A stretch of 64,000 nucleotides of DNA from Parapontixanthobacter aurantiacus (GTDB taxonomy: Bacteria; Pseudomonadota; Alphaproteobacteria; Sphingomonadales; Sphingomonadaceae). Shown here piece by piece: positions 1 through 64,000 of this stretch; within the stretch, counting starts at the first letter, position 1, and each line of letters starts with the position of its first letter. The stretch covers positions 1,320,001-1,384,000 of the forward strand of contig NZ_WTYW01000001.1 in the NCBI RefSeq assembly GCF_009827635.1, given 5' to 3'. The notes under the pieces are model-generated. The model did not search any database and was not told the origin of the DNA. It saw nothing but the letters and a program-made list of their open reading frames with translations. A program made the position numbers and the translations under genes.

Positions 1-397
1 GTTCGCCCATCGCGTCGGTCCCATGGCGGCGATAGGCGAGGATTTCGTCCAGCGTCGGGCGCGACAGCATTCCCCGCGCGAACCGGTCGATTCGCTCTCC
101 TTCGGCTTCGTAATAGGAATTGAAGAGGAACGCCCAGTCCTCGTGATAGGCGTGATGGTCGCTCGTGTTGTCGCGGAGCAGGAAGGTTTCCCAGAACCAC
201 GTCGTATGCGCCAGATGCCATTTCGTAGGCGAGGCGTCTTCCATCGATTGCAAGGTGGCATCGGCATCCGAAAGCGGGGCCGCCAAGGCCTCAGTCAGGC
301 TTCGCATGGCCCGGAAGCGGTCGGAGAGACTTCCGCTAACCCAGCCCGGCGCATCGGCCCGCGGGGAAGCTACGACAGTTTCAGCTTTCGTGCTCAT
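1..397 (-). CDS. egtB: Ergothioneine biosynthesis protein EgtB (partial, C-terminus cut by window edge)
   Basis: The translation from the ATG at 397 gives 132 residues of the N-terminal DinB-like domain of EgtB, the iron-dependent sulfoxide synthase that joins hercynine to a thiol donor. Visible family hallmarks are the segment [16 protein letters not shown], with a metal-ligand-type His, then [17 protein letters not shown] followed by [13 protein letters not shown]. The C-terminal FGE-sulfatase-like catalytic domain lies beyond position 1. The methyltransferase partner EgtD is not in the window and may lie just outside it. The family assignment is strong. Whether the gene is intact cannot be judged. 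Confidence 0.9.
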
Positions 398-492
398 TCC
401 CGCGACGTTGCCCGAAAGCTCAGCCGTTTGAAAGCATTACCGGCCTAACTTTTTGAAGCCGCGATTTGGAAACGACGAAAACCGGCGTCAGC

Positions 493-1866
493 TCAGGCGG
501 CTTCGGTTTGCTTCTCGCGTCCTTGCGCGTTGAGCATATCCGCCATCAGGAACGCCAATTCGAGGGATTGCGCCGCGTTGAGGCGCGGGTCGCAATGCGT
601 GTGATAGCGATCGCCAAGCGCATCGTCGGTGATCGCGACCGCACCGCCGACACATTCGGTCACGTCCTGGCCGGTCATCTCGATATGGATGCCGCCGGGA
701 TGCGAGCCTTCCGCGTGATGGACGGCGAAGAAACTCTTGGCTTCAGAAAGGATGCGATCGAAGGGCCGTGTCTTGTAGCCGCTTTCCGACTTCACGACGT
801 TGCCGTGCATCGGATCGCACGACCAGACGACCGGATGCCCCTCGCGCTGGACGGCCCGGATAAGGCGCGGCAGCCCGGCTTCCACGCCTTCGTGACCGAA
901 GCGGCTGATCAGCGTGATCCGCCCCTCCTCCCGCTTCGGATTGAGCGTATCGAGCAGGCGCAACAGTGCGTCCGGCTCGAGGCTCGGGCCGCATTTCATC
1001 CCGAGCGGATTACCGATGCCGCGCGCGAATTCGACATGAGCGCTGCCGTCGAAGCGCGTCCGGTCGCCGATCCAGACCATGTGCGCGCTCGTGTCGTACC
1101 AGTCGCCGGTCAGGGAATCCTGCCGCGTCATGGCTTCCTCATAAGGCAGCAGCAATGCTTCATGGCTCGTATAGAAGCTCGTTCCCTGAAGCTGCGGCAC
1201 GGTCGCAGGATCGATCCCACACGCCTCCATGAAGTCCAGAGCCTCGCCGATCCGGTCTGCGGTTTCGGCGAACTTGGCAGCCCAGGGCGAGCGTCCCATG
1301 AAGTCCAGCGTCCACTGATGAACTTGTCGCAGATTGGCGTAGCCGCCCCCCGCAAAGGCACGCAGCAGGTTGAGCGTCGCCGCAGCCTGCGAATAGGCAC
1401 GGACCATGCGCGCCGGATCGTTCGCTCGCTCCTTCGCGTCGAATTCGATCCCGTTCACATTGTCGCCGAGATAGCTCGGCAGCGTGATACCGTCTTTCGT
1501 CTCCGTGGGGGAACTGCGCGGCTTGGCGAACTGTCCCGCCATGCGCCCGACCTTCACGACCGACTGCTTGCTTGCGAAAGTCAGGACGACGGCCATCTGA
1601 AGGATGACGCGAAACGTGTCGCGAATGTTGTTGGGGTGGAACTCAGCGAAACTTTCGGCACAGTCGCCGCCTTGCAGCAGGAATGCTTCGCCTCGCGCGA
1701 CCTGCGCGAGATCGGCCTTCAGCGCACGCGCTTCGCCGGCGAACACGAGCGGCGGATAGCTTTTCAGTGTCCGCGTAGCGTCCTGCAAGGCAGCTTCGTC
1801 CTCGTAAGCCGGCAGGTGCCGTGCTTCGAAGGATTGCCAGCTATCTCTCTTCCAGCTCTGCGACAC
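493..1866 (-). CDS. aroG: Class II 3-deoxy-7-phosphoheptulonate synthase (DAHP synthase)
   Basis: This enzyme condenses phosphoenolpyruvate and erythrose 4-phosphate in the first step of the shikimate pathway. The 457-residue product has the normal length of the plant/actinobacterial class II family. Diagnostic motifs are [11 protein letters not shown] with the metal-binding Cys at residue 69, [20 protein letters not shown] and the late WSCDPMHGN. It starts with an ATG at 1866, and about 100 bases separate it from the M16 peptidase upstream on the same strand. No leader peptide or attenuator was recognised. Class II enzymes carry different symbols in different genomes; aroG is used here. Confidence 0.93.
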
Positions 1867-1972
1867 GTAAGTTCCGTCCCTTGGTTGCGAGTATCAAGTT
1901 GCGCCAGCATAGCACAGGCCCGCGCGGCGCAATGGTCGTAAATCTTTTCCCCGCGCAAGCTGCCGTGTCGGA

Positions 1973-4930
1973 CTACCGGGCGTTGGGCTGCGCGACGCCG
2001 CTCGACCCGCCCGCGACCGATTCCGGCAATACAGCGAGGCGCCAGCCCTCGTGCGAGCCGAAATACTTGGCTGCAAGCTGCTGCATCGTCTCGGGCGTGG
2101 TCCGCGAATAGTCGACACCCACGGACCGTGCGAGATTGATGAGCCGCGGATCGGCCGTCGCACCCTCGATCTGGTAGAGCCAGAAGAGGTTGCCGGTCGA
2201 CGAACGCTCGATCGCCTGCCGCAGGGGCTCGGTCACACGCGCCAGCTCGTCCGCCTCGACCGGGTTGGCGATGAGGTCCTGAGCGATGGCGTTCGCCTCG
2301 TCGAAGAAGACCGGCACGTCCGCCGGGCGCAATTGCGCAAGAGCGAGGATGCGGCCGCCGCTGTCGACGTCGGTTGGCCAGGTCGCACCGACATTGGGCG
2401 AGTAGCTGGCTCCTACGCGCTCGCGCAGCGCGTCGAGCAGGCGGTTGTTGAACAGCTGGGTCAGAATCTCGATCTGCCGTCCTTCGCGCAAGTTGGTAAC
2501 GCCCCCGCCGGTAGGCCAGGCAATGACCGCGGCCGCCTGGTCGGGATCGCCGCGATGCGTCAGGATGCGCGGTCCCTCCTGCGCCTCAGGGAAAGCCGGG
2601 ATCGCGGTAAGGTCGGCATCCGCCGCCGGCTCTCGCGCATCAAGAGCGCCGAAGGTCTTGGCGAGACTACCGATCGCTGCTTCCCTGTCGAAGTCGCCGA
2701 AGACGATGACCTCTACCGGACCTTCTTCGAGCACCGGGGCCCAGGTCTCGCGAAAGCCCTCCGCCGTCATCTGCGAAAGCGTTTCGGGACCGGGCGTGCG
2801 GAAGCGCTGATCGCGATCGCGCAGCAAATATTCGAGGTCTCGGCCCAATACCGCCGCGGGGCTCGTCTCGAAACTTTCGTAGGACAGGCGCGAGGCGGCA
2901 ATCGCCCGATTGACCGGATTGGAGTCCCAGCTCGGCATGGCGAGCTTCGCGGCGAACAGATACAACTGGTCCTCCAGATCGTCGCGCCGGGTTTGCGCGA
3001 AGAAGGAGAAGGAGCCGTCGTCGACGCCGAGATCGAAGCCCAGCTTGCGGCCCGTCGCGAGCCGGTCGATTTCTTCCTGCCCCAGTTCGCCGATGCCCGA
3101 ACCGATAAGGGCCGCCGGTCCCAGACCGATATAGGGGCCGTCTTGTGCATCGAAGGATTCAAAGCCGTTTCCGAAGCGGACCTTCACCGAAACGCGGCCG
3201 GGCTCCGCATCGGTCGACCATAGCAGCGCCTTGACGCCATTATCGAAGGCGACCTGTTCAATGTCGAACAGGCCGGTGGGGCGGCGCTCGACGACTTCGC
3301 CCGGTTCGCCGATCGGCGGCAGGTCATCAAAGCTGATTGAACTCGCGGCAAGTCGCGCCGAACCGTCGGCGGAGACCGGTGCGGCCAGTGCCGTCCGGAC
3401 CGCCGCTTCGCTCGCATCAGCGCTGTCGGGTGTCACATAGGTCGCGCGCACTACGGCGCCGTCGAACAATGCGCGTGTGTGTTCGAGGATGGCTTCCGGG
3501 GTAACCTCGTCGACCATTCCGCGAAAAACGGCCAGGATCGTTTCCGGCCCCGCCGTGGTCTCGCGAATATCGACCGCGGTGACGATGCTGTCAGCAAGCG
3601 CCGAGCCGGGCTGGACTTCCTGCTGCTCGACTGCGCTGGCGAGACCGATGTCGAACTCTGCCACTTCGCGTGCAATTTCTTCGTCCGTCGGCGGAGTTGC
3701 GAGGGCGTCGGCAATCACCCCGCGAACGTCGGCGAGTGCTGCTTCCCAATCGTCGCCGAGCGGCGCGAAGCTGACGAAAGTCGCATCGGTGCTGCGGCTT
3801 ACGTCTTCCTGCTGGACCTGCGCATAAAGGTAGTTTCCTCCGCCACGCGCACGGGCCTCGAGACGGCGGTTGATAAGCGCCTGCGCAAGGCCGTCCATCA
3901 TCAGCCCCTCGTTATAGACGATGGTGTCGACGACCGGTCGCCAAGGACGCATGACCGCATAAGTGAAGTTGCGTGGAACGTCCGGTTCGACGATGACCGC
4001 AACCTCGCCGACGGGGTTCGCACCGGTACCGCCGGCAGGCGCTACCGGATCGCCAAAATCGGGCGCGGGAACGGCAGCGCCTTTCCCTTCCCAGCCTTCG
4101 AACCATTTCTCGATGAGGGCGGCGGAAACCATCGGGTCGATGTCGCCAGCGACGGAGATGACGGTGTTTTCAGGCCGATACCAGCGGTCGTGAAAGTCCT
4201 CGAGAGAGTTGGCGGTCGCTGCCCGCAAGGTTTCTTCCGTTCCGATCGGCAAGCGCTTCGCCAAGCGCTGGCCCGCGAACAGCGTTCCGCGCACCTGTTC
4301 TCCGACGCGCTGCGCCGTGCCGCCGCGTTCGCGCTTCTCGGCAAGAACGATGGGCAGTTCCGCCGCGACGTTTCCGGGGCTGAGGACCGGTTCGCGGATC
4401 ATACCCGACAAGAGCTTCAGGCTCTCGGCGACCTTTGCGACGGAGGCGTTGGGCAGGTCCAGCTTGTACACGGTGTGGGTCGGCGATGTTTCGGCGTTCG
4501 TGTCGCTGCCGAACGTCGCTCCGAGACGCTGCCATGTCGCAATCGCTTCGTTCGGGCCGAGATACTCGCTTTCGCGGAACAGCAGATGTTCCATCAAATG
4601 CGCGTAGCCCAGTTCGTTGTCGCGTTCGTGGAGCGAACCGGCGTCGATGCGGATGCGGATCGAGACTTGCCCCGGCGGCACCCCGTTCAGACGCGTCGCA
4701 TAGCGCAGACCGTTGTCCATCTCCCCGAAAACCCATTCGGGATCGGGGGGAATGTCGCTGTTCTCGAACAGCCAGGGCGTCTCGTTCTCGCTCTGGACGA
4801 AGCGCGGCGCCGGGACCTCTTCGACGGTCTCTGCGGGGGCCGGAAGCGGTTGGGCATGAAGGGCGATGGGGGCGGCACAGAGCAGCAGCCCGAGCGAGAG
4901 GCGACGAATGTCGCGCGAAAGTCTGGTCAT
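1973..4930 (-). CDS. Exported M16 family zinc metallopeptidase
   Basis: The 985-residue protein has an N-terminal signal peptide (hydrophobic residues 11-26, probable cleavage after HAQ). It then has two consecutive M16 half-barrels, as in pitrilysin-type insulinase-family peptidases. The inverted zinc motif HxxEH is present as HLMEH (His111, Glu114, His115) in the first half. The second half lacks it, which is normal for the family. It probably degrades peptides in the periplasm. It is transcribed toward aroG and divergently from nfuA, with a 91-base spacer. The substrate cannot be deduced. Confidence 0.9.
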   Translation of the reverse strand: MTRLSRDIRRLSLGLLLCAAPIALHAQPLPAPAETVEEVPAPRFVQSENETPWLFENSDIPPDPEWVFGEMDNGLRYATRLNGVPPGQVSIRIRIDAGSLHERDNELGYAHLMEHLLFRESEYLGPNEAIATWQRLGATFGSDTNAETSPTHTVYKLDLPNASVAKVAESLKLLSGMIREPVLSPGNVAAELPIVLAEKRERGGTAQRVGEQVRGTLFAGQRLAKRLPIGTEETLRAATANSLEDFHDRWYRPENTVISVAGDIDPMVSAALIEKWFEGWEGKGAAVPAPDFGDPVAPAGGTGANPVGEVAVIVEPDVPRNFTYAVMRPWRPVVDTIVYNEGLMMDGLAQALINRRLEARARGGGNYLYAQVQQEDVSRSTDATFVSFAPLGDDWEAALADVRGVIADALATPPTDEEIAREVAEFDIGLASAVEQQEVQPGSALADSIVTAVDIRETTAGPETILAVFRGMVDEVTPEAILEHTRALFDGAVVRATYVTPDSADASEAAVRTALAAPVSADGSARLAASSISFDDLPPIGEPGEVVERRPTGLFDIEQVAFDNGVKALLWSTDAEPGRVSVKVRFGNGFESFDAQDGPYIGLGPAALIGSGIGELGQEEIDRLATGRKLGFDLGVDDGSFSFFAQTRRDDLEDQLYLFAAKLAMPSWDSNPVNRAIAASRLSYESFETSPAAVLGRDLEYLLRDRDQRFRTPGPETLSQMTAEGFRETWAPVLEEGPVEVIVFGDFDREAAIGSLAKTFGALDAREPAADADLTAIPAFPEAQEGPRILTHRGDPDQAAAVIAWPTGGGVTNLREGRQIEILTQLFNNRLLDALRERVGASYSPNVGATWPTDVDSGGRILALAQLRPADVPVFFDEANAIAQDLIANPVEADELARVTEPLRQAIERSSTGNLFWLYQIEGATADPRLINLARSVGVDYSRTTPETMQQLAAKYFGSHEGWRLAVLPESVAGGSSGVAQPNAR

Positions 4931-5021
4931 GGGAAAGCGTTATAATATCGGGGACAATGAAGGACCAGTGAATGTCGCACCACGGCTTGCGACTTGTGCG
5001 GCTCTTACCTACATCGGGCCC

Positions 5022-5600
5022 ATGTTCATCGAAACTGAAACCACCCCCAATCCGGCCAGTCTCAAATTTCTTCCCGGCCGCGAGGTCATGCCGTCGGGAA
5101 CGCGTGAATTCACGTCGCCCGAAAGTGCCGAAGCCAGTCCACTGGCACAGGCCCTGTTCGATACCGGGGAAGTCGTGAATGTCTTTTTCGGCAATGATTT
5201 CATCTCGGTAACGGCAGCGCCCGGCGTCAGCTGGAGCGCGCTCAAGCCGCAGGTGCTATCCATTCTGCTTGACCACTATGTCGCGCAAACACCGCTCTTC
5301 ATCGGCGGAACGGCATCCGGCATCTCGGTTCCTCAGGAAGAGGACCTCGCGATCGAGGAAGACCCGGCGGACAAGGAAATCATCGAGCAAATCAACGACT
5401 TGCTCGAAGAACGCGTGCGCCCGGCCGTTGCGGGCGATGGCGGCGACATCGCCTATCGCGGTTACAAGGACGGCGTCGTCTATCTGGCGATGCAGGGCGC
5501 TTGTTCGGGCTGCCCCTCGTCTTCGGCCACGCTGAAGCACGGAATCGAGGGGCTTCTGAAGCACTATATCCCCGAAGTGACCGAGGTTCGCGCCGCCTGA
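5022..5600 (+). CDS. nfuA: NifU family Fe-S scaffold/carrier protein (Nfu type)
   Basis: The 192-residue protein has an N-terminal Nfu_N domain (MFIETETTPNPASLKFLPG, residues 1-19, is typical). It also has a C-terminal NifU-like domain with the cluster-binding CxxC in GACSGCPSS. Such proteins carry 4Fe-4S clusters to target apoproteins; MiaB, encoded in this window, belongs to a known class of client. The reading frame is open upstream to 4866, but the ATG at 5022 matches the conserved N-terminus exactly. A TATAAT hexamer at 4941-4946 lies in the divergent spacer, without a convincing -35. Confidence 0.93.
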   Translation: MFIETETTPNPASLKFLPGREVMPSGTREFTSPESAEASPLAQALFDTGEVVNVFFGNDFISVTAAPGVSWSALKPQVLSILLDHYVAQTPLFIGGTASGISVPQEEDLAIEEDPADKEIIEQINDLLEERVRPAVAGDGGDIAYRGYKDGVVYLAMQGACSGCPSSSATLKHGIEGLLKHYIPEVTEVRAA

Positions 5601-5682
5601 CACCCGTTTGCCGCGACGTTCCACAATGTCGTCTAAACCGCCCTCGAGGGCACCAAGTCCCCCTCTAGCGATGGATCCCCTT

Positions 5683-6291
5683 ATGTCTAAGCAGTATCAC
5701 GATAACCTTCTTTCCGACGACGCCCTCGACCAGCTCTTCCGCGAGGCGCGGACCTATAATGGCTGGTTGGAAAAGGACGTGTCCGAGGATCAGATGAAGC
5801 TGATCTACGAACTCGCCAAGATGGGTCCGACTTCGGCCAACATGCAGCCGGGCCGGTTCGTCTGGGTGAGAAGCGAGGAGGAGAAGAACAAGCTCGCCGA
5901 CCTCGCCAGCGAAGGCAATCAGGACAAGATCCGCGCCGCCCCCGTCACGCTGATTATCGGTTACGACATCGACTTTCACGAGGAACTGCCCTGGCTCTTC
6001 CCGCACACCGATGCGAAAAGCTGGTTCGAGGGTGATGAAGAAGGCCGCGAGGAAGCCGCCTTCCGGAACAGCGCCCTGCAAGGCGCCTATGTCATCATGG
6101 CAGCGCGCGCGATCGGCCTCGATTGCGGCCCGATGTCGGGCGTCGACCTCGACGGCGTAACCAAGGCGTTCTTCGGCGACAGACCGAAGGTCAAGGCCGA
6201 CTGGGTCTGCTCGATCGGCTATGGCGACCGGACCACCATTTTCGACCGCAGCCCGCGCCCCGACTTCGAGACGTTTAACCAGATCGTCTGA
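5683..6291 (+). CDS. Nitroreductase family protein, RutE/malonic semialdehyde reductase-like
   Basis: The 202-residue flavin-dependent nitroreductase-fold protein has the RutE/HadB-type start (LSDDALDQLFREARTYNGW), the segment MGPTSANMQPGRFVWV and the late AIGLDCGPMSG. In this subfamily the enzyme reduces malonic semialdehyde to 3-hydroxypropionate during pyrimidine catabolism. No other rut gene is nearby, so its role here may be general reduction of small aldehydes or enones. ATG 5683 was chosen; an in-frame ATG at 5671 would add four residues. It lies 82 bases after nfuA and 39 bases before tsaB on the same strand. Confidence 0.85.
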   Translation: MSKQYHDNLLSDDALDQLFREARTYNGWLEKDVSEDQMKLIYELAKMGPTSANMQPGRFVWVRSEEEKNKLADLASEGNQDKIRAAPVTLIIGYDIDFHEELPWLFPHTDAKSWFEGDEEGREEAAFRNSALQGAYVIMAARAIGLDCGPMSGVDLDGVTKAFFGDRPKVKADWVCSIGYGDRTTIFDRSPRPDFETFNQIV

Positions 6292-6330
6292 CGAGAGGCG
6301 GAGGGGCGGAGCGGCAGCCGAGACGGGATC

Positions 6331-6945
6331 ATGCGCAAACTCGTCATCGAAACGGCCAGCGAAGCCTGCTCGATCGCGCTGTTCGACGGTGACAAGCTCG
6401 TTGCGGCGGACCACCGCGTGCTCGGTCGCGGCCATGCCGAGCGGCTGATCCCCATGGTCGGCGCGCTGCCCGACCGCGGGAAAGCGGATGAGATTTACGT
6501 CTCGCTCGGTCCCGGCAGCTTTACCGGGACCCGCATCGGGCTCGCTGCTGCACGCGCGCTCGGTGTCGCCTGGTCCGCACGCGTGGAAGGCTTCCCCACC
6601 CTTGCCATCGTCGCCGCAGCCGCGCGTGAGAAACATGAGGAAAACGATCTCCTGGTAGTGATGGCTGGCGGTCACGGAGAATTCTTCGTCCAGCCGTTCG
6701 ATGCCACGGGTTTGCCTCGAGCGGATCACGCTTCTCTCAAGCCTGAGGCGGCAGTAGAGCGGTTCGCTGACGAGCAAGTCTTCGTCGGCAATCGAGCCGA
6801 GGCGTTCGTCGATCTGCGCGGCAGCGGTCAGGCGCTCGAAATCCTTCCCGATGCACGCGCCTTCCCGGTGATGCCCGCCGAACTCCACATTGCAAAACTC
6901 GCCCCGATTTACGGCCGGCCACCCGATGCGAAAGCCCCGGTCTGA
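6331..6945 (+). CDS. tsaB: tRNA threonylcarbamoyladenosine biosynthesis protein TsaB
   Basis: TsaB is the catalytically inactive partner of TsaD in the complex that places t6A at position 37 of ANN-decoding tRNAs. The 204-residue product begins with the ASKHA-fold strand KLVIETASEACSIALFDG. It carries the conserved SLGPGSFTGTRIGLAAAR, typical of TsaB. The rimI gene follows after four bases, an arrangement common in proteobacteria. TsaD and TsaE are not in the window. Confidence 0.95.
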   Translation: MRKLVIETASEACSIALFDGDKLVAADHRVLGRGHAERLIPMVGALPDRGKADEIYVSLGPGSFTGTRIGLAAARALGVAWSARVEGFPTLAIVAAAAREKHEENDLLVVMAGGHGEFFVQPFDATGLPRADHASLKPEAAVERFADEQVFVGNRAEAFVDLRGSGQALEILPDARAFPVMPAELHIAKLAPIYGRPPDAKAPV

Positions 6946-6949
6946 GACG

Positions 6950-7450
6950 ATGGCGAGCGATCCGATCCTCCCCGCCGCCCCGGTCGAAGATATCGACCGC
7001 ATGATGGAGATTATGGAGGCGGCGTTCGATCCGCGCTGGGGCGAAGCGTGGAACCGCCGCCAATTGTCCGACGCGCTAGTGACGCCTTCGACCCATTATC
7101 TCCTGTGCGACGTGTCCGGAAACTGTCCCGGCGATCGCGCTGCGGAGCAGGCAGGTTTCCTCCTGTCGCGTGCGGCTCCGGGCGAAGAGGAATTGCTGCT
7201 CGTCGCCGTGCGTCCGGAATATCGTCGCCGCGGTCATGCCGCGAAACTGATTGAGCGGTTTTTCCGCGACGCCGCCGCTCGGGGGGCGGAAGCGGTGTTC
7301 CTCGAAATGCGGGAGAACAACCCGGCGCGAAAACTCTATGAAAGATCAGGGTTCGAGCCGATCGGGCGGCGGCGCGGCTATTACCGCGAAAGCAATGGCG
7401 AGCGGCTCGACGCGCTCACGTTCAAGCGAAGCCTGCTTACCTTTCTATAG
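6950..7450 (+). CDS. rimI: Ribosomal protein S18-alanine N-acetyltransferase (GNAT family)
   Basis: The 166-residue GNAT acetyltransferase contains the acetyl-CoA binding motif A, VRPEYRRRGHAAKLIERFF. Downstream is LEMRENNPARKLYERSGFEPIGRRRGYY, the classic RimI C-terminal signature. ATG 6950 gives the conserved start and sits four bases after the tsaB stop, implying co-transcription and probable translational coupling. RimI acetylates the N-terminal alanine of ribosomal protein S18. The N-terminal 20 residues (acidic, with a run of Ala and Pro) are less typical, so the exact start is slightly uncertain. Confidence 0.93.
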   Translation: MASDPILPAAPVEDIDRMMEIMEAAFDPRWGEAWNRRQLSDALVTPSTHYLLCDVSGNCPGDRAAEQAGFLLSRAAPGEEELLLVAVRPEYRRRGHAAKLIERFFRDAAARGAEAVFLEMRENNPARKLYERSGFEPIGRRRGYYRESNGERLDALTFKRSLLTFL

Positions 7451-7582
7451 ACTATTCGTCTGGAAAATTGTGACAATTCGATGTACGACGCTTGTATTGG
7501 CGAAGACCGTGTTCCAAGGGCGACGGACCCTCGTCAATAAAGAATCAAAAGAGGGGTCGCATGGAACAAATCAAGGTGGAAC

Positions 7583-8029
7583 ATGGAAAACTACGAAACG
7601 GATATGTCGGAGACTTTGATAACTCTGACATCGGACATCGTTGCCGCTCACGTCAGCAATAATTCGGTCGATGTAAGCGAAGTCCCCACGCTCATCAGTA
7701 CCGTCCATCAGGCACTCGCCGGTCTCGGTCACGCGCACGCAGCGCCGCAGGAAACACCCGAACCGGCAGTCTCGGTCCGCTCCTCGGTCAAGAAGGACTA
7801 CATCGTCTGCCTCGACTGCGGCAAGAAGATGAAGATGCTCAAGCGCCATCTCAGCACCGAGCATGACATGACGCCTGCCGAGTACAAGGAACGCTGGGAC
7901 CTCGGGCCGGACTATCCGCTGGTTGCGCCGAATTACGCCGATACGAGACGCGATCTGGCGAAGAAGATCGGCCTCGGTCGGCAGCCCGGACAAAAGCGGG
8001 GCCGCAAGAAGAAGTCCGCCGACGCATGA
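7583..8029 (+). CDS. mucR: MucR/Ros family zinc-finger transcriptional regulator
   Basis: The 148-residue Ros/MucR regulator has the prokaryotic C2H2 zinc finger with Cys76, Cys79, His89 and His94 (C-x2-C-x9-H-x4-H). It is followed by the MTPAEYKERWDLGPDYPLVAPNYA segment characteristic of MucR, and it has a basic C-terminal tail (GRKKK). The N-terminal LITLTSDIVAAHVSNNSV is the family's oligomerisation region. MucR proteins silence AT-rich targets and control exopolysaccharide, motility and cell-cycle genes in alphaproteobacteria. An AAGGTGG ribosome-binding site precedes ATG 7583. Initiation at Met8 is also possible. Confidence 0.92.
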   Translation: MENYETDMSETLITLTSDIVAAHVSNNSVDVSEVPTLISTVHQALAGLGHAHAAPQETPEPAVSVRSSVKKDYIVCLDCGKKMKMLKRHLSTEHDMTPAEYKERWDLGPDYPLVAPNYADTRRDLAKKIGLGRQPGQKRGRKKKSADA

Positions 8030-8077
8030 TAAGCGGGCGCCCTCTGCCCCCGAGCATCGAAGCGGAACTTGAGCGAA

Positions 8078-8116
8078 GCGCCCCGGCCCGATACAAAGCC
8101 GGGGCGCAGCTATTTT
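8078..8116 (+). terminator. Rho-independent terminator after mucR
   Basis: A perfect 10-bp inverted repeat (GCGCCCCGGC at 8078-8087 and GCCGGGGCGC at 8098-8107) with a 10-base loop is followed by a short T-rich tract ending TTTT. It lies 49 bases past the mucR stop and just before the fur ribosome-binding site. It would separate mucR transcription from fur, or attenuate read-through. Confidence 0.75.
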
Positions 8117-8133
8117 GAAGGAGCAGGCATTTC

Positions 8134-8556
8134 GTGGCGAACCGGATCGATGTCGAACAATTATGTGCCGAGCGCGGCCTCCGGATCACCGAACAGCGCC
8201 GCGTCATCGCCAAGGTCCTGTCCGACAGCGACGATCACCCGGACGTCGAATTGCTGCACAGCCGCGCTGCCGCCATCGATCCCAAGATTTCGATCGCGAC
8301 CGTCTATCGAACGGTTCGCCTGTTCGAAGAGGCGGGCATCCTCGATCGGCACGATTTCGGAGACGGGCGCTCTCGTTACGAAGCCGCCCCGGAAGCGCAT
8401 CACGATCACCTGATTGACGTCGAGACGGGTAACGTGATCGAATTCGTCGATCCCGAACTGGAATCCCTGCAAAAGCAGATCGCGGAGAAGCTCGGCTATC
8501 GCCTCGTCGATCACCGCATGGAACTATACGGCGTGCGACAGGACCGCGACAACTGA
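8134..8556 (+). CDS. fur: Fur family metalloregulator (Fur/Mur type)
   Basis: The 140-residue regulator has an N-terminal winged helix (GLRITEQRRVIAKVL and the recognition helix region ISIATVYRTVRLFEEAGIL). Its C-terminal metal-binding dimerisation domain contains HHDHLIDVETGNVIEF. The position that carries a structural CxxC zinc site in many Fur proteins reads DVET here, as in alphaproteobacterial Mur/Fur proteins. It senses Fe(II) or Mn(II) and represses metal-uptake genes. Initiation is at a GTG preceded by GAAGGAGC. Two candidate Fur boxes lie about 8 kb downstream, at 16080 and 16442. Confidence 0.92.
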   Translation: MANRIDVEQLCAERGLRITEQRRVIAKVLSDSDDHPDVELLHSRAAAIDPKISIATVYRTVRLFEEAGILDRHDFGDGRSRYEAAPEAHHDHLIDVETGNVIEFVDPELESLQKQIAEKLGYRLVDHRMELYGVRQDRDN

Positions 8557-8648
8557 ACGAGCCGGACGCCCCGAGCGACGCCTACGCACAAGTCCGGTCG
8601 CAAATCGGCCGGTCCGCCGCCTATGACGATCCCACCCGGCGTGCGGCC

Positions 8649-9485
8649 ATGCAGGGCGAGGCGACGCCAATCGGACTTGCAGGCTGGATGCGCCTGATCG
8701 TGCGGGTCATCCTGCTGCTGGTTCTCATCCTGATTTTCGTACCGGCCCATTACGTCTATCGCATCTTCGCCTACGGCTCGCCCTTCCCCAAATACTTCCT
8801 GCGTTATACCGGGCGCGTGCTGGGCGCGCGGGCGAGAAATGTCGGCACACCCCTGAAGCGCGACGTCTTCTTTCTTGCCAATCACATAAGCTGGCTCGAC
8901 ATCCTCGTGCTTGCAGGGGCCAGCGGCACAGCGTTCGTGGCGAAGGCCGAGCTGGCGAAGGCACCGCTGGTCGGCTGGCTCGCGGGCCTCAATCGCACCG
9001 TCTTCGTCAAGCGCGAGAACCGCATGGGCGTCGCCGAGCAGGTGAACTTGCTGAAGGATGCGCTGGCGGACAACTGGTCGGTCACCATCTTTCCCGAAGG
9101 CACCACGACCGACGGCCATTCCCTCCTGCCGTTCAAGACCTCCATGCTGAAGGTCCTCGAACCGCCGCCCCCCGGCATCCTCGTGCAGCCGGTCGTCATC
9201 GACTATGCCGCCGTCGCCGAGTGGATCGGATGGGTGGGCGAGGAAAGCGGCGTCCACAATGCAAAGCGGGTCTTTGCGCGCAAAGGTTCCTTCCCCGTCT
9301 TCATTCACTACCTCGAACCCTTCAATCCGGAGGACTTCCCCGGTCGAAAGGCGATCGGAGCCGAAGCGCGGCACCGGATGGAAGCGGTCCTGCTCGACAA
9401 TCTGGGCAAGCCCTTGCGCGATTTCGAGCATACCGTGGCGGCGATCCGCTATGCCGCGCCGCCCAAACCTCCGCCAACCGCCTAG
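8649..9485 (+). CDS. plsC: 1-acyl-sn-glycerol-3-phosphate acyltransferase (PlsC)
   Basis: PlsC converts lysophosphatidic acid to phosphatidic acid in membrane lipid synthesis. The product has an N-terminal membrane segment (ILLLVLILIFVPA), the acyltransferase HX4D motif in NHISWLDIL, and FPEGTTTDG. The first in-frame ATG is 8649. However, the frame is open and codon-biased back to a CTG at 8553 that overlaps the fur stop (CTGA), so the true protein may be about 32 residues longer. Its 3' end overlaps the convergent LysR gene by four bases. A gene order of fur followed by plsC is common in alphaproteobacteria. Confidence 0.92.
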   Translation: MQGEATPIGLAGWMRLIVRVILLLVLILIFVPAHYVYRIFAYGSPFPKYFLRYTGRVLGARARNVGTPLKRDVFFLANHISWLDILVLAGASGTAFVAKAELAKAPLVGWLAGLNRTVFVKRENRMGVAEQVNLLKDALADNWSVTIFPEGTTTDGHSLLPFKTSMLKVLEPPPPGILVQPVVIDYAAVAEWIGWVGEESGVHNAKRVFARKGSFPVFIHYLEPFNPEDFPGRKAIGAEARHRMEAVLLDNLGKPLRDFEHTVAAIRYAAPPKPPPTA

Positions 9486-10396
9486 AGATTCGCGCCGATC
9501 AGCCAGTCATGGAACGAGCGCACCGGGCGTTCCTCCAGAGAGCCGGGACGGCAGACGAACCAGTAGCTGTAGGGGCTTTCGACCTCGACATCGAACAGGC
9601 GAGCGAGCCTGTTGTCCGCCGCGCGCCGCAGGTGATCGTCATGCATGATCGCGATGCCGAGCCCCTGCGCCGCGGCTTCCAGCATCAGCTGGCCGGAATC
9701 GTAGTGATCGATAGCGGCGGGCTCGAAGTCGCTGATCTCGAGGGCGCGCTTCCAAGCCTCGAAGCTGGCCGGCAACTCGTTATGGATGAGGAAGGTCTGC
9801 TTCGACAGCGTCGCGAGGTCGACCCTCTGCCCCGAACCGTTGTCTTTCCCGTCCTCGCCCTGAAGGCGCGCCGCGATGTCGCGGCTGCAGATCGCGTGGA
9901 CCATGTTGTGATCGAGGCGCACGGCGTGAAGGCGCTTGTCGGGACCCTGGCTGAGGATGATCGCGGCATCGAGCGTATCGCCCACCCGGTCTTCCAGATG
10001 CGGTCCGGTGTCGATGTCGATATGCAGGAGGGGATGGCGCGCCCGCAGTTCCGCGAGGCGCGGAAAGAGGCGCTGCGAGCCGAACAGCGGCAACACGCCC
10101 AGCCTCAGGCGCAGGACGGACAGATTGTCGGACTGCCCCTCGACTGCACGGGCAAGCGCCTCCAGATGCGGATCGACCGCGTCGTAGAAGGCCTGTCCGT
10201 CGTCGGTCAGCTGCATTGACTGGCGCGCGCGGGTGAACAGCTTGCGCCCGGTGAACTCCTCGAGATTGCCGATCCTCCGCGACAGCGCGCTTGGGCTGAG
10301 GCCGAGTTCCTCTGCCGCCGCCCGCGCTGAGCCGAGCCTGACGGTGCGCGAGAACGCCTCCAGCGCGCGCAGGGGCGGAAGCCGCCGATTAGCCAT
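9482..10396 (-). CDS. LysR family transcriptional regulator (GcvA-like)
   Basis: The 304-residue protein starts with the LysR helix-turn-helix (RRLPPLRALEAFSRT, then ELGLSPSALSRRIGNLEEF), closest in style to GcvA/AmpR-type regulators. A periplasmic-binding-like effector domain follows. LysR genes are often divergent from their targets. Here the upstream neighbour is the co-directional corC, so no target is evident. The 3' end overlaps plsC by four bases. The effector is unknown. Confidence 0.9.
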   Translation of the reverse strand: MANRRLPPLRALEAFSRTVRLGSARAAAEELGLSPSALSRRIGNLEEFTGRKLFTRARQSMQLTDDGQAFYDAVDPHLEALARAVEGQSDNLSVLRLRLGVLPLFGSQRLFPRLAELRARHPLLHIDIDTGPHLEDRVGDTLDAAIILSQGPDKRLHAVRLDHNMVHAICSRDIAARLQGEDGKDNGSGQRVDLATLSKQTFLIHNELPASFEAWKRALEISDFEPAAIDHYDSGQLMLEAAAQGLGIAIMHDDHLRRAADNRLARLFDVEVESPYSYWFVCRPGSLEERPVRSFHDWLIGANL

Positions 10397-10468
10397 GGCA
10401 GCAACCCTTCATCGGAGGAACAACGCTCGAGGCGCCTGCGGTGTGCGTAACGAAGTCGTGCACACGCA

Positions 10469-11422
10469 TCACCCGGCCTCCGCCGCTCGCGCTGCCTCGC
10501 GCATGTCCTCGGGTGCGTGGAGCCGCAAACGCTTCACATGGGTCTCGTCGCCTTCGGTCACTTCGATCCGCCAGCCGCTCGAATGGGTGAGGACTTCGCC
10601 CACCGGCGGCACCTGTTCGGCAAGGATGAAGGCAAGGCCTCCCAGCGTATCGACCGATTCGGCGACTTCGGCAAGCCGCGGATCGAGCGCATCGGCGACG
10701 TCGTCGAGTTCCGCGCGCGCGTCGCAATCCCAGACGCCCTCGCCCAGCGGAACGATCTGCTCTTCGGGCGCATCGTCATGCTCGTCCTCGATCTCTCCGA
10801 CGATTTCCTCGACGAGATCTTCGATCGTGATGATCCCGTCGGTCCCGGAGAACTCGTCGAGCACCACGGCAAGATGCATCCGCTGCTGGCGCATGTCGGC
10901 AAGCACGTCGAGCGCGTTGCGCGTCTGGGGAACGTAGAGCGGCTGGCGCATCAGGGTCGTCCAGTCGGCGGGCGGATCCTTGCGCGAAGCGAGATAGGGG
11001 AAGATGTCCTTGATGTGCATCATCCCGATGACGTCGTCGAGGCTGTCGCGAAAGACGGGCATCCGCGAATGGCCATGCTCCGCGAACAGGGCGACCACCT
11101 CCTCCCAGCCGCTATTGGCGGGAATGGCGATGATTTCTCCGCGCGGCACCGCGACGTCGTCGGCATCGTGCTCGCTGAAGTGGAGCATGTTGCGCAGCAT
11201 CTGCCGTTCCACCGACGATAGGTCGCCATTGCGCGGGACCGTTTCGCCCTCGCCCTCGTCCGAATGTTCGCCCTCATGCTCGTCGATCGCTTCCTCGAGC
11301 TGGGCGCGCAGCGAGCGGTCGGAATCCTCCACCCCCATCAACTTGCGAAGTGCGGGCCACAGCCCGCTGCTACTCTCCGCCTCTCCCGCGGTCGAGCTTC
11401 TCTCGTTATCGGTATCGGGCAT
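10469..11422 (-). CDS. corC: Hemolysin/CorC family CBS-domain protein
   Basis: The 317-residue cytosolic protein has two CBS domains (about residues 75-200; LRNMLHFSEHDADDVAVPRGEI marks the first). It ends in a C-terminal CorC_HlyC/transporter-associated domain (LGGLAFILAEQVPPVGEVLTH). It lacks the membrane DUF21 domain, as in CorC/YbeX. The role in Mg/Co homeostasis is inferred from CorC. The N-terminal 60 residues are acidic and low-complexity. It lies downstream of ybeY on the minus strand, the usual phoH-ybeY-corC order. Confidence 0.88.
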   Translation of the reverse strand: MPDTDNERSSTAGEAESSSGLWPALRKLMGVEDSDRSLRAQLEEAIDEHEGEHSDEGEGETVPRNGDLSSVERQMLRNMLHFSEHDADDVAVPRGEIIAIPANSGWEEVVALFAEHGHSRMPVFRDSLDDVIGMMHIKDIFPYLASRKDPPADWTTLMRQPLYVPQTRNALDVLADMRQQRMHLAVVLDEFSGTDGIITIEDLVEEIVGEIEDEHDDAPEEQIVPLGEGVWDCDARAELDDVADALDPRLAEVAESVDTLGGLAFILAEQVPPVGEVLTHSSGWRIEVTEGDETHVKRLRLHAPEDMREAARAAEAG

Positions 11423-11480
11423 GGCCCTTGCTGGTTACTCCTGTCCTGCCGGCACTGTTGCGAATGATGCAACCATCGCT

Positions 11481-11957
11481 CTAATCGTAGGGGTTGGCAA
11501 TGCCCATTGTGCGAAGCGCGCGAATTTCCAGCGCCTCCATCGCCTCCGCCTGTTCCGCGCTGTCGACATGGTCGTGCCCGGCCAGATGGAGGAACCCATG
11601 GAGCAGCAGATGGGCAGCGTGATCGGCCAGCGCAATCCCCTTGTCTCGCGCTTCGGCCAGGCAGGTTTCGTAGGCAAGCGCGATGTCGCCCAGCATTTCG
11701 GGCGGACCGTCGGAAGCGAGGCCGGCAAGCGCATCGCGGTCCAGCATGGGAAAAGAGAGGACGTTGGTCGGCTTGTCGCGCCCGCGCCATTCGCGGTTAA
11801 GCGCATGAACCTCCGCGTCGGTCGTGAACAGGACGCTTGCCGCAAGCCGATCGTTGGCGAGCAACGGCTCGACGCCCGCCGCCGCCTCCGCCGTCCTGTC
11901 CGCAAGCGCCTCCCACCCGCCTTCCGGCCAGCCTTCCAGATCCACGTCGAGCATCAT
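11481..11957 (-). CDS. ybeY: rRNA maturation endoribonuclease YbeY
   Basis: The 158-residue zinc-dependent endoribonuclease acts in 16S rRNA 3'-end maturation and ribosome quality control. The diagnostic zinc motif HGFLHLAGHDH (three His ligands) is near the C-terminus, and NREWRGRDKPTNVLSFP is the conserved substrate-loop segment. Two adjacent ATGs (11957 and 11954) could start the protein. The frame is open further upstream, but MLDVDL resembles family N-termini. phoH normally sits directly upstream; here 1.2 kb intervenes. Confidence 0.93.
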   Translation of the reverse strand: MMLDVDLEGWPEGGWEALADRTAEAAAGVEPLLANDRLAASVLFTTDAEVHALNREWRGRDKPTNVLSFPMLDRDALAGLASDGPPEMLGDIALAYETCLAEARDKGIALADHAAHLLLHGFLHLAGHDHVDSAEQAEAMEALEIRALRTMGIANPYD

Positions 11958-12185
11958 AACGAAAGGCCCTCTTAATTCGCTCGGTTCGTCGCGTGTGAAG
12001 CACGGTTGGAACACATGGAACACGGTCTTGCGGAAGAAAAACCCGTCCGTCGCAGAACCTGCACAAGGCGCGAAAAAGTCACGGAGAATGGCGGCACAGC
12101 GGTCATCGCGATGCAAATACTACAGCCCGCAACCGTAGGAAAGACGCACTGCGAGAGGAAACCGGTCACATCGTCGAAAGCGCGC

Positions 12186-12212
12186 GAAGAAAAAGGGGCC
12201 GGATCGCGGCCC
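12186..12212 (-). terminator. Rho-independent terminator of the csbD-like gene
   Basis: Read on the minus strand, a GGGGCCGCGATCCGGCCCC hairpin is followed by TTTTTCTT. It begins 25 bases past the csbD stop codon, indicating a monocistronic csbD transcript. Confidence 0.75.
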
Positions 12213-12237
12213 CTTCTCCTGTCACATGATGTTTGGG

Positions 12238-12408
12238 TCAGATCTTGTCGCCGGTTGCGCCTTCGACTTCGCCCTTGACGTTCTGGGCTTCGCCCTTGCG
12301 CTCCTGCGCGCGGCCTTTTGCGCGCGTTTCTGCATCGCCGGAATGTTGCTTCGCTTCACCGACCGCTTCGTTGGTCATGCCCTTCGCTTTTTCTGTCAGC
12401 TCGCCCAT
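12238..12408 (-). CDS. CsbD family stress-associated protein
   Basis: The 56-residue, highly charged protein matches the CsbD pattern: MGELTEKAKGMTNEAVGEAKQ, then repeated KGxAQ/KGEVEGATGDK segments. CsbD-like proteins are small, helical, hydrophilic proteins strongly induced by general stress in many bacteria; their biochemical role is unresolved. ATG 12408 is preceded by AGGAGAG at good spacing. The gene has its own terminator. It lies with a decayed histidine kinase fragment in the gap between ybeY and phoH. Confidence 0.87.
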   Translation of the reverse strand: MGELTEKAKGMTNEAVGEAKQHSGDAETRAKGRAQERKGEAQNVKGEVEGATGDKI

Positions 12409-12453
12409 GTTCGCTCTCCTTGTTCTGCACGGCAATATTGCCATCATTTATCA

Positions 12454-12479
12454 AGCGAACGACGGTGCGAGATGTTCCG
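12454..12479 (-). promoter_or_regulatory. Weak candidate EcfG-type promoter upstream of csbD
   Basis: On the minus strand, GGAAC (12479-12475) is followed after 16 bases by CGCTT. This resembles the alphaproteobacterial general-stress sigma factor consensus GGAAC-N16/17-CGTT with an imperfect -10 half. It lies about 45-70 bases upstream of the csbD start, a suitable distance. The regulon context makes it plausible; the -10 mismatch keeps it tentative. Confidence 0.25.
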
Positions 12480-12624
12480 GCTCGACGCGTTATCGAATTT
12501 GGCGATGAGCCCCCTGAATCTTGCGGAAATCAAACGCACGAGAGGCGCTTTCACTCGCGCGTTCGGGGTCTCTGCCAACCCGGACCTTCTCCCCCTAAGA
12601 CTTTTAATTCGTTGGAGAATTTGA

Positions 12625-13080
12625 CACCGAGGGCGGGTCATCGTTCCGCTGGGCGCTTACCTCGGACGGATCGCTTCGGCCATCGCGCATATCGACGGGC
12701 GCGAGGGCATCCGCGTCAATTTCGATGCCGACAAGATCGCCGTCCCGGTCGAGACCGCGGCGCGGACCGGCCTCATCTTTTCAGAAGTGCTGACCAATTC
12801 ACTGCAACACGCGTTCGAGGATCGTTCGGAAGGGCTGGTCGAGGCGCGGGTCAAGCAATTGAGCGGCAGCACGCTGCGCATCAGCGTCATGGACGATGGT
12901 ACGGGAATGCCGGCCGATCACGACTGGCCGAATAACGGCAATCTGGGTTCGCGCATCGTGCGCAATCTCGTCGCGGGTCTGAACGGCGATCTCAATGTCG
13001 ATACGAAGATCAAGGGCACGACGATAACGCTCGACATCCCGCTCGACGAGCAGGCGGACATCATCGCTTCCGAGCAATAG
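12625..13080 (+). pseudogene. 5'-truncated sensor histidine kinase, HATPase domain only (HisKA_2/HWE type)
   Basis: The frame after the TGA at 12622 encodes about 151 residues resembling the ATPase half of a HisKA_2/HWE histidine kinase. It has an N-box-like FSEVLTNSLQHAF, a G1 box MDDGTGMP, a G2-like NLGSRIVRNLV and a terminal GTTITLDIPL strand. There is no ATG, GTG or TTG before the GTG at 12787, which lies inside the N-box. The sensor domain and the phospho-acceptor His region are absent, and neither other forward frame upstream contains them. It is therefore most likely a deletion remnant. Convergent with phoH. Confidence 0.7.
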
Positions 13081-13137
13081 GGCTTCCCTAACCCGACGCA
13101 GCTGGACGGCGCCCAGCCCCGGCTCGACTGCGTATCG

Positions 13138-14196
13138 CTACTCCGCCTTGCCCTCGTAAGCCTCGACGATGCGACCGACGATCGGGTGACGCACGACATC
13201 GGCGGCGGAGAAGCGGATGGTGCCGAAACCCTCCACCCCTTCGAGCTTGTCAACCGCATCATTCAGCCCGCTCATCCCCGAGCCGCCCGGAATGTCGACC
13301 TGGCGCGGGTCGCCGCACACCACCATCCGGCTGTTCTGGCCGAACCGGGTGAGGAACATCTTCATCTGCTCGCGCGTGGTGTTCTGCGCCTCGTCCAGAA
13401 TGACGAAGGCGTCGGCCAGCGTCCGTCCACGCATGAAGGCGATGGGGGCGATTTCGATCTCGCCCGAGGCCATCCGCCGCTCCACCTGTTCGGGCGGCAT
13501 GCAGTCGTACAGCGCGTCGTAAAGCGGGCGGAGGAAGGGGTCGACCTTCTCCTTCATGTCGCCGGGCAGGAAGCCGATCTTCTCGCCCGCCTCGACCGCC
13601 GGACGCGACAGGATGAGGCGCTGCACGCTGCCGGTAATGAGCTGGCTGACCGCCTGCGCGACGGCGAGATAGGTCTTGCCGGTTCCCGCAGGGCCGAGCG
13701 CGAAGATGATGTCGTCGCGCGCCAGACTGCGCATATAGTCGATCTGCGTGGCGGAGCGCGGCACGATGGTCTTGCGGCGCGTGCGGATCATGATCGGCGC
13801 CGCCTTGGGATCGCTGCGATCGCCCGAAATGATGCCTTCCAAGGTCGGCTCGTTCGACATCGCGATCAGCGCCTCGATCGCGCCCGCATCGAGGTCCTGC
13901 CCCTGCGCCAGCCGGTCGTACATCGTCTGGAGCACTTCCTTCGCGCGGGCGACCCCGTCCTCCGGCCCCTCTATCTGCAATTCGTCGCCGCGGGCCGAAA
14001 TGAATACGCCCAGGCGGTTCTCGACCTGCACCAGATTGGCGTCGAACTGTCCGTAAAGCGTGCCGAGCAGCGCCTGATTGTCGAAGGAGATGTCGGCCTT
14101 GGCCCGGCGCGTTTCCCGGCGCGGTGTCGGCGGATTGCTGAGGGCGATGTCGCTATCGGCATCCGTGCCGCCGGCGGGTGGGGGTTTTCGGGCCAT
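13138..14196 (-). CDS. phoH: PhoH family P-loop ATPase
   Basis: The 352-residue PhoH-like protein has Walker A GPAGTGKTYLA, a Walker B-type FVILDEAQNTT, and the family segment LSRPAVEAGEKIGFLPGD. About 120 N-terminal residues form a KH-like region with an NRLGVFISARGDELQIEG segment. PhoH proteins are thought to act as RNA helicases or nuclease partners in RNA metabolism, often with YbeY. It lies 103 bases downstream of miaB on the same strand. The normally adjacent ybeY is displaced by the csbD/kinase-remnant insertion. Confidence 0.93.
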   Translation of the reverse strand: MARKPPPAGGTDADSDIALSNPPTPRRETRRAKADISFDNQALLGTLYGQFDANLVQVENRLGVFISARGDELQIEGPEDGVARAKEVLQTMYDRLAQGQDLDAGAIEALIAMSNEPTLEGIISGDRSDPKAAPIMIRTRRKTIVPRSATQIDYMRSLARDDIIFALGPAGTGKTYLAVAQAVSQLITGSVQRLILSRPAVEAGEKIGFLPGDMKEKVDPFLRPLYDALYDCMPPEQVERRMASGEIEIAPIAFMRGRTLADAFVILDEAQNTTREQMKMFLTRFGQNSRMVVCGDPRQVDIPGGSGMSGLNDAVDKLEGVEGFGTIRFSAADVVRHPIVGRIVEAYEGKAE

Positions 14197-14299
14197 GCGC
14201 TTCCTTATTGCTGCGTTGCCCTACAAGATAATCGGAAAGCGTCGCCTGACAAGTTCGCGGCGGTCGCGGAACGGTGGAAAGCCGCTATGCCGGTGCCGC

Positions 14300-15643
14300 T
14301 CAGGCGGCGGCGGGTTGCAGCAGGGCGCCGCCCATCGACTGCTGTCCGGCGGAGGTCATCTCGACCCGCACGAGATCGCCGATCTCGGCCTCTCCGGTGA
14401 AATGCACGGATTGCAGCCAGGGCGACTTGCCGAGCCACTGCCCGTCGCGCTTGCCGCGCCGTTCCACCAGCACCTCGCAGTTTGTGCCGATGCTCGCCTC
14501 GTTGAAGGCAAGCTGGTCGCGGCGCAGGGACGCCTGCAGACGCTGGAGTCGCTCGTCCATCACTTCGGGCGCAATCTGCGCGTCCATCGTCGCGGCGGGC
14601 GTGCCGGGACGGGGCGAGTATTTGAAGCTGAAAGCCTGCGCGTAACCGACGGCATCCACCAGTGCGAGCGTATCGGCGAACTCGGCCTCGCTCTCACCGG
14701 GAAAGCCGACGATGAAATCGCCCGACAGCGCGAGATCAGGCCGCGCTGCGCGGAAGCGTTCTAGCAGCTTCAGATAGCTTTCCGCCGTGTGGCTACGGTT
14801 CATCGCCTTCAGCACGCGGTCGCTGCCGGACTGCACCGGCAGGTGAAGATAGGGCATCAGCTTGTCGACCTCGCCATGCACCGCGATGAGGTCGTCATCC
14901 ATGTCGGCGGGGTGGCTCGTTGTGTAGCGGATGCGGGCGAGCCCATCGACCTTTGCGAGCGTGCGGATAAGACCGCCCAGCCCGATCCGGCGGCCCGCAG
15001 CGTCCTCTCCGCTCCAGGCGCTGACATTCTGGCCGAGCAGGGTGATCTCGCGCGCACCGGCCTCCACCAGCTTCTGCGCCTCCTCGACGAGATCGGCGTA
15101 AGGGCGGGAGATTTCCGCCCCGCGGGTATAGGGCACGACGCAATAGGTGCAGAACTTGTCGCAGCCTTCCTGGATCGTGAGGAAAGCGCCCGGTGCAGAC
15201 CGCTTGCGGCGGGGCAAGGCGGCGAACTTGGCGATCGCCGGCATGTCGGTATCGGCGGCGCGCTCGCCCTTCACCGCCCGGTCGAGCATTTCCGGCAGGC
15301 GGTGATAGGCCTGCGGACCGACGACCATGCCGACCGCCGGAGCACGGGCCATGATCTCTTCGCCCTCGGCCTGCGCCACGCAGCCTGCGACCGCGATCAG
15401 CGGCTGACGGCCCGCCTCGCGTCCGCGCTTCACGATGCGGCCGATGTCGGAATAGACCTTTTCCGCCGCCTTTTCCCGGATGTGGCAGGTGTTGAGCACG
15501 ACGAGGTCGGCGTCCTCGCCTTCGGCGGCAGGCGCTATGCCCTGCTCGCCAAGGAGTTCGGCCATACGCTCGCCGTCATAGACGTTCATCTGGCAGCCGA
15601 AGCTCTTGACCCGATAGGTCTTGGGGGCGTTGGTCGGTTTCAT
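14300..15643 (-). CDS. miaB: tRNA-2-methylthio-N6-dimethylallyladenosine synthase MiaB
   Basis: This radical-SAM methylthiotransferase modifies i6A37 to ms2i6A37 in tRNA. The 447-residue protein has the UPF0004 domain ([19 protein letters not shown], then [12 protein letters not shown] and [10 protein letters not shown]) with its three cluster Cys. It then has the radical-SAM CxxxCxxC motif in [16 protein letters not shown], and ends in a TRAM domain. It starts with an ATG at 15643 and leads the miaB-phoH transcription unit. The assembly protein nfuA at 5022 could supply clusters; that link is general knowledge, not shown here. Confidence 0.96.
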
Positions 15644-15716
15644 GAGAAGCGCGCCCTCTAACGCAAAGGGCGAAGGGGTTCAACGCTTCTCGCGCGGGGT
15701 GTGGGCCGACGTGGGG

Positions 15717-16061
15717 TCAGGCCGCGCGGACGAGGCAGGCGGGCCCGGCAGCGACGGGTTCGAGAGCGCGCAGCAAGTGCTCGATCGCCTGCGGCTTTAC
15801 GAGCCACTGGGCATGGAGACGGGCGAGCGGGCGGTCGCCCCTCGCAAGATCGATGACGACCGCTTCGAGGCTGCGCTCATGCGCGGTGACATCGGCACTG
15901 CCCGGCTCGGCGACCTGCACCGGCGCCCGTCCCGCATAGCGCAGGACGGCCTCGGCGCGTTCGAGCGACCATTTCGCCACCCGGGCCGAAGCACCGCGGC
16001 CGAAAGTCGCATCGTCATTTGCATGACAGCCGTGCCAGACCGTCCTGAAATTCTCGATCAC
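15717..16061 (-). CDS. Hypothetical protein, 114 aa, with upstream Fur-box-like site
   Basis: I do not recognise this 114-residue protein. It begins IENFRTVWHGCHANDDATFGRGASARVAKW, with Trp, His and Cys close together near the N-terminus. The remainder is helical-looking, with many Ala, Arg and Leu and no signal peptide or membrane segment. A 21-base near-palindrome resembling an alphaproteobacterial Fur box lies at 16080-16100, 19 bases before the ATG, which suggests iron control. The third-position GC bias of the frame supports real coding. Function unknown. Confidence 0.65.
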   Translation of the reverse strand: MIENFRTVWHGCHANDDATFGRGASARVAKWSLERAEAVLRYAGRAPVQVAEPGSADVTAHERSLEAVVIDLARGDRPLARLHAQWLVKPQAIEHLLRALEPVAAGPACLVRAA

Positions 16062-16079
16062 GTCGCAAACCTCTCAATC

Positions 16080-16100
16080 TGCTATTGAGAATGATATGCA
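16080..16100 (-). promoter_or_regulatory. Candidate Fur box upstream of the 15717-16061 gene
   Basis: The minus-strand sequence TGCATATCATTCTCAATAGC, plus one A, compares with the alphaproteobacterial Fur-type consensus TGCAAATGATTCTCATTTGC, plus A, at 17 of 21 positions by eye, including both TGC/GCA ends and the central ATTCTCA. It lies 19 bases upstream of the start codon, where bound Fur would block transcription initiation or elongation. Confidence 0.6.
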
Positions 16101-16137
16101 ACTGGCGCGATGTCAACCTTCGGAGGAGCCGGGACAA

Positions 16138-16166
16138 CAAAAAAGGCCGGAGCATCGCCCCGGCCT
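16138..16166 (-). terminator. Rho-independent terminator after the Cys-rich small gene
   Basis: On the minus strand GGCCGG and CCGGCC arms (16165-16160 and 16150-16145) enclose a nine-base loop and are followed by six T residues (16144-16139). It lies about 30 bases beyond the stop codon of the small Cys-rich gene, which should therefore end as a single-gene transcript. Confidence 0.75.
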
Positions 16167-16193
16167 CTTTCCGTTCGGTATTCGATCGAATGG

Positions 16194-16358
16194 TCAGGCG
16201 ACGGCGCGCTGACTTTCTTCAGGCACGAACTCACCGCACCAGTCGTCGGCTGCGACAGTCGGCCAATGCGCCTTTTTGTCACCCTCGGCGGGCGACGGGG
16301 CATAGCGACGGCATTCGCTTTGATTGTCGTTATAGAACTTGCAGGCGGAACATTGCAT
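16194..16358 (-). CDS. Small Cys-rich protein (54 aa), candidate metal or Fe-S binder
   Basis: This short gene reads MQCSACKFYNDNQSECRRYA near its start and WPTVAADDWCGEF near its end. It has four Cys arranged C-x2-C-x9-C and a later Cys in DWCGEF, alongside conserved-looking aromatics and the WP...DDWCGEF signature. Small proteins with this pattern occur in many proteobacteria without an assigned function; the spacing suggests a single metal or Fe-S site. A GAGGAG ribosome-binding site precedes ATG 16358. It has its own terminator and a Fur-box-like site about 85 bases upstream, pointing to iron control. Confidence 0.8.
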   Translation of the reverse strand: MQCSACKFYNDNQSECRRYAPSPAEGDKKAHWPTVAADDWCGEFVPEESQRAVA

Positions 16359-16441
16359 GAGTGGTCTCCTCAATCGTCGGTCTACCCAAACAATGCTGTT
16401 TTATCACGGCTGGTTCCGAAAAACGAACAAATTCAACATCT

Positions 16442-16462
16442 TAGTATTGATAATCATTAGCA
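16442..16462 (-). promoter_or_regulatory. Second candidate Fur box, upstream of the Cys-rich small gene
   Basis: The minus-strand sequence TGCTAATGATTATCAATACT, plus one A, agrees with the Fur-type consensus at 15 of 21 positions. It contains the core TAATGATTATCAAT and is less symmetric than the 16080 site. It lies in an AT-rich spacer (16359-16633) in which I see no gene, 84 bases upstream of the Cys-rich gene. Confidence 0.45.
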
Positions 16463-16633
16463 GAAAAGGCCGAAATTCTGCTGCTGCGGTCTATCCAATT
16501 GAATAAAATGGAGAGGCTGCAGTATTAACGCAACTTGTCTTGGACCGGCGACCTATTCGCGCACTACATTTTGATAGCAGATCACAGTTTAAGACCCGCT
16601 GAGTAAAGGATCAGACTTAATACCGCATTCTGT

Positions 16634-16900
16634 TCATAGTTCATCTAGGTAAGCCAAGCCCATAAAATAGCCGGCCGCCCATGACAGCCAAACCGGCCAC
16701 AGCATAAACGCCACCAACATTGCGAAAGGAACCGTGCCAAAAGGGTTGATCCCGGTGGCGACAATAAACATCCAAACTGGGAGCAGCCCGACGAAGAAAG
16801 GCCTTCGCCCACGAGTTATCCATCGAGCATGAGCACTTAACATTGTTATAGATAAGGCCGCGACGAATACGGCGCCACAGACTAAATACACCGTAATCAT
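16634..16900 (-). CDS. Hypothetical small membrane protein (88 aa)
   Basis: The 88-residue product has three hydrophobic stretches (about residues 3-22, 34-50 and 58-80) separated by short basic or polar loops such as RWITRGRRP. It looks like a three-helix inner-membrane protein. It starts 20 bases after the peptidylprolyl isomerase stop on the same strand and has no strong ribosome-binding site. Base composition here is more AT-rich than in the neighbours, consistent with acquired DNA. No family recognised. Confidence 0.5.
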   Translation of the reverse strand: MITVYLVCGAVFVAALSITMLSAHARWITRGRRPFFVGLLPVWMFIVATGINPFGTVPFAMLVAFMLWPVWLSWAAGYFMGLAYLDEL

Positions 16901-16920
16901 GCCATTGCAGCTTGCGCTAG

Positions 16921-17385
16921 CTACCCAACCGTCGCCTTGGTGATCTTGCCCGGATTCGCCGGCGGCTCACCCTTCGGCAGCGCATCGACGTGCTCCATGC
17001 CTTCCTCGACCTGACCCCAAACGGTATATTCTCCGTCGAGGAAATGCGCGTCGTCGAAGCAGATGAAGAACTGCGAATTCGCGCTGTCCGGCACCTGTGT
17101 CCGCGCCATCGAGCAGGTTCCGCGCACATGCGGCTCGCTGTTGAACTCTGCCTTGAGGTCGGGCTTGTCGCTCCCGCTCATGCCGGTTCCGGTCGGATCG
17201 CCGCCCTGCGCCATGAAGCCGGGGATCACGCGGTGGAAGAGCACCCCGTCATAGAAGCCTTCGCGGGCCAGTTCGGTGATGCGCTCGACATGGCCGGGCG
17301 CCAGGTCCGGGCGCAGCTTGATGACGACATCGCCGCCTTCTCCGTTGCCGGTGTCGAGGGTGAGCGTCAGTTTCTGGTCGGCCAT
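16921..17385 (-). CDS. Peptidylprolyl isomerase, cyclophilin type
   Basis: The 154-residue single-domain cyclophilin catalyses cis-trans isomerisation of Xaa-Pro bonds. Motifs include the catalytic-loop region FYDGVLFHRVIPGFMAQGGD, the segment CSMARTQVPDSANSQFFICF, and HFLDGEYTVWGQVEEGME. There is no signal peptide from ATG 17385, so it is cytoplasmic. The ATG is preceded by AGGAG; the frame is open much further upstream, but that extension is low-complexity antisense sequence of mgtE. The residue usually Trp at the cyclosporin site reads His here (DDAHFLDG), as in many bacterial cyclophilins. Confidence 0.94.
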   Translation of the reverse strand: MADQKLTLTLDTGNGEGGDVVIKLRPDLAPGHVERITELAREGFYDGVLFHRVIPGFMAQGGDPTGTGMSGSDKPDLKAEFNSEPHVRGTCSMARTQVPDSANSQFFICFDDAHFLDGEYTVWGQVEEGMEHVDALPKGEPPANPGKITKATVG

Positions 17386-17506
17386 ATACAGCAATCTCCT
17401 TTGATTATGCGGTCCATATAGGGCGTTGGCGGGGGCTGTCACCCTTTGGCCGTGGCCGATGGTATAGGTTCTTGCTTTTCGCCCCCCCGTGCCTAGAGCC
17501 GCAGAC

Positions 17507-18982
17507 ATGGCGACCGACGATCCCCGCGACGACGAACTGGCGCTGGCCGAGGCGCCGGATACGGTCGTGCGCGCGGACGACCGCGAGGCGGAAGCCAAGA
17601 TTCCCGACGACCGCATCGATGACGAGCGGATGGACGAGGAAAACACGCTCAAGCCCGAATTCGTCGCGGCGGTCCGCAATGCGCTGGACGCGGAAGACGG
17701 CGAGGCTGTCTACGACCTCGTCGAACCGCTGCACCCCGCCGATATCGCCGACCTTCTCGAACTGTTCGAACGCGAGGAACGACATCGCCTCGCCGCTTCC
17801 ATCACCGACCTCATGTCGAGCGAGGTCGTCGCCGAACTGAACGACTATGTGCGCGACGACATGATGGAATCGCTCGCCCCAGAAGCGGTCGCATCCATCG
17901 CCGAGCAGCTGGAGACCGACGACGCCGTCCAGCTGATCGAGGATCTCGACAGTTCGGACCAGCGGGCCATCCTCGCCGAACTCGATGCTGAGGACCGTAT
18001 CGCCATCGAGCGGGCGCTGTCCTATCCCGAAGAGACCGCCGGACGACTGATGAGCCGCGATTTCGTCGCGGTGCCCGAACACATGACCGTGGGTGCGCTC
18101 ATCGACTATCTGCGCGAGGACGGCGATCTCACCGACGACTTCTGGGAAATCTTCGTCGTCGACCACACCCATCACCCCGTCGGCACGTGCCAGCTGTCAT
18201 GGATTTTGCGGACGCCGCGCGACATCCCCCTGTCCGACGTGATGAAGCGGGACCAGACGCTGATCCCCGTCATGCTCGACCAGGAAGAAGTCGCGCTGAT
18301 GTTCCAGAAATACGGCCTTATCTCCGCCGCGGTGGTGGACGAGGACGACCGGCTGGTCGGGCAGATGACGGTCGACGACATCGTCCACATCATCGCAGAG
18401 GAAGCGGGCGAGGACGTCATGCTATTGTCCGGTGCAGGCGAAGGCGACATCAACGAGCCGCTGCGCGATGCCTATAAGAGCCGCGTGCGCTGGCTCGTCG
18501 CCAATCTCGGCACGGCGCTCGTCGCGAGCTTCATCATCGCCGCGTTCGGCGCCGCGATCGAGGAACTGGTGGCGCTCGCCGTCCTCATGCCGATCGTCGC
18601 AAGCATCGGGGGCAATGCGGGAACGCAGACGATGGCGGTGACCGTGCGCGCCATCGCGATGAACCAGCTTACGCGCAGCAATACGGGGCGCATCCTGCTG
18701 CGCGAGATGAAGGTTGCCTTCCTCAACGGTGCGACGATCGCAGTGCTGGTCGGGCTGGCGACCGGCGCCATCTTTACCCCGACGCTCGGTATCGTCATTG
18801 CGGCGGCGATGATCATCAATGTCGTCACGGCGGGCCTTGCCGGCGTGCTGGTCCCCGTCATCTTCGACCGCCTGCGCCAGGACCCTGCGGTCGCCTCGAG
18901 CGTGTTCGTCACGATGATCACCGATTCGATGGGCTTCTTCGCCTTTCTCGGACTGGCGGTCTCGGCAGGACTGGCGGGTTAA
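17507..18982 (+). CDS. mgtE: Magnesium transporter MgtE
   Basis: The 491-residue protein has the MgtE order. An acidic N-domain (about 45-155, with ADIADLLELFEREER) comes first. Two CBS domains follow (about 160-290, beginning ETAGRLMSRDFVAVPEHMTV). A C-terminal five-helix membrane channel has the conserved PIVASIGGNAGTQTMAVTVR. Gating by cytosolic Mg through the N and CBS domains is known for the family. ATG 17507 was chosen over an upstream GTG at 17489. The leader is only about 120 bases, and I saw no Mg riboswitch in it. Confidence 0.94.
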   Translation: MATDDPRDDELALAEAPDTVVRADDREAEAKIPDDRIDDERMDEENTLKPEFVAAVRNALDAEDGEAVYDLVEPLHPADIADLLELFEREERHRLAASITDLMSSEVVAELNDYVRDDMMESLAPEAVASIAEQLETDDAVQLIEDLDSSDQRAILAELDAEDRIAIERALSYPEETAGRLMSRDFVAVPEHMTVGALIDYLREDGDLTDDFWEIFVVDHTHHPVGTCQLSWILRTPRDIPLSDVMKRDQTLIPVMLDQEEVALMFQKYGLISAAVVDEDDRLVGQMTVDDIVHIIAEEAGEDVMLLSGAGEGDINEPLRDAYKSRVRWLVANLGTALVASFIIAAFGAAIEELVALAVLMPIVASIGGNAGTQTMAVTVRAIAMNQLTRSNTGRILLREMKVAFLNGATIAVLVGLATGAIFTPTLGIVIAAAMIINVVTAGLAGVLVPVIFDRLRQDPAVASSVFVTMITDSMGFFAFLGLAVSAGLAG

Positions 18983-19034
18983 CCCCCCGGGCTGGCGCGC
19001 TCGCAATGGCTGACTGGCTTCCTATATGCGGTCC

Positions 19035-19427
19035 ATGCCGCTGCACATGACGAAGATCGCCTTCGGAGCGAAGAGCCACGCCGATCTCGAAAGCTGGTTT
19101 CGCAATCGCAAGGACATGCGGCTGACCACGCGCTATCTGCCCAAGCGGCACGAGGAGATGGCGGGTGGCTCGCTTTACTGGATCCGCGATCACGCGCTTG
19201 TCGGGCGGACGCCGATCAGGGGGTTCGAGCAAACGCCAGAGGGGCGCTGGTGGATCCACCTCGAACCGCGGTTGATCGCCGTCCTGCCGAGGCCCAAGCG
19301 CGCGCATCAGGGCTGGCGCTATCTGGAGGAGGCGAATGCCCCGCGCGACCTCGAGGAAGGCGAGGATATCGGCGATGTCCTGCCCGGCCGCCTTGCCGGC
19401 AAGCTGCAGAAGCTTGGGTTGATCTGA
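19035..19427 (+). CDS. DUF1489 family protein
   Basis: The 130-residue soluble protein matches the alphaproteobacterial DUF1489 pattern: ADLESWFRNR, TTRYLPKRHEEMAGGSLYWI, then RPKRAHQGWRYLEEANAPRDL. Function is unknown. Three in-frame ATGs (19026, 19035, 19047) are possible; 19035 gives MPLHMTKIAFG, the usual family N-terminus. It lies 52 bases after mgtE on the same strand. Confidence 0.82.
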   Translation: MPLHMTKIAFGAKSHADLESWFRNRKDMRLTTRYLPKRHEEMAGGSLYWIRDHALVGRTPIRGFEQTPEGRWWIHLEPRLIAVLPRPKRAHQGWRYLEEANAPRDLEEGEDIGDVLPGRLAGKLQKLGLI

Positions 19428-19480
19428 TTTCGGAACGCAGCGCTCCGCTCGCTCGTTGACAGGGCAAAGGAGAATATTTC

Positions 19481-19729
19481 ATGCCCGAACGCCAATCGCG
19501 CCACCCCGACAACGATCTCATCGACGAAATGAAGGAGCAGCCGACCCCTTCGCAGCAGGGTTCGTCCGGTGGCGAGGTCAATCGCCGCGTCGGCAAGCGT
19601 GCCGAACTGAACCGCGCAACCGACCCGGACAATCGCGAACCGGTCGTCGGTTCGGACAATCCGCAGGAAGACGCGCAAAAAGGTCCCAAATCACGCGCTG
19701 CCATTCAGGAAAAGCGCGAGAACAATTGA
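19481..19729 (+). CDS. Hypothetical hydrophilic protein (82 aa)
   Basis: The 82-residue, very polar protein (rich in Asp, Glu, Arg, Gln and Asn, with almost no aromatic residues) is likely to be intrinsically disordered. It has a strong AAAGGAGA ribosome-binding site and is followed by a good terminator at 19759, both supporting a real expressed gene. Segments include NDLIDEMKEQPTPSQQG and VGSDNPQEDAQKGPK. No domain recognised. It could be a small stress or nucleoid-associated protein, but that is a guess. Confidence 0.7.
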   Translation: MPERQSRHPDNDLIDEMKEQPTPSQQGSSGGEVNRRVGKRAELNRATDPDNREPVVGSDNPQEDAQKGPKSRAAIQEKRENN

Positions 19730-19758
19730 CTGGCCTCAAATTTATTGAACGTGAAAGG

Positions 19759-19787
19759 CCTCGCCGGAGCATCGGCGGGGTCTTTTT
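19759..19787 (+). terminator. Rho-independent terminator
   Basis: An eight-base stem (CCTCGCCG and CGGCGGGG, with one G-T pair) encloses a six-base loop and is followed by TCTTTTT. It ends the transcript of the 19481 small gene and separates it from the convergent membrane-protein gene. Confidence 0.8.
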
Positions 19788-19802
19788 CGTTGCGCGGCAA
19801 AT

Positions 19803-20507
19803 TCAGTGAAGGCGCGGTGTCGCGCTCTTTCGCGAAGCCACTGCATCCCGCCCGACTATGAAAAAATAGACTCCCCAGAGCGTGAAACCGATAAGTTCGG
19901 ACAGGTCTTCTCCCGCATAGATTGCCCTGCTCAGGAATTCGATGTTGTCCAGGAGAACGCTGGAGGCCAGGAATGCGAGGGAAAGCCCGAGGATCGCCAG
20001 GGGCGTTCGCGCGAGCAGTTTCCAGTGCCAGCCGAGGATCGCGAGGAAGATCAGCCCGTAAACGAGGAAAATCTTGTTCTCGGACAGACCCACCCGATAG
20101 GCGTTCTCGTGCAGCATGTAGGCATCGTCGAGGAAGAGCAGAACCGACAGAAGGCCGCCCGACCAGAGAAACGATGCCATCCTGCCGCGCGACAGGGACG
20201 CTGAAAAAATCACTCCGCCCGTCAGAAAGGCGAGGATCAGCATTCCGGCAATTTCGAGACCCCCAAAGAACCAGGGTTGGCCCGCCATTGCGTTGGGGTC
20301 CCGCAAGAGGTTCATCAGGCTAGTATCGGCTGCGCTGCTCAGAAAATATCCGGCGACTTCGAGCAGGATGACCAAGACCAACCCTACCAGCAGGGCGTAC
20401 CGATGATCCCAGGAGGACGTCACCGCTTGCCTCACGAGCGCCATCACACTCGAAATCAGGCCATCGTGGTGGTGATCCCGTTCGAATGATCTTGCTGGTG
20501 TTGCCAT
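19803..20507 (-). CDS. Multi-pass membrane protein of unknown function (234 aa)
   Basis: The protein has a short polar N-terminus (with a HHH run near residue 13) and about six or seven membrane helices. Acidic and His residues sit at helix edges in a conserved-looking arrangement: LFLDDAYMLHENAYRVG, SSVLLDNIEFL and EDLSELIGFTLWGVYF. The pattern suggests intramembrane metal or proton chemistry, as in several small hydrolase-like membrane families, but I cannot name the family. It is convergent with the 19481 gene and ends in a basic tail (ASRKSATPRLH). Confidence 0.7.
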   Translation of the reverse strand: MATPARSFERDHHHDGLISSVMALVRQAVTSSWDHRYALLVGLVLVILLEVAGYFLSSAADTSLMNLLRDPNAMAGQPWFFGGLEIAGMLILAFLTGGVIFSASLSRGRMASFLWSGGLLSVLLFLDDAYMLHENAYRVGLSENKIFLVYGLIFLAILGWHWKLLARTPLAILGLSLAFLASSVLLDNIEFLSRAIYAGEDLSELIGFTLWGVYFFIVGRDAVASRKSATPRLH

Positions 20508-20639
20508 CGTTTCCCCCGCATTTTTAGTATCTCGCGCGATTCAACGCACGAGCCACCAAAAGTGTCACGAAACTGACATAAAGCAAATCGAAGGTCTTCT
20601 CGACGCCTCACATAGCGCCGTCTTGGACACGATGTCTTA

Positions 20640-21353
20640 TTACGAGACGCGCTTCGAGAGTACGCGCTCGATCACGTTGACGTAGGTTTCCGCACCTTGC
20701 GCCCCCGGCACCATGAACTTGCCATCGAAGATCATTGCCGGAACGCCGGTGATGTTCATGGCGTAGGCCTGTTGTTCGTCCGCGCGCACGGCTTCGCCAA
20801 TCGCCCGGTCGTCGAGAGCCGCTGCCGCCCCTGCACGATCGAATCCCGTTTCCTCGGCGATGTCGAGCAGAACTTCGCACTTGCCGATCCGTCGGCGGTG
20901 ATGAAAATGCGCCGCGAACAAGGCGAGTTTCAGTTCCGTTTGCCGTTCGGCGCCGTGTTCAGCGAGCGCCCAGTGAAGCAGCTTGTGCGCAGCAAAGGTG
21001 TTCCACATCATCGCTGGCGGGGCGTTCTCCGTCTCGCCTGCGTAATCGAGGCTGACACCCGCATCCTCGGCAGCCTGCGCCATCTGACCGACGACCGCAG
21101 CCGCCTGTTCCGCTGTCCGTCCGTATTTGCGAGCGATATGGGCGACCCGCTCCTCGCCTTCGTCCGGCATGTCCGGGTTCAGCTCGAATGCATGCCAGCG
21201 GATTTCGGCGATGACCGTGTCGGAAAGCTGATCGAGCGCCTTCGAAAGCTGACCCCAGCCGATGAGGCACCACGGACACATGACATCCGAAAAGATGTCG
21301 ATGACGAGCGCCGACTTTCCGTCGCTGGCGACCTGTTGCGGGCCGTCCGTCAT
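20640..21353 (-). CDS. DsbA family oxidoreductase, FrnE-like
   Basis: The 237-residue thioredoxin-fold protein has the active site DVMCPWCLIGW near residues 22-32. It also has a long helical insertion typical of FrnE/2-hydroxychromene isomerase-like DsbA proteins, and the cis-Pro loop ITGVPAMIFDGKF. With no signal peptide it should be cytoplasmic. Its ATG overlaps the nudC stop (ATGA), so the two are translationally coupled. FrnE proteins are linked to redox and stress handling; the substrate is unknown. Confidence 0.9.
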   Translation of the reverse strand: MTDGPQQVASDGKSALVIDIFSDVMCPWCLIGWGQLSKALDQLSDTVIAEIRWHAFELNPDMPDEGEERVAHIARKYGRTAEQAAAVVGQMAQAAEDAGVSLDYAGETENAPPAMMWNTFAAHKLLHWALAEHGAERQTELKLALFAAHFHHRRRIGKCEVLLDIAEETGFDRAGAAAALDDRAIGEAVRADEQQAYAMNITGVPAMIFDGKFMVPGAQGAETYVNVIERVLSKRVS

Positions 21354-22252
21354 TGCTCGAGCCACCATGTCACGAGGTGGTGCGCAATCGCTTCCTTCCG
21401 CGGAAAGACCAGCAATTCGGTTCCGTCGGGTCCCGCCTCGCGAGCCGCTTCGAGTTCGGCGCGCGTGAACCAGCGCGCATCTTCCAGTTCGGTCTCGTCG
21501 ATGGTCAAAGCATCGCTCAGCGCCGTCGCATGGCAACCGATCATCAATTGCGAGGGAAACGGCCAGGGCTGGCTCGCGATGTAGGTCACGTTCTCGACCG
21601 CGACCCCCGCTTCCTCTTGCACTTCGCGGGCCACGGCCTCCTCGATGGTCTCGCCCGGTTCCACGAACCCGGCGAGCGCCGAATAAATCCGCTCGGGAAA
21701 GCGCGGCTGGCGTCCGAGCAGCAGGCGACGATCCGCACCTTCGCCATGCATGACGAGCATGATCGTGACGGGGTCGGTACGCGGAAAATGGCTCGCGCCG
21801 CATGCCTCGCAATCGCGTTGCCAGCCGCCTTTTGCGAGCTTCGTTGCCGCGCCGCACCGGGCGCAGAAGCGGTGCCTTGCATGCCAGTCGACGAGGCTGC
21901 GCGCCCCGCCATAGACGGCCAGATCGGGGGCAGAGAGCAATTGCATCGCCGACCATACGCGCGGGTCGGCATAGGCGGGGCCGGTTGCTCCCTGTTCCGG
22001 GACGGCGGCGAAGCACGCCTTGCCCTCGTCGAAGCCTAAAAAGACCAGATCGCATTGCTCCGGCGCGTCGGCCAGCGTGCCCCAGGCAAGCCGACCGCTT
22101 TCATCCATCGCCGGATTGAGCCCGTCGAGCAGGAGCAGGCGCGCGCGCCAGTTCATAAGCCCCGCCAGACCGTCGGGATCGGTCCGGATATGGTCCGCCC
22201 TGTCGAGCGGCGATCCAGCGAAGGCTATCGGCAGTATCGTAGCTGCGGGCAT
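21350..22252 (-). CDS. nudC: NAD(+) diphosphatase NudC
   Basis: The 300-residue Nudix hydrolase cleaves NADH/NAD to NMN(H) and AMP, and removes NAD caps from RNA in characterised homologues. It has an N-terminal domain and a four-Cys zinc ribbon (FCARCGAAT, then CEACGASHFPR). The complete Nudix box is GFVEPGETIEEAVAREVQEE followed by AGV. The NudC-specific SQPWPFPSQLMIG follows the box. It overlaps the FrnE-like gene by four bases and lies five bases after the serine hydrolase gene on the same strand. Confidence 0.95.
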   Translation of the reverse strand: MPAATILPIAFAGSPLDRADHIRTDPDGLAGLMNWRARLLLLDGLNPAMDESGRLAWGTLADAPEQCDLVFLGFDEGKACFAAVPEQGATGPAYADPRVWSAMQLLSAPDLAVYGGARSLVDWHARHRFCARCGAATKLAKGGWQRDCEACGASHFPRTDPVTIMLVMHGEGADRRLLLGRQPRFPERIYSALAGFVEPGETIEEAVAREVQEEAGVAVENVTYIASQPWPFPSQLMIGCHATALSDALTIDETELEDARWFTRAELEAAREAGPDGTELLVFPRKEAIAHHLVTWWLEQ

Positions 22253-22257
22253 CGCGT

Positions 22258-23604
22258 TCAGGCGGCAACCTTCATGGCTGCACGGGCGGCCTCGATGTCT
22301 TTCGCAAGGGCTTCCATGAAGTCAGCGCGCAGCGGCTGTGCATCGGTCGGCATATACTGCACGAACAATCCGGCGCGCAGGCCCGTCTTCATATTGACCA
22401 TGGCCGCGGTCCCCGCTGCGCCGGCCCAGCCATAAGTGCCTTCCTGACCGCCCGCGCCGACGCTGCCGCCCGCGCCGTATCCGCCCCCACCCATCCAGGT
22501 GTTGGCGAGCGATACTCCCTCGGGAAGCAGATTGCTGGTCGCAATGCGGATGGCGTTCTCGCTGACGACGCGCCGCCCCTCGATCGCTCCATAGCCCACG
22601 AGCATCTTGTTGAACCGGTCATAGTCGCGCGGACTGCTGACGAGACCCGCGCCGCCAAAAGGAAATTCCGGCTTGTCGAGATAGATCGAGGAACGGGCGG
22701 GATCGATCGGAATCAGGTTGCCCGCGACGAAGCCGTAATTCGTCGTCAGCCGATCGACCTCGCTCTGCGGCACGGTGAAATAGGTGCTGTCCATCCCGGC
22801 TGGGCCGAAGATGTTGTCGCGCAGGAAACTGTCGAAGGGCTGACCCGAAACGACTTCGATTACCCGGCCCATCAGGTCGAGCGAGACGGAATAGCTCCAC
22901 CGCGTGCCGGGCTGATAGACGAGCGGCAATTTCGCCAACCGGTCTGCGAAAGTTGCGAGGCTGGGGGCGGGCCGCCCCGAAAACTGCCCCGGTATCGGCA
23001 GTCGGCTAACCTGGCCCGGAACGATGCCGGCCCGGTTATAGGCGTCGCGGATCGGGCCGGACTGAATGATGTTGTAGCCGAGCCCGGCGGTGTGGGTGAG
23101 CAACTGGCGGATCGTGATGTCGCGCTCTGCCGGGACGGTGCTGGTGACCGCGGCGGTCGGGCTGGTGAGGACGTGCATGTCCGCAAAGGCGGGCAGAATG
23201 TCCTTCAGGGGCTGGTCGAGTTCAAGCTTTCCGGCGTCGATCAGCATGGAAGCAGCGACGCCCGTGACCGGCTTGGTCATGGAATAGATGCGATAGAGGC
23301 TGTCGGGTCCGGCGGGCACGTTGCCGCCGATCGAGAGCGGTCCGCGATAGAGATATTCGGGGTCCTGCTGGCCGAAGCCGATCGCGGCGACGTAGTTCGC
23401 GATCTTGCGCTGCGAGACGTACCGGTCGCCGATGGCCCTGACGGCGTTCCATTCGATCTTCGGCGCGACTTGCGCGAGAACTCCGCGCGCCCCGGTGCAA
23501 CCCGCAAGAAAAGCGCCTGCCCCGCCGAACGCCGCAGCGCGGAGGATGCCGCGCCGCGACAGGGTTGCATCGGAAGAAAAGGATCGAAAGGCCATCGTGA
23601 ACAT
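22258..23604 (-). CDS. Serine hydrolase, beta-lactamase/EstB family (exported lipoprotein)
   Basis: The 448-residue protein carries a Tat-like N-terminus (SRRGILRAAAFGGAGAFLAGC) with a lipobox Cys at residue 36, so it is probably a membrane-anchored periplasmic lipoprotein. The catalytic SxxK motif is SMTK (Ser108, Lys111), and the YxN-position motif reads WSYSVSLD. Family members are esterases or class C beta-lactamase-like enzymes; true beta-lactamase activity cannot be claimed. The start may be ATG 23604 or 23595. It lies five bases before nudC, in the same transcript. Confidence 0.88.
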   Translation of the reverse strand: MFTMAFRSFSSDATLSRRGILRAAAFGGAGAFLAGCTGARGVLAQVAPKIEWNAVRAIGDRYVSQRKIANYVAAIGFGQQDPEYLYRGPLSIGGNVPAGPDSLYRIYSMTKPVTGVAASMLIDAGKLELDQPLKDILPAFADMHVLTSPTAAVTSTVPAERDITIRQLLTHTAGLGYNIIQSGPIRDAYNRAGIVPGQVSRLPIPGQFSGRPAPSLATFADRLAKLPLVYQPGTRWSYSVSLDLMGRVIEVVSGQPFDSFLRDNIFGPAGMDSTYFTVPQSEVDRLTTNYGFVAGNLIPIDPARSSIYLDKPEFPFGGAGLVSSPRDYDRFNKMLVGYGAIEGRRVVSENAIRIATSNLLPEGVSLANTWMGGGGYGAGGSVGAGGQEGTYGWAGAAGTAAMVNMKTGLRAGLFVQYMPTDAQPLRADFMEALAKDIEAARAAMKVAA

Positions 23605-23729
23605 CCTCGAATGGGAAAAGGCAGGTCGCCGGGCAAATGATATTGCGGAATAACGGTCTGAACTGAACCGTCTATTGCCGAGACGGGTTCGTCTTGCAAA
23701 TTCCTACTGTCCTATCCATATAAGACACG

Positions 23730-23951
23730 ATGCTCAACATTCTTTCCATTCTCATCGGCCTGTTCTCGCTGCTGATCGTCATTCCTTCGCAAATACCATT
23801 CCTCGGCTGGGGCAATTGGTTCGCGCTTCCGGTCGTCGTGGCAGGGGTCGCGGTCGGTGCCTTGTCGAGCCGCAATGGCGGGCGGAACTTCTGCCTCATC
23901 GTGCTGGCGATTGCGGTCCTGCGCTTGATGATCGGCGGCGGTATCTTCTAG
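23730..23951 (+). CDS. Small hydrophobic membrane protein (73 aa)
   Basis: The 73-residue product has two or three membrane helices (LSILIGLFSLLIVIPS, then FALPVVVAGVAVGAL and LIVLAIAVLRLMIG) with a short SSRNGGRN loop. Its stop overlaps the mutY stop by four bases (convergent). The pattern resembles small conserved hypothetical membrane proteins of Sphingomonadales; no function can be assigned. It is divergent from the serine hydrolase gene. Confidence 0.7.
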   Translation: MLNILSILIGLFSLLIVIPSQIPFLGWGNWFALPVVVAGVAVGALSSRNGGRNFCLIVLAIAVLRLMIGGGIF

Positions 23952-25030
23952 GTTTCGTCGTCATCGGCTGCGAGGGCCAGCAGAGCCGCCTTGGCGAACA
24001 GCGTCGGCAATCCCGCGTCTTCGAGCGCGTCGACATCCCACCATTCGCCCTTCCCCGACACAGCGCTCGCCTCGTTCAGCTTCGTTCGAAGCAGATCGAG
24101 GGTGAGCTTTGCATGGGTGAAGCCGTGGCGCACCGCCCCCGCCTTTTCCCAATCCGCTGAAACGGGCGGCTCGCCCGAACCGTCCGCTCTCGCCGTCCAG
24201 CCATCGTCCGGCAAAGCGCGCATCCCGCCGAGCATGACCGCCGCAGACCGTTCGACGAGCCATACCTGACGCAGACTGCCCGGCCCCTCCCGCTCGATCC
24301 AGAAGGCGGTTCCGCGCCGCTCCGGCACGGATTTCTTCGCAGGCTTCACCGGATAGCGGGTCGCCTCGCCCGACGCCCGCGCCTTGCAAGCATCGGCCAG
24401 CGGGCAGAGCAGGCACCGCGGATCGCGCGGCGTGCAGATCGTCGCGCCGAGATCCATCATGGCTTGCGCGAAATCGCCGCTTTGGTGTGACGGGGTGATG
24501 GTGTGCGTGGCGCTGCGGATGGCCTTTCGCGCACCGGGCAAGGGTTCGCCGATCGCGAACAAGCGCGCGACGACCCGCTCGACATTCGCATCGACGACCA
24601 CCGCCCTTTGCCGGAACGCGATGGCGGCGATGGCCGCGGCGGTATAGTCGCCCACGCCCGGCAGCCGGCGCAATTCCGTTTCCGTTTCCGGAAAGCCGCC
24701 CATGGCGGATACCTGCCTTGCGCAAGCGACGAGGTTGCGGGCGCGCGAGTAATAGCCGAGTCCCGCCCAGGCAGCCATGATGTCGGCGTCGGACGCTGCC
24801 GCGAGCGCATCGACATCGGGCCAGACCCGTGTGAACTTCTTGAAATAGGGCTTCACCGCCGCGACGGTCGTTTGTTGCAGCATCACCTCGGACAGCCATG
24901 TGCGATAGGGATCGGGCCGCTCGCCTCCGGGCGGAATACGCCACGGTAGCGCGCGCGCATGGCTGTCGTACCATTCGAGCAGGCGGGGCGCGATTTCTTC
25001 GTGTGCGATGCGGTTGTCGGTGGCGGTCAC
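23948..25030 (-). CDS. mutY: A/G-specific adenine DNA glycosylase MutY
   Basis: The 360-residue enzyme removes adenine mispaired with 8-oxoguanine. It shows the HhH-GPD core: SEVMLQQTTVAAVKPYF, LGYYSRARNLVACARQV, then the hairpin LPGVGDYTAAAIAAIAF with the catalytic Asp following in VVDANVERVVARLF. It also has the 4Fe-4S loop CTPRDPRCLLCPLADAC (C-x6-C-x2-C-x5-C). A C-terminal NUDIX-like domain recognises 8-oxoG. It is divergent from DUF721, the common alphaproteobacterial arrangement. Confidence 0.95.
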   Translation of the reverse strand: MTATDNRIAHEEIAPRLLEWYDSHARALPWRIPPGGERPDPYRTWLSEVMLQQTTVAAVKPYFKKFTRVWPDVDALAAASDADIMAAWAGLGYYSRARNLVACARQVSAMGGFPETETELRRLPGVGDYTAAAIAAIAFRQRAVVVDANVERVVARLFAIGEPLPGARKAIRSATHTITPSHQSGDFAQAMMDLGATICTPRDPRCLLCPLADACKARASGEATRYPVKPAKKSVPERRGTAFWIEREGPGSLRQVWLVERSAAVMLGGMRALPDDGWTARADGSGEPPVSADWEKAGAVRHGFTHAKLTLDLLRTKLNEASAVSGKGEWWDVDALEDAGLPTLFAKAALLALAADDDET

Positions 25031-25044
25031 GCAGGCGATATGGC

Positions 25045-25635
25045 ATGGAGACGCGCAGGATGAAACGGGACGAGGACGACAGGCTGCGAAAGGCCGCGGA
25101 GAACGCGGGCAAGAGTGCCGCGAGCCGGGCGAAAGCGCCGCGTGCCAAGGCCTATGAACGTCCGCGCGGTGGGGAAGCCAAGCAAATCTCCAACCTCATG
25201 CCGCAGATCGGTCGGACGGCCTTTCGCCGCTTCGGCTTCGTGCAATCGAGCGTCGTCTCGCGCTGGCCGGAAATCGTCGGGGACGTCCATGCGCGCGTCT
25301 GTGCGCCGGAATCGATCCGCTTCCCGCCGGGCGAGAAGGCGGAAGGGATCATGCAACTCGTCGTGATGCCCGCCCATGCGCCGCTCATCCAGCATGTCAT
25401 CCCGGAGATCATCGAGCGCGTGAACCGCTTCTTCGGCTACAAGGCGGTGGCGCGGGTGAAGATCCGGCAAGGCGAAGTTAAGCCTCCGCCCGATACCAGC
25501 CGGCCCAAGGCGCCGCCCTCATTGCGTCCGATCCCGATGGAGCTTGGCGAATCGCTGCGCGACATCGGCGACCCGGAATTGCGGACGGTGCTCGAATCAC
25601 TGGCGCGAAGCATGGCCACGAAGGACGACAAGTGA
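25045..25635 (+). CDS. DUF721 (DciA-like) domain protein
   Basis: The 196-residue protein has a basic N-terminus and a DUF721 core (LMPQIGRTAFRRFGFVQSS, WPEIVGDVHARVCAPESIRF, then LIQHVIPEIIERVNRFFGY). DciA, the best known DUF721 protein, loads the replicative helicase, so a replication role is plausible but not proven for this short-core type. ATG 25045 or ATG 25060 may be used; 25060 has GGAG nine bases before it. It lies between mutY and the DsbA-like genes in a conserved order. Confidence 0.85.
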   Translation: METRRMKRDEDDRLRKAAENAGKSAASRAKAPRAKAYERPRGGEAKQISNLMPQIGRTAFRRFGFVQSSVVSRWPEIVGDVHARVCAPESIRFPPGEKAEGIMQLVVMPAHAPLIQHVIPEIIERVNRFFGYKAVARVKIRQGEVKPPPDTSRPKAPPSLRPIPMELGESLRDIGDPELRTVLESLARSMATKDDK

Positions 25636-26384
25636 AGATGACGAGTATGCTACTGAAGAAAGGTGCACTGGCGTTCGCGGCGTTGGCGCTCGGCCTCGGA
25701 GCGAGTCCGGCCATCGCGCAGATGCAGGGTCTGGCGGCGGCACGGACGACCGAAGCGGGTCATAGCGTCGGCAACGAGGAAGCGCCCGTCTCGCTTATCG
25801 CCTTCATCTCCTATACCTGCCCCGCCTGCGCCAATTTCACGCGTCAGAGCGAAGGCGCGATGCAGATCGGCTATATTGGGCAGAACCAAGTGACGCTCGA
25901 ATACCGGCCGATGATCCACAATCCGGTCGATCTGGTGGCGACGATGCTGGTGGAATGCGGGTCCGACGACCGGTTCTACAAGAACCACATGAATGTCTAT
26001 TCCCGGCAAGGTGAATGGCTGCAAACGCTGCGCAACGCACCGCAGAGCCAGATTGCCCTCTGGTCGCAGGGCAACACGTCCGCCAATGCGCGGCGCAGCA
26101 TTGCGAGCGGGCTCGGCTTTTACGAGATGTTCGAAAGCGCAGGCTATCGCCGGACCGATCTCGACGCCTGTCTCTCGGACCAGATGCGGGCCGATGCGCT
26201 GATCGCCCAGGCGCAGAAGAACTATACGGAGTTCGGCCTGCCCAGCACGCCCAGCTTCGCGATCGACGGCGAACCGCAGCCGGGCATCCATAGCTGGCAG
26301 CAGTTGCAGCCCCTTATCGAAGCGGCGATCCTCGATACCGACGAACCGGCGGACCTCGACGAGCCATCGGTCTTCGCCGATTGA
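25632..26384 (+). CDS. Periplasmic DsbA-like thiol oxidoreductase
   Basis: The 250-residue protein has a signal peptide (hydrophobic 11-24, cleavage likely after AIAQ). Its thioredoxin fold has the active site TCPAC (Cys63, Cys66) and the cis-Pro loop GLPSTPSFAIDGEP. The GTG start at 25632 overlaps the DUF721 stop (GTGA), indicating translational coupling; ATG 25638 is an alternative. A DsbA-like gene between DUF721 and smc is the usual alphaproteobacterial order. It is expected to introduce disulfides into exported proteins. Confidence 0.9.
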   Translation: MKMTSMLLKKGALAFAALALGLGASPAIAQMQGLAAARTTEAGHSVGNEEAPVSLIAFISYTCPACANFTRQSEGAMQIGYIGQNQVTLEYRPMIHNPVDLVATMLVECGSDDRFYKNHMNVYSRQGEWLQTLRNAPQSQIALWSQGNTSANARRSIASGLGFYEMFESAGYRRTDLDACLSDQMRADALIAQAQKNYTEFGLPSTPSFAIDGEPQPGIHSWQQLQPLIEAAILDTDEPADLDEPSVFAD

Positions 26385-26499
26385 CGGACGGTGACGATAT
26401 GTGGATAGCGCGCGGCCGGCCAGCCGCAACATTTTGCGAGGCACGCAGCTTTGCGCTAGTGCCGATACGACCAATTTCATCGCGAGGGGCGATCCTGAC

Positions 26500-27252
26500 A
26501 TGACGACGATTTCGAAGACTTTCGGCAAGCTGGCACTGGCCGCGACCATGGCGCTTGCGCTGACGGCCTGCGAACAGGCGAATACCGGCGGCGAAATACC
26601 CGAAGGCGAAGCGGTCGCAGAGGTTGCCGCGCCCGACAGCGGCGCCTGGACCGATCAGGTGCAGGTGACGGATCGCGGTGGCTATCTCATCGGCAATCCC
26701 GACGCGCCCATCTCGCTCGTCGAGTATGGCTCGCTCACCTGTCCCGCCTGTGCCGCTTTCTCCGTCGCCTCGGACGAGCCCTTGCGGGAGGAATTCATCA
26801 ATTCGGGCCGCGTGAATTTCGAATTGCGCAGCTTCATGATCCACGGGACGCCCGACCTCGTCCTGACGCGCCTCATCGAATGTCCCGGCCTGCAGGCGGT
26901 CTATCCGCTGTCGCACGAGGTCTGGAGCAATCTCGGCCCGCTGCTCGACCAGGCGCAGGCCGCCGGACCCGCCCTCGAACAGGCCATGCAGCTTCCGGAA
27001 AACGAGCGCTTCGTCGCCTTTGCCGAGCGTAGCGGAATGCTGGACTTCTTCGCAGCGCGCGGCGTCAGCGAAGCTCAGGCGCGCCAGTGCCTGTCCGACT
27101 ATGGCGCGATGGAACGTCTCGCCGGCTTCTCCGACAGCTATTCGGGCGACGACGTAACTGGCACGCCGACCTTCTTCCTCAACGGAACGAAGCTCGACAC
27201 GAACAGCTGGGACGGCGTTCGCGAGGCACTCGAACGGGCCGGAGCCCGCTAA
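26500..27252 (+). CDS. Second DsbA-like thiol oxidoreductase, predicted lipoprotein
   Basis: The 250-residue product has a lipoprotein signal (LAATMALALTAC, lipidated Cys24), an acidic linker, and a thioredoxin domain with TCPAC (Cys81, Cys84) and the cis-Pro loop VTGTPTFFLNGTKLD. It is homologous in layout to the preceding gene, suggesting an old duplication with a change from soluble to membrane-anchored form. ATG 26500 is preceded by GAGGGG. It lies 36 bases before smc, so co-transcription is likely. Confidence 0.9.
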   Translation: MTTISKTFGKLALAATMALALTACEQANTGGEIPEGEAVAEVAAPDSGAWTDQVQVTDRGGYLIGNPDAPISLVEYGSLTCPACAAFSVASDEPLREEFINSGRVNFELRSFMIHGTPDLVLTRLIECPGLQAVYPLSHEVWSNLGPLLDQAQAAGPALEQAMQLPENERFVAFAERSGMLDFFAARGVSEAQARQCLSDYGAMERLAGFSDSYSGDDVTGTPTFFLNGTKLDTNSWDGVREALERAGAR

Positions 27253-27288
27253 CGCAAGAGGGGGACGCGGTCTGAGCGGTTCGACGCC

Positions 27289-30200
27289 ATGCTGATCAAG
27301 CGATTGAAGCTGTCCGGCTTCAAGAGCTTCGTCGAGCCTTCCGAACTGCGCATCGAACCGGGTCTGACGGGCATCGTCGGGCCGAATGGCTGCGGCAAGT
27401 CCAACCTGCTCGAAGCGATCCGCTGGGTCATGGGCGAGAACTCGCCCAAATCCATGCGTTCGGGCGGGATGGAAGACGTCATCTTCGCCGGCACGCAGCA
27501 GCGCCCTGCCCGCGATTTCGCCGAAGTGGTGCTGCAGGCCGAGGACGACGACGGCGAGGAATTGCAGGTCGTCCGCCGGATCGAGCGCGGGGCGGGCAGC
27601 GCCTATCGCGTCAACGGGCAGGACGTGCGGGCGAAGGACGTCGCACTGACCTTTGCCGATGCGGCCACGGGTGCTCATTCGCCTGCTCTCGTCAGCCAGG
27701 GCAAGATCGCACAGGTCATCGCGGCGAAGCCTGCGGAACGCCGCCAAATGCTCGAGGAAGCCGCAGGGATCGCCGGTCTGCATGTTCGTCGGCGCGATGC
27801 GGAAAGCAAACTGCGGCAGACCGAGGCCAACCTGGCACGGCTCGAGGACCTGATGGCAGGGCTCGACGCGCAGATGGCCTCGCTCAAACGGCAGGCGAAA
27901 CAGGCCGAGCGTTACACCAAACTATCGGATGCCATCCGGCTCGCGGAGGCGCGGCTCGTTTTCAGCCGCTGGCGCGAAGCCAAGGCAGCGGCAGATGCCG
28001 CACGCAAGGAAGCCACTGCGGCGGACGAGGCGGTCGAGGCGGCACAGGCAGCAGTGAACGAAGCGCAGAAGGTGCAACGCATAACGGCGGAGGCTCTGGC
28101 GAAAGCGCGCGAAGAGCAGGCCAACCGGCGCGACGATGCGAGCGCGCATGGACACCGCATGGCGTCGCTGACCACCCAGCTCGAAGCAGCAGAGGAACGG
28201 ATCGCCGATCTCGACCGGCAACTCGCGCGACTTGCCGAAGATCGCAAGGATGCCGACCGCATGACCCGCGACGCGGCGGAGGCGCTCACGCGGCTGGAGC
28301 GCGACCTCTCCGACGTGGCGGAACGGCTGGCCGCCGACGAAGCGCGCCGCCCCGCCCTGCAATCGGCGAGCGAAGACGCCGAACGCGCTGCCCGGACCAG
28401 CGAACTGGCACTGGCCAAGGCGACGGCGGATCTGGCGGGCGTGGAGGCGGAATGGCGTGTCGTTGCTGCCGAAATCGCTCAGGCTGAGGCCGCCTATAAG
28501 CGCCTTGCCGAAGAGGCCGAGCGGCGCGAGCGGCAACGCGCAGAACTCAGGGCGCAGGCAGATGAGGCTGAAACGCTGGCATCCGCGCGGCAGGCGCTCG
28601 ACGAAGCGCGCAAGGCCTACGCAGCCGGGAAGGACAGGTTTGCCGCCTTGCAAGAAAGCAAGAGCGACCTGCAATCGCGCCGCGATATGGCGGCTTCAGA
28701 ACTTTCGGCTGCGCGGGCCGAAATGGCAGGTGTCGAACGCGAATACGAAGCTTTGGAACGCGACCGCAGTCAGCGCCAAAAACAGCGCGACCAGCGGCAG
28801 GGAAAGGCACTCGCCATCGAGGGCGTCAAGGCCGAACCGGGCTACGAAAAGGCGGTGGCGGCAGTGCTTGGGCGCGATGCGAAGACCCCGCTCGGTCATG
28901 CGGAAGGATCGCAGGACGGACGGTTCTGGACCGGCAGGAATACGCCCGAAACCGTCGAAAATGCGCTGCTTTCCCACATTCGCGACTGCCCTTCCGAGCT
29001 TAAGGCACGCTTCGCGCTGGTCCAGGTCGCGGACGAGGATGACGGGCGGCAACTTGCGCCCGGCGAATGGCTCGTCACGCTGGACGGCGCCTTGCGACGG
29101 TGGGACGGCCTTGTCGTGCGCGGCGAAGGCGCAGCAGAAGCGGCGCGGCTGGAGGCCGACAACCGCCTCACCGAACTGGAGGCGCAGCTGCCCGCATTGC
29201 GGCAGGACTTCACTGATGCCGAAACCGCCCACAAGGATGTCGAGCGGGAATTGAGCGAGGTCGGGCGCGAGCTTGTCGCAGCCGAACGAACCGTCGCGGA
29301 ACTGTCGGAGGAAGAGCGCAGCGCGATGCGGCGGCTCGACCAGGCGGAAGCAGCGAGGGAACGGCTCGAAGCACGGCTGGCGGAACTCGATGCGGGGGAA
29401 GAGGATCATGCCGAGCGATTACGCGCGGCCCGGTCCGAGATTGCCGAGGCCGAGGCGAAGCGCGATGCCTTGCCCGATCCGCAAGCTTCGCGCGACGCGC
29501 GCGAGGCGGCTCATGCGACGAACGATGCTGCGCGCACCCGGCTTCAGGCGAGCCTGGCAGCGCTTGCCGCGCACGATCAGGCGCTGGCCGTGGCGCGGGA
29601 GCGAGTGGCGGCGCAGCGGAGCGAGCAGGCGGGGTGGAAGGCGCGGGCCGGCGATGCAGCGCGAAGGCTGTCCGAGACCGGCTCGCGCGCCGAGGAACTG
29701 GCGGAAGAACGCGCTGTCCTCGCCGCCAAGCCGGAAGGACTGCTCCGCGAGATCGAACAGGGCGAGGCGGTGCGCGACCGTCTGGGCAAGGCGCTGTCAG
29801 AGGCGGAGGCTGCGCTCGCCGCGGCGCAAGATGCCGCCGGCGATGCGGACCGCGAACTCGCGAGCGCGGGAGAGGCGCTGGCGCAGGCGCGCGAGGCTCG
29901 CGCAGGACTGGCCGAGCGCGCGGAGAACCAGGATGCCCGACGGATCGAAATGGCCCGTATTGCAGGCGAGCGGTTCCAGACGCCGCCGCCGCTCCTGCCG
30001 AACAAGTTCGGCTTCGAAGAGGACGACATTGCCGGACCGGCCCGCGAATCCGAAGCGATGGACCAACTCGTTGCCAGCCGGGAGCGGATCGGTCCCGTCA
30101 ATCTCGTCGCAGCAGAGGAATTGCAGCGCATCGAGGAAGAGCGCGGCGCGGGCGGCGCGGAGCGCGAGGAACTGGCCGAAGCAGTCCATCGCCTGCGCGG

Positions 30201-30714
30201 CTCCATCGGCAATCTCAACCGCGAGGGGCGCACGCGCCTCAAACAGGCGTTCGAAGAAGTGGACCGGCATTTCCGGCGGCTGTTCACCCGGCTGTTCGAG
30301 GGCGGACAGGCCCATCTGGCGCTCGTCGACAGCGACGATCCGCTGGAGGCCGGGCTCGAGATTTTCGCACAGCCGCCCGGCAAGCGCCTGCAATCGCTGA
30401 CGCTTCTGTCGGGCGGAGAGCAGGCGCTGACCGCCATCGCCCTCATCTTCGCGCTCTTCCTGACCAACCCCGCGCCGATCTGCGTCCTCGACGAGGTCGA
30501 TGCGCCGCTGGACGATGCGAATATCGACCGCTTCTGCGATTTGCTCGATGCGATGGTGCGCGAGACGAAGACCCGATATCTCATCGTGACGCACAATGCG
30601 GTGACGATGAGCCGCATGCATCGCCTGTTCGGCGTGACCATGATCGAGCAGGGCGTAAGCCGGCTCGTCAGCGTCGATCTGGGGGCGGCGGAGGAACTGA
30701 TCGCCGCGGAATAG
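27289..30714 (+). CDS. smc: Chromosome segregation protein SMC
   Basis: The 1141-residue ATPase of the chromosome condensation complex has an N-terminal Walker A GPNGCGKSN (residues 31-39). A long Ala/Glu/Arg-rich coiled coil spans about 165-470 and 640-930. A hinge lies between, around residues 510-640 (GYEKAVAAVLGRDAKTPLGH region). The C-terminal head has LSGGEQALTAIALIFALFL and Walker B VLDEVDAPLDDANI. Its partners ScpA and ScpB are not in this window. The MerR gene is convergent 25 bases downstream. Confidence 0.97.
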   Translation: MLIKRLKLSGFKSFVEPSELRIEPGLTGIVGPNGCGKSNLLEAIRWVMGENSPKSMRSGGMEDVIFAGTQQRPARDFAEVVLQAEDDDGEELQVVRRIERGAGSAYRVNGQDVRAKDVALTFADAATGAHSPALVSQGKIAQVIAAKPAERRQMLEEAAGIAGLHVRRRDAESKLRQTEANLARLEDLMAGLDAQMASLKRQAKQAERYTKLSDAIRLAEARLVFSRWREAKAAADAARKEATAADEAVEAAQAAVNEAQKVQRITAEALAKAREEQANRRDDASAHGHRMASLTTQLEAAEERIADLDRQLARLAEDRKDADRMTRDAAEALTRLERDLSDVAERLAADEARRPALQSASEDAERAARTSELALAKATADLAGVEAEWRVVAAEIAQAEAAYKRLAEEAERRERQRAELRAQADEAETLASARQALDEARKAYAAGKDRFAALQESKSDLQSRRDMAASELSAARAEMAGVEREYEALERDRSQRQKQRDQRQGKALAIEGVKAEPGYEKAVAAVLGRDAKTPLGHAEGSQDGRFWTGRNTPETVENALLSHIRDCPSELKARFALVQVADEDDGRQLAPGEWLVTLDGALRRWDGLVVRGEGAAEAARLEADNRLTELEAQLPALRQDFTDAETAHKDVERELSEVGRELVAAERTVAELSEEERSAMRRLDQAEAARERLEARLAELDAGEEDHAERLRAARSEIAEAEAKRDALPDPQASRDAREAAHATNDAARTRLQASLAALAAHDQALAVARERVAAQRSEQAGWKARAGDAARRLSETGSRAEELAEERAVLAAKPEGLLREIEQGEAVRDRLGKALSEAEAALAAAQDAAGDADRELASAGEALAQAREARAGLAERAENQDARRIEMARIAGERFQTPPPLLPNKFGFEEDDIAGPARESEAMDQLVASRERIGPVNLVAAEELQRIEEERGAGGAEREELAEAVHRLRGSIGNLNREGRTRLKQAFEEVDRHFRRLFTRLFEGGQAHLALVDSDDPLEAGLEIFAQPPGKRLQSLTLLSGGEQALTAIALIFALFLTNPAPICVLDEVDAPLDDANIDRFCDLLDAMVRETKTRYLIVTHNAVTMSRMHRLFGVTMIEQGVSRLVSVDLGAAEELIAAE

Positions 30715-30739
30715 CCGTGCCCCACGGGCGGGCGTGAAG

Positions 30740-31219
30740 TCAGTCGATGGCGTTCTTCAGCGACTGGCGGATCGACTTCAGCTCGTCGATCAAATCATCC
30801 TCGTTGGACTTGTTGCCATAGCCATCCCGCTTCGCGGTCTTGTCTTCCTCGGTAAAGAAGACCGAGGCCTCCTTCCCTTGCTGGTCGTCGCCAGAAGCCT
30901 CGATGCCAGGTGACGCGACGTCGGACTGTGCGACCGTCGGGGCTGCGGTGTCGCTGTCGGGATGCCATTTCGCCAGCGCCTTCTTCGCCCCCTTGATCGT
31001 GTATCCCTCGCGATTGACGAGCTGGTCGATCCGCTGGATCAGCGCCACGTCATTCGCGCGGTAGTAGCGTCGACTGCCCGACCGCTTGAGCGGTTTGAGG
31101 GAAGGAAACTGCTGCTCCCAATAGCGCAGCACGTGGGGTTTGATGCCGAGCGCGGCGCTCACTTCCCCGATGGTGCGCATGGCACCTGGTTCCTTGCCGT
31201 CATCGAACTCGATGTCCAT
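30740..31219 (-). CDS. MerR family transcriptional regulator
   Basis: The 159-residue protein has an N-terminal MerR winged helix (IGEVSAALGIKPHVLRYWEQ, then SGSRRYYRANDVALIQRI). An acidic, poorly conserved tail lacks the metal-binding Cys of classic MerR proteins. It is the last gene of the rpmF-plsX-fabH-ihfA-merR unit, starting four bases after ihfA, a pairing seen throughout alphaproteobacteria. Target and effector are unknown. Met14 (MRTIGEV) is an alternative start. Confidence 0.9.
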   Translation of the reverse strand: MDIEFDDGKEPGAMRTIGEVSAALGIKPHVLRYWEQQFPSLKPLKRSGSRRYYRANDVALIQRIDQLVNREGYTIKGAKKALAKWHPDSDTAAPTVAQSDVASPGIEASGDDQQGKEASVFFTEEDKTAKRDGYGNKSNEDDLIDELKSIRQSLKNAID

Positions 31220-31223
31220 GACG

Positions 31224-31520
31224 TCAGGACTTCGCGATGCGGTCTTTGAGCAGCTGGCTCGCGCGGAAAGTCAGGACCCGGCGCGGGGTGATCGGCACTT
31301 CGACACCCGTCTTGGGGTTTCTGCCGACCCGTTCCTTCTTGTCGCGCAGCACGAAGCTGCCGAAACCGGAAATCTTTACATTCTCACCCTTTTTCAGGGC
31401 CTCGCACATATGTTCAAGTATTGCTTCGAGCAGATCGAGCGATTCCGATCGGGAAAATCCCAATTTACGGTTTACTGTCTCAGCCAGATCAGCGCGAGTT
31501 AGCGTGCCCACCGAACGCAT
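31224..31520 (-). CDS. ihfA: Integration host factor subunit alpha
   Basis: The 98-residue HU/IHF-fold DNA-bending protein has [20 protein letters not shown] at the N-terminus, the [21 protein letters not shown] beta-arm segment and a final [14 protein letters not shown]. The R-x-G-R-N-P-K-T-G motif with the bending Pro is intact. ATG 31520 follows a perfect AGGAGG. The AT-rich 129-base spacer before it probably holds its own promoter. IhfB is not in the window. Confidence 0.95.
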
Positions 31521-31649
31521 ATTCGCCTCCTTTGTAGTTCTGCTGCGACCCCCCGGTAACCTTTATGCTTTTATCTATTAAGCATTGATAGCTTGCTGCG
31601 CAACGTGTCGGACAAAAGATTTTTTCGCCCTGTCAACAATTTACGCGGG

Positions 31650-32615
31650 CTAGATGCGGATGAGTGCAGCTCCCCAGGCGAAACCACCGCCCATGGCCTC
31701 GAGCATGACGAGATCGCCTTTGACGATCCGCCCGTCACGCATGGCGACATCGAGCGCCAGCGGCACCGATGCGGCGGAGGTATTCGCATGGCGATCGACG
31801 GTCACGACGACTTTTTCCGGCGGCAATCCGAGCTTTTTCGCGGTCGCGTCGAGGATGCGCTGATTGGCCTGATGCGGGACGATCCAGTCGATGTCGCCGC
31901 CTTCGATACCGGCCTCGCTTAGCACTTCGTTGAGGACGTCGGACAGGTTCACGACCGCATGGCGGAACACTTCGCGCCCCTTCATGCGAAGCTTGCCGAC
32001 GGTCTGTGTCGTCGATGGGCCGCCATCCACGTAGAGGAGATCGTGATGCGCACCATCCGCATGAAGCTTGCTGGCGATGATGCCGCGCATTTCCTCTTCG
32101 GTTTCCTGCGCTTCGAGGACGACCGCCCCCGCCCCGTCGCCGAACAGTACGCAGGTCGTGCGATCCTCCCAGTCGAGGATGCGGCTGAACGTCTCCGCAC
32201 CGATGACGAGGGCGCGCTTGGCCGCACCCGTCTTCAGCAGAGCATCCGCCGTGGTCAGCGCGTAGAGGAAGCCCGAGCAAACCGCCTGCATATCGAACGC
32301 GATGCCGCCATTGCAGCCGAGCGCTTCCTGCACTTTCGTCGCAGTCGCGGGAAAGGTGTTGTCGGGGGTCGCGGTCGCCACCACGATGAGGCCGATGTCG
32401 GCAGGTTCGAGCCCGGCCGCTGCCAGGGCGTTACGCGCAGCCTCCGTCGCAAGCGTGGCGGTCGTCTCCCCCTCGCCCGCGAGATAGCGCTGCTTGATGC
32501 CCGTGCGCTCCTGTATCCAGGCATCGCTCGTATCGACACGCTCCTCGAGCTCGGCATTGGTGACGCAGGTCTTCGGCAGGGCCGAGCCCGTTCCGCACAG
32601 GACCGAGCGGATCAT
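31650..32615 (-). CDS. fabH: Beta-ketoacyl-ACP synthase III (FabH)
   Basis: FabH starts fatty acid synthesis by condensing acetyl-CoA with malonyl-ACP. The 321-residue protein shows the catalytic triad: Cys113 in [13 protein letters not shown], His in [11 protein letters not shown], and Asn in [14 protein letters not shown]. It ends in the typical [13 protein letters not shown]. It overlaps the plsX stop by four bases, so the two are translationally coupled. Confidence 0.96.
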
Positions 32616-33670
32616 GCGAGGTCGATCGACCTGTCGATCGTGGCCGCTCCCCGATGTTCGAGTGCCCCGACATCACCGGAAATGCGTTCGATCAGCGATT
32701 CCTCGAGCAGCCTCGCCGCCACGGTCACCGCATTGGCGACGCCCAGCGCATTCGCGCTGCCGTGGCTTTTGACGACCACCCCGTTTAGCCCGAGAAAGAC
32801 GGCGCCGTTGTGGTTGTTGGGGTCGAGGTGGTGGCGCAGCAATTCGGTCGCGGGACGCGATACGAGGAAGCCGACCTTGGAGCGCAGCGAACTGGTGAAG
32901 GCATTGCGCAGCAGGTCGGTGACGAAGCGCGCCGCCCCCTCGATCGCTTTCAACGCGATATTGCCGGAGAAGCCGTCGGTCACGACCACGTCTACTTCGC
33001 CGCGATTGATCTTGTCTGCCTCGACGAACCCGTCAAAGCGCATGGCAAGCCCGCTCGCCGCACGCAATTGCGCAGCGGCGTCCTGCAGATCCTCGGTACC
33101 CTTGTTCTCTTCGGTGCCGATGTTGAGAAGGCGCACGCGCGGTTCGGAAAGACCGGTCAGGATGCGCGCATAGGCCGCGCCCATGATTGCGAACTGTACG
33201 AGGTTGCGCGCGTCGCATTCGCGATTCGCGCCGAGGTCGAGCATGATGACGTCATTGTCGCCGAGCGTCGGTAACAGGGCGGCGAGCGCGGGCCGGTCGA
33301 TACCCGGCAGGGTTCGCAATGCCAGCTTGCTCATCGCCATCAGCGCGCCGGTATTGCCGGCACTGACGGCGGCCCCGGCGTCGCCCTTCTTCACCGCGTT
33401 GACGGCCAGACCCATCGAGGTCGTCTTCGCACGGCGAAGCGCGCGGGACGGTTTCTCGTCCCCTTCGACCACGTCGTCGCAATGGAGGATTTCGCTCGCG
33501 CCGGTCATGCCGGGATGATTGGCGAGCGCGGCCTTGATCTTCGGCTCGTCCCCGACCAGCAGGAACTTGAACTTGTCGTGACGGCGCCGCGCGAGGGCCG
33601 CGCCCTCGATCATGACGCGCACGCCCTCGTCCCCGCCCATCGCGTCAATGGCGATACGCGGCAAACTCAT
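32612..33670 (-). CDS. plsX: Phosphate acyltransferase PlsX
   Basis: PlsX converts acyl-ACP to acyl-phosphate for phospholipid synthesis. The 352-residue protein starts [19 protein letters not shown], followed by the [12 protein letters not shown] and [18 protein letters not shown] motifs and [17 protein letters not shown]. It sits between rpmF (23 bases upstream) and fabH (4-base overlap), the classical bacterial order. Confidence 0.96.
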
Positions 33671-33693
33671 GGCACTCTCCGGCTGTTTTGCGG

Positions 33694-33873
33694 TCAGAGA
33701 CCGACAGAGACGATTTCGCGCCCGTTATAGAAGCCGCAAGCGTTGCAGAGGTTGTGCGGGCGCTTCAATTCGCCGCAGTTCGAGCATTCGTGGAATGCCT
33801 CGACCTTCAGCGAATCGTGACTGCGCCGATTGCCACGGCGATGCGGTGAAACTTTTCTTTTAGGGACAGCCAT
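33694..33873 (-). CDS. rpmF: 50S ribosomal protein L32
   Basis: The 59-residue protein begins [19 protein letters not shown]. It carries the four zinc-type Cys as [14 protein letters not shown] and [10 protein letters not shown], so it is the zinc-binding (C+) form. It is the first gene of the rpmF-plsX-fabH unit. The 228-base spacer upstream (33874-34101) should hold the promoter; I saw no other gene or RNA in it. Confidence 0.97.
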
Positions 33874-34101
33874 TGCGGCACCTGTTCCTTAACACAAATT
33901 CGTTTGCATGGACCGCCTTACGGCAAGCCGGAGACCCGCGCAACCGCACGAGACCCTTTCGGCCTGACCCGACAATGGCGGGGGAAGCGGCGGCCTATAG
34001 CGCAATTTCATGAGGTTGCAAGCCGCACGATACGACTACCTCCTCTTAAGCCCGCCTTGACAGCAAGCCCAAGACGGCGGTCGTCCCGCCGGATGCGCGC
34101 C

Positions 34102-34779
34102 CTAAGACATCATCCGGTCGGACACGAACTGGTTGGTCTGCCGTTCCTGACCGAACGTGCTGGTCGGTCCATGTCCGGGAATGAAAGTGATGTCGTTGCC
34201 CAGCGGCCAGAGTTTCTGCGTAATCGAATCGAGCAGGTCCTGATGGTTGCCCATCGGAAAGTCCGTCCGGCCGATGCTCCCCTGGAACAGGACGTCGCCG
34301 ACGATCGCGAACTTGCTCGGCTGGTGAACGAAGACGACATGGCCGGGCGTGTGGCCGGGGCAATGCACGACGTCGAGCGTCAGATTGCCGACCGTGACCG
34401 TATCCCCGTCCTCAAGCCAGCGATCGGGCTCGAACACCTGACCGGCGATGCCGTAACGCTGCCCGTCCTCGTCGAGCCGCGCGATCCAGAACCGGTCCGC
34501 CTCGTGCGGTCCCTCGATCGGCAGGCCGAGTTCCTTCGCCAGCACGCCCGCCTCGCCGCAGTGGTCGATATGGCCGTGCGTGATGAGGATCTTCTCGAGT
34601 TCGACCCCGGCCTTCGCCACGCCCGATTTAAGCCTTGCAAGATCACCGCCCGGATCGATCAGCGCCGCCTTGTTCGTTTCGGTGCACCAGATCAGCGAGC
34701 AGTTCTGCTGCAGCGGCGTCACCGGCAGGATGGCAGCGCGCATCTTCGGGGCGGGTCGGTCGGTCGTCGTCTGTGTCAT
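34102..34779 (-). CDS. MBL-fold metallo-hydrolase, glyoxalase II-like
   Basis: The 225-residue metallo-beta-lactamase-fold protein carries the metal motif THGHIDHCGEAG (HxHxDH). It also has HCPGHTPGHVVFVH, GDVLFQGSIGRTDFP and FIPGHGPTSTFGQER, typical of the YcbL/GloB2 hydroxyacylglutathione hydrolase group. It probably hydrolyses thioesters such as S-lactoylglutathione. Start chosen at ATG 34779; ATG 34743 (MRAAILPV) may be the true start, since homologues often begin there. Cytoplasmic. Confidence 0.88.
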   Translation of the reverse strand: MTQTTTDRPAPKMRAAILPVTPLQQNCSLIWCTETNKAALIDPGGDLARLKSGVAKAGVELEKILITHGHIDHCGEAGVLAKELGLPIEGPHEADRFWIARLDEDGQRYGIAGQVFEPDRWLEDGDTVTVGNLTLDVVHCPGHTPGHVVFVHQPSKFAIVGDVLFQGSIGRTDFPMGNHQDLLDSITQKLWPLGNDITFIPGHGPTSTFGQERQTNQFVSDRMMS

Positions 34780-34828
34780 GCCGCCCGATGTGGCGGCGAA
34801 GCTGCGCAAATGCAATGCGAAGGCGGGC

Positions 34829-34912
34829 TCATGCCTCGCCGCGCAGGATGTCGAACCTGTTGACCGGGGCGTCGGGCGCGAAGAAGTCTGGAATGTATTC
34901 GCTTTCCTTCAT
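34829..34912 (-). CDS. Possible 27-residue peptide coupled to the S24 repressor gene
   Basis: An ATG starts one base after the stop of the S24-family gene and reads MKESEYIPDFFAPDAPVNRF and a few more residues to a TGA at 34829. Its close coupling (TGAGATG) and sensible codons make expression possible. It is very short, and I know no family. It may be chance. Confidence 0.25.
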   Translation of the reverse strand: MKESEYIPDFFAPDAPVNRFDILRGEA

Positions 34913-34913
34913 C

Positions 34914-35570
34914 TCAGACCTTTCCGCCCTTCCACACGACACGCCCGACGATCTCGACCTCGTCCAGCGCAAGTTCGAACGGGGCGTAGGCCTCGTTGGC
35001 GCTGATGAGCGTGATGCGTCCCGGCATCCTTGCCTGCACACGCTTGACGTGGAGCACTTCGGCGAGCCGCACGACATAAATGCCGTCGCGCAAGGCCCTG
35101 CTCGTTCGATCGACGAGAATTTCATCGCCGCCCCGCAGGACCGGCTCCATCGAATCGCCCTCGACCCGGATTGCCGAAAGCTGCGCGTCCGCCAGCCCCA
35201 TCTCGCGGAGCCAGCGGCGCGAGAAACGGATCGCATCGAAGGAAATTTCCTCTGCGCTGAACGAACCCGGCCCCGCCGAAGCGTCGAGCTGGAGGCGCGG
35301 CACCGTGATCCATTCGCCCGCAGCATCCTTCGCCCGCGCCGTTCCCGTCACCTGCGCCCCGGTCGCGCCGAGCACCTCTTCACCGACGTCGAAGAATTCA
35401 GCGAGCCGCCGGCGATCGTCCTCCGCCAGCCGCCGCGGAGAGCCCTTCCGCACGAATTGCTGGAGGTAAGTGGGATTTCGCCCGATCATTTCGGACAAGC
35501 CCGCTAGGCTAACCCGCCTCTCGTCGGCCAGTTGCAACAGTGTCTCTCTTACTTCACCGGCGTCGTCCAT
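34914..35570 (-). CDS. S24/LexA-like autoproteolytic repressor with N-terminal HTH
   Basis: The 218-residue protein has an N-terminal helix-turn-helix (VSLAGLSEMIGRNPTYLQQF). Its C-terminal S24 peptidase domain has the catalytic Ser140 in EGDSMEPVL and Lys176 in VLHVKRV. An Ala99-Gly100 pair (DASAGPGSF) is positioned like the self-cleavage site of phage C2-type and PrtR-like repressors. It is probably a damage-responsive or redox-responsive regulator, distinct from true LexA. It is divergent from two small genes at 35704 and 35901, separated by a 133-base spacer that may be its operator. Confidence 0.88.
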   Translation of the reverse strand: MDDAGEVRETLLQLADERRVSLAGLSEMIGRNPTYLQQFVRKGSPRRLAEDDRRRLAEFFDVGEEVLGATGAQVTGTARAKDAAGEWITVPRLQLDASAGPGSFSAEEISFDAIRFSRRWLREMGLADAQLSAIRVEGDSMEPVLRGGDEILVDRTSRALRDGIYVVRLAEVLHVKRVQARMPGRITLISANEAYAPFELALDEVEIVGRVVWKGGKV

Positions 35571-35703
35571 GCATGTTTCCTTCGCCTCGTTCGAAAAATG
35601 CCCTAGCCGATGTATTTTTCCTAGACAAGTAGGACTTTATGCGGGACGAAACAGGAACACGGCGGATTCGCCGGCACGTTTCGAACCATCAGGGAGGTCG
35701 CCC

Positions 35704-35904
35704 ATGCTGATCCGAGAGATCGAGAAATTCCTTCGAAGATACGACATGCCAGTGACCAAGTTCGGGCGACTGGCAGCGCATGATCCGCGCTTCGTCCTCG
35801 ATCTTCGCATGGGCCGCATACCGCGGGAAAACACGCGAAAAAAAGTGGAACATTTCATGAACAAATACGCCGAGACCGAAGCCGGAAAGGAGTGCGCACA
35901 ATGA
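35704..35904 (+). CDS. Small HTH-like protein (66 aa)
   Basis: The 66-residue basic protein reads IEKFLRRYDMPVTKFGRLAA, then DPRFVLDLRMGRIPRENTRKKVEHFMNKY. The layout (helix, short turn, DLRxGRxPR) resembles a minimal Xre-like DNA-binding fold. ATG 35704 follows AGGGAGG. The gene overlaps the next by four bases (ATGA). It faces the S24 repressor across a shared intergenic region, so it could be repressor-controlled. Confidence 0.72.
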   Translation: MLIREIEKFLRRYDMPVTKFGRLAAHDPRFVLDLRMGRIPRENTRKKVEHFMNKYAETEAGKECAQ

Positions 35905-36263
35905 TCGAGCGCAAGATCGAAGGGGAAATTCCCCCGCCCCGTAAGGCGCGCCGCACCAGCACGGACCGGCTGCGCGAAGCTATCCTGGCACTGGCCGACC
36001 ACCGGGCGCAGGTCGTCTCCCATTCGGAACGTCCCTGGGCCAGCATCACCTTTACGGGCACGCGCCACACATTGGCGCTGATCTTCGCCGGGGCGGAAGC
36101 GGTCGCGGCGGCAGAATATTTCATCGCCGCCCTGCCCGATCACGAGTTCGCCATCCCGAAACATCTGGTCGCCGACGCCGCCATCGGCGCGGTCGAACAC
36201 CGGATGCTGCCCACGCCGCGCATGAGCATCACTTGCGAAATCCTGATGCTGGACGAGGACTAG
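35901..36263 (+). CDS. Conserved-looking hypothetical protein (120 aa)
   Basis: The 120-residue soluble protein has a basic N-terminus (RKARRTSTDRLREAI). A mixed core follows: HSERPWASITFTGTRHTLALIF, then FIAALPDHEFAIPKHLVADA, ending SITCEILMLDED. Its ATG overlaps the stop of the 35704 gene (ATGA), implying coupled translation and a joint role. No family recognised; it shows no signal peptide and no membrane helix. Convergent with the hydroxyacid dehydrogenase gene. Confidence 0.72.
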   Translation: MIERKIEGEIPPPRKARRTSTDRLREAILALADHRAQVVSHSERPWASITFTGTRHTLALIFAGAEAVAAAEYFIAALPDHEFAIPKHLVADAAIGAVEHRMLPTPRMSITCEILMLDED

Positions 36264-36272
36264 TAGAAAACC

Positions 36273-37211
36273 TCAGTATCCGCGGGCGGGATCGAATTGC
36301 GGCTCGACCCGCTCGCCCTTCGCGTAAGCTTCCAGATTGGCGAGGAAGCGTTCGGCGGAGCGGACGAACATCTTGTCCTGTGCGCGCCCCGACAGATGCA
36401 TGGAAATCTCCGTGTTCGAAAGACCCCAGAGCGGATCGTCGGCCGGCAAGGGTTCGGGCGTCGTCACGTCGAGGAACGCGCCGCCGATCGCTTTCGTTTC
36501 CAGCGCCCTCGTCAGCGCAGCCTGATCGATCACGCTGCCCCGCGCGATGTTCACGATCACGGCGTCCGCTTTCATCGCCGCCAGTTCTCGTTCCCCGATC
36601 ATGCCCTCGGTCTCGTCAGTTGCGGGGACGGCCAGGATGATCCAGTCGAACCTGCCCAATTCGTCGCGCCATTCGTCGGGACCGAGCGCCTTGTCGCCGC
36701 CGCTGCGACGAACCAGCGTGACCTCGACATCGAAGGCGCGCAGGCGCGGCTCGATGAGCTTACCGATCGCGCCATAGCCGAGCAGCAGCGCCTTCGTTCC
36801 GGCAAGTTCCTTCTTGCCCGGCGATTCGGTCAACCATTCGCGCCGGTCGCGGGCGCGCACGACATCGGCATAGCCCTTCGCATGAACGAGCATGCCCATG
36901 ACGACATACTCCGCGATGGTGAGCGCGTTGATGCCGGCCCCGTTCGTCACGGTCACGCCGCGCCCCGCCAAGACGTCGAGCGGCAGGAAATCCAGCCCGG
37001 CATAGATCGAATTGAGCCATTTCAGCTGCGTCGCGGCGCGCACGATGTCGCTCATCGCGACCGGATCGTTGAGATCGAACCAACCGATTTCGGCTTTCGG
37101 CGCGACTTCGAGCGCCTCCTGCTTGCTGGCGAACCAGTGCGGCTCGACCCAGTCGGGCAGGCGCGCCTCGACCAGCGGGCGGATCATGGCGGACATTACG
37201 GTTGCGGTCAT
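36273..37211 (-). CDS. D-2-hydroxyacid dehydrogenase family protein
   Basis: The 312-residue NAD(P)-dependent dehydrogenase has the Rossmann motif LLGYGAIGKLIEPRL and the catalytic Arg region NIARGSVIDQAALTRAL. It also shows LDVTTPEPLPADDPLW and the catalytic-His position in EISMHLSGRAQD. It resembles the GhrA/glyoxylate-hydroxypyruvate reductase branch; the physiological substrate is not determined. Its ATG overlaps the cysS stop (ATGA), so it is the last gene of the fsa-cobT-nitroreductase-cysS cluster. Confidence 0.9.
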   Translation of the reverse strand: MTATVMSAMIRPLVEARLPDWVEPHWFASKQEALEVAPKAEIGWFDLNDPVAMSDIVRAATQLKWLNSIYAGLDFLPLDVLAGRGVTVTNGAGINALTIAEYVVMGMLVHAKGYADVVRARDRREWLTESPGKKELAGTKALLLGYGAIGKLIEPRLRAFDVEVTLVRRSGGDKALGPDEWRDELGRFDWIILAVPATDETEGMIGERELAAMKADAVIVNIARGSVIDQAALTRALETKAIGGAFLDVTTPEPLPADDPLWGLSNTEISMHLSGRAQDKMFVRSAERFLANLEAYAKGERVEPQFDPARGY

Positions 37212-38674
37212 GTCAGTCTCCATTCCCAGCCGAGCGGGTCGCCGTCCATCACCTCGACACCCTTTGCGGCAAGCTCTTCGCGGATGGCATCGGAGGTAGC
37301 GAAGTCCTTCTCCGCCTTGGCTTCCTTGCGGCGGGCAAGTGCGTCTTCGATCTCGGCTTCGGTGATGGCCGCACTCTTGGGCCGGATACGCAGGTCTTTG
37401 CGCGTGAGGTCGAACAGGCTGATGCCGAGCACGCGATCCATTTCCTCGACCACGGCGCGCTTCGCGCCGCCTTCGACCTTCTTGACCGCCAGCGCCTCTT
37501 CCAGCGCTACCAGCGCGACGGAGGTATTCAGATCGTCCGAGATAGAGGCCGCAAATTTCTCGCGCATGGGCGTGAATTTCTGGTGGGAGGGATCGCCCGA
37601 GACCTCTTCCTTGAGTCGCTCGACCGCCATGATGATCCGCTTCAATCGCGTCAGGGCTGCGGCGAGCCCCTCCCACGAAAACTCCAGTTCGCTGCGGTAA
37701 TGCGCCTGCAGGCACATCATCCGGTAGGCGAGCGGGTGGAAGCCCTTGTCGATCAGCAGTTGCAGTCGCAGGAACTCGCCCGAGGATTTCGACATCTTCC
37801 CTGAACGCTCAACGAGGAAGTTGTTGTGCATCCAGATCTTCGCGCCCGAATGGGTCGCCACATCCAGCGAACCGCAGCCGCAGAACGCCTGGTTCTGGGC
37901 GATCTCGTTGGGATGGTGGATTTCGCGGTGATCGATCCCGCCGGTATGAATGTCAAAGGGAAAGCCGAGCAGCTTTTCGCCCATCACCGAACATTCGAGA
38001 TGCCAGCCCGGCGCGCCCTTGCCCCACGGCGAATCCCATTCCATCTGCCGCTTCTCGCCCGGCGGGGTTTTGCGCCAGATGGCGAAGTCGGCGGCGTTGC
38101 GCTTCGCTTCGACCGTATCGATGCGGCCTTCACCTTCTTCGGTGACAGCGCGGGCGAGCTTGCCATAATCCTGGACGGTAGAGACGTCGAAATAGAGCCC
38201 GCTATCGAGTTCGTAGCAGTGCTTGTCCGCGATGCTTTTTGCGAAGTCGATCATCGGCGCGATATAATCCGTCGCGACCGACCATTGCGCCGGCTCGCGG
38301 ATGTTGAGCGCTGCGATGTCGGCCTTGAAAGCGTCGGTGTAGTGCCGCGCGATGTCCCAGATCGACTTGTCGGTTCCGGCGGCAGCCTTTTCCAGCTTGT
38401 CCTCGCCGCTATCGGCATCGTCCGTCAGATGCCCGACATCGGTGATGTTGATGACGTGCTTGAGATCGTAGCCCTTCCACGTCAGCGTCCGCCCCAGCAC
38501 GTCCGCGAAGACGTAGGCGCGCATATTGCCGATATGCGGGTAGTTGTAGACCGTCGGGCCGCAGGTATAGACGCGCGCCTCACCCTCACGAACGGGCTCG
38601 AAAACCTCGAGCTTGCGGGTCAGCGAATTGAACAGCTTCAGTTCGTTTCGGGTAGGCGTGTCGGTCATGGGCAA
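37208..38674 (-). CDS. cysS: Cysteinyl-tRNA synthetase
   Basis: The 488-residue class I aminoacyl-tRNA synthetase has the HIGH-type motif HIGN in YNYPHIGNMRAYVFAD. The KMSKS motif is GKMSKSSGEFL. Zinc ligands are Cys in YTCGPTVYN, Cys in HLECSVMG, and the HTGGIDHREIHHPNE segment. The C-terminal anticodon-binding region ends DPLGWEWRLT. It lies 33 bases after the nitroreductase gene and overlaps the dehydrogenase gene by four bases. Confidence 0.97.
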   Translation of the reverse strand: MPMTDTPTRNELKLFNSLTRKLEVFEPVREGEARVYTCGPTVYNYPHIGNMRAYVFADVLGRTLTWKGYDLKHVINITDVGHLTDDADSGEDKLEKAAAGTDKSIWDIARHYTDAFKADIAALNIREPAQWSVATDYIAPMIDFAKSIADKHCYELDSGLYFDVSTVQDYGKLARAVTEEGEGRIDTVEAKRNAADFAIWRKTPPGEKRQMEWDSPWGKGAPGWHLECSVMGEKLLGFPFDIHTGGIDHREIHHPNEIAQNQAFCGCGSLDVATHSGAKIWMHNNFLVERSGKMSKSSGEFLRLQLLIDKGFHPLAYRMMCLQAHYRSELEFSWEGLAAALTRLKRIIMAVERLKEEVSGDPSHQKFTPMREKFAASISDDLNTSVALVALEEALAVKKVEGGAKRAVVEEMDRVLGISLFDLTRKDLRIRPKSAAITEAEIEDALARRKEAKAEKDFATSDAIREELAAKGVEVMDGDPLGWEWRLT

Positions 38675-38707
38675 TGGCGCATAGGTCGCCGGGGACCGAT
38701 CGGCAAG

Positions 38708-39382
38708 CTAGTCCCAGCCCTGCCAGACGACCGCCTCGCTGCTGTCGGCGCGCGGCACGTCGAAGGCATTTACCGGCGCGTCCGGGTCTCGATAGCCAAT
38801 GGCGAGCCCGCAGAAGAAGATGTGATCCTCGGGGATGTTCACCTCTGCCCGAATCTCTCGCGAATACATCGCCCAGGCTTCCTGCGGGCAACTGTCGAGC
38901 CCTTCCTCGCGCAGGAGCAGCATAATCGTCTGCAACCACATCCCGATATCGGACCATTGCGGCGGTCCCATATATCTCGGCGTATGGACCAACATGAGAA
39001 CCGGCGCGTCGAAGGCGCGAAAGTTCTGCGCGAACCAAGCGAGCCGCGCCATCTTGTTCTCGCGCGAGATGTCGAGCGCGGTGTACAGCGCCTCGCCAAC
39101 GCCGCGGCGCCGCGTCTCGTAGGCTCCGTCGAGATCCTTGGGGTAAATGTCGTATTCCGGGGAATGGGCGTCGCGCCCCTGCGGCAGGACGCTGGCGATA
39201 CGCTCGATCAGGTTGGAAAGCGGCTGTCCCGTCAGGACGATGCCGTGCCAGGGCTGCGTGTTGCCACCCGATGGCGATCGCTGCGCCGTGTCGAGGATGC
39301 GAGCGAGGACCTCGCGCTCGACCGGCTTGTCGAGAAAGGCACGCACGGAACGGCGCGAGCGGACGGCTTCGGTAACGTTCAT
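38708..39382 (-). CDS. Nitroreductase family oxidoreductase
   Basis: The 224-residue FMN-dependent nitroreductase has the N-terminal [20 protein letters not shown] and the flavin-site segment [17 protein letters not shown]. It also has an [14 protein letters not shown] helix and the late [17 protein letters not shown]. It is not BluB-like in its inserts; the assigned class is the PnbA/general nitroreductase branch. It overlaps cobT by four bases, an unusual coupling with a cobalamin-pathway gene. Confidence 0.88.
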
Positions 39383-41253
39383 CCTCTCCGCCCACCATCC
39401 TCACCTTCGAACAGGCCGGCGAGTTGTTCGATGATCGTGCCGCCGAGCTGCTCGACATCCATGATCGTGACCGCGCGCCGGTAATAGCGCGTGACGTCGT
39501 GGCCGATGCCGATCGCGACCAGTTGCACGGGCGATTTTGTCTCGATCCACTCGATCACCTTGCGCAGATGCTGTTCGAGATAGCCGGGGTTGTTGTTCGC
39601 ACTCAGCGTCGAATCGTCGACCGGCGCTCCGTCGGAAATGACCATGAGGATGCGGCGATCCTCTGCTCGCCGGATCAGGCGGTCATGCGCCCATAGCAGC
39701 GCCTCTCCGTCGATGTTTTCCTTCAGAAGCCCCTCGCGCATCATCAGGCCGAGATTGCGCCGGGCGCGCCGCCAGGGCTCGTCCGCCGCCTTGTAGACGA
39801 TGTGGCGCAAGTCGTTCAGGCGACCGGGCGTCGCGGGCTTGCCGTCCGCGAGCCATGCTTCGCGGCTCTGCCCGCCTTTCCACGCGCGGGTCGTGAAGCC
39901 GAGAATTTCGGTCTTCACCCCGCACCGCTCCAGCGTGCGGGCCATAATGTCGGCGCTGATCGCGGCGATCGAGATGGGTCGCCCGCGCATCGAGCCGGAA
40001 TTGTCGATCAGCAGCGTGACGATCGTGTCCTTGAACTCGACGTCCCGCTCCACCTTGTAGGACAGCGAATGGCCGGGCTGCGTGACGACGCGGGCAAGAC
40101 GCGCGGCATCGAGCAGCCCTTCCTCCTGATCGAAGTCCCAGCTGCGGTTCTGCTGCGCCATCAGGCGCCGCTGCAGGCGATTGGCGAGGCGGGTGACAAT
40201 CCCCTGCAAGCCCGTAAGCTGGCTGTCGAGATAGGTGCGCAGGCGCTCGAGTTCCTCGAAATCGCACAGTTCCGCCGCACCGACGACTTCGTCGAAACGG
40301 TCCGTATAGGCCTCGTAGGCGAATGTTTCGGGCAGATCGGTCCAGGGGCGGTTGGGTCGGACGGGCATCGGCGCGCCGTCGCCTTCGTCGCCGAACTCGG
40401 CGTCGGACGGCCCCTCTTCCATTTCAGCTTCGCCCTCGGCCTCGCCTTCACCTTCCCCTTCGGCGCTATCGGCGGCGACTTCCATGTCCTGCGGGTCGCC
40501 AGCGTCGGGGGCATCCTCGCCCTCATCCTCGTCCTGTTTGTCCTCGCCGTCGAAATCCTCGTCTTCCTCGTCGCTTCCGTCCTGGTCCTCGGATGCGGGA
40601 TCGATGAGTTCGAGATTGCGCAGCATATCGAGCGTCAGGTTCTGGAACGCCTTCTGGTCGGACAGCGAGTGAGTCAGCGCGTCGAAATCGTCGCCGATCC
40701 GGCTCTCGATGAAGTCGCGCACGAGTTCGACGCCATCTGCCGCCCTTTCGGGTATGGCCCGCCCGGTCAGCTTCTCGCGCAAGATCAGGCCGAGCGCGCT
40801 TTGCAGCGGCACCGCGTCGGCATCGCGCGCGCGGGCGATCGGGTCCGATGCCGTGCGCAAGCTGATCGCCGCGTCGAGATTGTCGCCGATCCCCGAAAAT
40901 TCGCGGCTGCCCAGCGCCTCGTAGCGGACCTGCTCCACCGCATCGTAGCACGCCCGGGCGAGCGGTTCGGAGGGCGCGCCCGCCCCATGGACGGCAGCGT
41001 CGTGATGCCGCAGCCGGAGCGAGAAGCTGTCGGCAAATCCGCGGGCCTCGCGCGCCTGCGATGCGGGAATGTTACGCCCCGGCAGCGGCACGCGCATGTG
41101 CTTGCCGCTTTGCGAGGGGGAGTCCGCACTCCAGGCGAGTTCGACATCTGGCTCGCGCGCCAAAGCTCGCGCGGTTCCGGTCAGGGCCAGCTTGAAGCGG
41201 TCGAGGGGGTTTTCTTCAGCCAATTCGAATTGCTTGCCAGCGCGCTCGTTCAA
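39379..41253 (-). CDS. cobT: Cobaltochelatase subunit CobT
   Basis: The 624-residue CobT-type AAA-partner subunit has an N-terminal conserved region. A very acidic linker lies around residues 215-290 (runs of Asp and Glu, for example [20 protein letters not shown]). A C-terminal von Willebrand factor A domain has the metal-ion site [11 protein letters not shown] and the later [12 protein letters not shown]. With CobN and CobS it inserts Co(II) into hydrogenobyrinic acid diamide in aerobic B12 synthesis. CobS and CobN are not in the window. It overlaps fsa upstream and the nitroreductase downstream by four bases each. Confidence 0.93.
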
Positions 41254-41906
41254 CCGCCGATCGTCTGACCGGTCGATTGCCAGTCGGCGAGGAAGCTTTC
41301 GATGCCCTTGTCCGTCAGGACGTGATTGAAGAGCGCCTTGATGACCTTGGGCGGCGCAGTCATCACGTCCGCGCCGATCCGCGCGCTTTCGAGGACATGG
41401 CCGACATGCCGAACGGATGCGACGAGGATCTCGGTCGCAAAATCGTAATTGTCGTAGATGAGCCTGATGTCGCGGATGAGGTCCATGCCGTCGAAGCCGT
41501 TATCGTCGTGCCGTCCGACGAAGGGCGAGATGAAGGTCGCCCCCGCCTTCGCCGCCAGCAAGGCCTGGTTCGCGGAAAAGCACAGCGTGACGTTTACCAT
41601 CGTGCCGTCCTCGGTCAGCGCCTTGCAGGTCTTGAGGCCGTCCATCGTCAGCGGCACCTTGATGCAGACATTGTCCGCGATCTTGCGCAGCGTATCGGCC
41701 TCACGCATCATGCCGTCGTGATCGAGCGCGACGACCTCGGCGCTGACCGGGCCGTCGACGATGTCGCAGATCTCCTTCGTCACTTCGAGAAAGTCGCGAC
41801 CAGACTTGGCGATCAGCGACGGATTGGTCGTTACGCCGTCGAGCAGGCCCGTTTGCGCCAGCTCACGGATTTCTGCGATTTCGGCGGTGTCGGCGAAGAA
41901 TTTCAT
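41250..41906 (-). CDS. fsa: Transaldolase/fructose-6-phosphate aldolase (FSA/TalC family)
   Basis: The 218-residue class I aldolase of the small transaldolase family begins [20 protein letters not shown] and [14 protein letters not shown]. The Schiff-base Lys is in [32 protein letters not shown] and [13 protein letters not shown] are hallmark segments. It acts in the non-oxidative pentose phosphate pathway. ATG 41906 matches the conserved start. It overlaps cobT by four bases and is divergent from the DUF2490 gene. Confidence 0.95.
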
Positions 41907-42044
41907 GAAGTCTGCTCCAGGGCGGTATCGAATCGGCTTCGGTCCATCGCATAACCCCCCGGCTAAGGCCAGAGTTGCCACGGCGCGGGTGCCGCGACTA
42001 ACGCGTGTTTCATTTTGATGACAACCGATTCGCCGGAGCTTTCG

Positions 42045-42710
42045 ATGACTGCCCTCTTCCGCCCGATCTGCATTTCGGCTTGCCTCACAGCAAGTGCACT
42101 CAGCGTTCCCGCATCGGCCGCCGACGAAGGCTTCGAGCTATGGACCGAACCCAGCGTCTCGACCGATCTCGACGAGGACACCGGCATCCAGTTCCAGACC
42201 TCGCAGCGCTTTCGCGACGCCGATGATGGCCGCGTCGATACCTACGTCTTCCGCCTCTGGCTGCATCAAAAGATGTCGAGCACCTTCACCCTCAGCGGCG
42301 GTGTCGAACAGAACGTCAATGATGGCGGGGCGGACGAGATCCGCTTCCTTCAGCAGGTCACGGGCAAGCACGGAATCGTGCGGAGCCGCCTGCGGCTGGA
42401 GGAACGGCTGGTCGACGGGACCGGGCGCATGGGCCTGCGCGTGCGGCCGCGGCTCGGGGTAAGCGTTCCCCTGGGCACGAACGACCGCTGGTCCGGTTTC
42501 GCCGATGCGGAAGGGTTCATCACTCTGAAAAGCACGAGCGTCGGCGGCGACGACGGCTTCACCGGCCTGCGCACCCGCGTCGGTGCGAAATATGCGGCCA
42601 GCGACAATCTCGCGATCACGCTCGCCTATCTGCGGCAACAGGACATTCGCGACGACCGGCCCGACCGGGTCGGTCACGTCCCCTTGATTGGGCTCGATTT
42701 CGTCTTCTAA
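42045..42710 (+). CDS. DUF2490 family protein, probable outer-membrane beta-barrel
   Basis: The 221-residue protein has a signal peptide ([14 protein letters not shown], cleavage near residue 27). Alternating polar and hydrophobic strands follow, ending in the terminal Phe of GLDFVF, the signal for BAM-dependent insertion. [32 protein letters not shown] and [20 protein letters not shown] fit DUF2490. ATG 42045 has a CGGAG upstream; the frame is open further 5'. The function of the family is unknown. Confidence 0.85.
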
Positions 42711-42748
42711 TTTTTGTTAGCGGCTCAGCGAGCGGATGGCGGATGCGC

Positions 42749-42934
42749 CTACCGCTCCTTGTCGGACGAGGCTTCGCCGTCATCCTTGCCTTCGCCATCC
42801 GTCCCGGCCTGTTTGCCGAGCGCGTCTTCGAGTTCGTTCTGCTCCTTCAGGCCAAGGGCCCGGCGATAGCGTCGCAAGATGTCGGACGTGAGAATCACGG
42901 ATACGATCCTATTCGGTGAACCATCGGCCACCAT
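42749..42934 (-). CDS. Hypothetical protein (61 aa)
   Basis: The 61-residue reading frame gives ILRRYRRALGLKEQNELEDA in the middle and an acidic Lys/Glu/Asp-rich tail. It could be a small soluble protein. The ribosome-binding site is weak, and the start is uncertain between ATG 42934 and upstream codons. It lies 39 bases after the DUF4197 gene on the same strand. Low confidence. Confidence 0.35.
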   Translation of the reverse strand: MVADGSPNRIVSVILTSDILRRYRRALGLKEQNELEDALGKQAGTDGEGKDDGEASSDKER

Positions 42935-42973
42935 GGCCGGGCCGCCAGTCCTTGGCGTGCGCACGAGATTCGC

Positions 42974-43675
42974 TCAAAGTCTCGAGGCACCGAAAACGCC
43001 GGTTATCACCGGATCGTTCGTCGCAGCCGGATTTTCGCGGATCAGTTCTTCCTCATAGCCGATCTCGTTCCAGATCGCCGTGTCGATCCGCTGCGCAAAA
43101 CTGTCCGCGACGCGCGAGACGTCGACCCCGGCAAGCGCGGAGAGTGCCTGCCCGACGAGCGGTTCGCGGCTGATCCGCAGTGCCTCGCCCAGTTCGGGGA
43201 CCATGACTTCGATGAGGCTGTTCGCCATCCGGTCGCGCAGGAAGCCGGTCGCGGCACGCGGCCCTCCGTTCACGAGCGCGACGGCATTGGCGATGCCGAT
43301 CGTGCGCACCGCGTCCGTGACGACGGGGGCGGCGCGATAGCTGCCCTCGATCGCGACTTCTGCAAAAGCATCCTCCAGCCGATCCTTGAACAGCGAGGAC
43401 GTCAGAATGCCGCTCAGCACGTCGCCGCGCGTCCCCAGGATGTTGCCGAGGCCGATTTCGGCCACCTGATCGTCCCAGAACCCGCCGGGCGCGGTCAGGC
43501 GCGCAAAGGCGCGTTCGCTCGACAGAAGAAGCATCCGGCGGATCGCCTCGGTGAGGCTCAATGGTGGCAGGCTTTGACAGGCCGTCAGGGCAACGAGCGC
43601 ACTGGCCGTCACTCCGCCGAGAAAAGCGCGCCGTCCGAAAACCCCTTGCCGGGAATCGTCATATTCCTGTTGCAT
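42974..43675 (-). CDS. DUF4197 family lipoprotein
   Basis: The 233-residue protein has a Tat-like or lipoprotein N-terminus (GRRAFLGGVTASALVALTAC, lipidated Cys33). The DUF4197 body follows: SLTEAIRRMLLLSSERAFAR, LTAPGGFWDDQVAEIGLGNI and RIDTAIWNEIGYEEELIREN. Function is unknown; it is probably a periplasm-facing lipoprotein. ATG 43675 is preceded by GAGGAAG. It is divergent from priA with a 60-base spacer. Confidence 0.87.
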   Translation of the reverse strand: MQQEYDDSRQGVFGRRAFLGGVTASALVALTACQSLPPLSLTEAIRRMLLLSSERAFARLTAPGGFWDDQVAEIGLGNILGTRGDVLSGILTSSLFKDRLEDAFAEVAIEGSYRAAPVVTDAVRTIGIANAVALVNGGPRAATGFLRDRMANSLIEVMVPELGEALRISREPLVGQALSALAGVDVSRVADSFAQRIDTAIWNEIGYEEELIRENPAATNDPVITGVFGASRL

Positions 43676-43735
43676 GAAATACGCTTCCTCTTCCTTGTCT
43701 TGTGCCTCGTCCCTGCCGACCCTAACTAGCCCGCA

Positions 43736-45913
43736 ATGGATCGTATTCGCGTCCTGTCGCTCAACGCCGCTCTCGGCGCGCTGGATTATAGCATTCCCGA
43801 AGGTCTCGATCCGGTGCCCGGCTCGGTCGTCGTCGCGCCGCTCGGACCCCGTCTGATCACTGGTATAGTCTGGGAAGCTGAACGGCTTTTGAGTGCGCCG
43901 GTTCCTGACGAAAAATTGCGCCCTATCACCGAGATAGTGCCGGTTCCTCCCATCGGCGCGCCGCTTCGCAGGCTCATCGAATGGACTGCCGAATATTACT
44001 GCGCTTCCCTGTCGGCGGTCGCGCGCATGGCGCTCGCGAGCGGAGGCGCGCTGAAAGGGCCGGCGACCACCACCGAATACCGGCTTTCCGGCGGGCTTCC
44101 CGATCGCATGACGCCGCAGCGGGAAAAGGCGATCGAGCGGCTGGAAGGCGAACAGGCGACCATTCGCGAACTGTCCGAAATCGCCGGTGTTTCCGAAGGT
44201 GTCCTGCGCGGGCTCGTCAATCAGGGGGTCATCGAACCGGTCGAGGTCGATCTGCACCGCCCCTATCCCGCGCCCGATCCGGATCACGACGTCCCGGAAC
44301 TGACCGCGGCGCAAACGGCTGCAGCGGATGCCATTGCGGCCAGCGTGACGGCACGGCGGTTCGAACCCTTTCTGCTCGACGGCGTGACGGGTTCGGGCAA
44401 GACCGAAACCTACTTCGAACCGATGGCCGCTGCCCTGAAAGAGGGACGGCAAATCCTCGTCCTGCTACCGGAAATCGCGCTGACGGAAGCGTTCCTCAAA
44501 CGCTTCTCCGATCGCTTCGGCGTGGCGCCGGTGCTGTGGCATTCCTCGCTCAAATCAACCGAGCGACGGCGCGCCTGGCGGGCGATTGCCACCGACCCCA
44601 CAGAGGGCGGCGCGCAGGTCGTCGTGGGTGCACGCTCCGCGCTGTTCCTTCCCTACGCCGCGCTTGGCCTCATCGTCGTCGACGAAGCGCACGAGATCAG
44701 CTTCAAGCAGGATGACGGGGTGCGCTACAATGCCCGCGACGTGGCCGTGATGCGTGCGCGTTTCGAGGAAATACCGATCGTTCTGGCAAGCGCGACCCCG
44801 GCCCTTGAAAGCCTGCACATGGCGGCAAGCGGTATCTACACCCGCCTCGAACTCGACAGCCGCTTCGGCGCGGCCGAATTGCCGACGATCGACACCATCG
44901 ACCTGACGCAGGAGCCACCGGAAAGCGGGCACTGGCTCGCGCCGCGACTGGTCGAGGAGCTGGAGAAACGGCTGGAACAGGGCGAGCAGTCGCTGCTGTT
45001 CCTTAACCGCCGGGGTTTCGCGCCGCTAACCTTGTGCCGCAATTGCGGCTTCCGCTTCCAGTGTCCCAACTGCACCGCCTGGCTCGTCGAGCACCGCCTT
45101 TCGCAGCGCCTCGCCTGCCATCATTGCGGACACGAGACGCAGCCGCCCGAAACCTGCCCGGAATGCGGCGAACCCGATTGCCTCGTCGCCTGCGGACCGG
45201 GGGTGGAGCGGATCGCGGACGAGGTCGCCGCGCGCCTGCCCGAAGCGCGCATAGCCCTCGTCACCTCGGATACGCTGTCCTCCCCCGGCAAGGCGAGCGC
45301 CTTCATCCAGCAGGCGTCTTCAGGGGCGATCGACGTCATCGTCGGGACGCAGCTTGTCACCAAGGGTTTTCACTTTCCCGAACTGACGCTGGTGGGGGTG
45401 GTCGATGCCGATCTCGGCCTCGAGGGCGGGGATTTGCGTGCCGCCGAACGGACCTATCAGCAAGTAGCGCAAGTTGCCGGGCGCGCCGGGCGCGGGGAGA
45501 AACCCGGCCTCGTGCTTATCCAGACCCGCCACCCGGAGGCTTCTGTCATTGCCGCCCTTGCAGCCGGGGATCGCGACGCATTTTACGAAGCGGAGACCGA
45601 GGCCCGGCGCAGCGCCGGAGCCCCGCCATTCGGACGCTGGGCCGCGATTATCGTATCGAGCGAGGACGAGCGCGAGGCCAAGGACACCGCGTTCGCCATC
45701 GGCGGCAGGCGCCCGCAGGTAGAGGATATCGCGATCTATGGCCCCGCCCCTGCGCCCATGGCGCTGCTGCGTGGCCGCTATCGTTACCGGCTCCTGCTCA
45801 ATGCAAAGCGGACTGCCAACGTGCAGGCGGTCATTCGCGACTGGCTCGCCCAGTTCGACGTCCCGCGCAGCGTCCGCATCAATATCGACATCGACCCGTA
45901 CAGTTTCGTCTGA
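43736..45913 (+). CDS. priA: Primosomal protein N' (PriA helicase)
   Basis: The 725-residue superfamily 2 helicase restarts stalled replication forks. It has an N-terminal 3'-DNA-binding domain (about 1-100), Walker A GVTGSGKT (residues 216-223) and a DEAH box near residue 315 (VVDEAHEISFKQDDGVRYNA). The zinc-binding module has eight Cys (LCRNCGFRFQCPNC, then CHHCGHETQPPETCPECGEP). Motif VI, QVAGRAGRGEKPG, is intact. DnaT and PriB are not in the window, as expected for this lineage. Confidence 0.96.
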   Translation: MDRIRVLSLNAALGALDYSIPEGLDPVPGSVVVAPLGPRLITGIVWEAERLLSAPVPDEKLRPITEIVPVPPIGAPLRRLIEWTAEYYCASLSAVARMALASGGALKGPATTTEYRLSGGLPDRMTPQREKAIERLEGEQATIRELSEIAGVSEGVLRGLVNQGVIEPVEVDLHRPYPAPDPDHDVPELTAAQTAAADAIAASVTARRFEPFLLDGVTGSGKTETYFEPMAAALKEGRQILVLLPEIALTEAFLKRFSDRFGVAPVLWHSSLKSTERRRAWRAIATDPTEGGAQVVVGARSALFLPYAALGLIVVDEAHEISFKQDDGVRYNARDVAVMRARFEEIPIVLASATPALESLHMAASGIYTRLELDSRFGAAELPTIDTIDLTQEPPESGHWLAPRLVEELEKRLEQGEQSLLFLNRRGFAPLTLCRNCGFRFQCPNCTAWLVEHRLSQRLACHHCGHETQPPETCPECGEPDCLVACGPGVERIADEVAARLPEARIALVTSDTLSSPGKASAFIQQASSGAIDVIVGTQLVTKGFHFPELTLVGVVDADLGLEGGDLRAAERTYQQVAQVAGRAGRGEKPGLVLIQTRHPEASVIAALAAGDRDAFYEAETEARRSAGAPPFGRWAAIIVSSEDEREAKDTAFAIGGRRPQVEDIAIYGPAPAPMALLRGRYRYRLLLNAKRTANVQAVIRDWLAQFDVPRSVRINIDIDPYSFV

Positions 45914-45931
45914 ATGGTTAATGGCCGTACG

Positions 45932-45960
45932 TTGACAAACAGCGCGGCTTTTGGAATTCA
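45932..45960 (+). promoter_or_regulatory. Candidate sigma-70 promoter for the gluzincin/TPR gene
   Basis: A perfect TTGACA (45932-45937) with a 17-base spacer leads to AATTCA (45955-45960), a poor -10 hexamer. It lies about 70-100 bases upstream of the GTG at 46033. Only the -35 half is convincing. Confidence 0.4.
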
Positions 45961-46032
45961 TTCTGCCGGGGGTTGCAAAGTTTCCACATCTCTGTCGGAC
46001 TGAAAAGCCTTCGAAAAGGACGGGAGAATTAC

Positions 46033-47577
46033 GTGCGTATTACACTTGCGCTGAGTGCGTTGGCTATGGCTGCTAGTCCAGCGAGCGCTGCCGATTGGTT
46101 TCGAGCAAATACGGATCACTTCATCGTCTATTCCGAAACGTCGAGCGAGGAAGCTGCTGATTTCGCGCAAGAACTCGAACGTTTCGACGAAGCGATGCGA
46201 TACCTGCGCGGTATTGGCGATGAAGGCGAATTGCCGGAATCTGCTAAGCTGACGGTCTATCAGTTCGGAGATACGGACGATATCGGTCGTCTGGCGGGTC
46301 AGCGAGGCGTCGCGGGCTTCTTCATTCCGCGCGCAGGCAATTCCGTCGCATTCGTACCCGCCAAGGAGGCCCGCCAACGCGGACGGTTCGGCACGCGATC
46401 GACGTCCGAGGATTTGGGAGCGAAGCTCGTCCTTTTCCACGAATATGCTCATTACTTCATGTATCAGCATGCCGCGGCGGCTTATCCGGCCTGGTATCGC
46501 GAGGGTTTTGCCGAAGTCTACGGTACGATGGACTTCTTTGAAAACGGCTTCCGGATCGGTAACCCCGCCACGCACCGGTCATTCACTATCAACGAACTGA
46601 GCGGATATCATGTCGAACGGCTGCTCGATCCCCCCGAGAAAATGACCGGCATCGATGGCGCGCAATTATACGGCATGGGCTGGATGCTCAGTCATTACCT
46701 GACGTTCAGCGGTGAGCGCCAAGGGCAACTGGAAACCTATTTGAGTGCGCTCAATGCCGGCAAATCTTCGAAAGAAGCAGCTGAAGCGGCTTTCGGCGAT
46801 TTCGACAAGTTGAATCGCGAACTCGACAGTTATCGACGGGGTCGCGCTCAGGGTATCGAGGTTTCATTTCCAAATTATCAGATGCCGGATGTGGAAGTCG
46901 AGAAGCTCTCGGAAGCAGAAGCGGCTCGTATGATGCTGCACATAAAATCTGCTGCTGGGGTGGAAGAAGACGAAGCTATCTATCTCGTCGATGACGCTCG
47001 CAAACTGGCTTCGGCATATCCCGATAGCGTTCCAGTGCTTCTGGCAGCGACTGAAGCCGAGTACGATGCGAAGAACTTCGATGCCGCCCATCAACTCGCA
47101 ACGCGTACGATCTCGATCGATCCGGAGAATGCGACGGCGTACAAATATCTTGCCGGCATCGCTTTGAACCGGGCCAAGGACGATAGCGCCCAGTTCGCTG
47201 AGGCTAGGAATGCTTTTGTGAAAGCCAATCAGATCGACCCGCGCGATCCGTCCGCGTTGCTGGGCTATTACCTGTCCTTCGAACTGGCTGATGAGGAAGC
47301 TCCGGAAGATGCGCTCATAGCGCTGGAGCAGGCTTACAAATTCGCGCCCTTCGACCTGAATATCAGGACAGCGCTCGCTCACCTTCTCTTGACCGAAGAC
47401 CGAAATTCCGAGGCTATCATTCTTCTCGGTCCGATCATCAATGATCCGCATGCCGGAAAGCGCGCCAAGAAACTTCGCGAACTTGTTGCCGATATTGAAA
47501 GCGGCAACACGAGCGAGGCGATTAGCGAACTCAAGCCGTCGATCGATCCGGAAGATGATGAGGAGGAGGACGTTTAG
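46033..47577 (+). CDS. Exported gluzincin-type peptidase domain with TPR tail
   Basis: The 514-residue protein has a signal peptide (LALSALAMAASPASA). Its peptidase-MA/DUF1570-like domain has the zinc motif FHEYAHYF (HExxH) and a downstream EGFAE that supplies the third ligand. A C-terminal TPR solenoid of about three or four units (LASAYPDSVPVLLAATEAEY, then SIDPENATAYKYLAGIALN) precedes an acidic tail. GTG 46033 has GGGAG upstream. Its codon use is less GC-biased than its neighbours'. Substrate unknown; a periplasmic peptidase or scaffold role is inferred. Confidence 0.82.
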   Translation: MRITLALSALAMAASPASAADWFRANTDHFIVYSETSSEEAADFAQELERFDEAMRYLRGIGDEGELPESAKLTVYQFGDTDDIGRLAGQRGVAGFFIPRAGNSVAFVPAKEARQRGRFGTRSTSEDLGAKLVLFHEYAHYFMYQHAAAAYPAWYREGFAEVYGTMDFFENGFRIGNPATHRSFTINELSGYHVERLLDPPEKMTGIDGAQLYGMGWMLSHYLTFSGERQGQLETYLSALNAGKSSKEAAEAAFGDFDKLNRELDSYRRGRAQGIEVSFPNYQMPDVEVEKLSEAEAARMMLHIKSAAGVEEDEAIYLVDDARKLASAYPDSVPVLLAATEAEYDAKNFDAAHQLATRTISIDPENATAYKYLAGIALNRAKDDSAQFAEARNAFVKANQIDPRDPSALLGYYLSFELADEEAPEDALIALEQAYKFAPFDLNIRTALAHLLLTEDRNSEAIILLGPIINDPHAGKRAKKLRELVADIESGNTSEAISELKPSIDPEDDEEEDV

Positions 47578-47621
47578 AGCGGGCCCCCGGCACTATGCTG
47601 GGAGCTGATCGTTAGGCCGAC

Positions 47622-49226
47622 ATGCCCAGCGACAGCGACCAGCAGCCCGTTCTCGTACCCATTCTCGGCGACCAGCTTACCCGAACGCTTGCTTCGCTGC
47701 GCGGGCGCACGAAGGGCGACACCGTCATCCTGATGGCGGAGATGTGGGACGAGGCGACCTACGTCAAACATCACAAGCAGAAGATTGTCCTGATCTTCTC
47801 GGCCATGCGGCATTTCGCAAAGGAATTGCGCGAGGACGGCTGGGACGTCGATTATGTCGAACTGATCGACGAGGACAACGCTCACAGCTTCACGGGAGAG
47901 GTCGCCCGCGCCATCGAACGGCATTCCCCGCGCGAGGTTAAAGTCGTCGAGGCCGGCGAATGGCGACTCAATCAGGCGATCGCCGAATGGCCCGACAAGT
48001 TCGATTGCGACGTCGAGATACTGCCCGACGACCGCTATCTTTGCCCGATCGCCGATTTTCGCAGTTGGGCTGAAGATCGCGACCATCTGACGATGGAGCA
48101 TTTCTATCGCGAGATGCGCAAACGCACCGGCCTCCTGATGCAGGACAACGGCAAGCCGACCGGCGGGGAATGGAACTACGACAAGCAGAACCGGCGGCCG
48201 CCCAAGGACGATATGGACCCGCCCAACCGGCCCCTCTTCGAACCCGACGAGATTACGCGAGAATGCATCGCCCTCGTCGAAGACAAGTTCGCCGATCATT
48301 TCGGCAGTCTCGACAGGTTCGGCTGGCCAGTGACGCGAAGGCAAGCGGAGAAAGCCGCCGACGCTTTCTTCAAGGAGCGGATCGAGAAGTTCGGGCCCTA
48401 TCAGGACGCGATGGTGCATGGAGAGGACGACCTGTTCCACTCGATGCTGTCCACCTCGCTCAATCTCGGCCTGCTCGACCCGATGGAATTGTGCGAACGG
48501 GCAGATCAGGCTTACCGCGACGAGAAGGCACCGCTCAATTCGGTCGAGGGCTTCATCCGGCAGATCCTCGGATGGCGCGAGTATATTCGCGGCTTCTACT
48601 GGTACAACATGCCGCATTTGCAGAAGGCCAACGCACTCAACGCGCAGCGCAGCCTGCCCGAATTCTACTGGACGGGCGAGACCGACATGCGCTGCCTTGC
48701 CGATTGCATCCGCTCGACGCGCGACAACGCCCATGCGCACCACATCCAGCGCCTGATGGTGCTGGGCAATTTCGCGCTGCTTGCCGGGATCAATCCGCGC
48801 GAGGTGCAGGACTGGTATCTCGTGGTCTATGCCGATGCTTACGAGTGGGTGGAACTGCCCAATGTGAGCGCGATGATCCTCTATGCCGATGGCGGCAAGC
48901 TCGCGACGAAACCTTATGCGGCAAGCGGCAACTACATCAACAAGATGAGCGATTACTGCAAGGAGTGCACCTATTCGCCGTCGAAGAAGACGGGTGAAGG
49001 CGCGTGCCCGTTCAATCCGCTGTACTGGTATTTCATGAACCGGCATCGCGACCGGCTGGAGAGCAATCACCGGATCGGACGAATCTACGCCAACTGGGAC
49101 CGTATGGGCGATGACCGGCAGAAGGAATATCTCGACAGCGCCGAGGAGTTCCTCGCGACGCTGAAGCCTTCCGGCCCGGAATATGCTCGCTATGAGGATA
49201 CGGATCAGTCGATGGATGCTGCGTAA
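47622..49226 (+). CDS. phrB: Iron-sulfur bacterial photolyase (FeS-BCP, PhrB/CryB type)
   Basis: The 534-residue cryptochrome/photolyase-related protein repairs (6-4) photoproducts in characterised homologues. It lacks the classic photolyase N-terminus and starts VLVPILGDQLTRTLASLRG. The 4Fe-4S ligands appear as Cys358, Cys446, Cys449 and Cys462. Their spacing of 88, 3 and 13 residues equals that of Agrobacterium PhrB. FAD-site motifs include the VEGFIRQILGWREYIRG and HAHHIQRLMVLGNFALLAG segments. Its TAA overlaps the pncC start (TAATG). Confidence 0.95.
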   Translation: MPSDSDQQPVLVPILGDQLTRTLASLRGRTKGDTVILMAEMWDEATYVKHHKQKIVLIFSAMRHFAKELREDGWDVDYVELIDEDNAHSFTGEVARAIERHSPREVKVVEAGEWRLNQAIAEWPDKFDCDVEILPDDRYLCPIADFRSWAEDRDHLTMEHFYREMRKRTGLLMQDNGKPTGGEWNYDKQNRRPPKDDMDPPNRPLFEPDEITRECIALVEDKFADHFGSLDRFGWPVTRRQAEKAADAFFKERIEKFGPYQDAMVHGEDDLFHSMLSTSLNLGLLDPMELCERADQAYRDEKAPLNSVEGFIRQILGWREYIRGFYWYNMPHLQKANALNAQRSLPEFYWTGETDMRCLADCIRSTRDNAHAHHIQRLMVLGNFALLAGINPREVQDWYLVVYADAYEWVELPNVSAMILYADGGKLATKPYAASGNYINKMSDYCKECTYSPSKKTGEGACPFNPLYWYFMNRHRDRLESNHRIGRIYANWDRMGDDRQKEYLDSAEEFLATLKPSGPEYARYEDTDQSMDAA

Positions 49227-49732
49227 TGGCCGAGGAACTCGAACCTGCCCTGCCCCGCGATGTCGTCCTATTGGCCGAGAAAGTACTCGCCCGCGCAAAG
49301 AAACGAGACGTCATGCTGGCGACGGCGGAAAGTTGCACCGGCGGCCTGCTCGCCGCCCTTCTGACCGACGTTCCGGGCTATAGCCATGTGTTCGATCGCG
49401 GCTTCGTCTCTTATTCCGACGACGCGAAATGCGATCTGCTCGGCATCGAGCGCGAGATGGTCGACAGTTGCGGCGCGGTCAGTGCCAAAGTAGCGGAGGC
49501 CATGGCCCAGGGCGCGCTCGATCGTTCCGCAGCATCGCTCGTCGTATCGATTACCGGCTTTGCCGGCCCTGGAGACGATGACGACGAAGAAGGGCTGGTT
49601 CATTTCGCCTGCGCCGCGGAGGATCGCGACACGATTCAGCGCGAGGAGCATTTCGGTGCGATCGGCCGCGACGGCGTGCGCCTCGCCGCATTGCGCGTCG
49701 CACTCGATCTGTTCAAGGAAGGCCTGGCCTAA
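49226..49732 (+). CDS. pncC: CinA C-terminal domain protein, nicotinamide-nucleotide amidase
   Basis: The 168-residue stand-alone CinA/PncC deamidase domain has TAESCTGGLLAALLTDVPGYS, then FVSYSDDAKCDLLGI, and ITGFAGPGDDDDEEG. It converts NMN to nicotinic acid mononucleotide in NAD recycling, which matters when ligase and repair reactions release NMN. Its ATG overlaps the photolyase stop by one base, so the two are coupled. There is no N-terminal CinA molybdopterin-like domain. Confidence 0.92.
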   Translation: MAEELEPALPRDVVLLAEKVLARAKKRDVMLATAESCTGGLLAALLTDVPGYSHVFDRGFVSYSDDAKCDLLGIEREMVDSCGAVSAKVAEAMAQGALDRSAASLVVSITGFAGPGDDDDEEGLVHFACAAEDRDTIQREEHFGAIGRDGVRLAALRVALDLFKEGLA

Positions 49733-49744
49733 GCGGCAGTCCGA

Positions 49745-50248
49745 TCAGATGTCGTCGCTCGGAGTGACGGTGGATATGACGCGCACCAGCGTTGTGTAGA
49801 TGAGCACGACGGTCGCCGCCGCTAGCGCGATCATCAGCGTCGTTCCGGCGAACAGCAACTCGTAAAGCCTGTCGAACCAGCGCGGCGGCATTTCCTCGAA
49901 CTCGCCGACGGGGAAGACGAATGCCATCAGGAGCAGGAGGCTGAGCAACAGGCTCGCCGTAGTCAGCCGCGCGATGAGATCGATGTTGCGATAGGCCTGC
50001 CTGTCGAAGCTTTCGTCCATGCGCTTTATCATTCCGATAAGCGTCAGCATCAGCGCCATCGTCGTCGCAGAAGCGGTCATGACCGCCGAAGCGAGATAGA
50101 GGCCTGCACGCGACAGGGCATCGAGCAAAGCGATCGCTTCCATTGTGCCGTAGATCGAACCGATCGATTGGCGCGCGAGGAAGCCGAGGAGCAGACAGAT
50201 GAGGAAAGTGAGTATCGGCCAGCGGTGGCAACGAATAAAATCCGGCAT
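49745..50248 (-). CDS. Four-helix membrane protein of unknown function (167 aa)
   Basis: The 167-residue product has four predicted helices: WPILTFLICLLLGFLA, AGLYLASAVMTASATTMALML, LLLSLLLLMAFVFPVG and TTLMIALAAATVVLIYTTLV. There is an amphipathic segment with KRMDESFDRQAYR between helices two and three. No family recognised. It is convergent with pncC (12-base gap) and follows ada on the same strand after 48 bases. Confidence 0.7.
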   Translation of the reverse strand: MPDFIRCHRWPILTFLICLLLGFLARQSIGSIYGTMEAIALLDALSRAGLYLASAVMTASATTMALMLTLIGMIKRMDESFDRQAYRNIDLIARLTTASLLLSLLLLMAFVFPVGEFEEMPPRWFDRLYELLFAGTTLMIALAAATVVLIYTTLVRVISTVTPSDDI

Positions 50249-50296
50249 ACCATTCGAAAGCGTCAGCAGCCGACTTGGGCGATGAACTGATATAAA

Positions 50297-51361
50297 TCAG
50301 TTTTTCCTTTCCACAGCATTCCTCTCCCGATCGAGCAGTTCGCGCTTGATTGCATTCCCATATGCATAGCCGCCCAGACTGCCGTCTGCAGCGACGACAC
50401 GGTGACACGGGATCAGAACGGCGATGTTGTTCGCCCCGTTCGCGCCACCAACCGCCCGGCTTGCTTTCGGATTGCCGAGCGCCGCGGCAAGCTCGCCATA
50501 GCTGCGCGTTTCGCCCGGCGGGATCTGGCGCAACGCCTCCCAGACACGTTGCTGGAACGCAGTCCCCTGGACATCGAGCGGGATATCCTGACCCGTTCCG
50601 GGTTGCTCGACAGCTTGTGTCACACGCTCGAACAGTTCCCTGAACTGCTCGTTTCCTTCTTCCAGCCGAGCGTTCGAAAACCGCGCCGCCAGGTCAGCGC
50701 GTCCCTCGTTAAAGCTCAGGCGGCAGACCCCCTTTCCCGTCGCGGCCACAAGCATCGGTCCCAGCGTTGTTGCGACTTGCGCGAAGTGGATGACCTGCCC
50801 CGCAGCCCCTTCGCTACTGTCCTTCGCACTCATGCCCAGCCTGCCCTTCATTTCGTCGTAGAACCGCGAAGGTGTGTTGTAGCCCGCTTCGTAGATCGCG
50901 CCCGTCACGCTCTCCCCTTGGGCGAGGGCGAGGTCGGCCCGCTCCTGCCGCAGCGCACGAGCATAGGAGGAAGGCGACATTCCGACCATTCGGCTGAAGA
51001 TCCGTTGGAAATGCGTCGGCGAATAGCCTGTCTCGGCACCCAGCCTGTCCAGCGAGACCGGACCTTCGCTGTCGCGGAGAAGCCCGATCGCTCTTCGCAC
51101 GGCCTCTTCCTCCCTGCTGTACCGGTCGGGCGCGCATCTCTTGCAGGCTCTCAAACCGGCCGCTTCGGCATCGGCTGGCGAAGCATAGAAGCGCACGTTT
51201 TCTCGTTTGGGCGTGCGGGCCGGGCAACTCGGACGGCAATAGATGCCGGTCGAATGGACGCCCGTAACGAAACGACCGTCGAACCGGCGGTCCCGCGCAC
51301 AGGCGGCGCGCCAACGATCCTCGTCCGTCAGTCTTTCCATTCTGGTTTCAGTTGCTTCCAT
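50297..51361 (-). CDS. ada: Bifunctional Ada DNA alkylation repair protein/transcriptional activator
   Basis: The 354-residue protein has three regions. An N-terminal Ada zinc domain carries the four Cys (STGIYCRPSCPARTPK, then LRACKRCAPD). A middle AraC-type helix-turn-helix has GYSPTHFQRIFSRMVGMSP. A C-terminal O6-methylguanine methyltransferase has the acceptor motif PCHRVVAADGSLGGYA and the arginine-finger-like NPKASRAVGGANGAN. Methylation of the zinc-domain Cys converts it to an activator. The start is uncertain: ATG 51361 is chosen, with ATG 51340 (MERLTDEDR) close by. Confidence 0.94.
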   Translation of the reverse strand: MEATETRMERLTDEDRWRAACARDRRFDGRFVTGVHSTGIYCRPSCPARTPKRENVRFYASPADAEAAGLRACKRCAPDRYSREEEAVRRAIGLLRDSEGPVSLDRLGAETGYSPTHFQRIFSRMVGMSPSSYARALRQERADLALAQGESVTGAIYEAGYNTPSRFYDEMKGRLGMSAKDSSEGAAGQVIHFAQVATTLGPMLVAATGKGVCRLSFNEGRADLAARFSNARLEEGNEQFRELFERVTQAVEQPGTGQDIPLDVQGTAFQQRVWEALRQIPPGETRSYGELAAALGNPKASRAVGGANGANNIAVLIPCHRVVAADGSLGGYAYGNAIKRELLDRERNAVERKN

Positions 51362-51473
51362 GCAATGCATCACGATCCGTTGCCTTCCGCGCGCCGCCTT
51401 CGATGGTCCCGGCGATGGCAGCTTCGACGCCATCCTGCATCCCGAAGCTTGCGGTCAATGCAGACTGTATTAG

Positions 51474-53033
51474 ATGTGCGCGAAAATGTATCGCTATCTC
51501 TCCTTCCTTGCGCTGCTTCTGGCGGCCTTCACGCTGAGCGCGTCGCCGGCGCTTGCCGATCCAAGCGATATCGCCGCCGCCGAACGAGGGGTCGTGCGCG
51601 TAGTCGTCATCGGATCCGACGGGGAAGAAATCTATCCGATCAGCCACGGAACCGGTTTCGCCGTGTCGCCTACGATGATCGTCACGAACGCTCATGTCGT
51701 GCGCGAGGCGATGCAGGACGATACCCTGCGTGTCGGAGTGGTGACGAGCCAGGGCGACGATGCCGTCTATGCGCGGATCGTCAGCGTCAGTTCGCGTAAT
51801 GATCTTGCGCTTGTCGAGACGACGGGCGATCTTCGCCTTCCGCCGCTCACCTTGGCGGGGGGAACCCCGCAGGACAGCGGCGAGGTTACGGCGGTCGGCT
51901 ATCCGATGAATGTCGACCGGGCGCAGGGCCTCGACATCGGCGATATCTTCCGCTCGCAGCCGGCGGTGAAGGCAAAAGGCTTTCTGTCGGGGGCGCGGCC
52001 ATCTCGCCAGTTCGATACGATCCTTCACACCGCCTCCATCGCGCGCGGCAATTCCGGCGGACCGTTGCTCGACGCCTGCGGGCGCGTGCTCGGCGTGAAC
52101 AGCTTCGGCGCCGATTCCGGAGGGTCCGACGCCGAGTTCTTCTTTGCCGTATCGAACCGGGAATTGATCCCCTTCCTGCGGGAAAACGGGATCGATCCGC
52201 AGGTCAACGCCCTGCCCTGCCGCAGCTTTGCGGAAATAGACGCCGATGAGCGCGACCGCATCGAACGCGAACGCGAAGAAGCTGCGGCAAGTCTGGCAGC
52301 GCGCAGCGACGCGATGCGCGAACGCCGCGACCGCGCACGCCTCGAAGCAGTCCAGTCGGTTCAGGAAAGCCGCGAGAACGCGATGGCTCTGGCTTTCGTC
52401 CTGACATTGGTCGGATGGAGCGCAGCGAGCTACGCGATCTATGGCAAGCGCCGGAAACGCGAGGAAAAGCAGGTGATGATCGCGGGCGGTATCGCGGCAG
52501 CCGCCTTTCTCGCTGCCTTGTTCGTCTGGCTGAACCGGCCCGGCATCGATGAGATCGATGCGCGCATCGCAGAAGCAATGGAAGAAGCTGACGAACCCGG
52601 CGATACGGCCTTGAACGATACGTCCGGCGGCGAGCTAACCTGCAGCATCGAGACCGATCGCAGCCGCATCGTTTCCTCGAGCGCGAGCGATATCGACTTC
52701 GCCTGGGCGGAGGGCGGCTGCGTCAATGGTCGCACGCAATACGGTTCTGCCGGGGGTGAATGGACCCGCGTGTTCGTGCCGCAGTCCGAGGATGTCGTTT
52801 CCGTCAACCGGTACGATCCCGACACCCGCACCTTCGTGACCGACCGTTATCTTCTGAGCCGAAGCGCGATGAGCGAAGCGCGCACCGCGCGCCGCCAGTA
52901 CGACCCGCCGCAATGCGACGCGGAGAACGCCGCCATCCGCCTCGGCGAAATGCAGGGCGCGGTGCTCGATACGCTGCCCGAACGGCCCAACGAACGGCTG
53001 GTCTATTCCTGCTCTGCGAAAGGCCGCCGGTAA
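51474..53033 (+). CDS. Membrane-anchored trypsin-like serine protease
   Basis: The 519-residue protein has a signal peptide ([18 protein letters not shown]) and an S1/HtrA-like protease domain with His74 (VTNAHVV), Asp110 (RNDLALVE) and Ser194 ([12 protein letters not shown]). A charged coiled coil (about 252-300, [16 protein letters not shown]) follows. Two membrane helices (about 303-323 and 334-353) are joined by KRRKREEKQ, and a C-terminal domain of about 160 residues has several Cys. No PDZ domain is seen. It is probably an envelope quality-control or signalling protease. ATG 51486 is an alternative start. Confidence 0.87.
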
Positions 53034-53169
53034 GCGGCAATGCGGCTTGCATCGTTCGGGGCGCGATGCTAGGCGCGCGCCAACCTTGCCGGATGCGTCC
53101 CCCTCGGGCTGCATCGTTCACGGCAATGTGTCGCAATCGTTTATTTCAGGCCCAAGGGGATCGTTTCGC

Positions 53170-53727
53170 GTGGAGAATTCCGCCGGTATTCAGGCTAGCC
53201 TACCAGGCCGCTATGCGTCCGCGCTGTTCGATCTCGCATCGGAAAGCGGCACCGTGACCGCCGTCGAATCCGATCTCGAGAAGATCGAGGCGGCGCTCGC
53301 CGAATCGCCCGAACTTCGCTCGCTGACCACCAACCCGCAGATCAGTCGCGCGGCTTCCGAGAAGGCATTGTGGGGCGTATCTGACCTGCTCGGCATTTCC
53401 GAGCTTACGCAGAACTTCCTCGGCGTGCTGGCGAAGAACCGTCGCCTCATGCAACTGCCGGGCATCATTCGCTCGTTCAAGACGATCGCTGCCGCACAGC
53501 GCGGCGAAGTGACCGCCGAAGTCACGAGCGCCCACGCCCTTTCCGACAGTCAGCTCGAAGCGCTGAAAACGAAGCTGACGCAGCGTGAGGGCCGTACGGT
53601 CAAACTTACCACGAATGTCGATCCGGACCTGCTTGGCGGCCTCGTCGTGCGCGTAGGCTCCAAACGGATCGACGGTTCGATCCGCACCCGTCTCAACTCT
53701 CTCGCCACGGCGATGAAAAGCGCCTGA
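53170..53727 (+). CDS. atpH: ATP synthase F1 subunit delta
   Basis: The 185-residue delta (OSCP) subunit links the F1 head to the b stator. Family landmarks are [18 protein letters not shown] and [21 protein letters not shown], and then [40 protein letters not shown] at the C-terminus (residues about 135-177). GTG 53170 gives the conserved start; the frame is open to 53047. It is the first gene of the F1 operon, preceded by a 136-base spacer that should contain the promoter. Confidence 0.95.
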
Positions 53728-53736
53728 GCGCGCTGA

Positions 53737-55281
<1,545 letters not shown>

Positions 55282-55305
55282 AGCTGACGAGATCGAGGAG
55301 CCGCA

Positions 55306-56178
55306 ATGGCTAGCCTGAAAGAACTCAAGGACCGGATCGGGTCGGTGAAGTCGACCCAGAAGATCACCAAGGCGAAGCAGATGGTCGCTGCGGCGAAGCT
55401 GCGCCGCGCGCAGGCGGCCGCCGAGGCCGCGCGTCCCTATTCCGAACGTCTGACCGACGTCATGGCCTCGCTCGCTTCCAAGGTATCCGGTGACAGCGCG
55501 CCGAAGCTGCTTGCGGGAACCGGCAGCGACAAGCGTCACATGCTGGTCGTCGTCAACACCGACAAGGGTCTGTGCGGCGGTCTCAATGCGAACATCGTTC
55601 GTGCCGCCAGTGCGAAAGCCCGCGAGTTGCAGGCTGCGGGCAAGGACGTGTCCTTCTACCTCGTCGGCAAGAAGGGCCGCGCGCCGATCAAGCGTAACTT
55701 CGAAGGTCAGGTCGACCAGCAGTTCGATACCTCGCAGGTTCGCAACCCTGGTTTCGAGGAAGCGGAGGCGATTGCGGACGAACTGATCACCCTGTTCGAA
55801 GAGAACAAGTTCGACGTCGCGCATCTGGTCTATCCTATCTTCAAGTCGGCGCTGGTTCAGGAGCCGACCGTTCAGCAGCTTATCCCCGTACCCCCGCCCG
55901 CCGAGACAGGCGCAGCGAGCGGTGCGATGGTCGAATATGAACCGGGCGAGGAAGAAATTCTCGAGGAATTGCTGCCGCGTTACGTCAAGACGCAGATCTT
56001 CGGCGCGCTGCTCGAGATCGCCGCGTCCGAACAGGGCGCCTCGATGACCGCGATGGACAATGCGACGCGCAATGCCGGCGACCTCATCAACAAGCTGACC
56101 ATTCAGTACAACCGCAGCCGTCAGGCCGCGATTACCACCGAACTCATCGAGATCATTGCAGGAGCCGAAGCGCTGTGA
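55306..56178 (+). CDS. atpG: ATP synthase F1 subunit gamma
   Basis: The 290-residue rotor subunit has the N-terminal helix [34 protein letters not shown] (positions 3-36 of the protein). The segment [20 protein letters not shown] and the C-terminal helix [20 protein letters not shown] are typical. It is followed not by atpD but by a lipoprotein gene whose GTG start overlaps the atpG stop (GTGA). Confidence 0.97.
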
Positions 56179-56549
56179 AGAAGTTTTTTGTCATCGCGGC
56201 TTGCGCTGCCCTCGTCGCCTGCGGCGAAGCAGCGGAAGAAGCACCCGAACAGGTGCCCGCCGATGTTGCCACCGAAGAAGAGACTTTCGAAGTCGAGCCG
56301 GAGCGCCCTGCTCCCGACCAGGCGGTATTCACCGAAGTCTTCGCCGCCACCTGCCCCGATGCGGAACCGGTCAGCAACGCCGTTTGCCGCCGTGCGCTCG
56401 GACAGGATAACGTCTCCTGCGAATTCGGCCTCGGCGAAGATCAGTATCTGCGCCACGAAGCCATGCTGACGCCCGACGGCGAAGGCTGGGCGCTCGACAA
56501 CGCGCCGGCGATCTGCGCCGAGCACGGTTCGCACCACGTAGACCAGTAA
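56175..56549 (+). CDS. Small lipoprotein inserted between atpG and atpD
   Basis: The 124-residue product has a lipoprotein signal ([15 protein letters not shown], lipidated Cys16) and an acidic linker rich in Glu, Ala and Pro (residues 18-50). A small domain follows with four more Cys ([16 protein letters not shown], then NVSCEFGL and APAICAEHG), likely to form two disulfides. The GTG start overlaps the atpG stop and atpD starts 18 bases later, so it is embedded in the operon. The orientation suggests it faces the periplasm. No family recognised. Confidence 0.88.
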
Positions 56550-58040
<1,491 letters not shown>

Positions 58041-58042
58041 TA

Positions 58043-58675
58043 GTGGTTCAAGGACGTCATTTTTTGCCAGCGTTGCTGCTTGCCCTACCCGGTGCGGCGG
58101 CAACCGCGATGGCACAGGATGACGTCGCCATAAAGACCGTAGCCACTCCTGCCGGAGCTTCGACTACTGAGCCGGGCGATGCGCTTGAGGCGGCCATAGT
58201 GCTTGGATGTCTGCCGGCCCTGACGGGTATGATCGACCTTTCGAGCCAGCAAAGCGCCGACGCCTCGCTTCTCGAAAGCGGGTTCGAAGCGGTAACGGAG
58301 CCCGATCCGCTGCTATCGATGATGGCACCGCAAGGCTCGCCCGCGCTCTTCTATACCCGCGCGCTCGGCAAGGGTCGTCTCGGCATGGCTTTAGCGCAGG
58401 ATCGCCCGTTCTGCACATTGGCCGTCAGCGAGCTTGACAATGCGGACGAAGCCACAAATGCAGTGCTCGGCCATTTCGATCACGACGAGACACCCTTTGC
58501 CCTTACGGGAACACGGGAACTAGCAAACGGCTTCATGAAATCGACCGATTTCGATTGGCAAGTAAGCGAGCGCCAAACGATCGGCGCGCGAGTCATGGAA
58601 CCGGTCCGGGCAATGCCTGCAGGCAAGGATTTCGTCCTCATAACAATGTTCGTCTCGACGGCAGACGACAACTAG
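58043..58675 (+). CDS. Secreted protein of unknown function between atpD and atpC
   Basis: The 210-residue protein has a signal peptide ([18 protein letters not shown], cleavage near residue 25). Its globular body includes [38 protein letters not shown] and a C-terminal [15 protein letters not shown] strand. Two Cys could pair in the periplasm. Its GTG start lies two bases after the atpD stop, and atpC begins 20 bases after it, so it must be co-transcribed. No family recognised. Confidence 0.85.
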
Positions 58676-58695
58676 CAAGAAGTAAGCAGGAAACG

Positions 58696-58959
58696 ATGGC
58701 CCTACATTTCGAACTCGTCACGCCCGCAAAGCAGGTCCGTTCCGAAGACGTGCACATGGTCGTCGTTCCCGGCGCCGAGGGCGAATTCGGCGTCCTCGAA
58801 GGACATGCGCCCTTCATGTCCACGATACGCGACGGCGTCTTGCAGGTTTACAAGAGCGAAGGCGGAACGCCCGACGAAATCACCATCGAAGGCGGTTTTG
58901 CAGAGGTCGGCGACAATGGTCTGACCGTGCTGGCGGAAAAGGTCGACGAAGGCGCTTAA
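58696..58959 (+). CDS. atpC: ATP synthase F1 subunit epsilon
   Basis: The 87-residue protein covers only the N-terminal beta-sandwich of epsilon ([40 protein letters not shown], and [18 protein letters not shown]). It lacks the C-terminal helical hairpin that inhibits ATPase in Escherichia coli; short epsilon subunits are known in alphaproteobacteria, where the zeta subunit inhibits instead. AGCAGGAAACG precedes ATG 58696. Confidence 0.95.
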
Positions 58960-59002
58960 CAGGGCGAAGGAAGAGACTGACGGCAATTCTACGGTCCCGG
59001 CC

Positions 59003-59476
59003 ATGGTCGGCGTGCTAAAACCGCAATCCGCCTTACTCATCTGCGGCTGCGCGATGGCAGCAGCGTGCCGTGCACAGGCCGATACGCTTCCGGAAGCCGT
59101 CGACCGTACTCACATCGAGGCTGCGGTTTCGCTCGCACGAGCAGATGCTGGCGAGCAGCGGCTTGGAGACGTTCGCTCGTATAACGTGTTCCTCACTTCG
59201 ACCGACGGAATGGCCGATACGCTTGAGGATTTCGTCATCGTCCTGCCGCAGCGCGAACCGAACAGCTATCGCGCCGCCTTCTACATGGCGGAAACTGACG
59301 ATGACTTTCGGCGGGTCGGCAAGGTCGTTTCGTTCGCCGGCACGCGGGTCCCGCGGTTAGGGAATGTGGGCGCGGACGGTGCTTGCCTGCTCGCCCCGAA
59401 GCGCGATGGGTCTGCGCAGCACTACGCCTGCGTTATCGACGGCAAATTGACCGAAGGCGAAATGGGGGCTGAGTAA
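59003..59476 (+). CDS. Secreted protein of unknown function following atpC
   Basis: The 157-residue product has a signal peptide (ALLICGCAMAAACRAQA) and a compact domain with AAVSLARADAGEQRLGDVRS, YRAAFYMAETDDDFRRVGK and two late Cys (DGACLLAPKRDG, then HYACVIDGKL). It follows atpC by 43 bases on the same strand and probably belongs to the same transcript. It shows no obvious similarity by eye to the other two exported proteins of the operon. Function unknown. Confidence 0.75.
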   Translation: MVGVLKPQSALLICGCAMAAACRAQADTLPEAVDRTHIEAAVSLARADAGEQRLGDVRSYNVFLTSTDGMADTLEDFVIVLPQREPNSYRAAFYMAETDDDFRRVGKVVSFAGTRVPRLGNVGADGACLLAPKRDGSAQHYACVIDGKLTEGEMGAE

Positions 59477-59513
59477 CAGTCAGCTTAGCCTGAACGCTCG
59501 GCCTGCGCGCCGA

Positions 59514-60158
59514 TCACATGATGCGAAGCCAGCGGAAGATCGCCTCGAACGGCTTCATCTTCACTTCCGCCGGATCGACTTCCTCCGCGCTCGCTTCGAA
59601 ATCGAGTTCCTTGCCATAGACGTTGCCCGGCCTGGCATAGCGGCAAACGAGCACGTCCTCCGCCGCACCGCGGCTCAGCGCGCAGCCGATCTCGAGGGTC
59701 TCGTCCCAGACGATCTGCGTATAGTGGCTGACGTCGGAGACATCGCCGGTCGTGCTGCTATGGGGGAAGGTGCCCGGCTTGAAGTACTTCTTTTCCTTCA
59801 ACCACAGGCCGACCATCGCCTCGGGCTGGTAATAGCCCCGCGTTCCCGCCCACAAATTTTCGCCATGGAGCGGCTGACCCGGTTCGTCGGGCGAATGTTC
59901 GAAGCGCCCCGTTGCCGCCAGATGGCTCGACCATTTCTCGGCCGCCCGCGCGAGGCGCGGGTTCCAGACCAGCGGATCGAGGCCAAGCTCGGCCCGTTCG
60001 CGATTATGGCTCGAAAGGACGCGTTCGTCGAAATTCGTATGGATACCCTGCGCACTCAGAAGGATCGGTGCGGACAGGAGCAGCGCAGCGGCGGATGCCA
60101 GCTTGCGGATCGAGGCAGCTTTCCCGGTCTTTCGTTCGGAGGCGCGGAACCTTTGCAT
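59514..60158 (-). CDS. Exported CAP-domain (SCP/PR-1-like) protein
   Basis: The 214-residue protein has a basic N-terminus and signal peptide (LASAAALLLSAPILLSAQ). A CAP domain follows: SSHNRERAELGLDPLVWNPR, the metal-site type His in GRFEHS, LHGENLWAG with the conserved Glu, and SHYTQIVWDETLEIGC. CAP proteins are extracellular and variously act as peptidoglycan-associated or sterol/lipid-binding proteins; the role here is unknown. It is followed, moving against its direction, by the L,D-transpeptidase gene upstream. Confidence 0.9.
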   Translation of the reverse strand: MQRFRASERKTGKAASIRKLASAAALLLSAPILLSAQGIHTNFDERVLSSHNRERAELGLDPLVWNPRLARAAEKWSSHLAATGRFEHSPDEPGQPLHGENLWAGTRGYYQPEAMVGLWLKEKKYFKPGTFPHSSTTGDVSDVSHYTQIVWDETLEIGCALSRGAAEDVLVCRYARPGNVYGKELDFEASAEEVDPAEVKMKPFEAIFRWLRIM

Positions 60159-60205
60159 GGCACCGCTTATGCGCTCGGAAAGTTAGAAAATCGTAAACCG
60201 GATGG

Positions 60206-60895
60206 TCAGACCTGTCCGTCGGGAACCGGCGCGTCCCCTGCATCGTCGACGATCTGCACCACGTCTCCGCTATCCGCGACCTCGAACAGCTTCTCGGCAA
60301 ATCCCACCGGCACGCCGACGCAGCCATGGGTCGCGCGTCCCCATTCGACCTTGCTGCCATGCAGAGCGACGCCGTCATCGGTCAGCCATAGCGAGTACGG
60401 CATCGGAGCGTTGTTATAGGTGCGCGAGCGGTAATCCTCGCTTTTGCGCTTGATCGGAAAGCGCCCGGTCGGTGTTTCGTTGCCGTCCGCACCGTAGAGG
60501 ATCACGGCAGTCCCGATTTCGTGACCTCCGCGAAAGGCGGAGACGAGCTGCCGCTTGAGATCGACGCGAACCTCGACCCGGCCTTCCGGGATGTCGCTAT
60601 CCTGCCACTCGAACTGGCCGTGCCGCATGGTGCGGTCGATCTTCAGGACGGAGCGCGTCTTTTCCGGCAGCAGGCCGAGCCGGGCAGCCTCTTCGGATTC
60701 GGCGAGCGACAGATAGTCGCGCGTATCGGTGTCGATCTCGTTGCTCGTCCAGTCGCTCGCTGCGTCGGACTGTGCGTCCTGCCATGCGACTTCTTCGACC
60801 GGCGCGGAACCGGTCGGTTCGTCGCATGCGCCGAGGCCGAGAAGGCCGATACTGGCGAGCGTCGCTGGAATCAGGCGGCGCAGGAAAGTCCGCAT
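60206..60895 (-). CDS. L,D-transpeptidase (YkuD domain) lipoprotein
   Basis: The 229-residue protein has a lipoprotein signal (LIPATLASIGLLGLGAC, Cys24). Its YkuD domain has the catalytic motif VALHGSKVEWGRATHGCVGV, where the Cys of THGC is nucleophilic, and the upstream FPIKRKSEDYRSRTYNNAPM. The usual HGC-x-R reads HGCVGV, so the common Arg is replaced. It would cross-link peptidoglycan or attach proteins to it. Its start lies inside the end of the PEP-CTERM gene (25-base overlap), so the two are coupled. Confidence 0.9.
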   Translation of the reverse strand: MRTFLRRLIPATLASIGLLGLGACDEPTGSAPVEEVAWQDAQSDAASDWTSNEIDTDTRDYLSLAESEEAARLGLLPEKTRSVLKIDRTMRHGQFEWQDSDIPEGRVEVRVDLKRQLVSAFRGGHEIGTAVILYGADGNETPTGRFPIKRKSEDYRSRTYNNAPMPYSLWLTDDGVALHGSKVEWGRATHGCVGVPVGFAEKLFEVADSGDVVQIVDDAGDAPVPDGQV

Positions 60896-61608
60896 GATGT
60901 GTTCGTGCTGCCCGTTGCTTCGCCGCTTGTGCTCGCGCGCGGCCGGCGGCGCATCATGCCGCCTACGGCAGCCATGCCGAGCAGCAGCATGGCCCAGGTC
61001 GAGGGTTCCGGCACGGCCGGCGGTACGACTGGAGGAATGACGGGAGGTACGGGGGGATTGACGATCGGCGGAACGCCAGGACCGCCGGGGCCGCCCGGAC
61101 CCGGAGGCGAAATCACGCCGCCGCCGCCACCGCCGCCCGGAATGATCGGAATGGGTGCGCCACCCAGACCGGGACCACCGACCGGCGGGAATGCGCCGGA
61201 AGGAGCAGCCTGCGCCAGCACGTCTTCGGGCGGCAGGACGATTGCCGGGTCGAGACCCTGATCTTCGGGGACGAAGCGCGACGGTCCGACCGGTTCCTCG
61301 AACACCTTGCCGAGAGCACGCTGCGTCGGGCGCGGCACACGGCGCAGGGCCGGAATGGCTCCGCCCTTCGTCTTCATCAGGCGAGCCTCCGTCCGTTCGC
61401 CGGGCGAGCGTCCGATAAGGGCATTGATGGTGTCCGTCACCCGCTCGACGAAGGACCGATCGGCCTGTGCCGCATCGTCCGCCAATGGCGAAGTCGAAGA
61501 GAACGGATTGTTATTATATAGGGTTAACGCGCCGGCCAGAAGAACGATCGCAGCGATCGCGCCGACCGCCCATTTCCTGTTCCGTATAGAGGCCCACACG
61601 TTTTCCAT
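60871..61608 (-). CDS. PEP-CTERM sorting-domain protein with Pro/Gly-rich stalk
   Basis: The 245-residue protein starts with an N-terminal membrane segment (WAVGAIAAIVLLAGALTLY) acting as signal or anchor. A charged region follows, then a Pro/Gly-rich stalk (about 140-198, including GGGGGGG). The PEP-CTERM motif PEPSTWAMLLLGMAAVGGMM-RRR starts at residue 200. About 23 residues with two Cys continue past the RRR cluster, unlike usual PEP-CTERM ends. The exosortase that would process it is not in the window. Start ATG 61608. Confidence 0.85.
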   Translation of the reverse strand: MENVWASIRNRKWAVGAIAAIVLLAGALTLYNNNPFSSTSPLADDAAQADRSFVERVTDTINALIGRSPGERTEARLMKTKGGAIPALRRVPRPTQRALGKVFEEPVGPSRFVPEDQGLDPAIVLPPEDVLAQAAPSGAFPPVGGPGLGGAPIPIIPGGGGGGGVISPPGPGGPGGPGVPPIVNPPVPPVIPPVVPPAVPEPSTWAMLLLGMAAVGGMMRRRPRASTSGEATGSTNTSCGLSCAA

Positions 61609-61750
61609 GAGGGGCTCAATAGCAACATTACCGCGCAAGAGATAGGTTTCCCGCCGGTTAACTTGCGATTATCCCAAAATAGAACAGTTGCGACTAACGG
61701 TCGTTAAATCAAATGGTTAACGGATCTTGCTGAATTGGAGCAGGCCGCGC

Positions 61751-62035
61751 CTATTTTCTTCGGCGTGTCGGAGCATGAAAATCGGGCGGTTTGCCGCTTA
61801 TCCAGTCGACGAACTTGGCCAGTTCCGGGTTGGCGAGCAAATAGGACCGGTCAGTGCCATGACGCGCCAGTTCGGCATTAGTGAAGAGCGTGTGGATCGT
61901 CTTGTGACAGATCGGATGGACGGGCACGGTCTCGCGCCCCTTCTTCGATTTGGGGACGGTATGGTGCCATTGCAGCCGCGTTCCGATGAGCCGTTCGCAC
62001 AGCCAGCACGCAAGGGCCTCCGCGCTATCGCTCAC
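61751..62035 (-). CDS. Small HNH-type nuclease-like protein
   Basis: The 94-residue protein has a zinc/HNH-like core: ACWLCERLIG, then the WHHTVPKSKKGRETVPVHP segment and ICHKTIHTLFTN. The CxxC, HH and CHxxIH arrangement resembles small HNH endonucleases. A short basic C-terminus follows. Its ATG overlaps the glmU stop by four bases (ATGA), implying coupling, although the functions are not obviously linked. Whether it is a catalytically active nuclease cannot be told. Confidence 0.78.
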   Translation of the reverse strand: MSDSAEALACWLCERLIGTRLQWHHTVPKSKKGRETVPVHPICHKTIHTLFTNAELARHGTDRSYLLANPELAKFVDWISGKPPDFHAPTRRRK

Positions 62036-63402
62036 TCTTTCGCGTCCGCCGCCTTCTTCTTTTTCTTCATCGTGTCGTGGAAGCGATCGGCCCAGCCCGG
62101 CTTGACGAGCTGTTCCCCGCGCACCAGCCGCAATTCGCCGTCGCCCACGTCGCGGCTGACCGCGCTGCCCGCCCCGACAATGGCGTCCGCCCCAATTTTC
62201 ACGGGAGCGATGAGCGACGAGTTGGAGCCGATGAAGGCGCGCTCTCCGATCACCGTCTTGTACTTGAAATAGCCGTCATAGTTGCAGGTGATCGTGCCTG
62301 CGCCGATATTCGCGCCCGCACCCACCTCCGCATCGCCGAGATAGGTAAGGTGGCCGGCCTTGGCCCCCTCGCCCAGCACGGCCTTCTTCATTTCGACGAA
62401 ATTGCCGATCTTGGCGCCCTTTTTCAGCACGGCACCGGGGCGCAGGCGCGCATAGGGGCCGACTTCGCAGCCTTCGCCGACCTGCGCGCCTTCGAGATGG
62501 CTGAATGCCTTGATGCGAACCTCGTCACCAACGCTGACGCCGGGACCGAAAACGACATTGGGCTCGATAACGACGTCCTTCCCGAGTTCGGTGTCGTAGC
62601 TGAAGAAGACCGTTTCCGGCGCTTTCAAAGTCACGCCGTTCGCCATTGCATCCTCGCGCGCACTTTCCTGAAAGACGCGCTCCGCCTCCGCCAGTTCGGC
62701 GCGGCTGTTGATGCCTTGCACCTCGGCCTCGTCGGTTTCCACGAGCGCGCTGGTCCGCCCGTCCTTCAGCGCGGTCATCACGATGTCAGGCAGGTAGTAT
62801 TCGCCTGCCGCATTGTCGTTTCCGATACGCCGGAGCAAATCGAACAGATCGCGTGCGCGGGCCGCAAGCATCCCCGAGTTGCAGAGGTCGATCTGCCGTT
62901 CCGCGGCGTTGGCGTCCTTGTATTCGACCATTTTGCCGATGGTGCGCCGGTCCTCGCTCACGATACGCCCGTAAGCGCCCGGATCGGCAGCCCTGAAGCC
63001 CAGCACCGTGCAGGGCGGCGCGTCCGACTCATGCAGGCGCTCGATCATGCGGCGGAGCGTCGCAGGGCGCACGAAGGGCACGTCGCCGTAGAGAACGACG
63101 ACATCGCCCTCGAAATCGGCCAGCTCATCTTCGGCCTGCTGCACCGCGTGACCCGTGCCGAGTTGCGGCTCCTGCAGGACGATCCGCGCGCGGCTGCCGA
63201 GGGCTGCTTCGATCTGCTCCGAACCGTGACCCGCGACGACGATCGTGCGCGTCGGCGCCAGTTCCTCCAGCGAGGCCAGCAGATGTTCGAGCATGGAACG
63301 CCCGCCGATCGGATGCAGCACCTTGTGCAGGTTCGACTTCATGCGCGTTCCCTTGCCCGCGGCAAGGATGATGGCGGCGATTTCGCGAGAGGGCGTGTTC
63401 AT
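62032..63402 (-). CDS. glmU: Bifunctional GlmU (glucosamine-1-P N-acetyltransferase/uridylyltransferase)
   Basis: GlmU makes UDP-GlcNAc for peptidoglycan and lipid A. The 456-residue protein has an N-terminal nucleotidyltransferase (IILAAGKGTRMKSNLHKVLH, GTGHAVQQAEDELA, VVVLYGDVPF). A C-terminal left-handed beta-helix follows, with the hexapeptide pattern (VVFGPGVSVGDEVRIKAFSH, AGANIGAGTITCNYDGYFKY). The C-terminus is Lys-rich (MKKKKKAAD). It is divergent from gph, with 63 bases between the starts. Confidence 0.97.
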   Translation of the reverse strand: MNTPSREIAAIILAAGKGTRMKSNLHKVLHPIGGRSMLEHLLASLEELAPTRTIVVAGHGSEQIEAALGSRARIVLQEPQLGTGHAVQQAEDELADFEGDVVVLYGDVPFVRPATLRRMIERLHESDAPPCTVLGFRAADPGAYGRIVSEDRRTIGKMVEYKDANAAERQIDLCNSGMLAARARDLFDLLRRIGNDNAAGEYYLPDIVMTALKDGRTSALVETDEAEVQGINSRAELAEAERVFQESAREDAMANGVTLKAPETVFFSYDTELGKDVVIEPNVVFGPGVSVGDEVRIKAFSHLEGAQVGEGCEVGPYARLRPGAVLKKGAKIGNFVEMKKAVLGEGAKAGHLTYLGDAEVGAGANIGAGTITCNYDGYFKYKTVIGERAFIGSNSSLIAPVKIGADAIVGAGSAVSRDVGDGELRLVRGEQLVKPGWADRFHDTMKKKKKAADAKE

Positions 63403-63465
63403 GCAGTGGCCCTTGCCACCAATCGCTTGCAGTTTGAAGGAACATCCGTCAGCAGGCCTCGGGAT

Positions 63466-64000
63466 ATGGCCGATTTACCTTTCGATTGCGTCGGGTTCGA
63501 TCTCGACGGCACGTTGCTCGACACCCATCGCGACCTCGGCGAGGCGGTCAATCATGCCTTGCGCTCGGGCGGTTTCGAGCCGGTTCCCGTCGACAGCGCG
63601 GCAGATCTCATCGGCGGCGGCGCGAAGGTGATGCTCCAACGCGCCCTCGACGACCAGGGCGGCGTCCCCAAGGACGAGTTCCGCCCGCTCTATAAAACGA
63701 TGCTGGCATATTACGGCGAGAATTGCGCCGTTCATACCGCCCCCTACCCCGGAGCGATCGAAGTGCTCGACGAACTGGCGGAGCGCGGCGTCACCCTTTC
63801 GGTCGTCACGAACAAGTTCGAAGGTTTCGCCAACGACATTCTCGGGCAGATCGGACTTGCCGACCGCTTCGCTTGCATCATCGGCGGCGACAGCCTCGGC
63901 AAGGACGCGGACGGGAACTACCGCGCAAAGCCGCTTGCCGACCCGCTCCTCATGGCACGCGAGAAGTCTGGCGGCGGCAGCTTCGCCTTCATCGGCGATT
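63466..64000 (+). CDS. gph: Phosphoglycolate phosphatase, HAD family (partial, 3' end beyond window)
   Basis: The visible 178 residues show a class IA HAD phosphatase. Motif I is VGFDLDGTLLDTHRDLGEAV, motif II is LSVVTNKFEGFAN, and the motif III region KPLADPLLMA precedes FIGD at the window edge. Gph removes 2-phosphoglycolate arising from DNA repair or oxygenase activity. It is divergent from glmU. The remaining C-terminus was not seen. Confidence 0.92.
   Translation, partial: MADLPFDCVGFDLDGTLLDTHRDLGEAVNHALRSGGFEPVPVDSAADLIGGGAKVMLQRALDDQGGVPKDEFRPLYKTMLAYYGENCAVHTAPYPGAIEVLDELAERGVTLSVVTNKFEGFANDILGQIGLADRFACIIGGDSLGKDADGNYRAKPLADPLLMAREKSGGGSFAFIGD

Follow-up and report, generated by a model that had tools for sequence, protein, structure and literature searches.

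Bfd, of the Fer2_BFD family, carries four cysteines. It is a protein of about 60 residues made in iron starvation, and in one study it was 56.96-fold up in iron-limited Caulobacter (PMC3751524). Other small cysteine proteins are found among the accessory subunits of glycyl radical enzymes: according to PMC12358834, MASS-beta, MASS-gamma, BSS-beta and HPAD-gamma are HiPIP-like and hold a [4Fe-4S] cluster, with cysteines 32, 35, 51 and 86 in the solved MASS-beta subunit.

The gene considered here lies in a window of 64,000 nucleotides from Parapontixanthobacter aurantiacus (NZ_WTYW01000001.1, positions 1,320,001 to 1,384,000) and encodes a 54-residue microprotein. Its best fold matches are the glycyl-radical-enzyme accessory subunits (BSS beta/gamma, HPAD gamma, MASS beta/gamma; BssC_TutF, HPIP_like). 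Like the microprotein, these subunits are small and have one CX2CXnCXnC set with variable spacing of the third and fourth cysteines; the MASS-beta spacing falls in the range of the microprotein's family. Unlike them, the microprotein has predicted Fur-like control and weak sequence matches, and no glycyl radical enzyme gene was recognised at the locus, where the window neighbours were judged from ORF translations. With HiPIP (PF01355), to which its family gives weak Pfam and profile matches, it has in common the C-x2-C-x-aromatic start and the C-x2-C-xn-C-xn-C and WC-x2-aromatic pattern. Unlike HiPIP, it has a longer C3-C4 gap (24), DWC in place of GWC, and no N-terminal extension that would serve as an export signal peptide, since, as read from its sequence, the CxxC begins at residue 3. 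Bfd is similar in length and in its production during iron starvation, the latter predicted for the microprotein, but belongs to another family and occurs mostly in genomes without the microprotein gene; the window protein has no match to Fer2_BFD, and its own genome has none at E 0.001.

No usable name came from searching Pfam, NCBIfam, PHROGs and PDB sequences with the window protein alone, and neither the family profile A3 nor the relative L088 matched any PDB sequence. The exact string DWCGEF was not matched in the literature searched, and the consulted parts of PMC12358834, PMC3751524 and PMC4618611 contain no account of the microprotein gene.

The microprotein gene and its Fur-like box

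The gene occupies 16194..16358 on the minus strand, with its ATG at 16358 and its stop at 16194-16196, and the ORF translation places cysteines at C3, C6, C16 and C41 (C-x2-C-x9-C-x24-C, ending in DWCGEF). A Shine-Dalgarno sequence, GAGGAG (16366..16371, minus strand), stands 7 bases 5' of the ATG; the alternative longer TTG start in the ORF list reads through it. A sequence-only reading of this DNA had proposed the four-cysteine ORF, a ribosome-binding site and a terminator of its own, and all three have held up. Compared with the 93%-identical ortholog L017, differences at the three codon positions number 3, 2 and 23, affecting 19 synonymous and 4 non-synonymous codons; because changes concentrate at third codon positions, this is a real gene. 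GGAG just before the ATG is kept in seven of the eight sequences compared (the window, L017-L022 and L024, with L023 left out), the exception being L024, which has AAGGAT. The intrinsic terminator is located at 16136..16175 on the minus strand, between the microprotein gene and a second gene described below, and thus outside 16194-16462, the interval that the sequence-only reading had covered. Its fold, at -25.3 kcal/mol (z -4.19), was equalled in stability by 0 of 200 shuffles. A consensus scan did not list it, probably because the T tract pairs in the stem.

The window neighbours are presumably miaB, phoH, ppi and mgtE, as recognised from ORF translations. Between the ppi and microprotein genes sits an ORF for an 88-aa putative membrane protein (16637-16900, minus strand; no Pfam or NCBIfam match). 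The L017 locus has no room for this ORF, the distance from the end of ppi to the microprotein gene being about 175 bases there.

A candidate Fur box had likewise been proposed 84 bases upstream, and this proposal is confirmed. The box at 16442..16462 (minus strand, TGCTAATGATTATCAATACTA) matches 15 of the 19 positions of the E. coli Fur consensus used for scoring, which 0 of 200 dinucleotide shuffles reached, and the matching 19-mer stops 84 bases short of the ATG. In eight of the nine clade-A genes (the window and L017-L024), no more than 2 of the 200 shuffles did as well as the observed box; L018, whose box is degenerate, is the exception (13 of 200). The clade-A matches lie 83 to 128 bases 5' of the ATG, and the conserved block of the upstream alignment is the box itself, so that the orthologs share an upstream Fur-like box as genes of a Fur regulon do. 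The ORF list contains no plausible plus-strand gene near the box.

In the organism's own genome, the box sequence has 6 sites at three or fewer mismatches (0 for the reversed control pattern), and a degenerate version has 5 (control 0). Besides the window's own box, the first search thus gives five sites; three are next to or upstream of FeoB, TonB receptor and PepSY_TM genes, and these boxes imply a Fur gene in the organism. A further site, with 2 mismatches, directly precedes the gene of a 184-aa protein (L125:1532-2083) that has no Pfam match at 1e-4, and the remaining one falls inside a long open frame and was taken as chance. Given the conserved box and the similar sites beside iron-uptake genes, the iron regulation anticipated by the sequence-only reading is, as a prediction, well supported by comparison, and we infer that Fur represses the gene.

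The second gene and the wider family

The second gene of the pair (15717..16061, minus strand, GTG start) encodes a 114-aa protein for which neither Pfam nor NCBIfam gives a family up to E 10. Its own Fur-like box, at 16081..16099 (GCTATTGAGAATGATATGC on the plus strand), lies 19 bases before the GTG and is weaker, matching 12 of 19 positions, a score reached by 8 of 200 shuffles. The second gene adjoins the microprotein gene in all eight orthologs (L017-L024), and the pair is kept although its surroundings change: miaB and ppi accompany it only in L017 and L019 and are absent within 3 kb at the other six of the eight loci. Throughout clade A the second-gene boxes match 12-13 of 19 positions and stand 16 to 27 bases before the start; seven of the nine were reached by 8 or fewer of 200 shuffles, the others being L017 (29) and L019 (16).

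These eight close orthologs of the microprotein, 70-93% identical and drawn from the genome_contigs collection, come by their titles mostly from Erythrobacter-like bacteria, together with two MAGs and one Novosphingopyxis. A second subfamily, clade B (L016, L112, L113 and L114), is 45-47% identical and reads DWCGHF. Three of its four loci have Fur-like matches (reached by 0, 1 and 0 of 200 shuffles), the box of L113 being weak (42 of 200). The distance is 104 bases in L016, 210 in L114 and 230 in L112, and because of this 210-230-base separation the boxes of L112 and L114 may serve something else. A related second gene with its own box is present at three of the four clade-B loci (not L113), with 15 of 19 positions matched in L112 and L114 (0 of 200 shuffles) and 13 of 19 in L016 (2 of 200). 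The second-gene groups of clades A and B aligned gap-free over 73 columns at 76.6% (E 2.1e-5 in a single comparison). A clade-A-only profile, run against 7,972 open frames, recovered the second genes of L112 (2.4e-5) and L114 (3.9e-4) and gave no match to that of L016.

Among 396 genomes of the order, the clade-A second-gene search gave five matches, of which three were strong and all in carriers, while two weak ones fell in genomes without a microprotein match (G393, 1.0e-5; G298, 9.5e-5, with a stop); this search was not sensitive, since it did not list the clade-B second genes. In G393, for which the order-genome search listed no microprotein match, the frame at L137 1270-1773 (reverse-strand count) matches the second-gene profile at E 2.2e-8 when the Thioclava row is omitted. 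Thioclava has a 152-aa gene in the second gene's place. Its strong hit to profile A8 arises because the Thioclava row is part of A8; with its own row left out it reached only E 0.031, and it was not counted as a relative. No second gene was found at L113, within the 3-kb loci L216 and L217, or within 8 kb at the Paracoccus locus L213.

Family matches occur in 3 of 59 relatives (single-sequence search), 13 of 396 order genomes and 12 of 385 class genomes (wider search). Eight other members in the order stand at loci without a Fur-type box, so the Fur-like box is not general to the family. The strongest class-search matches besides the window, L216 and L217, are DWCGHF members from two other families of the class, and L216 has a TGCAACGCATTCTCA site upstream. 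Paracoccus (L213) and Thioclava (L214) have a common motif, ATCAACTATTTGTTTTT / GTCAACTATATGTTTTT, upstream of a DWCG[QH]F gene. The Iron-Rhodo-box, an iron-responsive box of Rhodobacteraceae, has the consensus TGA-N9-TCA; the common motif might be such a box, and nothing is drawn from it here. An Opitutales relative (L028:2971-3162) has a TonB receptor gene on each side and a FUR-family gene two genes downstream, and a Fur-like site (14 of 19; 4 of 200 shuffles) precedes its ATG by 78 bases. The DWCGEF family is also frequent on viral contigs, with 103 confirmed relatives, of which 80 were kept (L031-L110). Eight members found by profile, with no fixed DWCGEF requirement (L115-L122), all keep four cysteines, with the residues round the fourth changed. 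The phage protein family phrog_15838, of unknown function, matches 16 of 53 family members (best 6.1e-9) and the window protein only weakly (0.0088).

HiPIP-like features and the possible bound metal

Fifty-three diverse members, mostly from viral contigs, have C3, C6, C16 and DWCGEF in common; that CxxC and DWCGEF do not vary in A3 partly reflects the way members were selected (scanning by DDWCGEF, with cores cut by these motifs), while the third cysteine was not a selection criterion. Near-duplicates had been removed before the rows of A3 were fixed, and 4 of 56 cores (L008, L009, L080 and L084) were dropped for ambiguous cysteine choice. When the 53 members were scanned against 24,736 Pfam models at E 1, the most-matched families were three HiPIP-like ones: HIPIP with 9 members (best 1.2e-4), BssC_TutF with 7 (best 3.8e-4) and HPIP_like with 6 (best 8.7e-3). 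Other families matched one or two members, NinE and ZF-HD_dimer two each. No match reached the Pfam gathering score where scores were shown; L053, for example, scored 16.8 bits against HIPIP, for which the gathering cut-off is 22. In a Pfam check of ten members, only L053 matched the HiPIP-like families, each time below cut-off. Up to E 10 the window protein has no match to any of the HiPIP Pfam families, and HIPIP (PF01355) has no match at E 1 in its own genome.

Profile comparison was made with HiPIP as the one Cys-rich family compared, using an alignment of 23 rows from 24 loci (L172 left out). A3 matched it at 78% over 26 columns, with three cysteines in register and the fourth outside; the close-clade profile A1 matched at 42.8% over 20 columns.

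The structure model of the window protein is poor (pLDDT 70.5), and a PDB fold search with it returned one match, 2y8n_B (E 6.8; VIA Z 3.3, rmsd 2.1 over 42, chain residues 1-50). Because the window model gave this one match, the relative L053 was also modelled (pLDDT 85.1, pTM 0.64). Foldseek returned 27 matches for it within E 10, of which none had an E of 0.001 or less; ranks 1-7 and 13 are HiPIP or HiPIP-like accessory subunits. All 13 entries listed by VIA, from 46 chains, are likewise HiPIP or HiPIP-like accessory subunits. The best of these was again 2y8n_B, with rmsd 2.3 over 48 and a Z of 4.4, which is in the range where chance matches are common; the regions aligned to it differ, namely 1-50 with the window model and 36-86 with the L053 model. 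Pfam, profile and model searches, each weak alone, thus point to a [4Fe-4S] HiPIP-like fold as the nearest known one. The predicted binding of a metal or Fe-S cluster is supported indirectly, in that divergent members retain all four cysteines and the VIA entries listed for L053 are all HiPIP or HiPIP-like subunits, and we infer that the microprotein likely carries a [4Fe-4S] cluster.

Two other occupants of the cysteines deserve consideration. The sequence C-x2-C ... C ... C is also a zinc pattern, and the protein could be a Fur-controlled, zinc-ribbon-like binding or regulatory microprotein with one zinc ion; the two ZF-HD_dimer hits (best 0.083), which include the window protein, fit this, as do single-member hits to Zn_ribbon_recom (0.015), C1_1 (0.051) and Ribosomal_L32p (0.098). 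The same Pfam scan, however, has 22 member-hits to the three HiPIP-like families, and none of the 13 listed VIA entries for L053 is a zinc protein, so that zinc seems unlikely. A rubredoxin-like redox protein with a single iron has a precedent in MASS-delta, which, according to PMC12358834, bound one Fe with a similar CX2CXnCXnC motif where a cluster had been expected. The MASS-delta cysteines (3, 6, 32 and 35, same source) nevertheless form two CX2C pairs, whereas in four-cysteine members of the present family a single CX2C is followed, about 7 to 27 residues on, by an isolated third cysteine. The absence of rubredoxin from the listed Foldseek and VIA matches also speaks against a rubredoxin-like reading without refuting it, and on balance we rate that reading as very unlikely.

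Scarcity of bacterioferritin and Bfd in the carriers examined

In the genomes examined, the Fur-type microprotein gene is negatively associated with bacterioferritin (Bfr) and Bfd. Bfr was found in 1 of 13 Fur-type carriers (9 clade-A and 4 clade-B genomes) and in 41 of 46 non-carriers (Fisher 6.5e-8), and standalone Bfd in 1 of 13 and 38 of 46, respectively (Fisher 1.2e-6); these p-values overstate the evidence, given the relatedness of the genomes and the presence among the carriers of two MAGs whose completeness is unknown. Standalone Bfd was defined as a Fer2_BFD match at E 0.001 in a frame of up to about 210 aa, some of these matches scoring under the curated threshold, and longer frames, whose length is NirB-like, were not counted. 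The genomes were hand-picked, from earlier search outputs plus six reached through L019-L024, and members were divided into Fur-type and others once the upstream sequences had been seen. Seven genomes with other members only (G226, G246, G250, G256, G340, G361 and G395) did not enter the two main Fisher tests; they have Bfd in 4 of 7 cases and Bfr in 4 of 7, and their best box matches reach 9 to 11 of 19. Within the genus g57, none of the 3 carriers has both Bfr and Bfd, while all 7 others do (p 0.008); G226, among these seven, has a family member without a box.

The absence of standalone Bfd from 12 of 13 carriers might suggest that the microprotein replaces Bfd as electron donor of bacterioferritin; yet the same 12 have no bacterioferritin match either, hence none to serve, and this barely conceivable substitution was dropped. 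It is possible, though we do not think it the better account, that the association reflects shared ancestry or sampling only and that the microprotein has an unrelated role in iron starvation, which would be compatible with the gene, box and fold as read here. The genomes are indeed related and hand-picked, the sole carrier with Bfr is also the sole one with Bfd (G699), Bfr is also missing from 5 of the 46 genomes that do not carry the gene, and the carriers G701 and G702 are the MAGs of uncertain completeness. Against this, the pattern recurs inside one genus, in a different subfamily (0 of 3 carriers versus 7 of 7 others). A domesticated phage gene that has no iron function and lies near a Fur box by chance would explain why viral-contig relatives are so common and why phrog_15838 matches 16 of 53 members, but the box is kept across genera and changed gene neighbourhoods, and the eight order members at loci without such a box show that it does not simply travel with the family; this explanation is highly improbable.

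The safest statement is that the locus encodes a Cys4 microprotein that is cytoplasmic, HiPIP-like and Fur-controlled and belongs to a conserved gene pair. The fuller reading, to which we incline by a little, is that of a Fur-repressed cytoplasmic HiPIP-like [4Fe-4S] microprotein belonging to an iron-starvation gene pair in lineages mostly without bacterioferritin-Bfd. When iron is plentiful, Fur-Fe2+ would occupy the box at 16442-16462 and block transcription; when iron is scarce, a short message ending at 16136-16175 would be made. In the resulting cytoplasmic protein, a single [4Fe-4S] cluster would most likely be bound by the four cysteines within a minimal HiPIP-like fold, for which the accessory subunits of benzylsuccinate synthase and 4-hydroxyphenylacetate decarboxylase may serve as the model. 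An Fe-S protein made when iron is short would need justification, although Bfd is such a case. The microprotein is probably induced together with the second gene, and both probably cooperate in iron starvation, the microprotein perhaps assisting the release or reduction of iron as a small redox or cluster-bearing accessory; its redox or accessory role and any contact with the second protein are conjecture. Because the carriers examined mostly lack both bacterioferritin and Bfd, a plain replacement of Bfd is unlikely; the readings left are a different path for releasing or reducing iron and a function as accessory to a larger enzyme. The most far-reaching version, a Fur-controlled two-gene system in place of bacterioferritin-Bfd, comprising a cytoplasmic, minimal HiPIP-fold [4Fe-4S] microprotein and a partner from a family not found in Pfam, passed between Alphaproteobacteria lineages and with phage-borne relatives of the microprotein, appears quite unlikely.

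The co-located second gene, the HiPIP-like fold and the link with missing bacterioferritin go beyond the sequence-only reading. Small Fe-S proteins of iron starvation, of which Bfd is the known case, mark cellular iron release or reduction. If the fuller reading is true, the pair would point to an uncharacterised way of handling scarce iron and would provide the first functional handle on the unnamed DWCGEF family, so frequent on viral contigs.
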